From Leuctra nigra (taxonomy: Eukaryota; Arthropoda; Insecta; Plecoptera; Leuctridae), in NCBI GenBank assembly GCA_934045905.1, contig OW203766.1, forward strand, positions 21,942,309 through 22,006,308: a DNA stretch of 64,000 bases. The letters are read 5' to 3'. The notes below the pieces were generated by a model that saw only the letters and a program-made list of their open reading frames with translations, did not search any database and had not been told where the DNA came from. Within the stretch, counting starts at the first letter, position 1. Each line of letters begins with the position of its first letter. This document shows, one piece after another, positions 1 through 64,000 of the stretch. The position numbers and the translations under genes are program-made.

Positions 1-247
1 TTTGGTCTTCAAAATAAAGAACCGGTTAACCTATGCTCATAACCTGGTTAATAGGGTTCATTGTACTCTTGACAAGTAGTAGTCGGGAATACTGTTCAGT
101 GATTCTGTCCCAACTTGTGACTTGGGCATTCCTAGTCGCAGAAATGCACAATGAGACTGTGAGGAGCTGGGAAACTGCCATATACGTACGATCGTCACAC
201 ACATAACAAATTAATAATTGCAAGTGAAAATACACAATAAAGTACTT

Positions 248-661
248 GAGGGCTGTGCGAGATTGAAATTTTTCATGTCGAGCGAGATCGAGATTATTTC
301 ATAAAAGTCGAGCGAGATATTTTACCTTCGAGATCGAGAATATTCGAGCAAGATTATACTTTTTTTAAATATTTTTTTTGGTGGAAGAGAAACACAATGC
401 AAATTGTCCAGCCACACAAGAATAACATTTGATAGGTATGCAGAACTCTCTACTTTATATATAAAACAATACAAATCAAATTTATGGACGATACAAAGAA
501 GTTAGCGTGCGTAGTCCTGTTAAAATAACACAAATTTGGAAATCTTGATGGCTCTGTTGATATGCTCGAGACTTGAAAATTCGAGATGGTAATTTGAACA
601 AACGATCGAGATAGAGTTTCATATTCGAGATTCGAGAACTTTCGAGACTTGCACAGCCCTA
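248..661. mobile_element. hAT-type MITE with TCGAGA-rich interior
   Basis: Terminal inverted repeats AGGGCTGTGC and GCACAGCCCT are flanked by the 8-bp direct duplication AAGTACTT (240-247 and 662-669). The interior is built from degenerate TCGAGATCGAGA units near both ends. There is no coding capacity. The 8-bp duplication fits the hAT superfamily; the element has the same ends and design as the one at 53773-54598. Confidence 0.85.
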
Positions 662-669
662 AAGTACTT

Positions 670-2396
670 ATACGTTGTACTTGCGTTGTCGCCTCGAAAT
701 TAAATGTGATAAATGACGGAAGGTTTCAGAGCGACTTAGAATATTGCGTCTGGCTTGGATATGACCGGCCATTATTCAGATAATTTTTAATTTTGTGTGG
801 ACTTATTAGCATAAGTTGGCAGTAATCGTCAAATACGAAATAACCAATAATCAGCACCATAGGCTTCATGCGTCTTTCATTCCCTTCTCCTGCCCTTCCA
901 CGGGAAATGCTCTGTTCCGATTGAGCCTTTGAAAGCGCGAATGAAGACCAATTGAATGGCGCTATGTACTTTCCAAAGAATACCAACGTTAGAGACAAAA
1001 GTTGGACTTTGCTTTCTTTGATTAACTACCTAGTACATAGTAGTAGGTACTTTTTCGCTGCCCACAGCAACAAATGGCTGTATAATTAACGTCTAAGTAA
1101 TCTACACTGATCGAAGTCTATTATATCAAAACAAGTGTTTGCATGGAGATTAGGAGAAATACAGAACTTTATAGGTACTTTGGTACTACATAATGCCACA
1201 GAGTTTTATATACATACAGCGAGATGGTGAGCTATGCTGATTTATAGCTATAAAATCTACCTAGAAGCAGAAGGCTAGGAATCCATTTCAATGATTCTTT
1301 AGGCAAAGCTTCAAACTAGTATGTCTCCTTTCATCCAATCTTATTTGTAGTGACGACACCAGTCATTTTCAAAGAGAATACATACATAACTGTATTTGTG
1401 GACTTCTAACAATTTGTTCCAAAATTGGTGCAACTAAAATGATACAAGAAAATGTACTTTTCGGGCTTTCTGCTTCTAAGATACAGAAATAATATATTCC
1501 GGTGTACACATGACTTGAAAGAATATGATTAAGATATGATTTTAAAGAAACTTGTTACCATCTTAATTATTTACTCGACGGCCTAACTGGTATAAGTTAA
1601 GAAAGTTTAAAGCCTTCAAAAAATTCTAATCCCAAGGCCAAAATGTAAGAATTGACTATGTATTGTGATTGAGCGAGATCCTAGAATTGACGGAATAAAG
1701 AGTCTGTAAACGTGTTGCAAGAGCAAAGACCAATTACTAAATCGTCCGTTTCATTCTGGAACCTAGTTCTGGGTAAATGGAATTGTGAATTTGCTGCAAA
1801 CTACAAATGGTGTGTGCAATCTTTGATTTGTAGTAGATATGAATGGAGGGGAGTGGGGTCCACTGGGTGTCTAAGCAATCTCGGACTATGCTTGCATGAA
1901 TTGTCGGCAAGTGAAAGCCGATGTATGTAGATTGAAAACTAGTCCCATTCATTTGGGAACATTTTATTCGAACAAATAAGCGATACGTGATGGAGCCACT
2001 TCTGTTAGGAAACTTTTTAGATGCACTTTTTTATTTTATAGTTCGTGTTTCCATAGGGCAGTGAAAAAGGAGAAACAATTTAAGTTTTATTTATATAAAT
2101 ATCCCCGTGATATCCTCCATTATCTCCCGTATGTCTAGTACCAAAGAATCCACCAGAGGTCAGTCTTGTTCCTTATTTTCTCGAATTGTCCCATCGTGAA
2201 ATTTGGGCAGAAAATATATTTTGAATATAGGTGTTAATTGATTAGTGAATACTGATTTGTGATTACATACTTTAATATGAAACTAATTATCGAATCTACG
2301 TAATTGAATTGGATAAAGCTTAAAACAATCGGATTATCATTTTTTCAGAAATTTGTCAGTCAAATAAAAAACGCTGTCCTCTCAAGTCTTTTGAGG
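670..2396. other. no gene recognised
   Basis: AT-rich DNA without a supported exon. Open frames here are short (under 95 codons) and lack recognisable protein similarity. It may be intron or upstream sequence of the DBHS-type gene whose last exon lies at 4294. Confidence 0.5.
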
Positions 2397-2878
2397 ACCA
2401 TAATAATAATAATCTATCCGCTGGTTCCAATTTAATGGGTCAGGGGGTGGGTGTTCCCACCAACACTAGGGCCGCAGGACTTCTGGAGACCGGCTGGCCA
2501 CGCCTGGCATCTCCTCCTCGTCTTCTTCTTCTTCCTCCGCTTCCAATTGTTCCACAAATTGCCTCCACCTTGTTCTGTCCTCCCACTGTCTCTCAGCCTC
2601 CAACTCACTCCAACTTCCCCCTCTCTCCAAAACATCGTCCTTAATAACTCCAATCCACCTCTCTCTTGGTCTTCCTACTCTACGTGGTCCCGAAGTAGCC
2701 GACTCAAACACCCGCCGTGGCACTCGTCCTGTTCCCATCCTTTTCATGTGGCCAAACCACCGAAGCCTCTCTCTGCCCAATTTAAACCCCAATCTCTCTA
2801 CCCCCAGCTCATAATGTGGCCAAACCACCGAAGCCTCTCTCTGCCCAATTTAAACCCCAATCTCTCTACCCCCAGCTT
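2397..2878 (-). mobile_element. RTE/endonuclease-RT type LINE, 3' fragment
   Basis: The minus-strand frame 2828-2466 reads like the extreme C terminus of insect endonuclease-reverse transcriptases: an RLRWFGHMKRM segment, then GRPRERW and a DRTRWRQFVEQLE tail with an acidic run. It ends in a short (TAA)n tract at about 2400-2414, a typical LINE 3' tail. The 5' part is absent, so this is a truncated dead copy. A 68-bp segment is tandemly duplicated (2746-2813 and 2814-2878). A related 3' end lies at 43418-43560. Confidence 0.75.
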
Positions 2879-4293
2879 ACTTCTTATATTAAACAATATT
2901 TGTATCGCAGTTTTACAAAACATCAGACAGTTCAAACACTTAATCCTCACATAGGCCAGCCCTTGACCATCTCTTTTATTCCCATATCTAGTGGGGTTCC
3001 ACCCACCATTAACTTATCCCTAATTATCTCCCTCTCATAATCATTCATCCATTGAGCATAGTTGAAGTACAGTGCGATGTTAAACACCACTAAAAATACA
3101 CAATCGATGATTCAATTTAATCTTATTTGTGAACAAGTCTAGTTTCAATATTAGATTCATCCTTCGATATGACTGAGCTGAAGGAATAACCGCAATTAAT
3201 TCCCCTTGACCTGTGAAATGGGTTGGGAATAAAAGATAATGAAAACAAATGCATAGGTTCTCTCTAATATTAGCGAATTATTTCTTAAATTTGTATAATC
3301 GTTGATGTTAAAATATCTTTGATTGATGAATGCGTAATTAGAAATTTAGTGTTTCAATATCAAAATGGGTGCAATTGGCTCATCTAATGTTGGTGGTTAG
3401 GCACCTGGAGATGGTTGTTACTTGAGTTACTTTAAACAAATTTGTAAGTTTGAAAGGATAGTATGTCTGCAATGGATATTATATCAATTGAACATAAAAT
3501 TATACTTGAGACCGCTCTTGTCTAATTCAAAGCATTTGTATGTATTTTACACTCTCAAAGCGTGCTACTGCTCTGTAGCTGAATACTAGATCAACAACTA
3601 GTTAAGCTGTGTAAAGCAAAGACAATTTGTACTACATGATACCTACAATATATTTTATGGATACATACTTGATTGTGTGATTGGATGGGCAAGGGCCCCT
3701 GACTTCGATTAGACTGATAATCCCCAATATTATCTGTCTCATCGTCATCTGCTGCTTTTCTACAAGATAGGAAGACATAAAGTGATGTTATGATGGTGTT
3801 TTGTTGTACTTTCTTCTGACAATGAGAGGAAACTCCCAAGTTTAATGGAAATCAGAATTCTACCGCTTCCGTGCTAAACATTTAAGTACATCGTTAATGG
3901 TCAGTAACCTTATGACTTAGCTGAGTTATGATGCGTCTTGGAAATTATAAAGAACATGATTTGAGCTCTGTTACTTGAGCAATGCGAGATGGAAATATTG
4001 TATGCGAGAGCCGAATTAATGTTGACTTAAACTATGTTGATCCTGACACTATTCAGTGTGTGGCTATTACTTTGATACTTTGTGAAGTGTGTGACATCGA
4101 GTAATGGTTTGTTTCTCAGTCTCAATTTTATATATTTTGGTAGGTATGATAGTTTGTGCAACAAGGATTTATCCTAATGGCATCTAATATTATTTCTCTC
4201 TTGATTTCTTTCCATGTGGTTATGTAGCTGGTGAAATGCGCCAATGAGAAATGTTGGACTTGACGGTGACATTTGTGTGATATTGCTATTTAG
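2879..4293. other. non-coding, presumed intron of the DBHS-type gene
   Basis: I see no exon with a recognisable product. The stretch ends in a plausible 3' splice site (TTGCTATTTAG) directly before the exon at 4294, so at least its right part is probably intronic. Confidence 0.45.
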
Positions 4294-4515
4294 GATCCAA
4301 AGTCTTTCTTGGACGCATACGATCGCGGAGGTCGTTTCGAGGGAGGTCGCGGAGACATTCGCGGCGACATTCGTGGCGATGGACGCGAAGACTTGGGGGG
4401 GCCCAATGGCAGGGGCATGCGTAGTATGGGGGGCAACCAGCAACGTGGCCGCTGGGGCGGACAGAACGATCAGAGGCCAATGGACGATTTCCCCAACAAG
4501 AGGCGCCGTTATTAA
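4294..4515 (+). CDS. terminal coding exon of a DBHS-family (NonA/PSPC1/NONO-like) RNA-binding protein
   Basis: After the acceptor TTTAG at 4289-4293 an open frame in phase 0 encodes 73 residues and stops at TAA 4513-4515. It is rich in RG/RGD motifs (RGGRFEGGRGD, RGDIRGDGR) and ends in DFPNKRRRY. From family knowledge, vertebrate NONO and PSPC1 end in PNKRRRY, a nuclear-localisation type tail, and DBHS proteins act in nuclear RNA retention, splicing and paraspeckle-like bodies. Only the C-terminal exon is in view; the two RRMs, NOPS and coiled coil would lie upstream, outside the window or beyond a long intron. The call rests on the RG-rich composition plus the terminal motif, so another RGG-box protein is possible. 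Confidence 0.6.
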   Translation, partial: DPKSFLDAYDRGGRFEGGRGDIRGDIRGDGREDLGGPNGRGMRSMGGNQQRGRWGGQNDQRPMDDFPNKRRRY

Positions 4516-6521
4516 GTTCTCGTCCAAGGAGCAAGCGCTGAAGAGAACTTTATCAAATCACATGAAGTTACGAAGATAAATACACGTTTTCTGGTGATTC
4601 TCAGCTAAAGTAGATGAAGTGTCTTTGAATTGCAGTGTCACATAAAAGCAGGCTTACTGTTGGAATCTAATTTCATTGTGTTTTTTCAAGAAACACAAAA
4701 TCAAGCCCATTTAACTTCTGGATTGCAAAGGCACAATTTCCTTATATTTGCGGATACTACATCTCATTTAATTTTATTTATGTGACGTAAGTACTTGACT
4801 GTGTTGTTGCAAACAACCATTGTTATTCGGGAAGACACTTCAATATGAGAATATTTAGAACTAACTACCTACTATATTACATAGATTTTTTTTCTACAAA
4901 TAGGTTATTTTATTATGACGTGCGAGTAAACATATAATTAATCAGCTATTTGGGAGTGAAGTACGTAGTTCAATTGCATTGCACATCCTTTACATGCTAT
5001 GTTTATTTATGCAAAAGTTATGTTTCACAACTTTTATTTTATAATGCTCGGATGGAAATTTAAGGAAGTCAATAGCCACTCGCTATTGATAATTCACATT
5101 ACATAGTAGTGATTTTCTCGGACCTGTTTCTAGCTTAATTTTAGTTTATTCTTCAGATCTGCTAGAATTTTTACCGAATTTTAGTGTATAAAAGAAAAGA
5201 ACAAATTTGTTATAATTTTGTTATATTCAATCATTAGGTAGTTAATGAAATGCAATGCATTGTAATGCATAATTTGGTTGGACATCGTCCTTAGAAATCA
5301 ATCTGCGCAAGTGTAAAATTTAAATGGGTAACCATTAGTAGATTTACATAGATAGATACTTAATCACCACTGCGTTAGATCATGAAAGATTCATTTAAAC
5401 TAATCACCGTGGAGTTAATTAGAGAGTGGTATTAGTGTGGTGTCTCGTTTCGTTCTCAGTAAATTCGTATATATTTACGTACAACTCTAATTAATTGTAA
5501 ACTAGATATTAATGTGAGATTCCAGGGTGGAAATTTCGTAGCCATTGAGTTATGTAATAAATTATGACTTCTATAAGAAACACACTTAGAATTAATAGTA
5601 GATATTAATTTATGACCCAAATAATAATAATTAAATATATGTAAAAATATGTAAACAAATATTGTGTACCCCATGATTTTATAATCAATTTGCCCCTCCA
5701 CGAGACATTCTATCCTCCTGCCCAAGAAAAGGGCTAAATAGTTGTTAATCACTCATTTTACAAAATACATATACAATTCAAAATAGGTAGGGTAATTTCA
5801 ATTTATAGCCATGAAACGGCGTTTTGAATTAAACTCTTCAATCCGATTGGCTTATGAATGAGATTGTCCAATTTGAATTGTAGTGTGATGTGGACGTGAG
5901 CAAACTAGTGTAGACTACCTACAATTAATAATATTGGGAAATTTCGACATGTTTTTCATTTTTATGACATTATTTATGTCGACAGCTTTGATTTCTCTTA
6001 TGAAATCTTCCGGACAATTGTTTGAAAACAGAGTCATGAAGACTATTTCATGTTTTACCTCAAAGGGCTGTGTGATGCATTTTTTTATCTAAATTTTGAC
6101 GTTTGTTTTGTAAAGATAGAGCAACATTTTGTTGCCTTCAATGGCAGAATTGAATTTTAAGGGAGGAGTCCAGAATATTAATGGCCAGCTGTGTTTAGTG
6201 ATTATCCTAGTATGTACAGATAAATCTGACATCTCAATTCCTGAAAATACTTTTAATTATCCTCATAAATATTTGCAAGCAAGTAAAGTAATTAATAATT
6301 ATGAATTACTAATTAATAATAATTTATGGATGATAATATGTTGCTCAATAGTATCACTCGATAATATGCATCTCCAAAAAGTTTGAGATAGAGTGAGATT
6401 GATTGTATCCTTAGCTTGTATTGGTCGACACATACAGTCGTGCAGTCCCTTCTGCTTCCAAAATGCTTTCTAATGCGGATATTTACTAAAATTTACTATT
6501 TACTAAAGCCTGATTTACCCT
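4516..6521. other. 3' UTR and downstream AT-rich DNA
   Basis: This follows the stop of the DBHS-type exon. The first part is likely its 3' UTR. No further exon, RNA gene or clear terminal repeat was recognised. Confidence 0.45.
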
Positions 6522-6928
6522 GTTCAAGTCTGCTTTTCAAGTCCTTGAAAAGCAGACTGGGCATTGAAAGGGCATTTACACTTTCAAGCTTCTTCACTTG
6601 CAAAAATGTGTTTTTGTCTCTATTGTGCTTTATTTTTCGATGCCATATAGACACACATTGTGTAAATAATAAACAGTAGTCTCTCGTGACCACGACATAG
6701 GTAACTAATTAATAATTGCTATAATACGTAATGTTAAAATCTGGAATTGGTGGGAAAATTTTCGAATATACTATAGAGAGGGGCAGAGCCAGAGTTGTGG
6801 CGTGGGCTGATTGGTTCAAGTACTAGGACTTAATTGAAAAGATTAAAGCATTCGAGGGTTGAACGCTTCAAGTTTCCGTATAGACTATTCAAGGGGTTGA
6901 ATTCAAGGACTTGAAAGCAAACTTGAAC
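6522..6928. mobile_element. MITE-like element with TTCAAG inverted ends
   Basis: The segment near 6522 (GTTCAAGTCTGC...) is repeated in inverted orientation near 6902-6928 (...GCAAACTTGAAC), with about 27 bp matching. The left end also forms an internal hairpin: GTCTGCTTTTCAAG, TCC, then its reverse complement. No clean target-site duplication was found, so the exact borders are uncertain. Confidence 0.45.
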
Positions 6929-7496
6929 CATAGTTCTCCCCAAACTGCAATCAAGCGGCGTATCATGTCACGTCATCTTCTTGTCTTAAATTTATTTAGT
7001 TGCTCTAGATATTTTTTAGTATTTGATTGAGCCTCATAGAAACAAGGTACTTCTATACACAATGCTAATAGTAACTTAATTTTTTTGTATAAATCGCATA
7101 ATCGGGAAGCAGGGTTGGGTCATTACGCGTAGAATATTAATTTTCTACATACACGTAGAGTAACACGTAGAATATGTAGAATATGTAGAATATTATTGTA
7201 GAATATTTTTTTTAAGTGCCAGTGGTAAAATTTGGAAAGTTAGCATAAACCAAAATATATTATTTTACTTTTTTAGTTGCCCTATTTTCAACTTATCTTT
7301 AGAGCGGTTGAGTTCAAATCTTTTCTATTTATTCTACTCATATTCTATCTTGTATGGAACGGCCACATCCTTAATTTTGGCAAATTAGAGAGCAATCCTA
7401 CCTCGTAATTTTAATAAGCCCATTCATAGCACACTTCCCCTATATCTACAATAGGGAACACACGATGATTTGAATATATTGCAGGAAAAGCCATTA

Positions 7497-8816
7497 GGCT
7501 CATTCCATTCTACTTCACCCAAAGTCGTTGCGCCTAGAATTTTGATTTTTTTTATATTTTGCACAGTTGTTCCTACATATAAGCTGATATCAAATCTCTA
7601 GTTTCAGTTTGTTTCAAGTCGGCGTACTCAAATTACGTGTAATTAAAGATGGCGCGGACGGGAAAATCGGTGTTTTTAAGCTTCCAGGAGAAATGCTGCC
7701 ATTTCCATACTATTCAAGTTAACAGAACGATCTTTGCGGCGTTTTGTTCATAAAAGATCGGTCTATAATTATGTTTCTTACAATTTTGCTGTATATGGAA
7801 CCCTTCATAATGTAATTTGCCCTCAAACTTTGACTAAAATTCTTAAATTTTTCCAATATTTGAGGCATGATTATGAATAGAAGGGAGTGATGGTTCAAAC
7901 ACCCAATTTTATTTTAGTTTCACCTTATATGTTAGAATAGATTTTCACACTTCAATGTTAGTTTTTATTAATTGTTTTTTACCAAAAAAAAGTCAAAACC
8001 CGAAAAAGTACCATTTTTGGTCCCATTTTCCTCAGGTGGGGGACCAGATAAAAATTTGCGCTCAACGGCAAAATAACCAGCATTACTTGATGTATAATTG
8101 CTGCAAGTTTGGACTTGTTTTTTTAACGGGTGTGGAAATGCATTTTCACATGCATTTCCTGGTGCGAAAATGCATTTCCACACCCGTTAAAAAAACAAGT
8201 CCAAACTTGCAGCAATTATACACCAAGTAATGCTGGTTATTTTGCCGTTGAGCGCAAATTTTTATCTGGTCCCCCACCTGAGGAAAATGGGACCAAAAAT
8301 GGTACTTTTTCGGGTTTTGACTTTTTTTTGGTAAAAAACAATTAATAAAAACTAACATTGAAGTGTGAAAATCTATTCTAACATATAAGGTGAAACTAAA
8401 ATAAAATTGGGTGTTTGAACCATCACTCCCTTCTATTCATAATCATGCCTCAAATATTGGAAAAATTTAAGAATTTTAGTCAAAGTTTGAGGGCAAATTA
8501 CATTATGAAGGGTTCCATATACAGCAAAATTGTAAGAAACATAATTATAGACCGATCTTTTATGAACAAAACGCCGCAAAGATCGTTCTGTTAACTTGAA
8601 TAGTATGGAAATGGCAGCATTTCTCCTGGAAGCTTAAAAACACCGATTTTCCCGTCCGCGCCATCTTTAATTACACGTAATTTGAGTACGCCGACTTGAA
8701 ACGAACTGAAACTAGAGATTTGATATCAGCTTATATGTAGGAACAACTGTGCAAAATATAAAAAAAATCAAAATTCTAGGCGCAACGACTTTGGGTGAAG
8801 TAGAATGGAATGAGCC
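7497..8816. mobile_element. 1320-bp foldback transposon (copy 1)
   Basis: The element is a giant palindrome: two arms of about 640 bp are inverted copies that meet near 8156, with ends GGCTCATTCC and GGAATGAGCC. The flanks carry the 4-bp duplication ATTA. Open frames of up to 91 codons occur symmetrically on both strands and are by-products of the palindrome. A second copy of the same length lies at 58893-60212. A 4-bp duplication fits Sola, Academ or Chapaev-type elements; the family cannot be settled without a transposase. Confidence 0.9.
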
Positions 8817-9108
8817 ATTAGCAAGATTGTAAAAAATTGAAATTAAAAAAACATTTCAAAATAATTTCTAATTGAAGAAAACCATGTAGAATTGAATGTA
8901 ATTTCTACGTGTGTGCATACTGCATATTCTTCATGTTTGGATAATTGAATCTAGATTACAGCATCCAGCATTACAGCAAGCAACTACCAAAGTCCGAATG
9001 AGATGATTGAGTATCACTTTGCGTTTTTATGTTAATATTAAATTTAGAAGTAAGAAATTGTAGTTGGTCCTCTCGTATCAACAATTTGGTAGAGTTGTTA
9101 TGTACTAG

Positions 9109-9712
9109 TAGTGATGCCCAGCGGGAATATTCCCAGATTCCCGGGAATATTCCCGAGCAAATTTGGGGAATATTCCCCAAATCGGGAATTTACTTTTTCA
9201 TTATAAATTAAAATGATAAATGTTCTTATTTTGTGGTATGTCATTACTCATTACCTTTTAGTATTCTCTTTTTTGTCACTAATTTTCTTGATATCTTATG
9301 ACAGGGGTCGGTAACCTTTTTTGGTGACGGAGCCAATTTCCGAAAAATTTATAAATTAGATAATAATGCGAGCCACAGCATGCAATCAATCATAAAATAA
9401 TACACCAAAAATAATCAATTGAATTACTAGTTTATTCTGCTATTTGAACGAAGCCCCCCCCCCCCCCCCCCCCCCCTCTTGATGTTGCCCCGCAGGGCGT
9501 TTTTAAAGAATTTCAACAATTTCTAAGACGTGATTCTGGGACTCGAAAATGAACAACTCAATGAAACAACATTCTAATTGTTTCCCCGCAGGGCGTTGTT
9601 TTGAATTTTCATCTCATAACATAAACATGCTTTAATAATGATTTCTCTTATAAATTGTTTACTCATCCCTGTAGTATATTCCCAATAAATTCCCGGTAAT
9701 ATTACATCACTA
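9109..9712. mobile_element. hAT-type MITE with GGGAATATTCCC palindromes
   Basis: Ends TAGTGATG and CATCACTA are flanked by the 8-bp duplication TGTACTAG (9101-9108, 9713-9720). The subterminal parts repeat GGGAATATTCCC-like palindromes. It sits inside the element at 7110-9926 and contains the start of another hAT-like insertion at 9302. Confidence 0.85.
9302..9476. mobile_element. hAT-like CAGGGGTCGG fragment ending in a C tract
   Basis: The sequence CAGGGGTCGGTAACC, followed by GGAGCCA-type sequence, resembles the left end of widespread hAT MITEs. A homopolymer of about 23 C runs from 9454 to 9476, where the right end would be expected. No matching right inverted repeat was found, so the element is probably truncated, or collapsed in the assembly. 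Confidence 0.45.
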
Positions 9713-10022
9713 TGTACTAGGTACTCATAGTAAAGTAAAATGCTGTTATATTGAAAACAAATCAATAGAATGGTCATTATAATCCAAATCAATGTTTTTC
9801 TTAAAAATAATATTCTACGTGTAGAATATGTCATCTACATCAATATTCTACATTACATATTCTACGGTAGAATATACGCGTAGAATACCCATTTTCTACG
9901 CGGAATATTCTACTGACCCAACCCTGTCGGGAAGAGTAGCTTCAGATAGGCTTACTTTACTCACAAATAAAAATTTGATTTTTTTTTTAAATTTATTTCA
10001 TGATTGCAGTAATTATTTTTAT

Positions 10023-10170
10023 ATTGATTGGGATATTTTATCCTGTAGGTATATTTTATTTTAATAGATGTCAACCGTTTAGATTCACATATTCATATCT
10101 TCTTCAGGACAAGTCATTATCTATTAAAATAAAAAAATGCCTATGTACAGGATGAAATATCCCAATCAAT
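10023..10170. repeat. imperfect palindrome, possible small MITE
   Basis: ATTGATTGGGATATTTTATC at the left is matched by its reverse complement around 10146-10170, and the inner parts TTTATTTTAATAGA / TCTATTAAAATAAA also pair. The arms are about 47 bp around a roughly 50-bp loop. No clear target-site duplication. Confidence 0.5.
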
Positions 10171-10171
10171 A

Positions 10172-11150
10172 TGGATATAAAAATGTGATTTTTAAAACAC
10201 TGAGAAGATTATATACCCGGTTGTATTACACTATTGTAAAACAGCTTGTAAACTTTTCGAAAATCATTGTGTTATTTAATCCATTTGACAATACCAGTGA
10301 AAAAGTTCACAGACTGTTTTACATTAAAATTGTGGTTGATGACTGATGCAGTCTTGTCAAAACAAAATCAAAACACTCAAGAAATCGCTTTTGGGGAATG
10401 AAGACAGAACTGTAATCGTGAATGGTGTGACGTGATTTATTCCAGTACCTACCTACCTAATATGTGAGCATGCTGTAAGCTATTAGCTGTTCAAGATCAT
10501 GCATGCAAAAATATACAAGAAAATAGTTGATCATTGCACATTCGGCCTAACTGGGTTCTTATGGATGTAATATGGGTGGGGGCTTTACTCTGAATTTTTC
10601 TCTTGACTGAAAAGAATTATTGGTTCTTTGGTTGACAAGTACACTACATATTAACAAGTTGAATTAATACACATTGCTAGTTCAGAGAAGCACTAATTTT
10701 TATATTCACAAATTAAGTAATGAATGCCATTCAATAATCATTTTACTTATGAGTGACATTCTTACGCTTGTTTTCAAATTAATGAATTTAACAATAACAA
10801 CAACATTTGTAGATATTGCCATTTTAATTTTGATCATAGATTCATCTGTTCATTGTTTGTAGAGTCCTTGCTAGAAATTAACTAGGTAGTATGTCACTAT
10901 AATTATCTATCATCAATCAGCAAGTAATCTTACTCTTCTTCCTCCTTACAAACTAATGTTGAACTTACATGTTTTCTTCCACAGGTACTAATAGATACAA
11001 CATAAAATTTTAATTTATTTTGTATTCCATTACGAGATTTTACATGATCAATACCATCCTTGACAGCTTCACTGTCTACTTCAAGTTGATTATGTTACCA
11101 GTACACTGTTTACAGTCCACTGTGATACTTATCTTAGATAAATGCTGGTT
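10172..11150. other. no gene recognised
   Basis: AT-rich, without a supported exon, terminal repeats or RNA gene. Confidence 0.4.
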
Positions 11151-11164
11151 AGAAAAAGTTTATT

Positions 11165-11300
11165 TTATCCCCTAGTGTTAGATAGGTATCTTTACACATC
11201 AGCCAAGGCCCGGGTTCGAACCCCATGGAAGATAATGCACATTGTGAATGAATTTATCACAATAAGGAATATGTGCTCTTGTGGATGGTTTTCTATTGAG
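11165..11300 (+). mobile_element. possible tRNA-derived SINE
   Basis: A perfect B-box core, GGGTTCGAACCCC, lies at about 11211-11223 with an A-box-like stretch (TAGTGTTAGATAGG) about 40 bp upstream, the spacing of an internal Pol III promoter. The flanks do not fold into an acceptor stem, so a functional tRNA is unlikely. The 3' border is not defined. Confidence 0.35.
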
Positions 11301-11518
11301 TGAGGGAGAAGTGTTTGGAAAAGAACTGCCAACCTTAGTACATCATCTGGAAGTCTTCGATAAGTTCGATTGATAAACTTTCAGAGAGATGCAACTCTGG
11401 TCTATTATCTCGACGAATGTTGAGGAGCTAAGCTGCTGATAGTGAAGATCTGCATGCACTACCTTCTTTGAACGTAAATTGGTAGTTTTTGACATTGGTT
11501 GCGACTCACTCGCACATC

Positions 11519-11755
11519 ATGTCAAAACGTGAGAAAGGAAAATCGGGCAATGCAAATGACGAACACGAATATTGTCCTTGTTCCTTCCCTTGGCTGAAGA
11601 CGGAAGCCATGATTGAATGCTGCATGACGGAGATTAAACTACAAGCTAATGTTTGGCCCCTGATTGGCCACCGACACAATTGCAAACCTGATAGCTGTTG
11701 GTGTCAAGCAGCGCACCTCACCTGTCCACCAAGACACAGTTATTGTATCGTTTAA
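11519..11755 (+). CDS. small cysteine-rich ORF, unrecognised
   Basis: An open frame of 78 codons begins at ATG 11519 (an in-frame upstream start at 11489 would add 10 residues). Nine cysteines include CPC, CC and CWC patterns; there is also an MSKREKGKSG basic N terminus. There is no signal peptide. An AATAAA lies just downstream, near 11772. I do not recognise the family. It could be a real single-exon gene, an exon, or chance. Confidence 0.25.
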   Translation: MSKREKGKSGNANDEHEYCPCSFPWLKTEAMIECCMTEIKLQANVWPLIGHRHNCKPDSCWCQAAHLTCPPRHSYCIV

Positions 11756-12345
11756 TCATTCCAATCGAAGTTAATAAATAATATTGTTTAATTTTATTTA
11801 TTTTAATTATAGAAAGTGTAAAAATAATTCATGGTAAGATCCAAAACTGCCTATACATAAAATATTTATTTGTTGAAGCAAGTGCGAGAATCTTTGTATA
11901 CCTACGGCCATTAATCGAGTGGAAGGTTTTAGTAGTTTTTAAATTTTTTCTGCATACCATTCTCTTTTCTCTTATGTAGTTTTTAACAAATGGTCTGAGA
12001 AGGTTAAGAAATTAAAACATTGCGATCAAGTTCAATATTTTGTAAGCTCGTCACGACCTACATATTCTCAAATTTTACACATGTTCAGCCAAATCGGTCA
12101 AGAACTGTCATTATACATATCAAGCTATCGCAAAGTTATTGCTGTAAAAATAACTTATCCAAGTTTGCTTTTTGTTTTAAGAGTTTTTATAATGTATATA
12201 GTTCTGATGAAAGTCTAATACATAGTTATTTTATATACTAGTGGAATGGGCATTGCATTCGGTTCAGTGAATATGTTTTTCATATGCATTCAGTTCAGCG
12301 AATGTGTTTTTCATGTTTTGGAATTTAGATTCGAAGTATTGCATG

Positions 12346-12826
12346 TAGGGGTGTGCGAAGGTGGATTTTTGATGTCGAAGTCGAAGATTTGACCTCCTAA
12401 AATTCCGAAGTCGAAGATTTTGATTTCACTCAAAAAAATCAGAATTTGGAACAAAACAATAAACTTGAACTGAATTACTACCTTCCTCCACTAGTAGGCC
12501 TACTTCATCTTCGTTTTCGTCGGATAAATCCATTATATTTCTAAAATCTCCGAAAATAAACACGGTACATAACCTTTTCAAGTAAGCACAGCGTGACAGC
12601 AAGCGTCAATGTTAAAACCAAGATGGCCGACCGCAAAAACTTCTCGACTTCGGAAGTACCAACTACACGAAAATATATTTACCTCGAAAGACGCGCCAAG
12701 TTTGAAGACGCAAATCGAAGCTTCGAACATTTTCGAAGCTTCGTTTTTTGGAAAAAAGGGTGTCGAAGTCGAAGCTTCGACTTCGACTTCGAAGCTTCGA
12801 TTATTTCGAAGCTTCGCACACCCCTA
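12346..12826. mobile_element. hAT-type MITE with CGAAGCTTCGAAG palindromes
   Basis: Ends TAGGGGTGTGCGAAG and CTTCGCACACCCCTA are flanked by the 8-bp duplication ATTGCATG (12338-12345, 12827-12834). The interior near both ends repeats GAAGTCGAAG and CGAAGCTTCGA units. The 110-codon open frame inside is an effect of this repetition. Confidence 0.88.
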
Positions 12827-13156
12827 ATTGCATGTATTGGTACACAAGGACTTCTCAGTAAGCCAAATCTGACTAGAGAAATGGAGAAGAGGATTGAGGG
12901 GTTGTGGTATGAATTTAAACTGTAGTGTAAATTAAAATGTCTTCAGATGTCAAGAAACTTGTTTGGTTTTGACAACATAAGTGTTCATTGGTGCTGTAGG
13001 AAGCAATGCGGATAAGATTTTTGCCAGTTCATGAAGTTTCAAGTTAGTGAGATTTTGCTGTTAACCAAGCTATTTTAATTTTGGATAGGGAACAGATTTG
13101 GACTAAGTTGAATGTTTTTGATGGAATACTCCACTCCACCAAAATTATTAGTACCA

Positions 13157-13262
13157 GGTGTTGGATTCACAAAAAGTATTGTCTGCTATTATCTTTTGAT
13201 TTAATATCACCATATTAAATGAAAACAATATTGGCTGATAATTCTTTTTGTGAAACCAACCC
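13157..13262. mobile_element. short MITE, GGATTCAC family (copy 1)
   Basis: Inverted ends GTTGGATTCACAAAAAGTAT and TTTTTGTGAAACCAAC enclose AT-rich sequence including TATCTTTTGATTTAATA. The same family recurs at 17995-18136 and 41546-41690. No clear target-site duplication. Confidence 0.6.
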
Positions 13263-13393
13263 ATGGAGACAACTCATACACAATACTCATACACAAAGTC
13301 TACAGACTTACCATATTTCTCAAACATTTCATGTTGATTTATGGACGGCTCACCTACGGAAGTTCCAGGTTCGATTTTCTTGGTTTCCCTCAG

Positions 13394-13614
13394 TCAAGAG
13401 ACAAATGCTGAGAAGTTCGCTTCGAATGGACCACAACTGCCATCACCTTCGTAATCATAATCTTTCGTCCATTACCATGCGCCTAGTTGCAGTGCGGTTC
13501 ATTCAATCTATGCTTGAAATAGGCCACCATGACAGACTTCGAGAATATCAATACCGTAACATGTTGCATGCTTTAATGCCTGCAACAATGCGACGTTATA
13601 CACCAAAAAAATAA
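13394..13614 (+). CDS. possible exon, unrecognised His/Arg-rich peptide
   Basis: A strong 3' splice-like site (TTTCCCTCAG, 13384-13393) precedes an open frame of about 73 codons ending at TAA 13612-13614. The peptide is rich in His, Arg and Met and ends MRRYTPKK. The frame is also open upstream but there runs into a MITE. I recognise no domain. It could be an alternative last exon of an upstream gene, or a decayed copy. Confidence 0.2.
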
Positions 13615-14532
13615 TAACTATTACCTTAAGTGTACGCAAATTTAAAAAAATTTGTCAAAAGAATTATCCCACCGTAGATATTAGGGTTTCATTCTCAACA
13701 TAATTATGTACCTAACTATGATAATATCTTGGAGTTCATTTTTAGCACGAATTTGCTCTGCCTCCAAAAATATTTTACATTTGCAAATACCGTGCACAAT
13801 ATCATCCTATTTTAATTTGGTAATTAGTAGCTAGCTACCTACATACTACTAGTAAATAGCCAAGTGACTAATTACTGCACAAAGCAACATACACTTTAAA
13901 TTGTGAATAATGTTTTCTCAAGTTTGGTTGGTACTCTGTTTTATTACATAATATTGCAGACACGAAACAGAAGAATGTGATGAAGACTGAAAACTTCTAG
14001 CTCATCCAGTACACAAACATTCGTACTAATCATCGCAGAAAGAGCTAAATGATTCCTCTTTGTAAAATAAAGCTTGGTTTCCAAAGGCGGAATTTAAATG
14101 CGTTGCGTGAAAAATCGCTCGGAATTTATATTTGTTGTGTTTCCATATGCAAATATTTCTCCGCCTCGGTAGTATTGGTACCTGGCAGCACAAATAAACA
14201 GCTCTGAAATCAAGCCCATCTATCGAGCGAGCACTATCGAATCGAATCCCAAAAGGTTGGGTTGATATAGTCAACTGAAAAACGGAAACTTCAACACAAC
14301 GCACCTGGTGAGTTTACCGCTGGGTTTCTGGCTTCTGATTGGTCAAAGTCAGACATTTGCGTTTTTCCCGCAACACGTTGATGTTGTGCTCTTGGAATCG
14401 AAGCTTAAGATGTGCACCATACGGCTTAGCTGCCATGGGCAACCGCCCCACTAGGTATAGGTAGATACTTAAATTTACTTAGATATTGGGCAACAGAATA
14501 GAAAAGAACTCTTCTGCAATCACAACATAAAT
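13615..14532. other. no gene recognised
   Basis: No exon or element with defined ends was identified here. Confidence 0.4.
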
Positions 14533-14541
14533 GGTTGGACC

Positions 14542-14799
14542 CAACGTCTATACAATAGGTACTCTCTTCTAAAGGTTGAACCGATCGAGGGATTTCAGTA
14601 CTCGGAAGTATTCGGCTTTGTCCTACTCTGTGACGTCATGGAGTAGGACATTTCTATCTAAATCACATGCCAGCGCATACAGACTATCAAGCAGTTGCCA
14701 GCTGTGTTGACGTCACGAAGTGGGAAAAGCCGAATACTTCCGAACACTGAAATCCCTCGTTCGGATCAACCTTTATAAGAGAGTATTGTATAGACGTTG
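14542..14799. mobile_element. MITE with 9-bp target duplication (Mutator-like)
   Basis: Inverted ends CAACGTCTATACAATA are followed by about 80 bp of further imperfect complementarity, including GAGGGATTTCAGT and GGAAGTATTCGGCTTT. The flanks carry the 9-bp duplication GGTTGGACC (14533-14541, 14800-14808), which fits Mutator-like elements. Length 258 bp, non-coding. Confidence 0.8.
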
Positions 14800-14808
14800 G
14801 GTTGGACC

Positions 14809-17000
14809 AATTGTGAAAATGCATAGTACTAAGTTTTTAGTTTCGTAATAAACAAAATCTGCAAAAATTAAATTACTAATTAGGTAGTAGAAAAAATAAA
14901 ATAATTAATATATATATTTTTTTTTTAAATATTTATTCGTATTACATGTGAGCTGATCATCATCCTGATAAAAAAACAGGAATTCTGAAATACTAGTAAC
15001 TGCAGATAGCTTTTGAACGCTTTTAAACAGATAGCTTCTGCGTCATGTGGTTTCGTACATTATTATTTGGGGATTTGTAGATTAGGTATCCGTATAGATA
15101 TCTGTTGTATATATTGCAAGTACATCATTTGAAGTGAATTGGTGTCGTTTGGCTAAATTCTCAATCAGCTCTGCGAGAAATTGATAGTTCTTGCTGTATT
15201 CAGCAGAGCCTTGAGTGGGTACTTACACCTGGTAATGTCATTAGTCATTACTGATAAAAATATTTTATACATTTTCTAGTAGGTAGATTTCTCAAATACT
15301 CGCACTGTTTGTTGATGGATATTGTTAAAAGAAAATGCTCTCTCTCGAAAAGACAGGCAAGCGGTCAAAAATGGAGCAGTAGGTAGACATCATTTTCGTA
15401 ACCATGAAACCTGATGCAACTTTTAATTTTCTGTAATTTCATTTATTCATCTTGTACACTTATGGACTAAAAATTTGGATTGCACATTTCGCCAAAAACA
15501 CATGGCAAAACGTGCAATGTTTGTCTTGGAAGGTGAAATTCATTTCAATCTAAATAGGTAGATCTGAGCATGAGCACATACCAAGTAATATAAGTTATCT
15601 CTTGTTGTAACCTTCACTTTCTAAATACTATTATTTTTTTCGATTAAGTGGAAGCTAACTTATATTTCATACCTACACTACAGAAAATAAACTGCATCTT
15701 AATCTACAAGGTATTTGCAAAGCTAGACTTTGCAATCATAGACTAGTGGCTCGCCTGCTAACTGATCGGAAGCGAGTTGTAACGCAGGCCATGGGCTCAT
15801 TACTGGAAAATCCTCGCAGCGAGTACCCTCCTAGTACTTCGACTGATCATCTACAATGACAAGCTCTTTACAGTCAATTCCTATATAGGAATAATATGAA
15901 CACCTACAGCTGCCCAATCACCTTGTATCTTAGAGAGCTGCAAGCTTGTTACGTTCGTAGCGGATTATTGAGGTGAGTGATATAAATAACAAGCGTTGAT
16001 TCCTACTAAGGTCACCTGTGAATTTTACGATGTTAATTTACTGTAATGTGTGTAGTCTTAGTTGACGCCGATTCCATGAACGAAAGGAATACTGTGAAGT
16101 TTGAATGATATTGGTTTTTGAGATAAAACTGCAAATTGCTATGCGTGAGCAATTTCTACTGCTAGTAAAACATTGTTGTTCTGAGGAGCAATTGTGAGCG
16201 GCATTGAACAATATTGTAAATAATGCGGCTAACACTTTCTGATGAATGAAGTTACGTACCATGCAATAAAATGCGTCGTCTGATTGGTCGTTTAGAACTA
16301 ATAATGAGTATTAACTTGGGATTGAATATTAATAGTGACAAAAAAAGACAGTGAATAACAAGTGATGCAAACTAAATGGACACACCATCTACAGTGTTAG
16401 GGTAGGAACGTTTGTAAATTTCACATTCCTTTTCAAAGCTTTTCAAAAAACTCGGTCACTATTTTTTATGTGACCGTGAAGGTTTAAAAGCTAAAAGTTT
16501 TGCAAAGCTTCTGAAATTTGTCAAGTTACCTTTTCCATATTTTTCCAATTACAGTGGTAACTTGTTTCTTATTAAAACAATATAATTTGTACAGCAACAT
16601 ATATTCTAAGCTGTTGCATTGTCTGTCATAATCTAATTGTCAATCGTCTGCTCTATGGGGAGCAGAACAAACACTGAAAAATACTTGACAAAAATAATAT
16701 GTTCTACTAATTGAAGGTTCAGTGAGTTCAGTTTGCAATTTTTCAGGAAAGTGTTTTTGCCTCGTCTGTAGATTGTAGTAAGTAGTAACAACCTTTTTAA
16801 TGATGCTATTTTTTGTTTATTTCTTGATAAATCAGAAATGTAGCTCAACTTTAAAATCCAACCATATTTTAAGCTTTCTGTTCCATAAAAACTCTGCTTA
16901 CACGTCATATCAAAAATCGTTTTTGGTTGATTCGTATGCACGGATACTATTGGCACTAGTTTCTAGTGGTTCTAGTCTGTTGGTGCCAATAAGCACGCTA
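14809..17000. other. no protein gene recognised
   Basis: AT-rich DNA. A weak tRNA-like segment near 15740-15800 (TAGTGGCTCGCC followed by a GCGAGTTGTAACGC stretch) may be an old SINE head. Nothing else could be supported. Confidence 0.4.
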
Positions 17001-17014
17001 TAAAAGACTATTTA

Positions 17015-17735
17015 CACACCGCGTATCTGACTTGCGTCGGGTAATACCGCGTATCTCCCTATACTTGTAATGTTAGATCCAAGATGGCCGCTTGACAAGC
17101 TAAATATAGCTAAGCCATGCTAGCTCCCCATTTTTATGGAATATTACGTGTCGTTGCAGTTAAGGTACTATTCATAAAACATTCTTATATATTTAAACTT
17201 CATCTTAACAATACTTTATTAAAGCAATAAGCTATATTTCTGTCATTATCATTGCCGCAAAATTGAGGTTTCTATTCGCGGTTTTATTTGCCTGACACTT
17301 GTTAAAACCTGTCACTTACGCGGTATTCTGTGTAACTTTAGCATGTAGTTTGCCACTAAAATAATTATTTTGTTAGATATGTTACAGATGAATGGATTAA
17401 ATTATTATATTCATAATCATGTCACAGCTAAATTCGTCATTTACAGAATATAAGCTTTTGGATGCCGTGGAAATGACTTAGAAAAAATGTCCATACCACG
17501 CACTAAGAAAATACCGCGTAACTAGAGAAAAAAAACAGTGATAACCGCGTATGATTTAATATTGCGTGTTTATAATTGGTGTGCGATTTTAAAGTGACAA
17601 TTAATGTAGAATCTGTTTCTAAACATTATTTCTTTAATTTTGACAGCAATAAAATCTTAGAAGTGCTATTAAAATTAAAACAAATCCGTTTTATGTTCCT
17701 CCTGCACAATCTGTCAAAAGTGACTTACGCGGTAT
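17015..17735. repeat. cluster of six ACCGCGTA motifs in both orientations
   Basis: The 8-mer ACCGCGTA or its complement TACGCGGT, usually as ATACCGCGTA, occurs near 17021, 17047, 17318, 17513, 17542 and 17727. This is unexpected in such AT-rich DNA. The arrangement resembles subterminal transposase-binding repeats of an old element, but I found no terminal inverted repeat or duplication. Confidence 0.5.
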
Positions 17736-17994
17736 TGCCACTTCAACGACGATATGTTGAAAGTGCTCGGACATTTCTCAGTATTATGCGTACCATAGAC
17801 CAGTATAAGCTGAGATGTCCTCCCCTCATTGAACTTTAAAATTTGTCTCCCCTTAGCATAATTCCTGCAGATGATATTATGCACAGCTCTGTTTTGCTGG
17901 GACAGTTCTATCTTTTAGGTCCCATGTCCCCACAACCTTTTCTGTAAAAGACATATTGTGTTCCTTTTTTAAACTGGATGAAAGATAATTGCCA

Positions 17995-18136
17995 GGGGCT
18001 GGATTCACAAAAAAGTATTATCTCCTAATATGTAGGTACTATCTTTGGTATTATCTTTTATTTTACATAGTGTTCTTGGTATTAAATCAAAAGATAATAC
18101 GTATTAGCAGATAATACTTTTCGTGAATCCAGCCCC
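17995..18136. mobile_element. short MITE, GGATTCAC family (copy 2)
   Basis: Inverted ends GGGGCTGGATTCAC and GTGAATCCAGCCCC; 142 bp. The best preserved of the three copies. Interior inverted TTATCTTTT and AAAAGATAA units. Non-coding. Confidence 0.75.
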
Positions 18137-19240
18137 AGGTGTACATATATGTAGAGGTCCCCTTCGGATATTACTGTTTAGTGTTTACCCTTAAATTCCC
18201 ATTTAAGAATTCAAAGTTTTCCCATGACTGGACTATACATCTCAGATTCACTCATAGCTCTCTCACATTTTGAATTCACATTTTAAAATATTTGTTTGAG
18301 GACTAAATTTGTGGCAATAGAGCTTTAAGCTGTAATGCAGATCTATTTGCAGTACACTCGACAAAACATGAAACGGAAAAAGCCATCAGAAGTATACCAT
18401 CAAAAGTAGTAGTCTATGCTAAATTCAAATCATATTCAAATTTATTTGCATACCGTTTTATGTTTTTCCATGTGTACACTGTACATACAAAGAAAATTGA
18501 AAATGCTGCGTTAGAGATATTGTTATCTTCAAGCTAATCAAATAAAAATCTGGTTCATTTTAAGTTTATTTTATATTCAACGTTTTCATAATGCAAACTG
18601 AACTCACAGAATGTCTGGTACTCGCCTACCTGCATCATAGTGATGTGTACAAAATTACCTTGTATGTATATTATTAATTTGACTGAGTAGTAGGCAGTAG
18701 CACAATGTTGATATCAATGAAGTATCAATATTTATAAATGAATTACAAATGTTGTCCACTCAACCTAATCAAACCTCACTACTGATGCAATCTACACAAT
18801 CCGTTTCTAGACAATTACCGTGCCTGAACATTGAAAGGGGTGTGTTTCAATTACCATATATCAACAAGCTTCCTTACCATATCCATGCAATAGCTTGATA
18901 ACGAGAAATGTGTTGGAAGAGGTAGCTGGAGGCTTTGTTTCCAAGTATAGATTTCGTTTGCAGTGTTGACTAAAAGAAGTATTCGAAATAATAGTGGTAT
19001 AATTCTTGTACTGGGAAGACTCCGTGAGAAGTCAATTCGTTCAACCGGAATACAATGAGAATTTGGCACTGACACAAACAAACCGTGTCAGTATAAATGC
19101 AAAACGATGATGTCTAATCAACCATGAATAACCCAGATGACTTTTTTTGAAATTATTAAGTTATTGGTATCATCAGAATCAGCAGATAATTTTCTACCTA
19201 TTCTAGATAATTTCCACATTTGTAAGATAAAATCATGTAT
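18137..19240. other. no gene recognised
   Basis: AT-rich DNA without supported features. Confidence 0.4.
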
Positions 19241-19248
19241 TGCAATTG

Positions 19249-19725
19249 TAGGGATGGAAATTGACCGGTCAAATACTTTTTGGGTCAATTGACCGGTCAA
19301 TTGACGTCAAATGACCGGTCAAATACAAAAATCGCAAAAACTGTAATTTTTTTATACTCGGGAAGTATTTTATTGAGAACTTGCTTTTTCAATTTAATAC
19401 ACATTTTTGAGCACCTAGGTACTTTGTTTGATTAAGTATCCATATTATCATTGAAATATTATTGATTTCCTGTATCAAGTTGAGTGGCAAGTGCGATATC
19501 AGTATCATCCGATGAAGCCAAATCAAAAACTTCATCATTTTCTTCTTCCTATTCTTCTTCTTAACACAAGTTTGAGCCATGTTAGCCATTTTCAACATGT
19601 TTAAATTCAAATTTATACAATTTGGGGACGAAAAACATATTTATATTTTCGGTCAATTGACCCAATGTATTTGACTGGTCAATTGACTGGTCAATTGACC
19701 GGTCAATTGACCTCGTACATCCCTA
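19249..19725. mobile_element. hAT-type MITE with GACCGGTCAATTGACC palindromes
   Basis: Ends TAGGGATG and CATCCCTA are flanked by the 8-bp duplication TGCAATTG (19241-19248, 19726-19733). Arrays of TTGACCGGTCAA units fill both subterminal regions. Non-coding. Confidence 0.88.
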
Positions 19726-20297
19726 TGCAATTGTGACAAGGCAAGGATTGAAATAAGTTTTGGCAATTTACTTAAAATTGGTTTCATTTCAGTTGGGTGC
19801 TTTATGGTTGGTTGGGCAGTAAATTTGTGAACAACTGATGTAGAGACATAATTTAATCCTGCAATATAATAATTCGCGAATCGCAAACTACTGATAAGGA
19901 TGACAATTTGTAATGTCCAGGGGATTCGAAGGAATTATTTTTTATTTCAGTGTGACGTTTTATGGTGATCAATTTGATGTTATGTATACTTCTTATGCTT
20001 ATGCATTTCCAAACTGACACTAAATATTAATTTAGAGTTGTAAAATTATTAATTAATTAACTACTTTTTAAATGGAGATCTCTAGCAGGTCTTAATAAAC
20101 TCTACTAAATCTATAACACCATTAAATATTAATGTTGTCTGTGAGCGTCTTGAGAGAATTTCAGCAGTTGCGTAACTTAGTAAAGAAGTATATTTGATCG
20201 GAACAAAATCTGTTCGTTCATTGAGGTTAATACTTCTGCAACAGTAGTTTTTTCTATGTTTGCTACTATATTTTAATAGAACTCCCTGGTTTTTCAG

Positions 20298-20978
20298 CTT
20301 GCTGTCCCTGCTGGATGATTTCATGGCTGCAAGTTATGCTGGTAAGTTTATTTTTTTAATTGTTATGTTGTGTATAAATGTATTATACGCACGGATAACA
20401 AAAACACTCATGTGCCCCACATGTACCACAATCCATTCTTCAACATACTACCTTGAACCTTCTAACTACTCCATACTCAAATGAATTTGCTTCCGCAATT
20501 AGACTTTGCAAATGATCCTCGACACCACAAGTATAGATGTGCTCTCTTATAGATGGAATCAAGTAGACTGCATGCTTGTGTTGATAAAACTGGACATTTT
20601 TTTGAGCATGAGGCTGTAACAGAGTAGCTAAAGTAAAGATAATGTTAGCATTACATTTGCAAATTAATAGAATTACGGAAGGGATAGGTACCGAAACTTC
20701 TTAAAGCTGTTTGTGAATGTATTTTGTTTTTGTAGTTGGATTTCCAAAAGTAAGCGTACAATTATTTCAAATGAGACATGATATTATGCCATTCTTCTTG
20801 CTGCTGGATTTGCTGTATTGCCTTTTATTATTGAGTGAAAATTAATTTGACCTTTATTCTTGCAGAAACCATAATTAGGCAAACCCACTACAAGAATCAG
20901 AACTGAGAGGGAAGACGTCCTGATGTCTCTGTCCACGTCATGCTGGAGTGCTTCTAGAAGTCGTGCGATCTATTGAAG
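20298..20978 (+). ncRNA. possible spliced transcript fragment (two candidate exons)
   Basis: Two segments are cleanly framed by splice-like signals: 20298-20341 (TTTTTCAG before, GTAAGTTT after) and 20866-20978 (TTCTTGCAG before, GTAATG after). Joined, they allow only a 19-codon frame, so any transcript would be non-coding or untranslated leader. RNA evidence is absent; splice-site matches alone are weak. Confidence 0.2.
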
Positions 20979-21919
20979 GTAATGGATATTTCATTATCAT
21001 TAATATCCCACAATGGTTTATTTAATTAATTTTATAAAGACTTGGGTCAGCATGATTTCCTGTGTCGGCCCAGTGCCATGGGAAATGGATTAAAAAGATG
21101 TGCAAATGTAAAGGCTACCATTAATGGACCTTTCTCTTCTTCCTTCTTTTCAAAATCACAATCTCTGGAAAAAGTAAATGCTTCTTGCCTCTAGTAGTTT
21201 CTAAGATAAATTGAGCTGTCTCTAGTAGGTAGGTACTAGGTTACCTAATTGTGTCATTTTTAGGCTAAAATGGAGATCAATTTTTTGTATCGGTAGATTT
21301 GAACAAAAAAATAATTTTCTGGTGGACAGATGGACATACTGAGGCTTGCTAGTGCTCGCTCATAAACAAAACGCGGCACACCGAGCGTTTTCCTAGTAAT
21401 ATGTAAACATAGCTGTTTTATTTGTTCCAGATCCAGCGAATCCCATCAGATTCATCAACTGCTGATGGACACATTTCATGATCAAAGATACTTGTCCATA
21501 AGTTGAACAAATTGTTGACTTGCCAATCATTTGGAGCATTTGGTGAAATGTTAAAAGTTAAAAGTTACAAATACTGATATTGATGTTCTGGAATGTTGCC
21601 ATATTTCATTATTGTAGCATGTAAAGATACAAGCTGGACAATAAAGAAGATGCATTGTTGATATATTTTCTATGCTCATATTCATTCTTACCAAAATAAT
21701 AATTGGAGACAAGATGTTGGCACAGCTAAAAACCAAATCGAGGAAGATCACACTACAGATGTTGATTTTCATCTGTTAACAATACCATTCATGTACCATG
21801 CGGACATCTTGTGTATAATTACCACCAGAACCTACTACCTACCACAAACTAGCTATAGCCAATGGAATTAGGTATGAAAGGAAAACTTCTGCCTGTATTA
21901 TGTTATTCGCAGTGGCTGA

Positions 21920-21983
21920 AGTTCCGCCGGCGGAATTCATTACTGAAAAATGTCTTCCGCCGCGAATGCGTTGATTGACTAGA
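21920..21983 (+). repeat. left terminal inverted repeat of the large transposon
   Basis: 64 bp, containing the perfect 14-bp palindrome TTCCGCCGGCGGAA and a second GC-rich block CTTCCGCCGCGAATGCG. It matches the complement of 34922-34985 except for a few bases in the central GAAAA/AGGAA stretch and one base near the inner end. Confidence 0.9.
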
Positions 21984-22387
21984 CAATTTTCACATAGCGC
22001 GCGCATAAGTTTACTGGGCAGCCTAAGGAATAAAACTATGGGTAGACAAATTCACCAAATTGACACAAATCGAACCAGACAAATTCTGGTTACGAAGCTG
22101 CTCATTACAAACACGCAAACATGCAACATATAACGTGCAAACATTATAGCTGGGCTACTTAAAAAAAAAAAAAGGTTAGGCAGAATTTAAACTTGTGAAG
22201 ATTTCAAAATAAAAAAGTAGGTAGGTACATCGGCGACCAGATTCAAACCGGTCGCCGGTTCGAACTTGCACCGCATGCAAACGCCTTACCGCCTGGCTAC
22301 GAAGCTGCTCATGCCGGGATGCGTGGAAAACTGCTACACACTTGAGAACAGCTGTTGGTGACGTTGCAAATATCACGTGTCCAGGGC
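21984..22387 (-). mobile_element. insertion with tRNA-like (SINE) head in the left arm
   Basis: In the right arm only 7 bp separate the terminal repeat from the inner 25-bp repeat; in the left arm about 400 bp do, so this block is an insertion. Its minus strand contains a box-A-like GTAGCCAGGCGGTAAGG and box-B-like GGTTTGAATCT, and a T12 run follows at the lower-coordinate end. TACGAAGCTGCTCAT occurs twice (near 22093 and 22298). A tRNA-derived SINE is plausible; exact borders are unresolved. Confidence 0.4.
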
Positions 22388-23407
22388 GGTTATTCTAAAT
22401 TTCCTTGTCGTCGCCGAAGATAGGACGATAATTTTGTCCGCCGTAAGCGCCTCGATCGTTTTGAGGGCAAGTGTTTCATCTTTATACTGAAACTGTTTGG
22501 ACTAAGAGTTTGAGTTCTTTGGTTTCCACACAGACAGCTGGCTGGCTCAAAACATCTCAAAACATAACCTAAAAATCGTGTTTATAAAATAATAAAATGG
22601 TTCTAAATTGTATTGTAAAAAATTGTCGTTCAAGAATAATTCCAGGCCAAGTAAATAATCATTTAAAGTTCCACTGTTACCCTAAAATCATTGAAATTAA
22701 AAATATGTGGCAATTAAGTCTTAAGATTGGCAAAATGTTACCTTCACAAAGGGTATGTAGCCTGCATTTCTTGCCAACTGACTACACCAACACGTCAATG
22801 GGTAGGTATTTAGATATTTAGATATTTAGATATTTTTTATTAGGCATCTTACAGTTGTTTATGCACGGTGGTAAGGAATCCTACTACATGCTAATGTGCA
22901 CTACATAATGGCACTTTGTTAATTATATTACAGTCGACATAATAATAATTCTTGGTAATGATAATTTCTTAATGACTAACAATTCCATATCCAAGAATAG
23001 AATATGACAGTAATAATAAAAGTATTAATAATTCAGTAAAACATTTGACAGAGCAACAATAAACCTATGTGGATATGCCACTCTATACAACAGTCTAGAA
23101 TTCAGTTCATGAATACTTTCCATAATCAAGAGTCAAAGAACAGGAACATACATCTTAATAAGTTATAATAATAATATAATAGTTATAATAATAATACCTT
23201 AATACCTACAAGTCATTTCAGCAAGTCAATAGTCAGGTCAATAAAAATTATAATAATATAAATTAATATCGCATTAATAAATCAATTCAGCAATCATCAG
23301 CAATATCATCAAGTAACATTTCTTATGTACGCAATAAATTTAAATTTAACTATTTACAATAATTTTACCATCATTCATACACAGATTAATACACAGATTT
23401 TCTACAT

Positions 23408-26329
23408 TCATTCATCAGTCTCTTCAGGAGGGCCGACCAGCATTCTGTGTATGGTGGCTCGGAATTCCTTGGTGGTCAGCCCTTTCGGAATCAGGCCGCA
23501 GTCCAGTTTGTTCCAGTCCCGAGCGGTGCGGGGAATGAAGGAATATTTACCGCAGTCTTTCTTCGTTCCCGGCTCGTGTAGGAGGCCACCTGTACCAGCT
23601 CTGCCCTCGTACCGTCGCGGGATGACCTGGCTGTTGATTTCCTGCCATCCCTGTACTCCCTCTCTTGCTCGGTACAGGTTACACAGGCGAGATTCAGTTC
23701 TTCTGAGCTCCAGCGAGTCCCATCCAAGCTCCTCCATCATATCGCTGGGGCTCTCCCACACCTTGCAGATCTCACCTTTCAAGTTCCTTTCTGTCCTCCA
23801 TTTCCTTGTCCTACCGGTCACTCTCCTGGCTGCTATTCTCTGTGTTTTTTCTAGCGCCCTCTTCTCACCCTCCTTATGGGGATCCCAGACCGCTCCTCCA
23901 TATTCCAGCAAGGGCCTGATGAGTGTTTTGTAGGCTTGGTTCTTTGTTTCAGATGATGTTCCGTGCAGGTTCCTCATGACGAAATTTGTGCATTTGATTC
24001 CTTTCGCAGAGACTCTACCGACTTGCTCTTTCCACTCCAATTTTCTATCTAGCCATACTCCCAGATATTTATAACCCTCGCTGCATGTAAGGGTATGGTT
24101 GCTTATCTCGTAATGAACTATTCTAACTTCTCGCTTTCTGGAGAAGGTAACAACTTCACATTTTTCTAGGTTTAGGCACATTTTATTCGCTGTCATCCAG
24201 TGTTGAATGACATGCAAGTCGTCCTGCAGCTGCTTTACACTGTCATCCCCTTTGATGTTTGCGTAGACCACGCAGTCATCTGCAAAGAGCCGACCTTTCG
24301 ATTTTATGTTCTTTGTCAGGTCGTTGATATATATCAGGAAGAGTTGCGGCCCGACTACGCTGCCTTGTGGAACCCCCGAGGTGACGCTCGCACTTTCTGA
24401 GAGTTGGTCAGCTATCTTGACCCTTTGGGTTCGTCCCGTGAGGAAATCCTGCACCGTTCTCACCACCGCTTCGTCCTCAATGAGCGCAGCAAGCTTGGCA
24501 ACGAGTATTCCATGGTCGACCTTATCGAATGCCTTTCGCATATCAAGAAAAATGGCATCAACCTCTTCATCAGCTTCAAGGGAGTTGGATAGATCTTGGA
24601 CTAATCCTGTCAGTTGGGTCTCGCAAGAGTGCCCAGCCCTGAAACCGTGCTGTATGTTGGTAATTACCTCTTCAGCGTTCAACACTTGCCAGATATACCT
24701 CACCAGGAGTTTCTCAAAAACTTTGCAGACTGCTGAGGTGAGGCTTATCGGTCGATAGTTGGTGAGCCGACATTTCTCGCCACCCTTGAAGACCGGAATT
24801 ACGATGGCCTCTTTCCAGAGAAGGGGTACCCTTCCGTCTCTCAGTATGCGCTTGAATAAGTATTCCAGGTAGATGGCAATGTCCAGGTCGCAGATTTTCA
24901 GCAGTGTGTTCGTTAGTCCGTCGCCTCCAGGCGCTTTACCGTTCTTTAGCTTCCTGATAACGTGTAGGATTCCCGTGGAATGCACTGCCATCGGAAACGA
25001 TCCTCTTCTGGAACAGCACAGCGCTGGGGTCGCAGATGGAGCTGAAGATGACGTGTTAAAGACCTTGGCGTAAAATGAATTTAGAGCGTTTGCCTTGTCC
25101 TTGCTGGAAGCTATCTCATTTCCATCGGTGCCAATTAACGTGGGAATAACTCGGTCTCCTCCCTTCTGCTGTCGGATGTGCTTGTACAGTCTGGCCCAGC
25201 CCCCTCCATCATCTTCCTTGCTGAACATACTCCTCATGTAAAGATCCTTTGCCTTGGACTTGGCCCTGTTGAGCTCAGCTGTGGTCGAATACAGTTTTGC
25301 CCTCTGCGATCTGTTTCGTCTGCTTACGTTGAAAAGGACCCTGGCTTTCCTCTTCAGCTTCTTAATACTGGTGTTATAGTAGGGAGGGTCTTGGTTCGCC
25401 TTCACTCTCTTCTGCGGGATGTGCTTTTTCATCGCTGCGGACACTATGCATAGCATAGACTCCCACATCGAATCAATGCTTGAGTGGTCAGCTAGGGCCC
25501 ATGTCTGAAAGCTCGTCCAGAGCTCTTCCCTCAGACCCCTTATGTCAGCCTTCTTGTAGCACCACAGTGTAGCTTCTTCCTCTGTACTCTTCTGGAGTTT
25601 GTTCGCCGTTAGGATGTCCACTACCACTGCTCTATGGTCACTGAGCTCCAGGTCCAGGACCTCACTCCTACAGATAAGGTTGTGGGGCTTCACCAGGACC
25701 ACGTCTAGAAGGTTGCTTCTGTCGGCTGTGATGGCTCTCGTACCCTCCGAGACAGCTTGTTCGTATCCCAAGTTCATGATCCTGGACACCATTTCTTGCT
25801 TGCCCGAGCCTGCGCCAGTTGTAACTCCCGGGATCCATTTCACATTTGGGAGATTCAGGTCTCCGGCAATGATGCTCCGGTGTCGCGCTCCAAAACAACT
25901 TAGTTTCGTCTCGAGCTGTCGAAGGAATTCAGTGGCACCTTCCCCACTTCTGTACACCCCGATGATGTCGGTGACTTCACCTGTGGGGCGGGTGGCTCGT
26001 ACACAGAGAATCTCCATTTCCTCGTCGGCCCACATTATCTTTCCAGCCTCGTCGGATGATGTGCCTATGAGTACACCTCCCCCATGTCGATCTTTGTCCC
26101 TCCTGTGGACGGCAAAGCCCGGCACACTGACCTCACTGTCTTTTATGTCAGCACACAGCCATGTTTCGACTACAACAAACACATTGGGGCTGCATGCCTC
26201 GACAATTGTTCTAAGCTTGTCGATTTTGTGGACAAGACTTCTTGCGTTGACAAGCAGGATGCGCAGTATGTGAGATGCAGATTTCGATGCTGGAGGGCAA
26301 ACATATAGCACGTTCCCCATGTCCTTCAT
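23408..26329 (-). CDS. LINE ORF2: APE endonuclease and reverse transcriptase
   Basis: Starts at the ATG 26329-26327 that overlaps the ORF1 stop as ATGA; the same frame is open to an in-frame ATG at 26389. From 26329 it has 973 residues. Numbered from 26389, the N-terminal third is an APE-type endonuclease (Glu75 in VVVETWL, GDLN near 176-179, LLDVV near 229, SDH near 252). Reverse transcriptase spans about 475-730 with RPISL, FRAGHSCETQL, catalytic Asp616 in FLDMRKAFDKVDH, SGVPQGSVVGP and LFADDCV (Asp704/705). A cysteine-poor C-terminal region follows. All core motifs are present, so it looks enzymatically competent. It would nick target DNA and copy the element RNA by target-primed reverse transcription. 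Confidence 0.95.
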   Translation of the reverse strand: MKDMGNVLYVCPPASKSASHILRILLVNARSLVHKIDKLRTIVEACSPNVFVVVETWLCADIKDSEVSVPGFAVHRRDKDRHGGGVLIGTSSDEAGKIMWADEEMEILCVRATRPTGEVTDIIGVYRSGEGATEFLRQLETKLSCFGARHRSIIAGDLNLPNVKWIPGVTTGAGSGKQEMVSRIMNLGYEQAVSEGTRAITADRSNLLDVVLVKPHNLICRSEVLDLELSDHRAVVVDILTANKLQKSTEEEATLWCYKKADIRGLREELWTSFQTWALADHSSIDSMWESMLCIVSAAMKKHIPQKRVKANQDPPYYNTSIKKLKRKARVLFNVSRRNRSQRAKLYSTTAELNRAKSKAKDLYMRSMFSKEDDGGGWARLYKHIRQQKGGDRVIPTLIGTDGNEIASSKDKANALNSFYAKVFNTSSSAPSATPALCCSRRGSFPMAVHSTGILHVIRKLKNGKAPGGDGLTNTLLKICDLDIAIYLEYLFKRILRDGRVPLLWKEAIVIPVFKGGEKCRLTNYRPISLTSAVCKVFEKLLVRYIWQVLNAEEVITNIQHGFRAGHSCETQLTGLVQDLSNSLEADEEVDAIFLDMRKAFDKVDHGILVAKLAALIEDEAVVRTVQDFLTGRTQRVKIADQLSESASVTSGVPQGSVVGPQLFLIYINDLTKNIKSKGRLFADDCVVYANIKGDDSVKQLQDDLHVIQHWMTANKMCLNLEKCEVVTFSRKREVRIVHYEISNHTLTCSEGYKYLGVWLDRKLEWKEQVGRVSAKGIKCTNFVMRNLHGTSSETKNQAYKTLIRPLLEYGGAVWDPHKEGEKRALEKTQRIAARRVTGRTRKWRTERNLKGEICKVWESPSDMMEELGWDSLELRRTESRLCNLYRAREGVQGWQEINSQVIPRRYEGRAGTGGLLHEPGTKKDCGKYSFIPRTARDWNKLDCGLIPKGLTTKEFRATIHRMLVGPPEETDE

Positions 26330-29022
26330 TCCCTCGTCCTCCACCAGTTTCCCGGGGAACTTGGTCTGTGGGTAAGCTGTTTGAAGCAAGTCAGCCAGTG
26401 GTGAACGCCTGCTTTGTTTAACTTAGAACGGTCCTGGCACCACATTTTTTCCTCCATAGAGAGGCCAGGGTCGAGGAATGAATGTCCCCTACTTCCTGAC
26501 TCATCCCTGATTATGAAGTTGGAAATATTACACGCTTCTCTACCTAGGTCAGCCCAAGGGGGAAGCCCACTGGTGCATATTACGGCACCTCTGAATTTGT
26601 CTTCTACCATCCTTAAAAGATTGCGGTAATCATTGGCCAGGTTGGCTTCATCTATTCCTGCCAGTAGGTCATGTGTTCCTACCTGTAGGAATACATTGTC
26701 ATACGTCTGCCTGGGATCCAGTCCATTCAAGTGGGCCGTGATTTCACTGGTACGGATCCCGGGAAGGATCCAGGCTTCGTCTTCTTTCCATTGGTAAAAG
26801 TTATGTGTGTTGGAAATCGTATCATCCGAGATAATTATACTACGTTTCCTGTTGAGGATAGGCTTTGGAGTTGGTACTGGTGGGGCCGGGGGACCATACG
26901 GAAGGAATGGATTGGTATTGGAGGATGCTACTGGCTGTTGTGAGTGTAGCTGTGGTACTTGTGAAGGACTGGTTTGCGCCTGCTGAATAATCGGCATCCT
27001 GGGGCCCCAGGGGGGCGTTAGTGAGGTGAGAAGGTCCTCTTGTTGGTGGTGGTGATTTTTTACCAGCGTGGGCCACATTTGTCTTGCCGCACTTGTCAGC
27101 TGAGGAATTGCTTGTGGCTGAGGGATGATGTTCCTAGATGGTATGAAGGTCCTTGTTTGTATAGGGGCTTCACCAGGGCGGGGTCCCTTTTGAGTTGACC
27201 GCTTCTTTCTCCCGGGCTTGATCAACTGCGCTGTTCCACTATGCTGAGGTTGGAAGAGTGGTGACGTTCTCAGTGTCGTCTGCTGCTGCGTTGACTTGGG
27301 CTTCGGTGAACCTGGTGGTTGCTCCAGTGGTAAAGGCAGTGTTGTATGCTGAAGGGGCTCGGGCAGGGGTGATGTTGTCGGCTGCCGCTGCTCAACTTCG
27401 GTGTTGCTTGCTAAGGAGTTGCCTACTTGAGAGGATCTGGCTGTCGGGATGTTGGTGACTTCCCCCACTGGGACGTTCTGCAGCTGCTCCTGTCCCTGCT
27501 CCCTGTCCTCACCAGGGGGACGTGTTGGTGGAACCTGCATCTCTGATTGTAGCTGCGCAGCATGAATCGAGGGTTGTGGTAACGGCATCGACTGCTCAAG
27601 TATCCTACGCAGGAGTGACTGATGGGTAGGGACTGGGACTGGCTGCAGCAAGGGCATTGGCTGCGGCTGTGAAGACTGTGTAGCGAGGGGTCTGGTCGAT
27701 GTATTTGTCTTCCTGTTCTTCCCTGCTGTCCAGTTGGTGCTCCTGCTTGTCTGCAGACCCAGTCCGGCTTCCATGCTGTAGACTTGTATGTTTATGTCCT
27801 CGTCTGCAAAAACCTCTTCGATTGTGCTTTTCACCAGCGGCCAGCCCATTCTGTCAAGCCCACATCCTATTAATGGTATGGCCAGTTTTCTGATGGATTT
27901 CTTCACGCACGTCTTTCTCAGGTTTTTTATTGCGTTAACAAAGTCGAAGAGATATGGTTTCTGATAGTATCGTGGTTTGGTGATCATATGGAGGATCGTC
28001 CTATTCTCAACCACTTGCACTGCTACCTCCCCCACAGTCTTCCGTTGTGTCCGCAGGGCATCAGTGCCTCCATATTTGGTTTTAATTACCGCAGCAATAC
28101 CCTCCGACATCTTAAAATCCGCCGATACACAGTGGGCCAGAGCGTAATCCTCATCTGAATCGAAAAGATTTCCAGCTATTTCCTCCAAATTCAGTTTACG
28201 CTTAGGGTCTGACTGCTTTATTGCATTGATGATTTTCGGGGTTGGTGATGCTATGTTCTTATGGGAAGGGGGTGTTGCAGTATCTTTAGGAGTATGTGAT
28301 GTTACTTGTGATGTATGTGGTGTTGCAGTATCTTTAGGAGTATGTGATGTTACTTTGATATCACTGGTGGTAGCGGTGAAGTGAACCAGAGCGTTACGTA
28401 GGTCCCTTACTTCCATGGCTAGGGCTTGGAGGGTGCTCTTTGTACGCTCTTGTTCCTGACTGTTATTTTGGAGGATTCCTTCAAACTTTGATAAAGAACT
28501 CATCCACATACCTGAGGCGCCAGTTTCTGTTTTCTTATCACGATGGAGAACACTACATGGTTTACACCACCACTGCGATTCTCTTATAGAGCTCAGCACG
28601 GCATACTGTTTGTCTGTGATGTTAATGCAGATTGAGTGAGCCCACTTGTTACAATAACCATCACAGCCTACTGCTTTATCGGATTCATTGACTTCTGTTT
28701 TACAAACAAGGCAATATGTAGACTGAGCGGAATTTGTATCTACATCCTTGGAAACTACTGTAGGTGCGCCTATTGCATCAGTATTGATCTGTTCTGCAGT
28801 ACTCTTCAGTGTCCTCCTAACAGCACCTCTACCATTCCCATTCCTAGGGTCTATGGTGTTTAGTTGTGGCTTGTTACCAACTATTTCTACTACTGGTTCT
28901 TCATTGGTCTTAGCTTCATTGTGATCGGCGTGTTTAACCCCACTTTCACTTTCCGTCACACGAGATTCTAAACAGTCATTCGTACTCTGCTGTGTGTTAT
29001 CTAATTCTACATTAGAATACAT
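26326..29022 (-). CDS. LINE ORF1: PHD finger, TARG1-like macrodomain, SGNH-like domain
   Basis: 898 residues from ATG 29022. Domains in order: PHD-type zinc finger 104-156 (CLVC, CDGYCNKWAHSIC, WWCKPC); short helical or coiled segment about 175-215; duplicated SHTPKDTATP linker; a macrodomain about 280-417 closely resembling human OARD1/TARG1 (LAHCVSADFKMSEGIAA, MITKPRYYQKPY, IPLIGCGLDRMGW); Pro/Gln-rich region 420-725; SGNH-hydrolase-like region about 727-878 (VGTHDL, with the GDS serine block changed to SDDT). TARG1 Lys84 and Asp125 correspond to Lys349 and Asp390 here, so ADP-ribosyl-ester hydrolysis is plausible. PHD and esterase modules are known in CR1/L2 ORF1 proteins; the macrodomain is unusual to my knowledge. 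Likely an RNA-binding or particle protein; its location is inferred, not shown. Confidence 0.9.
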   Translation of the reverse strand: MYSNVELDNTQQSTNDCLESRVTESESGVKHADHNEAKTNEEPVVEIVGNKPQLNTIDPRNGNGRGAVRRTLKSTAEQINTDAIGAPTVVSKDVDTNSAQSTYCLVCKTEVNESDKAVGCDGYCNKWAHSICINITDKQYAVLSSIRESQWWCKPCSVLHRDKKTETGASGMWMSSLSKFEGILQNNSQEQERTKSTLQALAMEVRDLRNALVHFTATTSDIKVTSHTPKDTATPHTSQVTSHTPKDTATPPSHKNIASPTPKIINAIKQSDPKRKLNLEEIAGNLFDSDEDYALAHCVSADFKMSEGIAAVIKTKYGGTDALRTQRKTVGEVAVQVVENRTILHMITKPRYYQKPYLFDFVNAIKNLRKTCVKKSIRKLAIPLIGCGLDRMGWPLVKSTIEEVFADEDINIQVYSMEAGLGLQTSRSTNWTAGKNRKTNTSTRPLATQSSQPQPMPLLQPVPVPTHQSLLRRILEQSMPLPQPSIHAAQLQSEMQVPPTRPPGEDREQGQEQLQNVPVGEVTNIPTARSSQVGNSLASNTEVEQRQPTTSPLPEPLQHTTLPLPLEQPPGSPKPKSTQQQTTLRTSPLFQPQHSGTAQLIKPGRKKRSTQKGPRPGEAPIQTRTFIPSRNIIPQPQAIPQLTSAARQMWPTLVKNHHHQQEDLLTSLTPPWGPRMPIIQQAQTSPSQVPQLHSQQPVASSNTNPFLPYGPPAPPVPTPKPILNRKRSIIISDDTISNTHNFYQWKEDEAWILPGIRTSEITAHLNGLDPRQTYDNVFLQVGTHDLLAGIDEANLANDYRNLLRMVEDKFRGAVICTSGLPPWADLGREACNISNFIIRDESGSRGHSFLDPGLSMEEKMWCQDRSKLNKAGVHHWLTCFKQLTHRPSSPGNWWRTRE

Positions 29023-29137
29023 TTTAGTAAGAAGTAGGTACTTACAATGTAGTACACCTCAGAATTTACAACTTAATTATGAAAGAACCTAGTAAAACTT
29101 GCTGGAGTGACAGGAGTCCAGTGTCAAGCCCAGTCAC

Positions 29138-29206
29138 CATTTTGCACCCATTTTCATTTTGCACCCATTTTCATTTTGCACCCATTTTCATTTTGCACCC
29201 ATTTTC
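29138..29206 (-). repeat. four 18-bp tandem repeats upstream of LINE ORF1
   Basis: The unit TTTTGCACCCATTTTCAT (plus-strand reading) is repeated about four times without change, about 115 bp upstream of the ORF1 ATG. It may be the 5' UTR/promoter of the LINE or flanking intron sequence. Confidence 0.7.
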
Positions 29207-29210
29207 TTTT

Positions 29211-30206
29211 TTTCGTCCTACTAAATCGGATAGACCGTACTACTTTCTTGACAAAAAAAATATAATAGGTGTACCTACTGTCTACAAATTACAGCACCCT
29301 TGAAAAACAAGTTCGGAATATTAAGTGTAGAATATTAGGTACTAGGTAATCCTACTAGTACGTAGGTACTATTACCTACCTTGTAAGTATGAAGCTGTGG
29401 TATGAAGTAATAAATCATTGTGGGTATATAAAAGGTTGCTCAATTCTCGATTAATTACTGTATGTTGCTCAAGGTCGACACAACATTACCTATTTACGAT
29501 CACAGATACAACAATATTGTTACTTCCAAGCCAAGTAGGTACCTACTCATTTACTGTCACCAGTAGTAAATGGAGTGATAGTTTATTGATTAATTTTTCA
29601 TTCTGAATGTCTCGTGAACTACAGAACTATCTAGTTTGGCACGCTACACTCGAACCAATTAAAACGGTATTTGAACTTAAATGGATTGGTTGCTTGTCAG
29701 GTTCCACAACAATCAATCCTTGTTATTATCAATGAAATCAGATCTAACCTTTGCCTACTAGTTGGGATGATGCGTAAGCACAGACTGCCATATTTTTTTT
29801 TTGGCGAATCTATTTCTTTTAAAGACCGTTTTATTATTTGTCGAGTGTACCTACCTATTCGAGTGCTGACAGTGATACTCATCTTTAGGTAACTAGTAGA
29901 TCTAACTTATTTTCTAACTGCTGAAATTGTTGACTGCCAGGACTTCTTTCAGATACCTACCTAGTGTTCAATCCGATCAAAATAAAAACTATAGGTACAT
30001 CAATTTACATAGAAACTTGTTTACAGTGAGTTTTACGTGATTTATTGAGTTACTGATTACAAAAGCAGTCATAGTAGATTACAATTACATACATTACAAT
30101 TTACAATTATTAGGTACGTACACCATAAAAGCCGACAATCTGTCCTTAAGCTCTGAATCTGTCCATCTGAATCCATCCCTTCCACATCACAAATCCTACC
30201 TTTCAG
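29211..30206 (+). other. remaining intron of the transposase gene
   Basis: AT-rich sequence between the LINE and the acceptor at 30206. No other element was recognised. Confidence 0.5.
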
Positions 30207-32092
30207 GAAAATGGAGATCCTTGAAAAAAGATGCCATTCCTTCACAACATTTACCAGTTGGTGACAAGCTGCCAGATCCCCAGTTGCATCTTGGTGCACC
30301 GTGTCAGCCGGCTGGAGAACACAATGAAGGTGCTACTACGAGTTCATTGTGCCAAGAAAATTTAGATCCTGATTTATCCTTGTCCAATTCAGAGCAAGAG
30401 GACCTGCGTGTAACACAACACGTCTTCGAACTCTTGTCCAATTCAGAGCAAGAGGACCTGAATATTTCCCAACAACTATTAGAATGTGAAATACAAGTAA
30501 TTAATTCATCAAGTGTAGAAGAGAGTGACAACTTGGCTACAAATGATCTACATTCATCAAGTACCGTTTCTTCTCAAACCTTTCTTACGAACCACATTGA
30601 TCAATTTATTACTTTTCAAAACTTGTCAGAGAAAGAAGTGCAGTATTTTGCTGGATTAAGCAGCCAACGTTTTGACTGTTTGTATAATTTTTTGCTTGCA
30701 ACCAAACCAGCAATACCATGTTCTACTTGCCCATTCAAAGATCAACTTCTACTTACACTTATCAAGTACAAGCACAATTTAGAGTATACTATGCTAGCCT
30801 TTCTCTTCCGTACACCTCGTAGATATGTATCAAATATTTTTTCATTCTGGACAAAACTCATCTATAGTGCCTTAAAATCTATCAACTTTTGGTCTCTTGG
30901 CAACCAAGATAAAGACAAATATCGTGCAATCATTGACTGCACAGAAATACCTACCTGTTCAAAAAAGCGAGAACCCGACATACCATCAACTCACATACTC
31001 ACAGTACAAGAACAGACCAACATTTAAAAGCCTAGTCGCAATAGATGAATCCGGAAAAATGATTTTTTGTTCAGACTTGTTTGGCGGTTCAACAAGTGAC
31101 CGCCAAATTGTGATCGCAAGTAATTTTGTTGCTTTGCCGGAAGAAGGTTCTACAATACTTGCTGATAGAGGATTCGAAATATCAGACCTCTTGGAACAGA
31201 GGAGAGTAGGGTTAAACATACCTCCGTTTCTCAGAGGCAAGGCACAGTTAAGCGAGAATGAAGTGATGGAAACAAGAAAGATCGCCAATCGGAGGATCCA
31301 CGTCGAAAGGTTAATTGGCTTAGCAAAGGTTAACAAAATCATGACCGATATAATGCCCACACACTTGTGGCCACTGGCAAATAAAATAAATTATAATTGC
31401 ACGATGCTGTGCAATTTAAAACCTCCGATCGTAAAATCATTTCCTATCAAATATCAAAGGAAGTGCTGGGACTCGTATGTTGAAATGTGCAACAGCAAGT
31501 GAATTGTACAGGTAGTACCTAATTGAACTTGAACTTGAATTGAAAGAATAGTGTAGGTACCGTAATATTGTATCAAATGTGGACAATTATATTTGGTGTT
31601 AAAAGGGCAAGGATGACCCTGAAAACTACAATTCTTACTTTCTTACCTAGCTTATAGAACAAAATATTCAAAAAAAATTACTCGCCAATGTATTTTGTAG
31701 ATGGCACAATATAGTAAATTGACCAACGACAGATACACGCTTTGTAACAAAAGTTTCAGCTGCACCCAAAGGTAAACATAGTAGATAATATTTCCTAAAT
31801 ATCGTTATAACTTTTGAAACATTCAAAGTAGGATAAATGCGAAAATTATTGGGTAGGTACATAGCTTAGCTAATTTTTTATTTGATATTAGCAATACACA
31901 CCAACTTATAAATCAATAGGTTGTGCCCATCACGTCAAAGGAATACCTCTATTGGTATATTCTATTCTATTAGAATGTCTATATAATTTTTTAAATTTTT
32001 CATAATTTGAATGATTCATTAGAAATTACGACAATATTTAAGAAATAGTATCTAATGTTTAGCTTCGAATGGAGCCATCTCTTATTGCTGGA

Positions 32093-34056
32093 CTACGACC
32101 AAAGGTATTTCATACAAATGGGGGCAAATACTTTTTTATAATATTGATTAATGTAACCAAGTGATTCCACTACAAAATTTTGATCATATGAAATTAATTC
32201 TACAAATAATCCCTTGGTCGTCCAGACAATAAAGTCACATTTGTGAACTTTTGTTACATGCATTTGTAACTGTATCTGCATATAATATTTGTGATTTTTC
32301 ATGAGGGACATATTCTTGATGTAGGTAGCACTGGTAGGTGATTGAAATCGTACACTGTACGGGCACTTTACTTCAACAAGTAGAGTGCGCTCCTTGGTGA
32401 TTCCATCGGGAGATGCTGCCAAGTAATTGTCAAAAGTGTCAATGAAAATACCACACTTGTCGATTTTCTCGTTAATGAGGTCTTCATAAGCTTTTATTGC
32501 TCGACTCTCATTTTGCTTTCCCCAAATGATGGATTTGGCCTTGAGAACGGGCTGTGGATGGACTTGCCGAAGTGCAGGACCAGTTGCCCAGTTCTGTGCC
32601 CGGGCTGTCCGCACCACATCAGCCGCCATGGAACCAGTGATCCTAGTCTGTCGAAGCTCTTTCCAAAGCTGGCAATCAGATTGCTTCCTAGTTTTTACTT
32701 CGTAGATCTTGATCTCTGTGTTACTGACTAAATTGATGCGATCGAGATTGAGGACCGCCAGTGAGTCTTTCAGGTAGGCACCATGATCATGTAAATATCC
32801 ATGGATGTCGACTGTCCGGTTCTCCAACACAGCGGTAGAGCAGCGCTCATTGATGATCCGGTTGCAAAACTCTGCTGTACGATCTTGCTCGGGGACAGAC
32901 GTCGGCTCAACTCCCAGCATTTCATCAATCGTCACCTTTTCAAGTTTTCTTCCACTCGATGGAGGCTTGTGCCAGACTTGCAGCTTGCTGGTGACAGCAA
33001 CATTCTCTAAACTTTCACCTTACGAAAAAGAAAAATTATTAGATTAAACAAGAGATTAATTGTTTAATTGTCACAGGTAGGTAGGTATTGAAATTTAATG
33101 TTCACATTTGATGAAATCTCTGTCATTTAGTTTAGGCTAAGAAGCTAAAGCTAAAAAAAATTCAAATACTATAGAAAATCATTTAAATTTAGTTTCTTCG
33201 AACATTATGAAATTCACAAACCTGTTATCGAGAAGTGCTCGATCAAATGTGCCAGAGCTGACACATGCTTGCATGCTGCGGAGTTGCCCTGGCCAGCAGG
33301 GCATGCACAATTGGCTTGTGCAATGCAAGGTTCTGTCCCAAGTTGAATGTGTAAATTTACTTTGTAGTCCACTGATGTTTTAGTTTGGGCCGAGCACAGA
33401 CATTTGAAAAAGTAATCATTGTGAAATTTAGAATAAACAACATTCTTGACAAACTTGTTCATGCACAGAGCTCGGCCTTTTTTTTGTCCGGCAACAGCAC
33501 TTCGCTCTTCAAACCAGACATCTATCACACTTAGGGTAAATTCTTCTAAATCTCTCTTGTTTAGGTTGTCTGTAATTCCTTCAAATTGATCTTCGTTTGG
33601 GAATGGTGCACTGCTGTTTCCAGGAATTACTGTTGTCGTAAACAACTTTTTGTCTAGTTGATTTTCATCCCATATTTTCAACCTATGACATTAAAAATAA
33701 TTGTCTGTTTTGGATGATCATTAAACAATGTAGCTTACCTTAATACCTAATGATATTTAGGTACTAAAAGAAACTACCTACCCACTAGAATCTATGGCAC
33801 AATCAAGTTCAAAATTTCATAAAGCATCAAATGTAGGTAGGTACCTAGGTAGGTATTAATTTTTCAAAAGGCATAGTCTTGCTTGTTATTACAAAAGTAT
33901 GTTTTGAGAGTTGAGATATGAATTAAATAGCACATTGTGCCAAGTTTCTTACCTCTCTTGTAATGTTGCTTTTGATCCACTTAATTTTGCACCATATTCT
34001 CTTAATTTAACTTTTAAATCTGCAACTGTAGTTTTATTTTCACATTTATCCACCAT
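32093..34056 (-). CDS. SAP-SWIM-YqaJ nuclease protein of the transposon
   Basis: Three exons join in phase: 34056-33953, 33682-33222 and 33018-32093, giving 496 residues. Exon 1 encodes a SAP-type DNA-binding helix-turn-helix (TVADLKVKLREYG, LSGSKATLQERL across the join). Exon 2 contains a SWIM zinc finger, CAC then CKH (about Cys160, Cys162, Cys172, His174). Exon 3 is a YqaJ-type nuclease of the lambda-exonuclease fold: WKELRQTRITGS near 307, Glu359 in WGKQNE, Asp393 in AASPDG, Glu404 and Lys406 in LVEVKCP, then YYMQIQLQM. All YqaJ core residues appear intact. It converges with the transposase gene (590 bp between stops). A second YqaJ-encoding gene is characteristic of ISL2EU elements as I recall; its role in transposition is not established here, and processing DNA ends is an inference. 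Confidence 0.88.
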
Positions 34057-34289
34057 TTTTCAAATTTGAATGAAAGAAAGTCACCGCCACCTATGGTTGA
34101 GCCAGCCAATCGTATACATGTGTGAAGCTAGTTCCGTGCACATTGGTACTATCCACCTTGCTTTGCCCTCAAAACGATTGTGCTGCCATCTGCTGGATGT
34201 TTCGCTTTGCACATGCCCTCAGCCGGCAACGCGTATTGACCAATCATCAGCACCCGTGTCGCGGCGACGCGACACAAAAGATGGGCATG

Positions 34290-34605
34290 GAGGCCAAGTC
34301 TTGAAACTTACGCCTTCAGGACGCAAACGCTCTAGGACGTCATAAAGTCCCATTTACTGTAAGAGTGATCGACATTGAAACATAAAGTCAAGCCACTTAT
34401 TTGATTGTCATCCAGCAATCTATTGGAAACAATTTATTAATATTATAATTATTATTACAGATGTTATTCAGTCATAAAACCTTATTCAAAATTAAGATAA
34501 ACAGTTAACAGTAGATTTCAAGGTCGTCATTCTTACAGTAAATGGGACTTTATGACGTCCGAGAGCGTTTGCGTCCTGAAGGCGTAAGTTTCAAGACTTG
34601 GCCTC
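34290..34605. mobile_element. 316-bp MITE in the transposon right arm
   Basis: Two 76-bp inverted arms (34290-34365 and 34530-34605) are nearly identical, starting GAGGCCAAGTCTTGAAACTT. The flanks carry ATG on both sides, a 3-bp duplication compatible with PIF/Harbinger-type elements. It lies about 230 bp upstream of the YqaJ gene start and is non-coding. Confidence 0.85.
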
Positions 34606-34921
34606 ATGGTTCATCTTTTTCGGTTGCGGCTAGAGATTATAACTGCTGTGATTGCTGATATTTCTTGTTTTCTTGTATTTTACAAGCAATATACCACAAG
34701 AAGAGTATTTATATAAACATTTGTTATATTATGTAGTGCTAATGATTTATTTTCTCTTCTTTAAAATTCAACCTTGAATCAATTCTGTGCATGTTGCTTC
34801 TAGCAGCAACCGTTGCTCTGGCGGACTGTAAACGCAGCTTTAAATAGACAGCACTCCAGTGTGCAGTGAGCCCTTCTCAAGTGAAACGAGACGACAAGGA
34901 AATTTAGAATAACCCCTTAGT

Positions 34922-34985
34922 TCTAGCCAATCAACGCATTCGCGGCGGAAGACATTTCCTAGTAATGAATTCCGCCGGCGGAACT
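34922..34985 (-). repeat. right terminal inverted repeat of the large transposon
   Basis: Inverted counterpart of 21920-21983, 64 bp, ending ...GGCGGAACT. Immediately inside it lies the 25-bp inner inverted repeat (34890-34914). Confidence 0.9.
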
Positions 34986-35285
34986 GTATAGCGGATAGCC
35001 CTACGTATGTTATTTTATGCCAACTCTACTTACCTACTATTCATAGCATTTTAATTTTAAAAGTAGGGCTCAAACAAAAGGTAAACAGTACCTTGAAAGA
35101 AAAGGATTTTCTGATAAATGTTTAATGGTATCATCCCATGAAGTCTGTGAAAAATAGAAGCTGCTAGCACCAACAGTAAAATAAATATTTTGAATTAAGT
35201 TTTTATATTCTTACAATTTCGAAATTTATATACATTTTGAATATTCCCTTTCTCTCCTGTAACCTACTTTGAGGTTGAGCCAGAT

Positions 35286-35707
35286 CAGCGTTGCCAACTT
35301 TTAAAAGTAAAAGTATGGTACAGAACGTGAAAAATTATGGAAATATGCAAAAATTATCGTACGTCCTCAAAATGTAGGAACTATCAGCATTTTTATTTTT
35401 TTTTAAGTTTTTTCAACACTTAGATACCAATTTTGAGACGTTCTGATGTGTATTTTGTTTACAAATTCAACCTTTTATGTTTTTCACACTTTTTCATGAG
35501 CTCAAAAACCTTGCCCCGCAGGGCGTTTTTACGATTTTTGGCTCTTTAGAACCAATTTTGAGACGTTTTGAGGTACGTAATAGTACTATATTCAGTTTCA
35601 CAAAATTATCGTACATTTACCTATTATCGTACAGGCACTATCGTACATCGTACAGAAGGCCAAATTATGGTACAAATACGATAATTATCGTACGGTTGGC
35701 AACGCTG
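35286..35707. mobile_element. hAT-type MITE with ATTATCGTAC motifs
   Basis: Ends CAGCGTTGCCAAC and GTTGGCAACGCTG are flanked by the 8-bp duplication AGCCAGAT (35278-35285, 35708-35715). The interior repeats ATTATCGTAC and its complement, mostly toward the right end. Upstream of the ASPM gene. Confidence 0.88.
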
Positions 35708-36038
35708 AGCCAGATTCAAGGTTTGAATTTCCCTCCATTTGGGTCACAGCCTTCTATTTCATGCAGACATCTACGAACCTTGCATCCGCTCTCGTGGCTC
35801 GTGATTGGCTTAACGATTTAAAGCCCAGTTTAGTGCAAATTGATTGGTGTATTCAAATTGAAAACATCGCTCATTGGTGGACGCCGACGCCGTTTGATTA
35901 CCATTTACTTCTCTCCACAAGAAATGACGGTTGACTGCAGTGCGTTTTGACGCTTGAAGTTTTGTTCATAAAAGTTGTGTTTCTTTACTTTAACTTATCT
36001 AATTTTTTTCTTAAATAACAAATGTATTGAAGTAGTTA

Positions 36039-39000
36039 ATGATGACATCTTTAAAGGTAAGTTTAAGACGACAGAAATTCTCCTAGGTAGACTTAAGTAG
36101 GTAGTACTCGGCCTACCTGTATAGGTTACCTTTGTACCTACCTAGGTCCCATCACCCAAGGATCAGTGGCGGCTATTTGGCTTTACAACAGGTGTTCATT
36201 ACATAGAAGGACGTAGAAGAAAGTACTCTAAGAGGAGAGCCCCCAGCAGATGCGGGGCCGGGGCGCATAACCCCGGATTTTTTTATATCTTTAGTTTGAA
36301 ATTGATGCATTTTTACGTCTTTTGGAGAGCAAAATAATTAGACAAAATATTGAACTTCCTCTTTTAAATAATTTTCTTGGATGATCAGGTGTGCAATTGT
36401 CACACCTTGCACACTGTAATAGCCGCCACTGCCAAGGATGCAATCTTTTATACTACCTATACCTAGGTATTACCTACCTATGTTCAAGTATACCTACCTA
36501 CTTAGGTACACCTAGGAGTTAAAAATTAAAAAATGCATACTTGTTCCAGTTCGTGGTTAGTCCTCCATCGAGAGAAAAGGCGGCTCTGGTGAAACGAAAT
36601 GAGAATGTGGAACCCCCCACAACCCTATATCTTGCACCATTTCAGCCAACACCATATTTGACATTTGCTGATGTTCCAATTGGATCTACCGCCTGTCGGA
36701 AGCTCTCTATCAAAAACTTGGCAGGCTTTCATGTTACGGTAAGTTTCAGAAAACGGAGTGTACCTTAGTAGGTTAGTACCTAGGTACCTATATTATAAGA
36801 CAAAATGTTACATCCAGACTGAACACGATTTGCCAAGGGTTAAGCGGGGCGTGGGGGGCTGGAAATTAACAATTTTCCAACCCTTGCTAGGGGGTTGGAA
36901 AACCCCCTAGACCGGTAGGTAGACCGGAAGGTACCGGTAGGTACCTAAATTAAAATTAACATAAGTAAATTTCATTACAGACAAAGTTCTCAAAGACGCC
37001 TTCATCAACGCATGGCTTTGAGTTTAGTGATGTGAATCTTGAACTAGATCCTAATGAAGAAGGAATAATTACGATTCTGTGGACTCCCAAAGAGCCTGGT
37101 TCATGGAGAGAAACTCTTCGAGTCAACTACATTCAGAATTCTCGTAACGATCTGCCAGTTAACATTCAGTTCAATGCCGTGAAGCCAGCCAAGGTACAGT
37201 CCATTGATTTTTAAAGTTAATTTACTGCCAAAACGGTTGTTTATACTTTTTGTAGGCAGGGCCAGTTGTTTATGGTTTCCACGATAAACGCGAAATGTTT
37301 AGAAACATGAATTTTCTGTCATATCTTTACGTTTCATACACTCCTGATTCCAAATATATGTATCTTTTTCTCACGAATTTTCGCGAAATTTGAGTTTTGA
37401 CGCGATATTGACGAATTCTCGCGATTTCACGCGATTTTGTCCCAAAGCTACGTGTTTTGCAACATTTCCCGATTCCCAGTACCTACCTATATATTTTACG
37501 AAAATTTCCTCGATCTGTGTCAAAAGTACCACGAAGTAGAAAGAATCACACTGTTTTCTTAGTAATTGCCAGCTGTCAGTGCCAGCCAAAGAGTGTATGG
37601 GGGTGCCAGCTGATTGGCTGCTGAGCATGGAATGACGCATCTACATGACCTTGAACAGGGGTGCGCATGTGCACGCGCCGAGTCTCGCTAGTGAGAGGTC
37701 GCTCGCGCGTCATGTTTCACACTTATTCTTACAAAAATAGTTTTTTTCCATTTCACCACCAATCGCGAAAATTAACATAATTATCACCACCAATTCACCA
37801 CTTTCAGAATGTTGAAAACCAATTTTGGCTTTTTTTATCACCACAAACAACTGGCTCTGTTTATAGGTAACTTGAAGCATTGAACTAGACAGACGGCCAA
37901 TCAGTAGGGGAAGTCACATGGCTCATGTTGTGTTACGCTACAAACAATGTTCATCTTTCCTCAAATCAAATGCTAGCGTCTAAACTGAAACTAAACCTAA
38001 CTTATAGCTACTTTACTCCTAAGGTATGAATCTCTTCCAACTTAACATTATTTATTGATCTCTTTTCAGAAACTTAAAAGACCTGAATCCAGGACTACTC
38101 AGCAAATCCTCAAACCTATTCGTAGAGTATTTCAAATGCCCCAAACACAAAATAAAGTTCAAAACATGAAAACAATCACCGAGTTACCAGAAAACCGCCG
38201 CGAGACGTATTCGAAACTGGACTTGCCAGCTTCGTCTAATGGAGAAGACAAGGAAAATTCAATGAAACCGATAAAATCTATTACAAACTCAAAAAATCTT
38301 CTTGCCAATCGCCAACTGCTTGGCCCATCCGAGAGTACTAACAAGAAAGTGGCTGAGACTTCAGTGAAGTGTGAGGATGCACCAATCAGCCTGTCTCCAC
38401 TTGCTCGGAAGATGCGCCCACCATCCGCCGAAAGTGTTTCATGTCGACCATCACGTCGGTCGAGGAGTGTTGATTTGTCTTCTCCTCAACCCACTAATAA
38501 CCGAAGATCACAGAGCGCTGTTCGTACGTTGACAGATTTCACTCATGACTCCAGTTTCCTTCGTCATCTCGATTCTGACTTCACATTCACCGAACCTGGT
38601 GATTACAATGGACCTTCAATCGATCTGTCTGACCTTGAAAGTCCCTTCACTCAAAATCGTAGATCTACATTCTTGGTAACTGATGGAGATTTAACCTCTC
38701 GAGATCATTTCTGTGCCCTAAAGGACAAGATTCTTCCATCCTGCGACGATCTTCAATCTCCGCTACGCCGAACTACGTACTTGGCATCCGAGATTGCTGA
38801 TGCCACCGATCAGTTTCGCCCTGTGGTAGGAAACCGTCTGCCCCCATGTGACATAGCATCGTCTCCGCTCCGTCGAACCACATACCTGACATCTGACCTT
38901 GAGACCTCGACCCAGTTCCGTCCTGTAATCGACAACTGTTTGCCTCCTTGCGATGTTACGTCATCTCCTTTACGTCGCACTACATATCTAGCATCAGATG

Positions 39001-42000
39001 CAATGCCTTCGCTGAATAAGTCTGTCGATGATAATCTGCGTACGCCTTCTCCTACCCCCAGATTCAATTTTTCTGATATTGCTTCTCCAAGTCCATTTGT
39101 TTTGCCACCGACTGGCAGAAGTTCTCGGAAAAAAATTAGAAAGAGTTCATACACTTTGAATCAAATTGAAGAGTCTTGCGTTTTGTACTCGACTGGAAAG
39201 AGAAGTGTTGTGAAGACTTCCAGCACTGTAACCAGAATCACCAGTTCATCCGACTCCAACATTCCCGACAGCCTCGATGAAGGTGACTCTCCGAAGATGG
39301 AAAGTCGGTTTGCGAAACAGATTGATGACTTTTGCGCTCGTTTGGACAGCTCCGATTTGTTCAAAGATACGCCAGTCAAAGCCAAGTCAACGAGTCAACT
39401 TCGTTCAGAGATACCTTTAAAAGAAACTGATGCGCTACATGTTTCACCGTTGACTCTGGCAGACAAAATGATGCGACGCTGCAGCAGTGAAACCTTCACA
39501 CTTTCTCCATCGGACGCATACCTTCGCCGAGATGCATCGATATTGGAGGATGATGCATTTTATTTGGATGTAAATAATTGCAGCAAAGAAACTTACACCA
39601 AGTCTCCAGCACCGCATCAACAGGAAGTTTTAATCCTACCACAAGATGATTCCTTCACGAAGAGTCTACCAAGAACTCAGGAAAGCGCCGCTAGCGTTAT
39701 TGGTGCAGGACTATGGCTCAAGACGTCGAGTAAAAGTAAATCTCCGGGTCCGGTTGCTGCCATCACTCCAGCGATCACCCCGGCTTATGGCCTACGCAGC
39801 CGATCAGTGAGCAATGTGCCGACAAGTGATTTTAAGGTGCCTGCCTCACGTGCCGGAAAAGGTAAGAGTCATAAGCATAAGCATATGCCATAAGCAGTTC
39901 TGCCATTTAAGAGTTGCAACATCTGCACAAGTAACTGGTGCACAAGTCTCGTGTGCATAGGGACGATAAATGAGTGAAATGCATGATTAAAATATTTACT
40001 TATTAATTAGTTTTGTTTTTTTGGAATAATAAATTGCCCACCCTTAGTAATATCAAGTTCATTTAGAGAAACATTGTGGAGAAGGATAGGTAGGCAAATG
40101 TTTTTAAAATCTAGATATTGTAGAAGGTAATATAATATACCTAGGAGGCTATTATTTTGTTAGTAATCTGATGATTCTGTGGAACACGAAACCTGAGACT
40201 TAAATTGTACCTTTTAGGCTTTTAGGTACTTTGCCAATTTATTTCAAGTTAATCTGTAGCTTTATTGACCTCGTACATAATTGTGTTAATCTTAGTTACC
40301 TACATTGAAACAGTCATTGTTAAAATCATTGTTAGTTGTAAGTGATCGACAGATAGCCTTTAAGACTTTGTGGGTTTTTTATTGTAGGTATATTATTTTT
40401 TCTGTATGTTTTTGGGTGCTAATAAACAACTACTCACTAATTTTACTGGTGGTTTATTATGTTGCTACTCCTGCTTTTCATTTATTTGAACAAAGTGCAT
40501 TAGATTCTTTTTAAAGTAAAACTATAGTCCGAGTCAACTAATGATGCAGGTATCATCATTAGTTGACTCCGACTCTAGTTTAACTTCCAACGAGATAAAC
40601 GAGTCAAGTTAAATAGTACTTTGCTTTCTGTCACTCTGGTACAGTGGGAATTACTACTTCTGCTAGTGCGTCAGCTGATAGAGCCTTTGTGAAACCATCT
40701 GTTGGGGTAGGCAAGGGGGGTAAGAAGCTTGCCCCCTTGACCTCATCGAAGAGCTGCAGTAAGCTGATATCAATCAAACGAGCTCGAGCTGCCATTCGAT
40801 CATTGTCGTTTCTAACGCCAAGGAAAGAAACACCAAGTAAGTTAAATTTTTAAACATTGATAGTCATTTAGCTCACTTTTGAATACGATTTTAATGATTT
40901 TAAAATATCTGTTATAAATAATAATATTTATAATGTTAATAGATTGTTTTAATAGTTTGTTGTATGGCAATCTAATAAGTGGTGGATTGACTTTATGTTT
41001 CAAGGTCATCAGTCTAACAGTAAATGGCCGGATCTTATATTAATTTTAGACAATGAATCATACCATTTCCTTGCAGAAAGCAACATACAATCCAGCTCGC
41101 TCTCAATACCGAATCCTGACGATGGAGACTTCCTCTACGCTCTTGCCAACCCGAACCCATTCGCAGCTACAACTTGCGTGGATCCGTTCGTAATGAGTCA
41201 CGTTTATCACAGCGATGAGTGGCTCTCCGTGCAAGAGAGGGACTTCGTCAAGTTACTCAATGATCTGCTCACGCCTGCCGACGAGTTGGATAGCAATGCG
41301 GAGCCACCTAAAGGTAGACAAATAATCCACCCACTCTGCCCTGCAATTTTGTTTTTCAGAACGGGTGACACTACTTTTTTTTTAAATGTTAAGTCAGATC
41401 TTGTTCTAGTTTAGATTTTTTAGGATCTAGACAATAGGTCTTGCAAGATCTTTCTAGAAATTGCAAGATTTTTCAGCAGGATGGTAGTTCTATTTTTGAA
41501 ATTCTTTTGTTAGAAAGTGTATCAGCCAATAGAATCTAGCCTACTGGGGCTGAATTCACGAAAGGTATTAACTGCGAATACGAATTATCTTTTGATTTAA
41601 TACCAAAAACACCATGTTAAATGAAAGATAACACCAAAGGGCAAAGATAGTACGTATTAGGAGAAAATATTTTTTTGTGAATCTGGCCCCTGGTTCTTAA
41701 TTTAGTCCAAGAATTTTCTCCCCGATATTTTGATTTTCTCATAATCATTTCTCACTTCTTTCAGGAATATGGCTCCTGTTCTTAGTCCTGTTCTGTTTTT
41801 TGTTTTTCTCTTGATGAGAAATAAATTTCCTTTGCAATACCTCATTAATACCAGATCTGGCTTATGTATTCAATTTAAAGAATTAAAAATTGTCTTATGA
41901 AAGTTTGTAACGATGATGGTCGTCAACATAACACTGTGTTTCCGAATGCAGTGGACCTTGCGTCGATGTGGCAACAGAGCTGCCGCAAGGCCGCCCCCAC

Positions 42001-44511
42001 GCTGGCACCGAGCGTGGAAGCTGTCTCCTCGCGCGTGATCACTCTCGGACGACTGGACGCAGTGCGCAAGGCATGCGCGCAGCTGTATCGCTCGCCGGAC
42101 GTCGCTGCGGTTCTCACCAAGGTTGTGGGGCACGTCGACAAGGGACTGATTGCAATACGCAAGGACCGGCAGATTCATCTGGACGTGGGCCTCAAGTCCA
42201 CTGTCTTAGGTAGGTATTTACTATTGGATAGTGGCATCATTACATAATATGTGAATTGTTTAGGATCCGTTTTCAATACTTGGTTGTAAATTTAAAAAGT
42301 TGATTAGGCTATAATTGCCATGGCAACAGTCAATCACATTCCTAGAATAGCCAGAGTCCTATAATTTAACATAAATATAAAAATAGTAGGTCTAATAAGT
42401 AATAACATTCTCCAGATATGCTGTCTATGCACAATCATTCCATTCCATGAAAACTTTCAGCCCTATACTTTCCCCGTCATTAGGTAGTTCAAAACAATGA
42501 CAACATTATACAGGACTACAAGTGCAGGGAATGTTAATTCAAAATTTCATTTCAACGTTTAGAATTTGATTTATTTCCATCCAAGAACAATACATTACAC
42601 TATACCGTATTAACTCGTGTATAAGACGCAATTTTATGTCAATATTTTGATTCTGAAAACAGCCCTGCGTCTTATACACGCATACCAAGCTTTTTTCCCA
42701 GTAAATCCAAGGTGGATGTTTGTAAACAGAGCTGTGGTAGACTGCCACATGTTGTCTATCTCTGCCTTTCCCTCTCACTCTGTCTGGACTACTCATACTG
42801 TGTCTAGACACAACACTAAATTAACATATTACATTTTTGCAACAAAATGTTTTCCCTTGCATTTTGATCAGGAGACAAAATATATGTTTACGTCTGAAAA
42901 ACATTGCTCTGACAGACATAAAATAGACAAAACACTGTTGAATGGCGATCTTAATGGAAGGGGAGGAGAGGAGTTGGGTTTGTTTTGGAATGCAGAGGAA
43001 AGGCAGGTGCATGCCTCTTAGAGCAAGCAACAGCTGCTGGGAAGACACTCCCCTCCCCCCTTTCTCAGAAGCAGGAAATTACTGTTTGTTTACAACAAGT
43101 TGGCAGTGATTTTCATTCAAATAGCTCAGTTAGCTGGAAAACCAACATTTAGATGGATATCATGTATACAAACACACACTGTTTTTCTTCATTTACTGCG
43201 TCTTATACACGCATGCTAAATGTTTTCTTAAAATAGACTTCTCAAAACAAGGGTGCGTCTTATACACGAGTGCGTCTTATACACGAGTTAATACGGTAAT
43301 TTGAATTACAAAAATAATGCATTTCAGTGAGTTGATTGATCTAGAATTGTAGAAAATGTACATTTAGTAAACAGCATGCAGAGCTTCTGTGTCTTAGGTA
43401 TGTTTTTTTTAATAAATAAATAAATAATAATAATAAATAAATATCGCGACCCTGCTTCCAACTACTGTCGGGTCAGGGGGTGGGATGATCCCACCAATGT
43501 TCTAGGGCACTTGTGATCTCAGAGCCGACTTGCCAAGTCCGACACTCCACACTTCTTTAATCTCTTCTTCCACTTCTTCAGCCTCCTCTCTTTCCACCAG
43601 TTCCCTCCATCTGGTGGAAAGAGTCCAAAAATATTCAATTTTCAATTTTCGTTTATATTTTTTATCTGTGAATCTGTCTTCTAGTTTTTACTTTTTTCCA
43701 ACTTTAAAACAGCAATCACTCCCTTAGGTCACATCAACTGGGTTTAGCATAAAATAACTCATATTTTCAGGAAGAAATTAGGTAAAATAATATGTAAAAA
43801 TTGTCAACATGCCTTAAAAGTGTTGCAGTCCAGTCCCGCCTCTATATGACATTGTACAGTAAACCCTCGTTATTTCGAACTCGGATAATTCGAATTTGAG
43901 GTTAATTCGAACTATCTGGGTGGTCCCAGTGGCCAGAATAGGGTTTTCTATGTTATTTCATTTTGATAATTCGAATTTTAGGTTATTTCGAAATTCGAAT
44001 TGAATTAAAGTCCCAGCCCATGTATTTACTTGGATAAAATTGCTTTAATTCGAATTTTTCTTCAAAAGTGTGGGTTTGTATAAAATTCATAACGCGTGAT
44101 ATATTACGCGCAATAACTTGGAGCCAGCGCCATGCGCCGCAGGCAGAATAGGGGGGTGCGCCGCAGCGGGCTGCTCAGAGCATGGCTCGCGCACAAGCGC
44201 GGCGTGGCTCGGCTATCCTCGTGTTTTAGATCGGGTGCGTCCGCCTCGGCTATCCTCGTGTGTTCGATCGGGTGCGTCCGCCTCTAGACTTACTGACGAC
44301 GTGGCGACTGGCGGCATTTCACCCCTCACGCCTCGAGCTAGACTAGCTAGCCTAAACAAACAAGTGTGGCTGTGTCAAAGTTTCGTAAACAAGTTTTGAC
44401 GATGGCTCCGAAGAAATACCACGAACTGAAATTAAGTGAGAAGGTGGCGCTTCTAAAAGAAGTAGATTCAATAATATGCACCTTGGCTTCCTTTTCCCCA
44501 ATCCCCTCATC

Positions 44512-44542
<31 letters not shown>

Positions 44543-47489
44543 TTTAATTCGAATTTTTTTAATTTGAATTGCAATTTTTTGGGTCCCTTTGAGTTCGAAT
44601 TAACGAGGGTTTACTGTATCTGCACACAGGCCTGCTGCTCAGCTACAATCCCCTCTGGCTGCGTATCGGTCTGGAGACCGTGTTCGGCCAGTCGCTGGAG
44701 CTCGCCTCCAACTCGGACTGGGTGGGACTCGGGGGTTTCATCGCCACGCGTCTGCTGGACGATCCGCACTTGGTCAAGAAGCACTCCCATCCGGCGACCA
44801 ACTTGCGACTGCCGAGCTACCAGGAGGCCATCGGCAAGTTCATGCTCAAGAAGTTCCTGGCGGTGATCTACCTGCTGGACCGCGCCAAGGAGCGGAGGCT
44901 CATCGGACACGACCCCTGCCTCTTCTGCAAGAACGCAGAGTTCAAGGTGAGTCATTCATGGAACTGATCCCAGCACAAATACAGGTATGTCGGTGTGCAA
45001 ACTGGGATTCTAGTAATTTTACTAACTTTTTAAGTCCAATACCTATAAATATTATCAATAAATTGAAAAAAAATTGTGTAGAGTATGGAATAGGTATAGA
45101 GTATGGGCTAGAAACATAATTCAAATTAATTTTTAAAAAAATGACCACCTAACTTCTTTCAAATTTCAAGAATGAAGGATAACGAACAACATTTGCATGG
45201 TATTGGTACTACAGTAAAACCTCGTTAAGTCGAAATTGAAGGGACCCAAAAAAAAGCACTTCGACTCATGATTTTTCGATTTATAAGTATTTTCATAGAA
45301 TGATGTTTTCCAGACGTGTAGTAAAGATAAGCCTTTTAAACCTACCCCCTCCCACTGCGCAAGGGTCTAGAGACCACTTGAAGACAGCTGTTTAGTGAAG
45401 GGTCAATGCCTCCAATGGTTTAAAGGACTCTTATTATTTACGCAATTATATATAATCTGCAGACTGGATACTAAACAAATTAATCACACACTTAATTTTT
45501 GACAATAAATCGATTTCACAATTATTATTTATTCAACTACCTATAGGTGTGGTGTTATTGAAAAAATAAATAATGGAACAGAAACGGAAAGATAATTGTT
45601 CGCTGTAATTTATGAATCATCAAAAGATTGAGAAAAAAATTAAATAGGTGGAAGATTTCTTGAAAAAGTCACTGATTTCAGTTTGTTTTTCAGTCGACAG
45701 AATATTTATTTTATGTGGACATCCATATTAAAAGTAAACATAAGATTAAATATTACGCAGAATAATAATTCAATGAACAATGTTTATGCCGGCAGTCAGT
45801 TGTTGACTATTTACAGCCCTTTCCAGAGTGACTTTTTGCTCTAATTCTTAGAAACAGGGATTCAACCCTCCACCCATGTCTGTTTTTTTTGTTGAGAGAC
45901 CCACTTGTCTTTGAGATAGAGCAGGTAGTGCCAGCTGGGGTGCCGCAGAAAAGGGAGGGAAGTCAGGCGGACACTCTGCTCCAAAAATAGAGGACATTTT
46001 TGATAGAAATAATCCTGTTTTCTCCGAAAATTGTATTATACAAAATAAATACTTCGATTTATAAACTGAAATCACATGTTATATTTCAACTTGGGGCCAA
46101 ATATTACTTCGAATTACGACTTACGCAAATTTCGGTTTATAATTTATTTTAACATGTAACAGATTATACTGTGAACGGATGATGGATTTCGGCTAATGGT
46201 TGTTCGATTTAAGGAGGTTTTACTGTACATATGCAAATATCGGTAGGTAGATCAATCCTCTATATCTGTTGAAACAAAATAATATCTTCTAGAGATCACC
46301 TTAAAAATTGCCTAGTTTGGTAAATTATTGAAATATGGTGGACCAATTAAGAAACACAATGTTCTACGACTTATTGGAGTGAGTTCAGCATAGATGTGGT
46401 CGTTTGTGTTCGCAGGAGAGCCGCGAAGTGTTGCTCTCGTTTGCTCGCGAGCTTATTGCCGGCATGGGAGACATCACAAAACATCTGCGCACTGTTGGCT
46501 ACACACTCACTCACAAGCAAACCTATCTCGATGAGTTCGACTTTTCAGTGGCTAATCTCGGTTCGGACCTGCGAGATGGCATCAGGATCACGTGAGTATG
46601 CAGAATGATATAATTTATTGATTTGTGGACTTTCCTTCAGGCCCGAAAGAGAACACGTGCCTTCAGATTAGGGTTGGGCGAACCTCGTATTTTTTAGCCG
46701 AACCTCGAACCGAACTTTAAATATTTGACCGAACCGAACCTCTGGTCATTTTTACCTGCAGTGGCTTTATCACGTACAAAAAAAACATCAAGCATTGTTT
46801 CTTCGTGAGATAAGCAAAATTCAAGGTATTCGCGTTTTCGAGCAAAGGGGGCACACTCTAGTGTGTGAAAGTATAAGTGCTGTAGAAGTAATCGTTTTCG
46901 TTCGGCCACGGCCGCCATTTTTATTGATGTTGGCAATGTCAATGTCATTTTAATCAGAAAGGCAGTACCTACCTACCTACTTATTATCTTCGGAAATGAC
47001 CCACAATGGTAAAGAATCTGATGGAAAACATAAATTGAAGTCTAATCACTACTCACAAGTTATTCCACTTCACTCACACTTCGATTCCTCACAAAACGGC
47101 CATGACACCAAACCAACGTCAACAACAACAAACCAATGCGCATAACCATGACAATTGCGTGTCGCGGTTGTTATAGACGCATTGTCAGTGCTGGTCAGTG
47201 CTGCCATCTGGTCAGCCCGAAAACGCGAATATCCATATTTTTAGTGCATTTTATTTTTGATAAAATGAATAGACCAATTCAGCAAATATCTAGGTGGCTC
47301 TGGTTTCTAGATAAATTCACATGCAGTTTGGTTTTCCATCTATTGGTGTTTTACAACTATGGGTTTCAATAAGAATACACACTTGGAAAATCATACTGCA
47401 TGTGAAATTCATTAGAATCCAGTAGAGGTCAGGTAGGGTACCCGGGTACGCCATTACCCGGGTACAATGGCGGGTACTCGGGTATCAAA

Positions 47490-47525
<36 letters not shown>

Positions 47526-50500
47526 TTAGTATTAGCTTTCTTTGCATTTTTTGCATCAGCTGCCACTTAATCACCAGCTGCATTGTTTATAGTTATATAA
47601 ACTGAATGTAATATTTATTCATATTTCCCAAATTTCAAAAATCCCAACCAATTTCATTGTTAGTAATTTTATCAGAATGCTGGTGAGTTGAGGATGGATA
47701 ATTAATTGATGGGGAGGTGGGTGGATTGATGGAGGGGATGCAGGCAAGATATACCTTGTGTTCAACCTTCCATTGTATGGACGTTGTGTTTCTCTCCCCA
47801 ATGCAACGGATAGGGCGGTAGACTCAATGCAAACAATTTCAAAGCATTCCCCCCCCCCCAAAAAAATTTTTTTTTTTTTTTTTTTTTTTTTTAGTTATTT
47901 ATTACCCGGGTAATTAAAGCGGGTACCCGGGTACAAATCATTACCCGAATCCGACCTCTAGAATCCAGAGCTATCCAGATAATTTCTGAATTGGTCTATT
48001 CACGTCATTGAATTTATGCACGAAGAAAAGGTGAGATGAGTAAAATTAAATTCAAATAGTTTATGAACTGTAACAATTTGCATTATTTCTTCTTTGGCTT
48101 CTTTGTCACACAGATTTCTATCTAGAACACTACACTGGAGGAACGAAATGTTGGCGGGAAATGTCACATTAGCTCAGCGAGAGAGGTTCGGATACTTCAG
48201 TAGTTTAAAGTTCGGTTCGCGAACATCTAAAGCCGATTCGGTTTTCGAACCGGTTCGCCCAACTCTACTTCAGATTGAAGTACAAAGTATAAATTAGTTA
48301 TAGGTACCTAACTGTATACTATGAAAACCAAACTCAAAATAGTGCAGTCAGTCAGTATTTAAATCCCCATTCTTGTGCGTCTAATCCTGGGTTATCTTGA
48401 CAGGCGCGTGATGGAGGTGATCTTGCATGATCGCAGGCTGCTGAAGAAACTGCGAGCCCCCGCCATCTCGCGCCTTCAGAAAATCCACAACATCAACGTC
48501 GCACTGACTGCGCTTAAGGAAGCTGGATTCGTCGTTGAGGGCGGCATCGAAGCGAAGCATGTCAACGAAGGGCATCGGGAGAAGACTCTTTCCCTTCTCT
48601 GGCAGATCGTCTACAAGTTCCAAGCTCCTCGCTTCAGGGCGATGGCCGTCATCATTCAGCGATGGTGGCGGTCCAAGTACCTGGGCATTGTAATTCAGCG
48701 CAGGATCCAGGCGAGACAGCACATGCGCGAGACTCTCGCAGCACAGAAAATACAGGCAATCTATAAGGGATATCGAGCCAGACAGGAGTTTGTAGTTCTC
48801 AGAGAAAATGCTCGAGAAGAGTACCGTGTTCGATCAAGAGCTGCTGTGGTCCTTCAACAAACCTGGAGGAATTATGCAATGAAAAAGAGGGAGTACTTAA
48901 TCCAGAAGAACCTGGAGCAGAAGAAAAAGTCTCATGCAGCTCAAGTGATTCAGTCTTCATGGAGATTGTACTTGGAACGAAAGATGACAAAGGCAGAGTT
49001 GGCGATGAGAATAATTTCGAAGCGAGAAAGAGTATCTGCTACAAAAATCCAAGCATACTACCGCTGTTTCAGAGTCAGACAGAACTATATTCAAATGAAG
49101 ATGTCCGCTGTTAAAATTCAATCCTTTTATCGTGGCCTCAAAATACGAAAAGAATTCCTACAAAAAAAGAATTCAGCCATAACAATCCAGGCCTTGTATC
49201 GAGGCATCAAAGTACGAGAAGAATTCATACAAAAGAAAAATTCCGCCATCAAAATCCAGGCATTGTATAGAGGCATCAAAGTTCGAGAAGAATTCCTACA
49301 GAAGAAGAATTCCACCATTAAAATCCAGGCTTTGTACCGAGGCTTCAAAGTACGAGAACAATTACAAAAGAAGAAGATTTCCGCCATTAAAATCCAGGCA
49401 TTGTATCGATGTTGCAAAACTCGTGAAGAATTTCTTCAAAAGAAGCAGTCTGCCATCAAGATCCAAGCATTGTACCGTGGATACAAAGCCCGTGAAGAAT
49501 TCCTACAAATGAAGAACTCGGCCATTAAAATCCAATCATTGTACCGTGGTTACAAAACCCGCGTAGAATTTCTAGAAAAGAAGAACTCTGCCATCAAGAT
49601 CCAAGCATTGTACCGTGGTTATAAAGCCAGAGTAGAATTCCTACAAACGAAGAACTCTGCCATTAAAATCCAAGCATTGTACCGTGGTTACAAAGCCCGT
49701 GATGAATTCCTAGAAAAGAAGAACTCTGCCATCAAGATCCAAGCATTGTACCGTGGTTACAAAGCCCGTGATGAATTCCTAGAAAAGAAGAACTCTGCCA
49801 TCAAGATCCAAGCATTGTACCGTGGTTACAAAGCCAGAGTAGAATTTATGCAAAAGAAGCACTCGGCCATCAAGATCCAAGCATTGTACCGGGGTTACAA
49901 AGCCCGCAAAGAATTCCTAGAAAAGAAGAACTCTGCCATCAAGATCCAAGCATTGTACCGTGGTTACAAAGCCCGTGAAGAATTCCTAGAAAAGAAGCTT
50001 TCTGCCATCAAGATCCAAGCATTGTACCGGGGTTACAAAGCCCGCAAAGAATTCCTAGAAAAGAAAAACTCTGCCATCAAGATCCAAGCATTGTACCGTG
50101 GTTACAAAGCCAGAGTAGAATTTCTGCAAAAGAAGCACTCGGCCATTAAGATCCAATCATTGTACCGTGGTTACAAAGCCCGTGATGAATTACTACAAAA
50201 GAAGATCTCTGCCATCAAGATCCAAGCATTGTACCGTGGTTACAAAGTCCGTGAAGAATTCCTACAAAAGAAGAACTCTGCCATCAAGATCCAAGCATTG
50301 TACCGTGGTTACAAAGCCCGTGAAGAATTACTACAAAAGAAGAACTCTGCCATCAAGATCCAAGCATTGTACCGTGGTTACAAAGCCAGAGTAGAATTTC
50401 TTCAAAAGAAGCACTCGGCCATTAAGATCCAATCATTGTACCGTGGTTACAAAGCCCGTGATGAATTACTACAAAAAAAGAACTCTGCCATCAAGATCCA

Positions 50501-53500
50501 AGCATTGTACCGTGGTTACAAAGTCCGTGAAGAATTACTACAAAAGAAGAACTCTGCCATCAAGATCCAAGCATTGTACCGTGGTTACAAAGCCAGAGTA
50601 GAATTTCTGCAAAAGAAGCACTCGGCCATTAAGATCCAATCATTGTACCGTGGTTACAAAGTCCGTGAAGAATTCCTACAAAAGAAGAACTCTGCCATCA
50701 AGATCCAATCATTGTACCGTGGTTACAAAGCCCGTGATGAATTACTACAAAAAAAGAACTCTGCCATCAAGATCCAAGCATTGTACCGTGGTTACAAAGT
50801 CCGTGAAGAATTACTACAAAAGAAGAACTCTGCCATCAAGATCCAAGCATTGTACCGTGGTTACCTAGCCAGAGTAGAATTTCTGCAAAAGAAGCACTCG
50901 GCCATTAAGATCCAATCATTGTACCGTGGTTACAAAGTCCGTGAAGAATTACTACAAAAGAAGAACTCTGCCATCAAGATCCAAGCATTGTACCGTGGTT
51001 ACAAAGCCAGAGTAGAATTTCTTCAAAAGAAGCACTCGGCCATTAAGATCCAATCATTGTACCGTGGTTACAAAGCCCGTGAAGAATTCCTAGAAAAGAA
51101 GATTTCTGCCATCAAGATCCAAGCATTGTACCGTGGTTACAAAGCCCGTGAAGAATTCCTAGAAAAGAATCTTTCTGCCATCAAGATCCAAGCATTGTAC
51201 CGGGGTTACAAAGCCCGCAAAGAATTCCTAGAAAAGAAGAACTCTGCCATCAAGATCCAAGCATTGTACCGTGGTTACAAAGCCCGCAAAGAATTCCTAG
51301 AAAAGAAGCACTCTGCCATAAAGATCCAAGCATTGTACCGTAGTTACAAAGCCCGTGAAGAATTCCTACAAATGAAGAACTCTGCCATCAAGATCCAAGC
51401 ATTGTACCGTGGTTACAAAGCCAGAGTAGATTTCCTACAAACGAAGAACTCTGCCATCAAGATCCAAGCATTGTACCGTGGTTACAAAACCCGTGAAGAA
51501 TTCCTACAAATGAAGAACTCTGCCATCAAGATCCAAGCTTTGTACCGGTGTTACAAAGCCCGTGAAGAATTCCTACAAATGAAGAACTCTGCCATCAAGA
51601 TCCAAGCGATGTACCGTGGTTGCAAAGCCCGTGAAGAATTCCTACAAATGAAGAACTCTGCCATCAAGATCCAAGCGATGTACCGTGGTTCCAAAGCCCG
51701 GGAAGAATTCCTACAAAAGAAGAACTCCGCCATCAAGATCCAAGCATTGTACCGTGGTTACAAAGCCCGGGAAGAATTCCTACAAAAGAAGAACTCTGCC
51801 ATCAAGATCCAAGCATTGTACCGTGGTTACAAAGCCCGCAATGAATTCCTACAAAAGAAGAACTCTGCCATCAAGATCCAAGCATTGTATCGTGGTTACA
51901 AAGCCAGAGAAGAACTTCTGCATAAGAAGAACTCTGCCATCAAGATCCAAGCATTGTACCGTGGTTACAAAGCCCGTGATGAATTCCTACAAAAGAAGAA
52001 CTCTGCCATTAAAATCCAATCATGGTATCGATGTTTAAAAATTCGTCCAAGTTTTGAATCTCAACAATTGGCTCAGGAATCGGATCAACAGTTCATTCTT
52101 CAGAAGAATGCAGCCATTAAGATTCAGGCATTGTATCGTGGATTTTCCGTGAGGAATCGTTTGTCCCGTGAAGCTGAGAAGCTATCTTGGCAAGCTAAGG
52201 TGGAAAAGACGTCTGCTACTAAAATTCAGGCTTGCTTCCGTGGCTACCTATGCCGGAAGCGTATGGAGGGATTAAGACGCACTGCTGCTGCGTTGACAAT
52301 CCAGAACTGGTATCGTCGGATTAATGCTCGTCTTCGCATCATACGTGCTGCTAAAAAGGAGGCCGTACGGCTTCGCTTGCTAAAATTGTTTGCCGAGCGA
52401 CAGAGGCAACGACGAGAGGATGCAGCTGTGTATATTCAAGCATATTTCCGAAACTATTTGGTTCGCCGAGAGGCGATAAGGGTGAAAATGTTGAAGGAGG
52501 AGGAAGAAAGACACAGACATTTTAAGGCTGTTATGTTGCAGGTAAGTTGGATTATAATTTCATTATCATTTCTTATTAAAAGATTCAAAATAGATATATA
52601 TTTCAACTTAAGAGCAGTTTCATAGTAAATAACAACTCATCTCATCTTTGTTCTTTTTTTCAAAGGATGAGGTCCTCATACAGTTTGTTTTTGGTTGGAA
52701 TAGGCCACCCACAATGGCAGATAGTGAATTTCATCTCAGTCTAGAGGATAAAACATCAGGAATCATTTGATTAAAAGTTTTTTAATAAAAGTTTGTGTAC
52801 AAGAAGTTGAATCAATCGGCCACGCCCACATCATATAATCTTCTAGCAACTTTTATGTATTGTTTCCTACAACTCTAATTTTATAAGCAACATCACATTT
52901 TGATTTAGTTCTAATCATAAATTGTGTGAGTTACAGGCTTGGTGGCGCGGAGTACTTCACCGCAAGAACCATTCCCAGCATCTTGTCGAGATGCACGTCC
53001 GCATCGTCCAAGTGAACCGAGAAGCCGTCCCATCCGAGACTCTTGGCCACCGATACACGAGCATCTTGGAGACCTTGCGCATGAGCACAGAGCTCGGTTG
53101 TATCATATCCGCACTCATTAATCTAGGTGCGTTTTCCACTGGCATTTGTTTTAATTAATGAGCTTGATGCAAGATTCATTTATTTGTATTGCTTCGCTTG
53201 TGCATATTTTACCTAGAAACTTTTGCCTACTTATAGGGGCCAAGTAACGTCTTTTTGTGGATGTAATTAGGACTTTTACACTATACAGGCTCTCTAGTAA
53301 CGCCTAAAGTAGACTTCTGTCTTCCTGAAGGACTCAACTTAATTTGCGTCACGTATTCATTTACAAAAATGAGTGTCACTGTCAACTACATCAAATATCT
53401 GTATAACTAGTACTATAGTACCTACAGGTGCTATAGTACCTACAGTTACAGACAGTCCATCATTATTCTTATGCCATTCGTTTCTGAAAATCATTACATA

Positions 53501-55986
53501 GTTGCATCGACTTCTATGGATTTTTTAACATTTTGTTTTTTTTCTTTAGACAAAATAACAAAACTCTCGTCACGAATCTGCGAGAATCTTTGTGACGATG
53601 GGCTTGTTCCGCTCCTGTATTCACTCATCGAGGATGCGAATCGCTCTGTTCCTTACATGGAGGTTCTGGTTTACGTTACACGAATCCTCGTCACACTGGC
53701 GCGATACGACAAGACAACTGAGTGTGCGTTTCAGGTAATTGACTCCCTGATCTCTTTCAATTCTCTAAACAGTAGGGCTGTGCGAGTTTGATATTTTAAG
53801 GTCGAGTCGAGTTCGAGTCGAGTCAGTGAGATGAATCGAGTTTTTCGAGTCGAGTTCGAGTCATGTTCAGCAAATGTTCACCTATGTACTATTAGGTCAT
53901 AAAATTATTATTCGACCATCACAAAATGAATTGAAATATTTACATTAATCATACATCATCTATACATTGTAGGGAATTCATGTCATTTCTTATTATAAGA
54001 TAGGTAAGATGTGTATTAGGTAAATTATTTTGATTCTCATACTACAGGGGTTTGACGTGTGCTACTAGAAATTTGTAGCTTGGAATGACAAGTAAAGATC
54101 TAACTTCCTAGGATATAAGCTTTAACAGCTGCTGTATCTTCGGGGAAAAAAATACATTCAATCTGCTACTAGAAATACTACTAGGTTAGGTAGGTACTAC
54201 ATAGAATGTAAAGGCCAAAGACCCTAGAACTTCCTTAGGCCAAGAATTCTGGGTTATTGCATTCCTAAGTATTGTCAGAAGCACTTAGACCTGCAGTTGA
54301 GTTATGTCACTTTATCAGCAGGAATATCATATTTCCCAAATCTCAACAATTTCGTCCAACAATACTTTGTTATTATTTCATTGTGTCATTTTAACAGAAA
54401 TGCTGGTGTTCTTGTGAGTTGAGGAGTGGATTATTGATAGGAAGAGGTAGGTAGGGGACTGTTAAAGATTAAGCAGTATAATATTGTCAATTTTTTTTTT
54501 TTTTTTTAACTCGAAAAAGTCGAGTTTAACCCTTTTTGACTTGATTCACCCCCCAAACTCGACTCGAACTCGAAATTTCGAGTACTCGCACACCCCTACT
54601 AAACAGGAAAGATATAAATTACTTTTTCTTCAATCAAACAAAGTTGCTGACTGTGACTGCCAATCCTCTGATTTGTTATGTGCCTCAAATGTAATTTGAG
54701 TAAAATTCTTACGACTGATGGACTTAGAAATTAAATAACTAGGTATTTTACATGTACCTACTTTACCTATGTGTTATAGTAGGTACCTACCTATGTACGG
54801 TCACATTTAAATGTTGTTTATCAGACCTCCATGTTGATGGGGGCATCTGTTAAACAACATCTGAATATGACTGTGGGACACATAGGTACATACATGTTAA
54901 ATTTATTTTTGGAAATGATAAATAAAAGCAAAGCGAGTATCTCCTATTGGCTTCAATTCCTCCTCCCCCCCCCACACTCACACGCAAAAAAGTCGTAGTG
55001 TTTCTCTGATCAAGCTTCAATTTTGCATGGATACCATTTGTTTTGTCACTATCATTACCTAGTGATTGTAATTTGTAATGCAATTGGTTATTATTTCTGT
55101 TTCAGGAAGGATCTTGTGTCACGGCCATGCTGCGTCTCATGACCATCTATCATGGAAAGGACAGCCCCATTTTCACAAATGCATGCACCGTCATGTGGAT
55201 ATACGCTCGGCAGCCGGGAACTCCAGTGGTAAGAAACGCATTTCGTTTAACCAATCTGACGATATAAAATTGTTTATTTTCCAAGACATATTACTCTGAA
55301 TTGAGCCAATGAAACTGGCAAAACTTCGTGACTTTTTATGGGGGAAATATCATTTCAATTGCTTTCATTGACCTTGGAAATTTGTTCTCGTATTTAAATT
55401 CCTGTGTATGGGGAAACCTTTCCAATATAATTTTTCTATGTTAATATGTTTTTTTAGTGTCTAGCTATTCTTTCTAAACTTCTCTCAATAAAGCTACGTT
55501 TACAGTCTGAAGTAGCGCTGGAGCGCCGAAGAGCTGACTATGAAAGATGAACATTGTTTATCTTTAAAACAGATTTTGATACAATAGCCTAAATTCTAAA
55601 ACATGTGCTTCCCATCTTGATTTTCATTCATTACAGTTTACACTTTGTAGTTTGTTGTATTGTTGAACATGCCATGAACGTGTACCAACAATGGTAGGTA
55701 CTGCAATAAGATACAACCTGTGTCGCAAGTATTCACCCTATCCCGTTGCCCGCAGGTATTCTTGTCTGTGAACAAACTTGTACCGACGCTACTGAAGCTA
55801 CACGCGACGGAGACCAGGCTCAGGGAACTGGCCATCAAAGCCGGACGCTCGGTACAGCCAATACCACGTGAGCTGCCCGCCGAAAAGCCAGAGTGGGGAC
55901 TCGGCTTGAAGAACAGGGCACGGACATTCCTCGTACCATTCCATGGAATATGTGCCCTCATGAGGGCTCTACAGATCAAACCTTGA
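36039..55986 (+). CDS. ASPM: abnormal spindle-like microcephaly protein (ASPM), complete 14-exon gene
   Basis: Coding exons: 36039-36056, 36550-36738, 36981-37193, 38070-39861, 40645-40836, 41077-41313, 41952-42209, 44630-44946, 46416-46591, 48404-52541, 52937-53126, 53550-53734, 55106-55228, 55756-55986. Every junction is GT..AG and phases agree throughout, giving 2752 residues. Domains: ASH (about 40-140), Ser/Thr-rich microtubule-binding type linker (141-880), calponin-homology region (about 925-1190) with the ASPM hallmarks LLSYNPLWLRIGLET, DHDPCLFC-like HDPCLFCKNAEFK and APAISRLQK, long IQ region (about 1225-2500), helical C-terminal region (2510-2752). The protein acts at spindle poles and microtubule minus ends, binding calmodulin through IQ motifs. 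The first exon has two adjacent ATGs; the short MMTSLK start is the least certain part. Confidence 0.95.
36164..36431. mobile_element. hAT-type MITE in ASPM intron 1
   Basis: Ends CAGTGGCGGCTATT and AATAGCCGCCACTG, flanked by the 8-bp duplication CCAAGGAT (36156-36163, 36432-36439). 268 bp, non-coding. Confidence 0.9.
36981..37193 (+). CDS. ASPM: ASPM exon 3 (ASH domain, second half)
   Basis: Phase-0 exon encoding TKFSKTPSSTHGFEFSDVNL through WTPKEPGSWRETLRV to VKPAK. Together with exon 2 (36550-36738, LTFADVPIGSTACRKLSIKN) it forms an immunoglobulin-like ASH domain, found in ASPM, SPD-2 and Hydin and linked to centrosome and cilia localisation. The WTP motif and the beta-strand pattern match the vertebrate ASPM N terminus. 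Confidence 0.9.
37257..37860. mobile_element. hAT-type MITE in ASPM intron 3
   Basis: Ends CAGGGCCAGTTGTTTATGG and CCACAAACAACTGGCTCTG. Flanking octamers TTTGTAGG and TTTATAGG differ at one base, consistent with an aged 8-bp duplication. Interior contains repeated TTCGCGA / TCGCGAAA motifs. 604 bp. Confidence 0.8.
38070..39861 (+). CDS. ASPM: ASPM exon 4: Ser/Thr-Pro-rich linker with internal SPLRRTTYL repeats
   Basis: 1792 bp, 597 codons, low complexity and basic. Residues encoded at about 38740-39000 form three consecutive units of roughly 38-40 residues, each with CD(D/I/V) followed by SPLRRTTYL and, except the last, an FRPV segment. Other SP motifs (ISLSPLARKM, VDLSSPQP) occur. Such S/T-P and basic contexts are typical mitotic-kinase and microtubule-binding regions; that role is inferred from ASPM family knowledge, not shown by the sequence. 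Confidence 0.9.
40516..40582. repeat. short perfect-arm hairpin
   Basis: AGTCCGAGTCAACTAATGAT and its near complement (ATCATTAGTTGACTCCGACT) flank a few bases. It lies in ASPM intron 4, 65 bp before exon 5. Possibly a minimal MITE or solo hairpin. Confidence 0.6.
41546..41690. mobile_element. short MITE, GGATTCAC family (copy 3)
   Basis: Inverted ends GGGGCTGAATTCAC and GTGAATCTGGCCCC with the same inner TTATCTTTTGATTTAATACC stretch as the other copies. In ASPM intron 6. Confidence 0.7.
42605..43296. mobile_element. Tc1/mariner-type MITE in ASPM intron 7
   Basis: Inverted ends CCGTATTAACTCGTGTATAA and its complement are flanked by TA. The 14-mer GCGTCTTATACACG recurs several times near both ends. 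692 bp; the 134-codon open frame inside has no recognisable domain. Confidence 0.85.
43418..43560 (-). mobile_element. LINE 3'-end fragment in ASPM intron 7
   Basis: A TAAA/TAA microsatellite (43410-43443) adjoins GGGTCAGGGGGTGGGATGAT, which matches the 3' end of the LINE fragment at 2397-2878 (GGGTCAGGGGGTGGGTG). It is thus a short 5'-truncated relative in the same orientation. Confidence 0.6.
43857..44616. mobile_element. Tigger/pogo-like MITE with transposase remnant
   Basis: Ends CAGTAAACCCTCGTTA and TAACGAGGGTTTACTG are flanked by TA, as in pogo/Tigger elements. On the plus strand ATG 44402 begins MAPKKYHELKLSEKVALLKE, resembling the start of the CENP-B/pogo-type DNA-binding domain; it then breaks off into an A-rich tract (44516-44541). 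GC-rich sequence at 44100-44340 is unlike the surroundings. The right end lies 13 bp from ASPM exon 8. Confidence 0.85.
44630..44946 (+). CDS. ASPM: ASPM exon 8: calponin-homology core
   Basis: Encodes the most conserved ASPM segment: LLSYNPLWLRIGLETVFG, a RLLDDPHLVKKH segment, KFMLKKFLAVIYLLD and RLIGHDPCLFCKNAEFK. The exon is GC-rich compared with the introns. The acceptor TCTGCACACAG is preceded directly by the inverted repeat of a Tigger-like element, so its branch point and pyrimidine tract lie in transposon sequence. Confidence 0.95.
45212..46225. mobile_element. Tigger/pogo-like MITE in ASPM intron 8
   Basis: Ends CAGTAAAACCTCGTTAAGTC and ...TTTAAGGAGGTTTTACTG are flanked by TA. 1014 bp without a transposase. 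Related to, but distinct from, the element at 43857-44616. Confidence 0.82.
46669..48267. mobile_element. hAT-type MITE with GAACCGAACC arrays, host of a nested MITE
   Basis: Ends TAGGGTTGGGCGAACC and GGTTCGCCCAACTCTA, flanked by the 8-bp duplication CTTCAGAT (46661-46668, 48268-48275). Subterminal CGAACCGAAC / GGTTCG motifs at both sides. Contains the element at 47423-47960. In ASPM intron 9. Confidence 0.88.
47423..47960. mobile_element. hAT-type MITE with TACCCGGGTA palindromes (nested)
   Basis: Ends TAGAGGTC and GACCTCTA, flanked by the 8-bp duplication GAATCCAG (47415-47422, 47961-47968). TACCCGGGTA palindromes crowd both ends, each followed by a long T run. It interrupts the element at 46669-48267 and is therefore younger. 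Confidence 0.88.
48404..52541 (+). CDS. ASPM: ASPM exon 10: second CH segment and IQ region
   Basis: A single 4138-bp exon, 1379 codons. It opens with the end of the CH region (LRAPAISRLQKIHNINVAL, HREKTLSLLWQIV), then several divergent IQ motifs, then the regular array at 49104-52047, then further divergent IQ motifs (IQACFRGYLCRKR, IQNWYRRINAR, IQAYFRNYLVRR). The exon ends LQ and GTAAGT. Vertebrate ASPM likewise keeps most IQ motifs in one huge exon. Confidence 0.95.
49104..52047 (+). repeat. 43 tandem 69-bp IQ-motif units
   Basis: Counting units by eye gives 43 copies of a 23-residue module, consensus NSAIKIQALYRGYKAREEFL plus a short basic tail. All but the first and last are almost uniform and contain no indels except a local change in unit 4. 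DNA identity between neighbours is very high, often only 1-5 differences per 69 bp. Units beginning HSAIKIQS recur every 2 to 4 units in the middle (units 16-29), a higher-order pattern. Each unit is a candidate calmodulin or light-chain site. Confidence 0.95.
52937..55986 (+). CDS. ASPM: ASPM exons 11-14: C-terminal region
   Basis: Exons 52937-53126, 53550-53734, 55106-55228 and 55756-55986 encode the final helical part: a last IQ-like AWWRGVLHRKNH, then LETLRMSTELGCIISALINL, ICENLCDDGLVPLLYSLIE, EGSCVTAMLRLM and VFLSVNKLVPTLLKLHAT. The pattern of short helices fits the armadillo-like C terminus of ASPM. The stop is TGA 55984-55986. Confidence 0.9.
53773..54598. mobile_element. hAT-type MITE with TCGAGTCGAG arrays in ASPM intron 12
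   Basis: Ends TAGGGCTGTGCGAG and CTCGCACACCCCTA, flanked by the 8-bp duplication CTAAACAG (53765-53772, 54599-54606). Dense TCGAGTCGAGTTCGAG repeats lie at both ends, plus a T run near 54487. Same terminal motif as 248-661. Confidence 0.9.
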
Positions 55987-56256
55987 TCACTGCTTCAAGG
56001 ATATTTTCTTTACTCATATCATCCTTTTGTAGATATGTATTGAATAATTAATTTACTATTCTTATTTTTATCCCAATACTGTAATTGTAAATTAAGTTTT
56101 ATATTGTGTAGATATTGCTACATTGTCTATACGTTGAACTAAATTACTAATCAATTTTCCCTGATGTTTTATACGGAGGAGTTGATCGATGTTTGAACCT
56201 CATAACCCAAAATATTTTTAATTCATTCAATATTAACTTTTTACTATTTGATGAAT

Positions 56257-56262
56257 AATAAA
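56257..56262 (+). promoter_or_regulatory. putative ASPM polyadenylation signal
   Basis: AATAAA lies 271 bp after the ASPM stop codon. No other canonical hexamer was noticed between the stop and this site. Confidence 0.5.
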
Positions 56263-57531
56263 CACTATTGTCTATTTGTATAATTTGCATTCATTTTCAG
56301 TTACTATACCTCTACTACCAGTACCTACATAATTTCATTCTTTTCTCACCATGCAAACCAGATCCAATTACCTAGAAAACCAAGCCAAGTTCCATAACGT
56401 AATAATGACTGGACATTTTCAAAATGAAGTTGAACAAAAATGTATCAAATCTTCGAATTAATTGACTGAATCTCGCAGATATAGTTTTAGATTCATGATT
56501 TTTGTTTTATTGTACTATAAAAATATGCATAGGTAAGACTAAAAAATATCAAACGGGAGAAGTAACAGGTGATGGGAGCTCAACCCATTTTACCCGAAGA
56601 AGTAGGTAAGGTAGTGGATAAATGTACAAAAATAAAATTCGGAAAATAAATTATTTAATTTTACTATGTAGTTGCACAAATATACATAATAGTTATCAAT
56701 ATAAAAATGACTATTCTATTGCTAAAATCTATATTTAAGGGGGGATGCCTGAAATGTCGTCTCCTATAGATATCTGAATTAATATGCTTAATTAATAGAT
56801 AATTTCCTTGTGCATCATATAAGGGTCATTCTCCACTAAATGGAATATTGAAGCTAAATAATTTTTTAAATAATATGATTTTTTCTGCTTTTTATTTCAT
56901 GGGGTCTTTGAAAATACTTGTGGAAGTATTATTAATTGCTCATCTGAGATCAAAATGAAATAATATAATTTCCTGTGTTAATTAGATTAGTGAAACATAG
57001 GGGAATGACAAAATTTTAGAGCTAGGGGAATGACGTACTGAGTTTAAATATGCTGCCAAATCTCTAGTTTTCATAGTTTTATTTCCTTTTCACATTACAA
57101 TAGTACATATTACAATGTATTGACCCTTGAGAGACTCAATAATGAGGCCCCCATATGTTAGGGTATTTAGGAAAGTATTCTTAAAGTAGAGTATTAAAAT
57201 TTAAAATATGTAGGTATTTATAAGTAATATTACAGTTGGCATTTGACATTATTGAGGAATTCCAAGTGAAGATTAATATTAAACTTATAGTTATTATAAT
57301 TATTATAATTATGAACTATAAGTATATTTCGAATACCTACTAATATTTTAGTCAAAACTAATTACTACCTAAGTAACTAACTAATTAATGTTCTTATCAT
57401 CAAGAAACTCTTCGAGTGAGTAATATGCTGCTTTTGAGAGGAGTGTTTTAAGAGAATTTTTGAACTGATTGATGTCTTTGGCTTTTTTAATTCTATTTGG
57501 AATTTTGTTGTATATTTTCGAATGTATGTAT

Positions 57532-58281
57532 CACGGCCTCCTTTATAAGTTCCGTTTCACTACACGTTTCCCGGCCTGTCCACCAACTGAAAATCAGAGG
57601 TTCCACATTTTGGCACAGGCCAAGGGCGCTAGTTGACACCCTACGCCTACCTTATGAAAATAGTACATGACCAACTGAAGACAACATAGTGTGCAGTGGT
57701 TGCTTTTGTCTTTGAAAGAGCTGTCAGTTAAGAAAATGCAATAAGTAAGCCAATATAGTTCGTGAATTCAACATTAAATATGATTTTAATGCTTTATAAG
57801 TAATATTTTAAGCAATTATTAATATATTAGTTCTTGAAATATAACCTCAGCACCAGTTTCATCAACATATTGAATGTGACATATACGAAATTTATTGTGA
57901 GGTTAAAAAATGTACGTAAAATCACCTAACTTAACACATTCAATATGTAGACGAAACTGGTGCTGAGGTTATATTTCAAGAACTAATATATTATTAATTG
58001 CTTAAAATATTACTTAAAAGCATTAAAATCATATTTAATGTTGAATTCACGAACTATATTGGCTTACTAATTGCATTTTCTTAAACTGACAGCTCTTTCA
58101 AAGACAAAAGCAACCACTGCACACTATGTTGTCTTCAGTTGGTCATGTAGGATTTTCATAAGGAAGGCGTAGGGTGTCAACTAGCGCCCTTGGCCTGTGC
58201 CAAAACGTGGAACCTCTGATTTTCAGTTGGTGGACAGGCCGGGAAACGTGTAGTGAAACGGAACTTATAAAGGAGGCCGTG
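57532..58281. mobile_element. 750-bp foldback element with 8-bp duplication
   Basis: Near-perfect inverted arms of about 340 bp begin CACGGCCTCCTTTATAAGTT; the loop is around 57875-57930. The 8-bp duplication GTATGTAT flanks it (57524-57531, 58282-58289), which fits hAT or P-type chemistry. Non-coding. Confidence 0.88.
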
Positions 58282-58892
58282 GTATGTATGCTGAGTTTCT
58301 AGTAATACATTTTATGAGTTGAAATTTTGAGGTTATGTTTGGGTCACTATTATTATCACGTTTTAATTGCCAAAAAGTATGATTTTAACATAAGTACATA
58401 ATTATAATAGAATAGGGGAATGATGGAGAGAAAACATACGCCCCTAAAAATTGTAGCATTTTTGCTATTATAGCCACAATTATCATTCAAATTACATATT
58501 TCGAGTGTTCCTGGCTTGTCAGCACCATCAAGCTAGTTGCTACACTTACGCACATGTTAAATACCAACTGCAAATAATAATAAAAAAATATTAAAATGGC
58601 TTCAGAAAGATGCCAAAACTTGGGACACGTTTTAATTACAGTTAAAACATAACATTTTATAAATATATGAATGTGAATTTGTTACATATGTCAAGATACA
58701 CTATTAATAAGCCTAATATTTATTTTTGGTACATTTAATTAATGTACTTTAAGATATATGGCAAAAGCAATGCTGGAAAACAGGGTGAGGGACAAGCTAG
58801 GGGAATGACTTTTGGGGGGTATTTTGGGCTGTAGCTCTTAGATGTGCATCATAATAACCTTACACTATGGCTGTAATTGTCAAGTAGCATCT

Positions 58893-60212
58893 GGCTCATT
58901 CCATTCTACTTCACCCAAAGTCGTTGCGCCTAGAATTTAGATTTTTTTTATATTTTGCACAGTTGTTCCTACATATAAGCTGATATCAAATCTCTAGTTT
59001 CAGTGCGATTCAAGTCAGCGTTCTCAAATTACGTGTAATTAAAGATGGCGCGGACGGGAAAATCGGTGTTTTTAAGCTTCCAGGAGAAATGCTGCCATTT
59101 CCATACTATTCAAGTTAACAGAACGATCTTTGCGGCGTTTTGTTCATAAAAGATCGGTCTATAATTATGTTTCTTACAATTTTGCTGTATATGGAACCCT
59201 TCATAATGTAATTTGCCCTCAAACTTTGACTAAAATTCTTAAATTTTTCCAATATTTGAGGCATGATTATGAATAGAAGGGAGTGATGGTTCAAACACCC
59301 AATTTTATTTTAGTTTCACCTTATATGTTAGAATAGATTTTCACACTTCATTGTTAGTTTTTATTAATTGTTTTTTACCAAAAAAAAGTCAAATTCCTAA
59401 AAAGTACCATTTTTGGTCCCATTTTCCTCAGGCGGGGGACCAGATAAAAATTTGCGCTCAACGGCAAAATAACCAGCATTACTTGATGTATAATTGCTGC
59501 AAGTTTGGACTTGTTTTTTTAACGGGTGTGGAAATGCATTTTCGCACCTGGAAATGCACGTGAAAATGCATTTCCACACCCGTTAAAAAAACAAGTCCAA
59601 ACTTGCAGAAATTATACATCAAGTAATGCTGGTTATTTTGCCGTTGAGCGCAAATTTTTATCTGGTCCCCCGCCTGAGGAAAATGGGACCAAAAAAGGTA
59701 CTTTTTAGGAATTAGACTTTTTTTTTGTAAAAAACAATTAATAAAAACTAACAATGAAGTGTGAAAATCTATTCTTACATATAAGGTGAAACTAAAATAA
59801 AATTGGGTGTTTGAACCATCACTCCCTTCTATTCATAATCATGCCTCAAATATTGGAAAAATGTAAGAATTTTAGTCAAAGTTTGAGGGCAAATTACATT
59901 ATGAAGGGTTCCATATACAGCAAAATTGTAAGAAACATAATTATAGACCGATCTTTTATGAACAAAACGCCGCAAAGATCGTTCTGTTAACTTGAATAGT
60001 ATGGAAATGGCAGCATTTCTCCTGGAAGCTTAAAAACACCGATTTTCCCGTCCGCGCCATCTTTAATTACACGTAATTTGAGTACGCCGACTTGAATCGC
60101 ACTGAAACTAGAGATTTGATATCAGCTTATATGTAGGAACAACTGTGCAAAATATAAAAAAAATCTAAATTCTAGGCGCAACGACTTTGGGTGAAGTAGA
60201 ATGGAATGAGCC
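58893..60212. mobile_element. 1320-bp foldback transposon (copy 2)
   Basis: Same length and nearly the same sequence as 7497-8816, with ends GGCTCATTCC / GGAATGAGCC and the 4-bp duplication ATCT. The arms differ from each other at only a few positions. The loop differs slightly from copy 1 around 59540-59565. Confidence 0.9.
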
Positions 60213-60785
60213 ATCTATATAAAAATAAAAAAAATAAAAGCATAGATATTTTCTTTAATATCTATATTAAAAATGGATAGGACAAGAATATTCCATTTAG
60301 TGGAGAATGACCCATAAACGCAAGAAAAAGTGGTCAAGCTGAACTAATTTCGAAGATAGGTATATCACTTTATAAATTTGAGTTAGCCCTATCTTTAACA
60401 TGGCATGTTGAAAAAACGCGGTAATTTTCCTAGTAAATTTAAGATTTTAACTATTTGCCGCCTATAGATTTTTTCCCAAAACTAATATTATGTGCATTAG
60501 GCATTAAGGTATTTATTAAGATTTTTATACTAACACCTACCTGTGCGTTTTTAAAAGTTAGAAACCAAAATCTAAATAATTTTGCTATACCTCCAGTGTT
60601 AAAATATCCTCATATTCTGGAGACATCAAATTGAAAACTCAATATAAGTCGAGAGTTGCAAGTTACAGGACATTTGATGAATCTTTTACATTAAAATATA
60701 GTTGAATTGTTGAAAATATTTATAAAAATTGTAAATTTCAAAAAAACATTTTTTCGGAGATCTCAACTTGGAGATCCCTCCTTAA

Positions 60786-61021
60786 GACAACACTGGGTAC
60801 AATTTACTACTTGGTCAAAGTGGGTTTGATTCCCAGAAGTCTTAACTTTTCAGAAGTTTAAATACACATATCAGTGGTTGCATATCACCTTTTTGCATCA
60901 ACAAAAGTAAATAAAATGATGAATTGATAAAATTTACAAATAACCTAAATTTTGACCACGTTTGTTTAGATTCAATAGTAGAATACACCCACTATTAACT
61001 TGATAATTTGTACCTACCTCT
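60786..61021. other. 3' flank of the POLR2M-like gene
   Basis: Probable 3' UTR on the minus strand; no polyadenylation hexamer is clear. Confidence 0.3.
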
Positions 61022-63118
61022 TCATTCTGTCATTGTAAAGGAGACAACACCTCTTCCATCGTACTCTTCATCGCTTGCCAACTCCTCAGCTTCACGAAAT
61101 GCTTCATCTTCAAGATGTGTTTCGTCAGCAGGAGAATCTGTTCGGGCCTCTAGTTGCAGCCTCTCGATTTGAGCGGCAAGTCTGTCCGATGCATTAGCTT
61201 CTTGGATTTCCTTGGGAAATATCACAGAAATTTGATATTGTTAGTAGGTAGGTAATTAAAACATGGCTTTATTATTCAAAATCTGAGAATACTATACATT
61301 AAAAATAAACCAACTGCACCAGAACAAAATTTAAGGGTGCAGCCAGAATGGGCAAAGCAAAAAAGCTGAGTAGGCTAAAATTATGAATCGTGATTAAGCG
61401 AGCGCCACCACGGTAGATAGGTACTCTTAAATGGCACTTTCTCTGAACGTTTTTTTTTCCTACACTGCCCAGGTCAAACCGTTCAACCGATCGATCTGAA
61501 ATTTTGCACACATACTAATGTAATCTATGCAGTCTTTGGGATCGTTTTTGAACAGGATCCTGTGATTGGTTGATAAATGAAAATGGCCTGTAGCTCACAC
61601 CGTTCGACATGTATCAAATCGAAATTTTTACCAGTTTTTGAGGCCGTCTTATAGTTTTAGAATTATAAATTTCATGAAAATACATTGATTGGTTTAAAAT
61701 TAAAATCAATGAATACTGTGCATTTTGAAATTTAAACTAGAACCGTTTGACAACCCAACTTAAAACTTTGCATGAACATTCAGACCAACGTTTCAGGTAT
61801 TTTTGCAAATTTTCAGACTGATCTGTGGTTAATTTTAAAAGTTAAGAACATTTTATTCTATAATCTCGAAATGTTTACAATTTTATGCTAATAATTTCAT
61901 TCTATCACTGCGTTTTTGATGCTTCAGTTCCAATGCCTGAAGGTAGAGCAGATGACTTGCAAGCCTCGTATTTTCACCGTGTTACATAGAGCGGTTTCCC
62001 CTAGTATATAGGCTGGCGCAATTTAGGGCAGTCCCCTCTCCCCTGTAGTGCCGCCTCTCCTACTGCCTGTTCATACATCCTCTCATAAACAAAGAGACCT
62101 TGTGAAAAACGACATAATGTGGCACTAGAAATCATTTTAGATAAAACATCAAAAAATAATGTAGACCTTACTCTAGTTGCTTTTTACATACCTTCAATTG
62201 GATGGTATGAGAGGTCTGTAGTTGTAAGGACTCTGCAAGGCTGAGTGGCTTTACTTCTCCATGAACATAGTCGGGAAATGTAGCTGCGGTATTCTCCCAA
62301 TGTACACTTCTGCAATGTCTGTTTTTGCTGTCCTCAGTTTTTGAATGGGGTATGACAGTTTTGTATGGCTTGTATGGCCGGTCCGGTCTTGTGATTCTAG
62401 TTTCATCTCTATGACAAAGCCGGTCTGCGTAAGGCTCGATTTGGCAAGTTTCTGATTCATCATCAACTTGAATATCTTCAGGACGAATTAAACTGGTTTC
62501 TGGTTTCTGCTGCCTGAATCCAAACAAATACATTAATGAGACATTACATGTAGGAGATGAGAAAACGTAGATAATTTATTTATTTATAAATTTATTTATA
62601 AATCAATGGCAGGATTTGGCCTCTGCTGGGGAAAAAATGTATGACGAACAAACCTGTACTGTTTCTTGTACATTCCAGCACCAGCTTGACTAGAAAGAAT
62701 CTTGAGTACATCAGTTTCATCCGCACTTTCATCATCACTGTCAACTGTCTGTCGATCAGCCAGAGTGTAATTTCCCGTCCACTCCAATGTCTCCATGGCC
62801 GATACAAGTTGATCTATGGGCTTTTCTGTCACAGACCTCCTCTCCTGTTCTTCTCTTTTACTTATCTCTTGAACTAGTTTTTCCTGTACTTGGTATAGTT
62901 TTGTTCCCTTATCGGGAAGCTTTGCAATGAAGCTTCTACAACAAAATGTGAGGTTAGGAAAATTGGAATGGCTTCCCAAAAGTAGGTAGGTACCTACCTA
63001 GGTAGGTAGGTAGGTAGGGTAGTAGAATATAAAATACGCACCTTTTTTGAAGGATATTATTTTGTCGAACTAGTAATTCCTTTAGCTCTACTAAGCTTTT
63101 TTTATTTAAATTATCCAT
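61022..63118 (-). CDS. POLR2M: POLR2M / Gdown1 (GRINL1A)-like protein, complete four-exon gene
   Basis: Exons 63118-63042, 62935-62654, 62513-62192 and 61210-61022 join in phase to give 289 residues. The N terminus MDNLNKKSLVELKELLVRQN followed by FIAKLPDKGTKLYQVQEKL matches the Gdown1 family signature (SLVEL.E.L.RQ....KFI.KLPDKGKKI). The C terminus has VKPLSLAESLQLQ followed by the helical EIQEANASDRLAAQIERLQL, as in the family, and ends in an acidic SDEEYDGRG tail. The middle is acidic and low complexity (DSDDESADETD). Gdown1 binds RNA polymerase II and makes it Mediator-dependent by blocking TFIIF. Human POLR2M is 368 residues, so this is a compact version. The start ATG is the first in the frame. 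Confidence 0.85.
62982..63022. repeat. TAGG/CCTA microsatellite
   Basis: TAGGTAGGTACCTACCTA followed by TAGG repeats, in intron 1 of the POLR2M-like gene. Short versions of the same motif are scattered through the window (for example 33836-33854, 36475-36512, 54776-54795). Confidence 0.8.
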
Positions 63119-64000
63119 AATATAAGATGTAGTACCTACTTATCGACTAATGAAAGAAAACTATCAAATCTACGATCCAAATCAACTGACTGTCACTGTC
63201 ACAATATTTGACCTTGATTCGATTCGCCGCGAGATACAAATCCTAGCGCGCCAAAGTTTGAATTTTCCTACCACGTGACACGCGATGCGTAATCTGAAAC
63301 TTGATCATATTCTGAAACTAAGGTCGGTGACAGGTAAAGTTGAACCCGCGCTAGCATGGGCCAGCCTAAACCTGGCAATGCTAAACAGGGTTCATCTTTG
63401 CCTGTCACCGACCATAGCTTTAATCTGTTTTAAGGGAAATGTCACGTCATGGTAGTAAAGAAAACGGTAGACCTTTTTGATGAAATAACTTGAACTTTAA
63501 TGTTAGGTCATAGCTCATCATTCAGTACAAGACAGAAATACATTTATTATGAAGGTGAAAAATGTTACAGCTTTTACAAAACTAATATTATGCCTATATT
63601 CTATTAATATTAATTAATATCTCTTTAATCAAATAAATGATTGTTTGTCCATCTTCTCTAAAATAACAGCAAGCCTGCAAGTTAACGAGCTACAAATTAA
63701 GTACAATATTAAACAAGATGTCAATAACATAGCACCACTAATAATAGAATATAAAATAAGTTGTACAATTCTATACAACATCTATATTCTATCTTGCTAC
63801 TGAGAAATTGACTAGAATATAAGAATGTCACACTCATTGCTTGCTAGCAGGCTCGCTGTATTTTACTCAGACCAACAACACATAATTATTAATTGGTACC
63901 TACAAATTTAAAGTGTTAACAACTTTAGTAGGAGTGTTAAGGTTTAAAATAATTTTTGATTTTACAGATAAACACACTTCACAAAACTATGATTTAGAAT
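63119..64000. other. upstream region of POLR2M-like gene; no further gene recognised
   Basis: It holds the presumptive promoter of the minus-strand gene and a hairpin element at 63322-63413. The remainder is AT-rich and unassigned. Confidence 0.4.
63322..63413. repeat. 92-bp inverted-repeat hairpin
   Basis: GGTCGGTGACAGG...GTTGAACCC is matched by its complement GGGTTCA...CCTGTCACCGACC, with a GC-richer loop. It is about 200 bp upstream of the POLR2M-like start and may be a small MITE; no duplication longer than A/T was seen. Confidence 0.65.

Follow-up and report, generated by a model that had tools for sequence, protein, structure and literature searches.

A TARG1-type macrodomain in the ORF1 of a LINE and in further retroelement families of Leuctra nigra

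Organization of the LINE and its surroundings

The DNA analysed here (hereafter, the window) is a stretch of 64,000 nucleotides from Leuctra nigra (GenBank assembly GCA_934045905.1, contig OW203766.1, positions 21,942,309 to 22,006,308), which carries a LINE with two ORFs on its reverse strand (Table 1). ORF1 runs through 898 amino acids without interruption to a TGA stop at positions 26326–26328, in agreement with the intact frame described in an earlier, sequence-only reading of this DNA. The ATG of ORF2, at position 26329, falls within this stop, and ORF2 may be translated by coupled re-initiation at the ATGA overlap. The Pfam matches of ORF2 included RVT_1 (E = 5.9e-33) and Exo_endo_phos_2 (E = 1.6e-9) and no integrase, and its nearest solved relative by sequence was LINE-1 ORF2p (E = 1.4e-24 over 37–784). 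As judged from this combination of an AP-type endonuclease with a reverse transcriptase (RT) and no integrase match, the element is an AP-endonuclease LINE. An 8-base 3′ repeat is a criterion for the CR1/L2 lineage. The presence of such a repeat, together with the content of ORF1, hints that the window LINE belongs to this lineage (Jockey superfamily), since CR1 and L2 elements have been described with PHD fingers and esterases in their ORF1s (PMC4120745).

Several other features were observed in the window. An open frame of 1416 amino acids on the forward strand (48375–52625) contained 44 IQ-motif matches with a period of 69 bases (23 residues) in at least 42 copies, and we take it to be, probably, the ASPM (abnormal spindle) gene. 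At 30221–31502, also on the forward strand, HTH_Tnp_4 and DDE_Tnp_4 pieces lay in two overlapping frames of a Harbinger-type transposase that is probably broken. On the reverse strand, a frame resembling YqaJ/viral alkaline exonucleases adjoined a SWIM zinc finger frame (32093–33681). Two copies of 1321 bases (7497–8817 and 58892–60212) were 98% complementary, each being a hairpin with arms of about 650 bases, and by this structure they are a palindromic foldback element.

Table 1. Features of the LINE in the window
Feature	Position	Strand	Evidence
LINE ORF1, 898 aa: PHD, macrodomain, Pro/Gln-rich linker, degenerate SGNH	26326..29022	-	
LINE ORF2, 973 aa counted from ATG: AP-type endonuclease and RT	23408..26329	-	
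ATGA overlap of ORF2 start and ORF1 stop	26326..26329	-	
PHD finger, residues 104–156, complete C4HC3 ligands	28555..28713	-	Pfam E = 1.9e-6; 2vpd E = 2.3e-8
TARG1/OARD1-like macrodomain, residues 278–416	27775..28191	-	
Lys349 codon, equivalent of TARG1 Lys84	27976..27978	-	Alignment
Asp390 codon, equivalent of TARG1 Asp125	27853..27855	-	Alignment
Pro/Gln/Thr/Ser-rich linker, about residues 445–720	26863..27690	-	Composition of residues 431–722
SGNH (LINE-type esterase) domain, residues 728–883	26374..26841	-	Pfam E = 0.0016, under cut-off; relative P0004
8-base repeat, 4.1 copies, probable 3′ end of element	22803..22835	-	
17-base repeat, 4.4 copies, upstream of ORF1, perhaps 5′ UTR	29138..29211	-	

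Domains of the ORF1 protein

The five best solved-structure matches of ORF1 were all human C6orf130/OARD1/TARG1, with a best stretch of residues 278–416 and E-values of 2e-28 to 3.8e-28, which bears out the TARG1/OARD1-like macrodomain proposed in the sequence-only reading. This match was strong although the Pfam Macro score of ORF1 alone was under threshold (19.3 bits vs a cut-off of 22); the domain is, on these scores, understated by the general Macro profile. The window domain and TARG1, the terminal ADP-ribose protein glycohydrolase, were identical at 56 of 139 positions in a gap-free alignment (40%), and they share the fold and the IGCGLD loop. Among solved structures, TARG1 was closest by both sequence and fold, and DarG was next by fold; the macrodomain of DarG, the DNA ADP-ribosyl glycohydrolase of DarTG, is a bacterial antitoxin, and TARG1 is clearly closer to the window domain. 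An alphavirus-type viral macrodomain was rejected as the closest kin, the listed alphavirus chains having 13–17% identity to the window domain (E about 1e-7) vs 39–40% for TARG1.

Both catalytic residues named in the sequence-only reading were recovered: Lys349 and Asp390 aligned with positions 83 and 124 of chain 2l8r_A, which were taken as human Lys84 and Asp125 with an offset of one residue. The window domain differs from TARG1 in being embedded in an 898-residue LINE ORF1 with PHD and SGNH parts and in its MGAGIA loop, which reads MSEGIA, so that Gly41 of TARG1 is replaced by Ser. The catalytic Lys of TARG1 is named Lys84 in PMC8501950.

The macrodomain had been described as linked to a PHD finger and an SGNH-like domain. 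The PHD finger stood, with all eight C4HC3 ligands present and the Pygopus PHD fingers as its nearest solved relatives by sequence; the SGNH part was also seen, in degenerate form and under the Pfam cut-off. It was more evident through the relative P0004, a protein of 626 amino acids with both domains: its macrodomain matched TARG1 at E = 4.9e-38, and its SGNH domain was closest, among solved structures, to 4c1b (E = 1.8e-9), the ORF1-encoded esterase of the zebrafish LINE ZfL2-1 (PMC3905857); P0004 was therefore classed as a LINE ORF1. In the alignment of the window SGNH domain to P0004, the catalytic Ser, Asn, and His were replaced by Asp734, His784, and Lys867, respectively, and Asp864 was retained. 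An active esterase in the window ORF1 was accordingly rejected: with these three residues replaced, the esterase is very probably dead, and the macrodomain pair is intact. The AlphaFold model of the SGNH part (two sequences) was poor (pLDDT 49.9) and was left out of the evidence.

Copies and macrodomain families in the genome

The genome searched was the 536-Mb assembly of 144 contigs. With ORF1 as the query, at least 77 matches were found (51 of 1087 candidates scored). The family of the window element (family A) occupied eight places with the macrodomain, at 97–100% identity, and a ninth, partial place (residues 465–898). Four of the eight were full length without a stop (window included), two were full length with one stop, and two were incomplete or split. 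The four intact full-length copies were 0–3 residues apart, which fits recent movement; in terms of these sequences, the window element is an intact, recently active LINE.

With the macrodomain as the query, at least 150 matches were obtained (150 scored of 377 candidates; E = 2.4e-100 to 1.5e-24), of which 144 had no stop inside the match. We fetched 40 loci, and the 38 containing a macrodomain were sorted by identity and architecture into 17 families; in family F (two loci), the SGNH part alone was found. The eight copies of the window element and the 16 further families read in the same genome reject a chance fusion or a single copy, and uphold the expectation that other family members carry the domain.

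The families differed in architecture. Families A–E encode PHD–macrodomain ORF1s, with SGNH also in A–C, and a relative of ORF2 lay near each. Families G and Q encode SAP–macrodomain ORF1s (with SGNH too in Q) and have an endonuclease frame downstream, as does family P. Families H, M, and N have the order macrodomain–SGNH; downstream of it, H has an endonuclease frame and N has one under the Pfam cut-off. Families O and R are of the PHD–macrodomain type, with the PHD finger slightly under the Pfam cut-off. Family I is a near relative of P (62% identity), and J is a further one. For families I, J, M, O, and R, phmmer (and Pfam for one frame of I) found no RT or endonuclease in the retrieved DNA, which in some cases ends inside the ORF; these families are counted as retroelements from their multiple copies (I, J, M, and O) and kinship, R through its kinship with O. 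Families K and L were assigned to Gypsy-type pol from the kinship of their RT and the order of their domains; their macrodomain lies upstream of the RT, in L behind a match to an aspartyl protease (E = 5.1e-5, under the cut-off). This site differs from the one between RNase H and integrase observed elsewhere.

Relatives in other genomes

Searching protein sequences for relatives of the ORF1 macrodomain region gave 11 matches. These included the Gypsy pol proteins P0003 and P0007 (from the sawfly Athalia), the LINE-type P0004, the gag-like P0006, and gene-like macrodomain proteins from three thrips species and one cockroach. In P0013 from Planococcus, an RT lay far upstream of the macrodomain; P0012 is the same stretch without the RT and has the same domain, and P0009, which had no RT match, was placed with these two by resemblance. 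In the cockroach protein P0010, a second, degenerate macrodomain-like stretch followed the first (iE 1.1e-8), and a similar one was faintly visible in the Athalia pol P0007 (iE 0.052).

A search from P0003 yielded 14 proteins including P0003 itself, among them the aphid proteins P0059 (Cinara cedri) and P0062 and P0071 (Uroleucon formosanum). Eight Gypsy proteins were given to Pfam, and six of them showed the order RNase H–macrodomain–integrase (P0003, P0059, P0060, P0064, P0069, and P0068, the macrodomain of P0068 being placed by alignment to the TARG1-type domain and not by Pfam); P0062 had no integrase match and P0007 no RNase H match. The macrodomain alone as the query retrieved 45 short proteins. 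The TARG1-type domain is thus found in the ORF1s of LINEs, downstream of a LINE RT, and in two positions within Gypsy-type pol. Among the IMG/VR viral contigs, the window macrodomain alone found no relative; with an alignment as the query, 131 of 133 pattern matches were confirmed as TARG1-like, and 80 (L001–L080) were retained.

Catalytic residues, constraint, and phylogeny

Among the 21 rows classed as retroelement-borne (with the window counted, and with one domain common to P0012 and P0013), all had Lys84 and 20 had Asp125; the remaining row ended before Asp125. The Gypsy rows P0062 and P0065 kept the Asp within a broken IGCGLD loop. In the L. nigra genome, 13 of the 17 families kept both residues and four had lost one or both: in B a short deletion removed the Asp, in D neither residue remains, N carries Arg and Glu in their place, and in O the Lys is replaced by Arg. 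One representative per family was counted, and the copies of A–D that were read agreed with theirs. Lys84 and Asp125 were each kept in 14 of 17 families, against a column mean of 9.1, and 20 of the 139 columns were kept more often. These catalytic losses count against a simple reading in which all the domains are erasers. The state of the SGNH domain was independent of that of the macrodomain: families A, B, C, and F have a broken SGNH domain, H, N, and Q a complete one, and M one with its Asp replaced. Thus, N combines a macrodomain without the pair with a complete SGNH domain, A and C show the reverse, and H and Q have both complete.

Gly41 was replaced in 20 of the 21 retroelement-classed rows and in 16 of the 17 L. 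nigra families (family A being in both counts), and it was retained in all five genes and in 37 of the 45 short proteins. With relatedness taken into account, this contrast had median p-values of 0.25 and 0.5, the pairs being too few. The replacement hints that the substrate of the retroelement macrodomains could have changed.

Between families, pS was 0.70–0.85, near saturation, and pN was 0.24–0.38 in all seven pairs computed; dN/dS was 0.13, 0.14, and 0.25 in the three pairs with a computable dS. The low pN against a near-saturated pS means that the protein sequence of the macrodomain has been kept. Families B and D, both with catalytic losses, were constrained like the other pairs (pN 0.24, pS 0.76), suggesting either that hydrolysis is not the only reason for which the fold is retained or that the losses are young.

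The first tree, of 67 rows and with an unsettled bootstrap, left out P0071, P0058, and P0043 as short or truncated and P0013 because its domain is that of P0012; its starred branches forced three changes for the three other LINE rows. AU tests did not reject one clade, either for the window with P0004 (p = 0.298) or for 18 retroelement rows vs five genes (p = 0.255). In the second tree, of the 17 L. nigra families with 8 of the 45 short rows and 5 of the 15 Gypsy rows, the 15 non-Gypsy families needed six changes, of which the starred branches forced two; three rows had long branches.

Discussion

LINE ORF1 types with a PHD finger or an esterase (CR1/L2) were reportedly described by Kapitonov and Jurka in 2003. 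The CR1/L2 types treated by Metcalfe and Casane (2014; PMC4120745) share with the window element the N-terminal PHD finger, the C-terminal LINE-type esterase, and the endonuclease/RT ORF2; that paper does not contain the word "macro" and gives esterase-type ORF1s for vertebrate subgroups only. Fish epsilon-like endogenous retroviruses carry macrodomain ORFs (Basta 2009, cited in PMC4977317) and so resemble the window LINE in having a macrodomain in a retroelement, but they are retroviruses of fish with an additional ORF. A macrodomain gene has also been reported in shrimp endogenous nimaviruses (PMC7016691). Insect LINEs with a captured SF1 helicase (PMC6338049) and an orchid Gypsy with an AlkB-like demethylase (PMC9289625) likewise hold a host or viral enzyme module in a retroelement, but these are other enzymes, not concerned with ADP-ribose. 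Our literature search, outside which lay preprints, most subscription papers, and Repbase, gave no LINE with a macrodomain among the matches listed. Within the reach of this search, the novelty lies in a TARG1-type domain that recurs as a module both in LINE ORF1s and, at two positions, in Gypsy-type pol.

The sequences establish the fold, the active-site residues, the presence across copies and families, and the constraint at the protein level; the ORF1 macrodomain, which is of the TARG1/DarG type, most likely works as an ADP-ribosyl hydrolase. Retrotransposition produces nicks, single-stranded DNA, and unligated ends. TARG1 and DarG are reported to take ADP-ribose off thymidine in DNA, and cells are not rescued by versions of them with the Lys mutated (PMC8501950); PARP1 is reported to mark the single-stranded DNA of telomere overhangs and of Okazaki fragments that are not ligated, and TARG1 to remove this mark (PMC11102865); and PARP1 and PARP2 are named among the factors necessary for L1 integration (PMC10201437). 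We favor, with a confidence just short of even, a role in which the macrodomain removes ADP-ribose from protein or nucleic acid, either at the target site or at the RNP. The ORF1 protein would travel with the element RNA to the target site and be positioned there by the PHD finger on chromatin, host PARPs would mark the nick and the cDNA, and Lys349 and Asp390 would strip mono-ADP-ribose from DNA (ends and single-stranded bases) or from acidic protein residues, which would unblock reverse transcription and the second-strand steps. A shared clearing step of this kind would explain how different retroelements, all of which produce nicks, single-stranded cDNA, and free ends, come to hold the domain at different sites of different proteins. 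On the other hand, PARP activity is reported to help L1, and an eraser could therefore also harm the element. A wider proposition, which we regard as possible but doubtful, is that ADP-ribose on retrotransposition intermediates is a general block, that insect LINEs and Gypsy elements repeatedly took the host TARG1 to lift it, and that the domain thereby became a regular component of ORF1 across many families of a single genome, some later giving way to forms that only bind.

After this clearing role, the next most likely reading, although a somewhat unlikely one, is that the domain is a reader of ADP-ribose, which with PHD or SAP would tether the RNP to PARP-marked DNA breaks or chromatin, much as chromodomains steer some Gypsy elements, hydrolysis being secondary or lost. 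The partners of the macrodomain are chromatin- or DNA-binding modules, PHD in A–E, O, and R and SAP in G and Q. The fold is retained without the full pair in B, D, N, and O, and the constraint on B and D weakens the eraser reading, as something besides hydrolysis may be kept. However, both residues are kept in most families, Lys84 would be needless for a pure reader, and TARG1-type domains are known mainly as hydrolases (PMC8501950). Removal of ADP-ribose set on the RNP or RNA by antiviral PARPs, as a cytoplasmic counter-defence of the kind conducted by viral macrodomains, comes third and is unlikely: alphavirus domains were among the structural matches and recurrence in different parasites would fit an arms race, but those listed were far more distant than TARG1 and DarG, and the PHD and SAP partners suggest the nucleus. 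Insects are not known to have the virus-directed PARP families of vertebrates, which also speaks against it. That TARG1 was taken from the host, in one event or several, and persists as a mere chance passenger seems highly improbable; it would accommodate the catalytic losses, but not the low pN, the scarcity of stops over at least 150 places, or the many families and architectures.

The occurrence of the domain in many families and in other insects suggests that removing or reading ADP-ribose helps retroelement copying. The functions of LINE ORF1s are poorly known, and PARPs have been reported in L1 integration without a clear target. The 17 families read in one genome, some of which have lost catalytic residues naturally, make it possible to test directly whether retrotransposition is limited or guided by ADP-ribose on DNA or protein.
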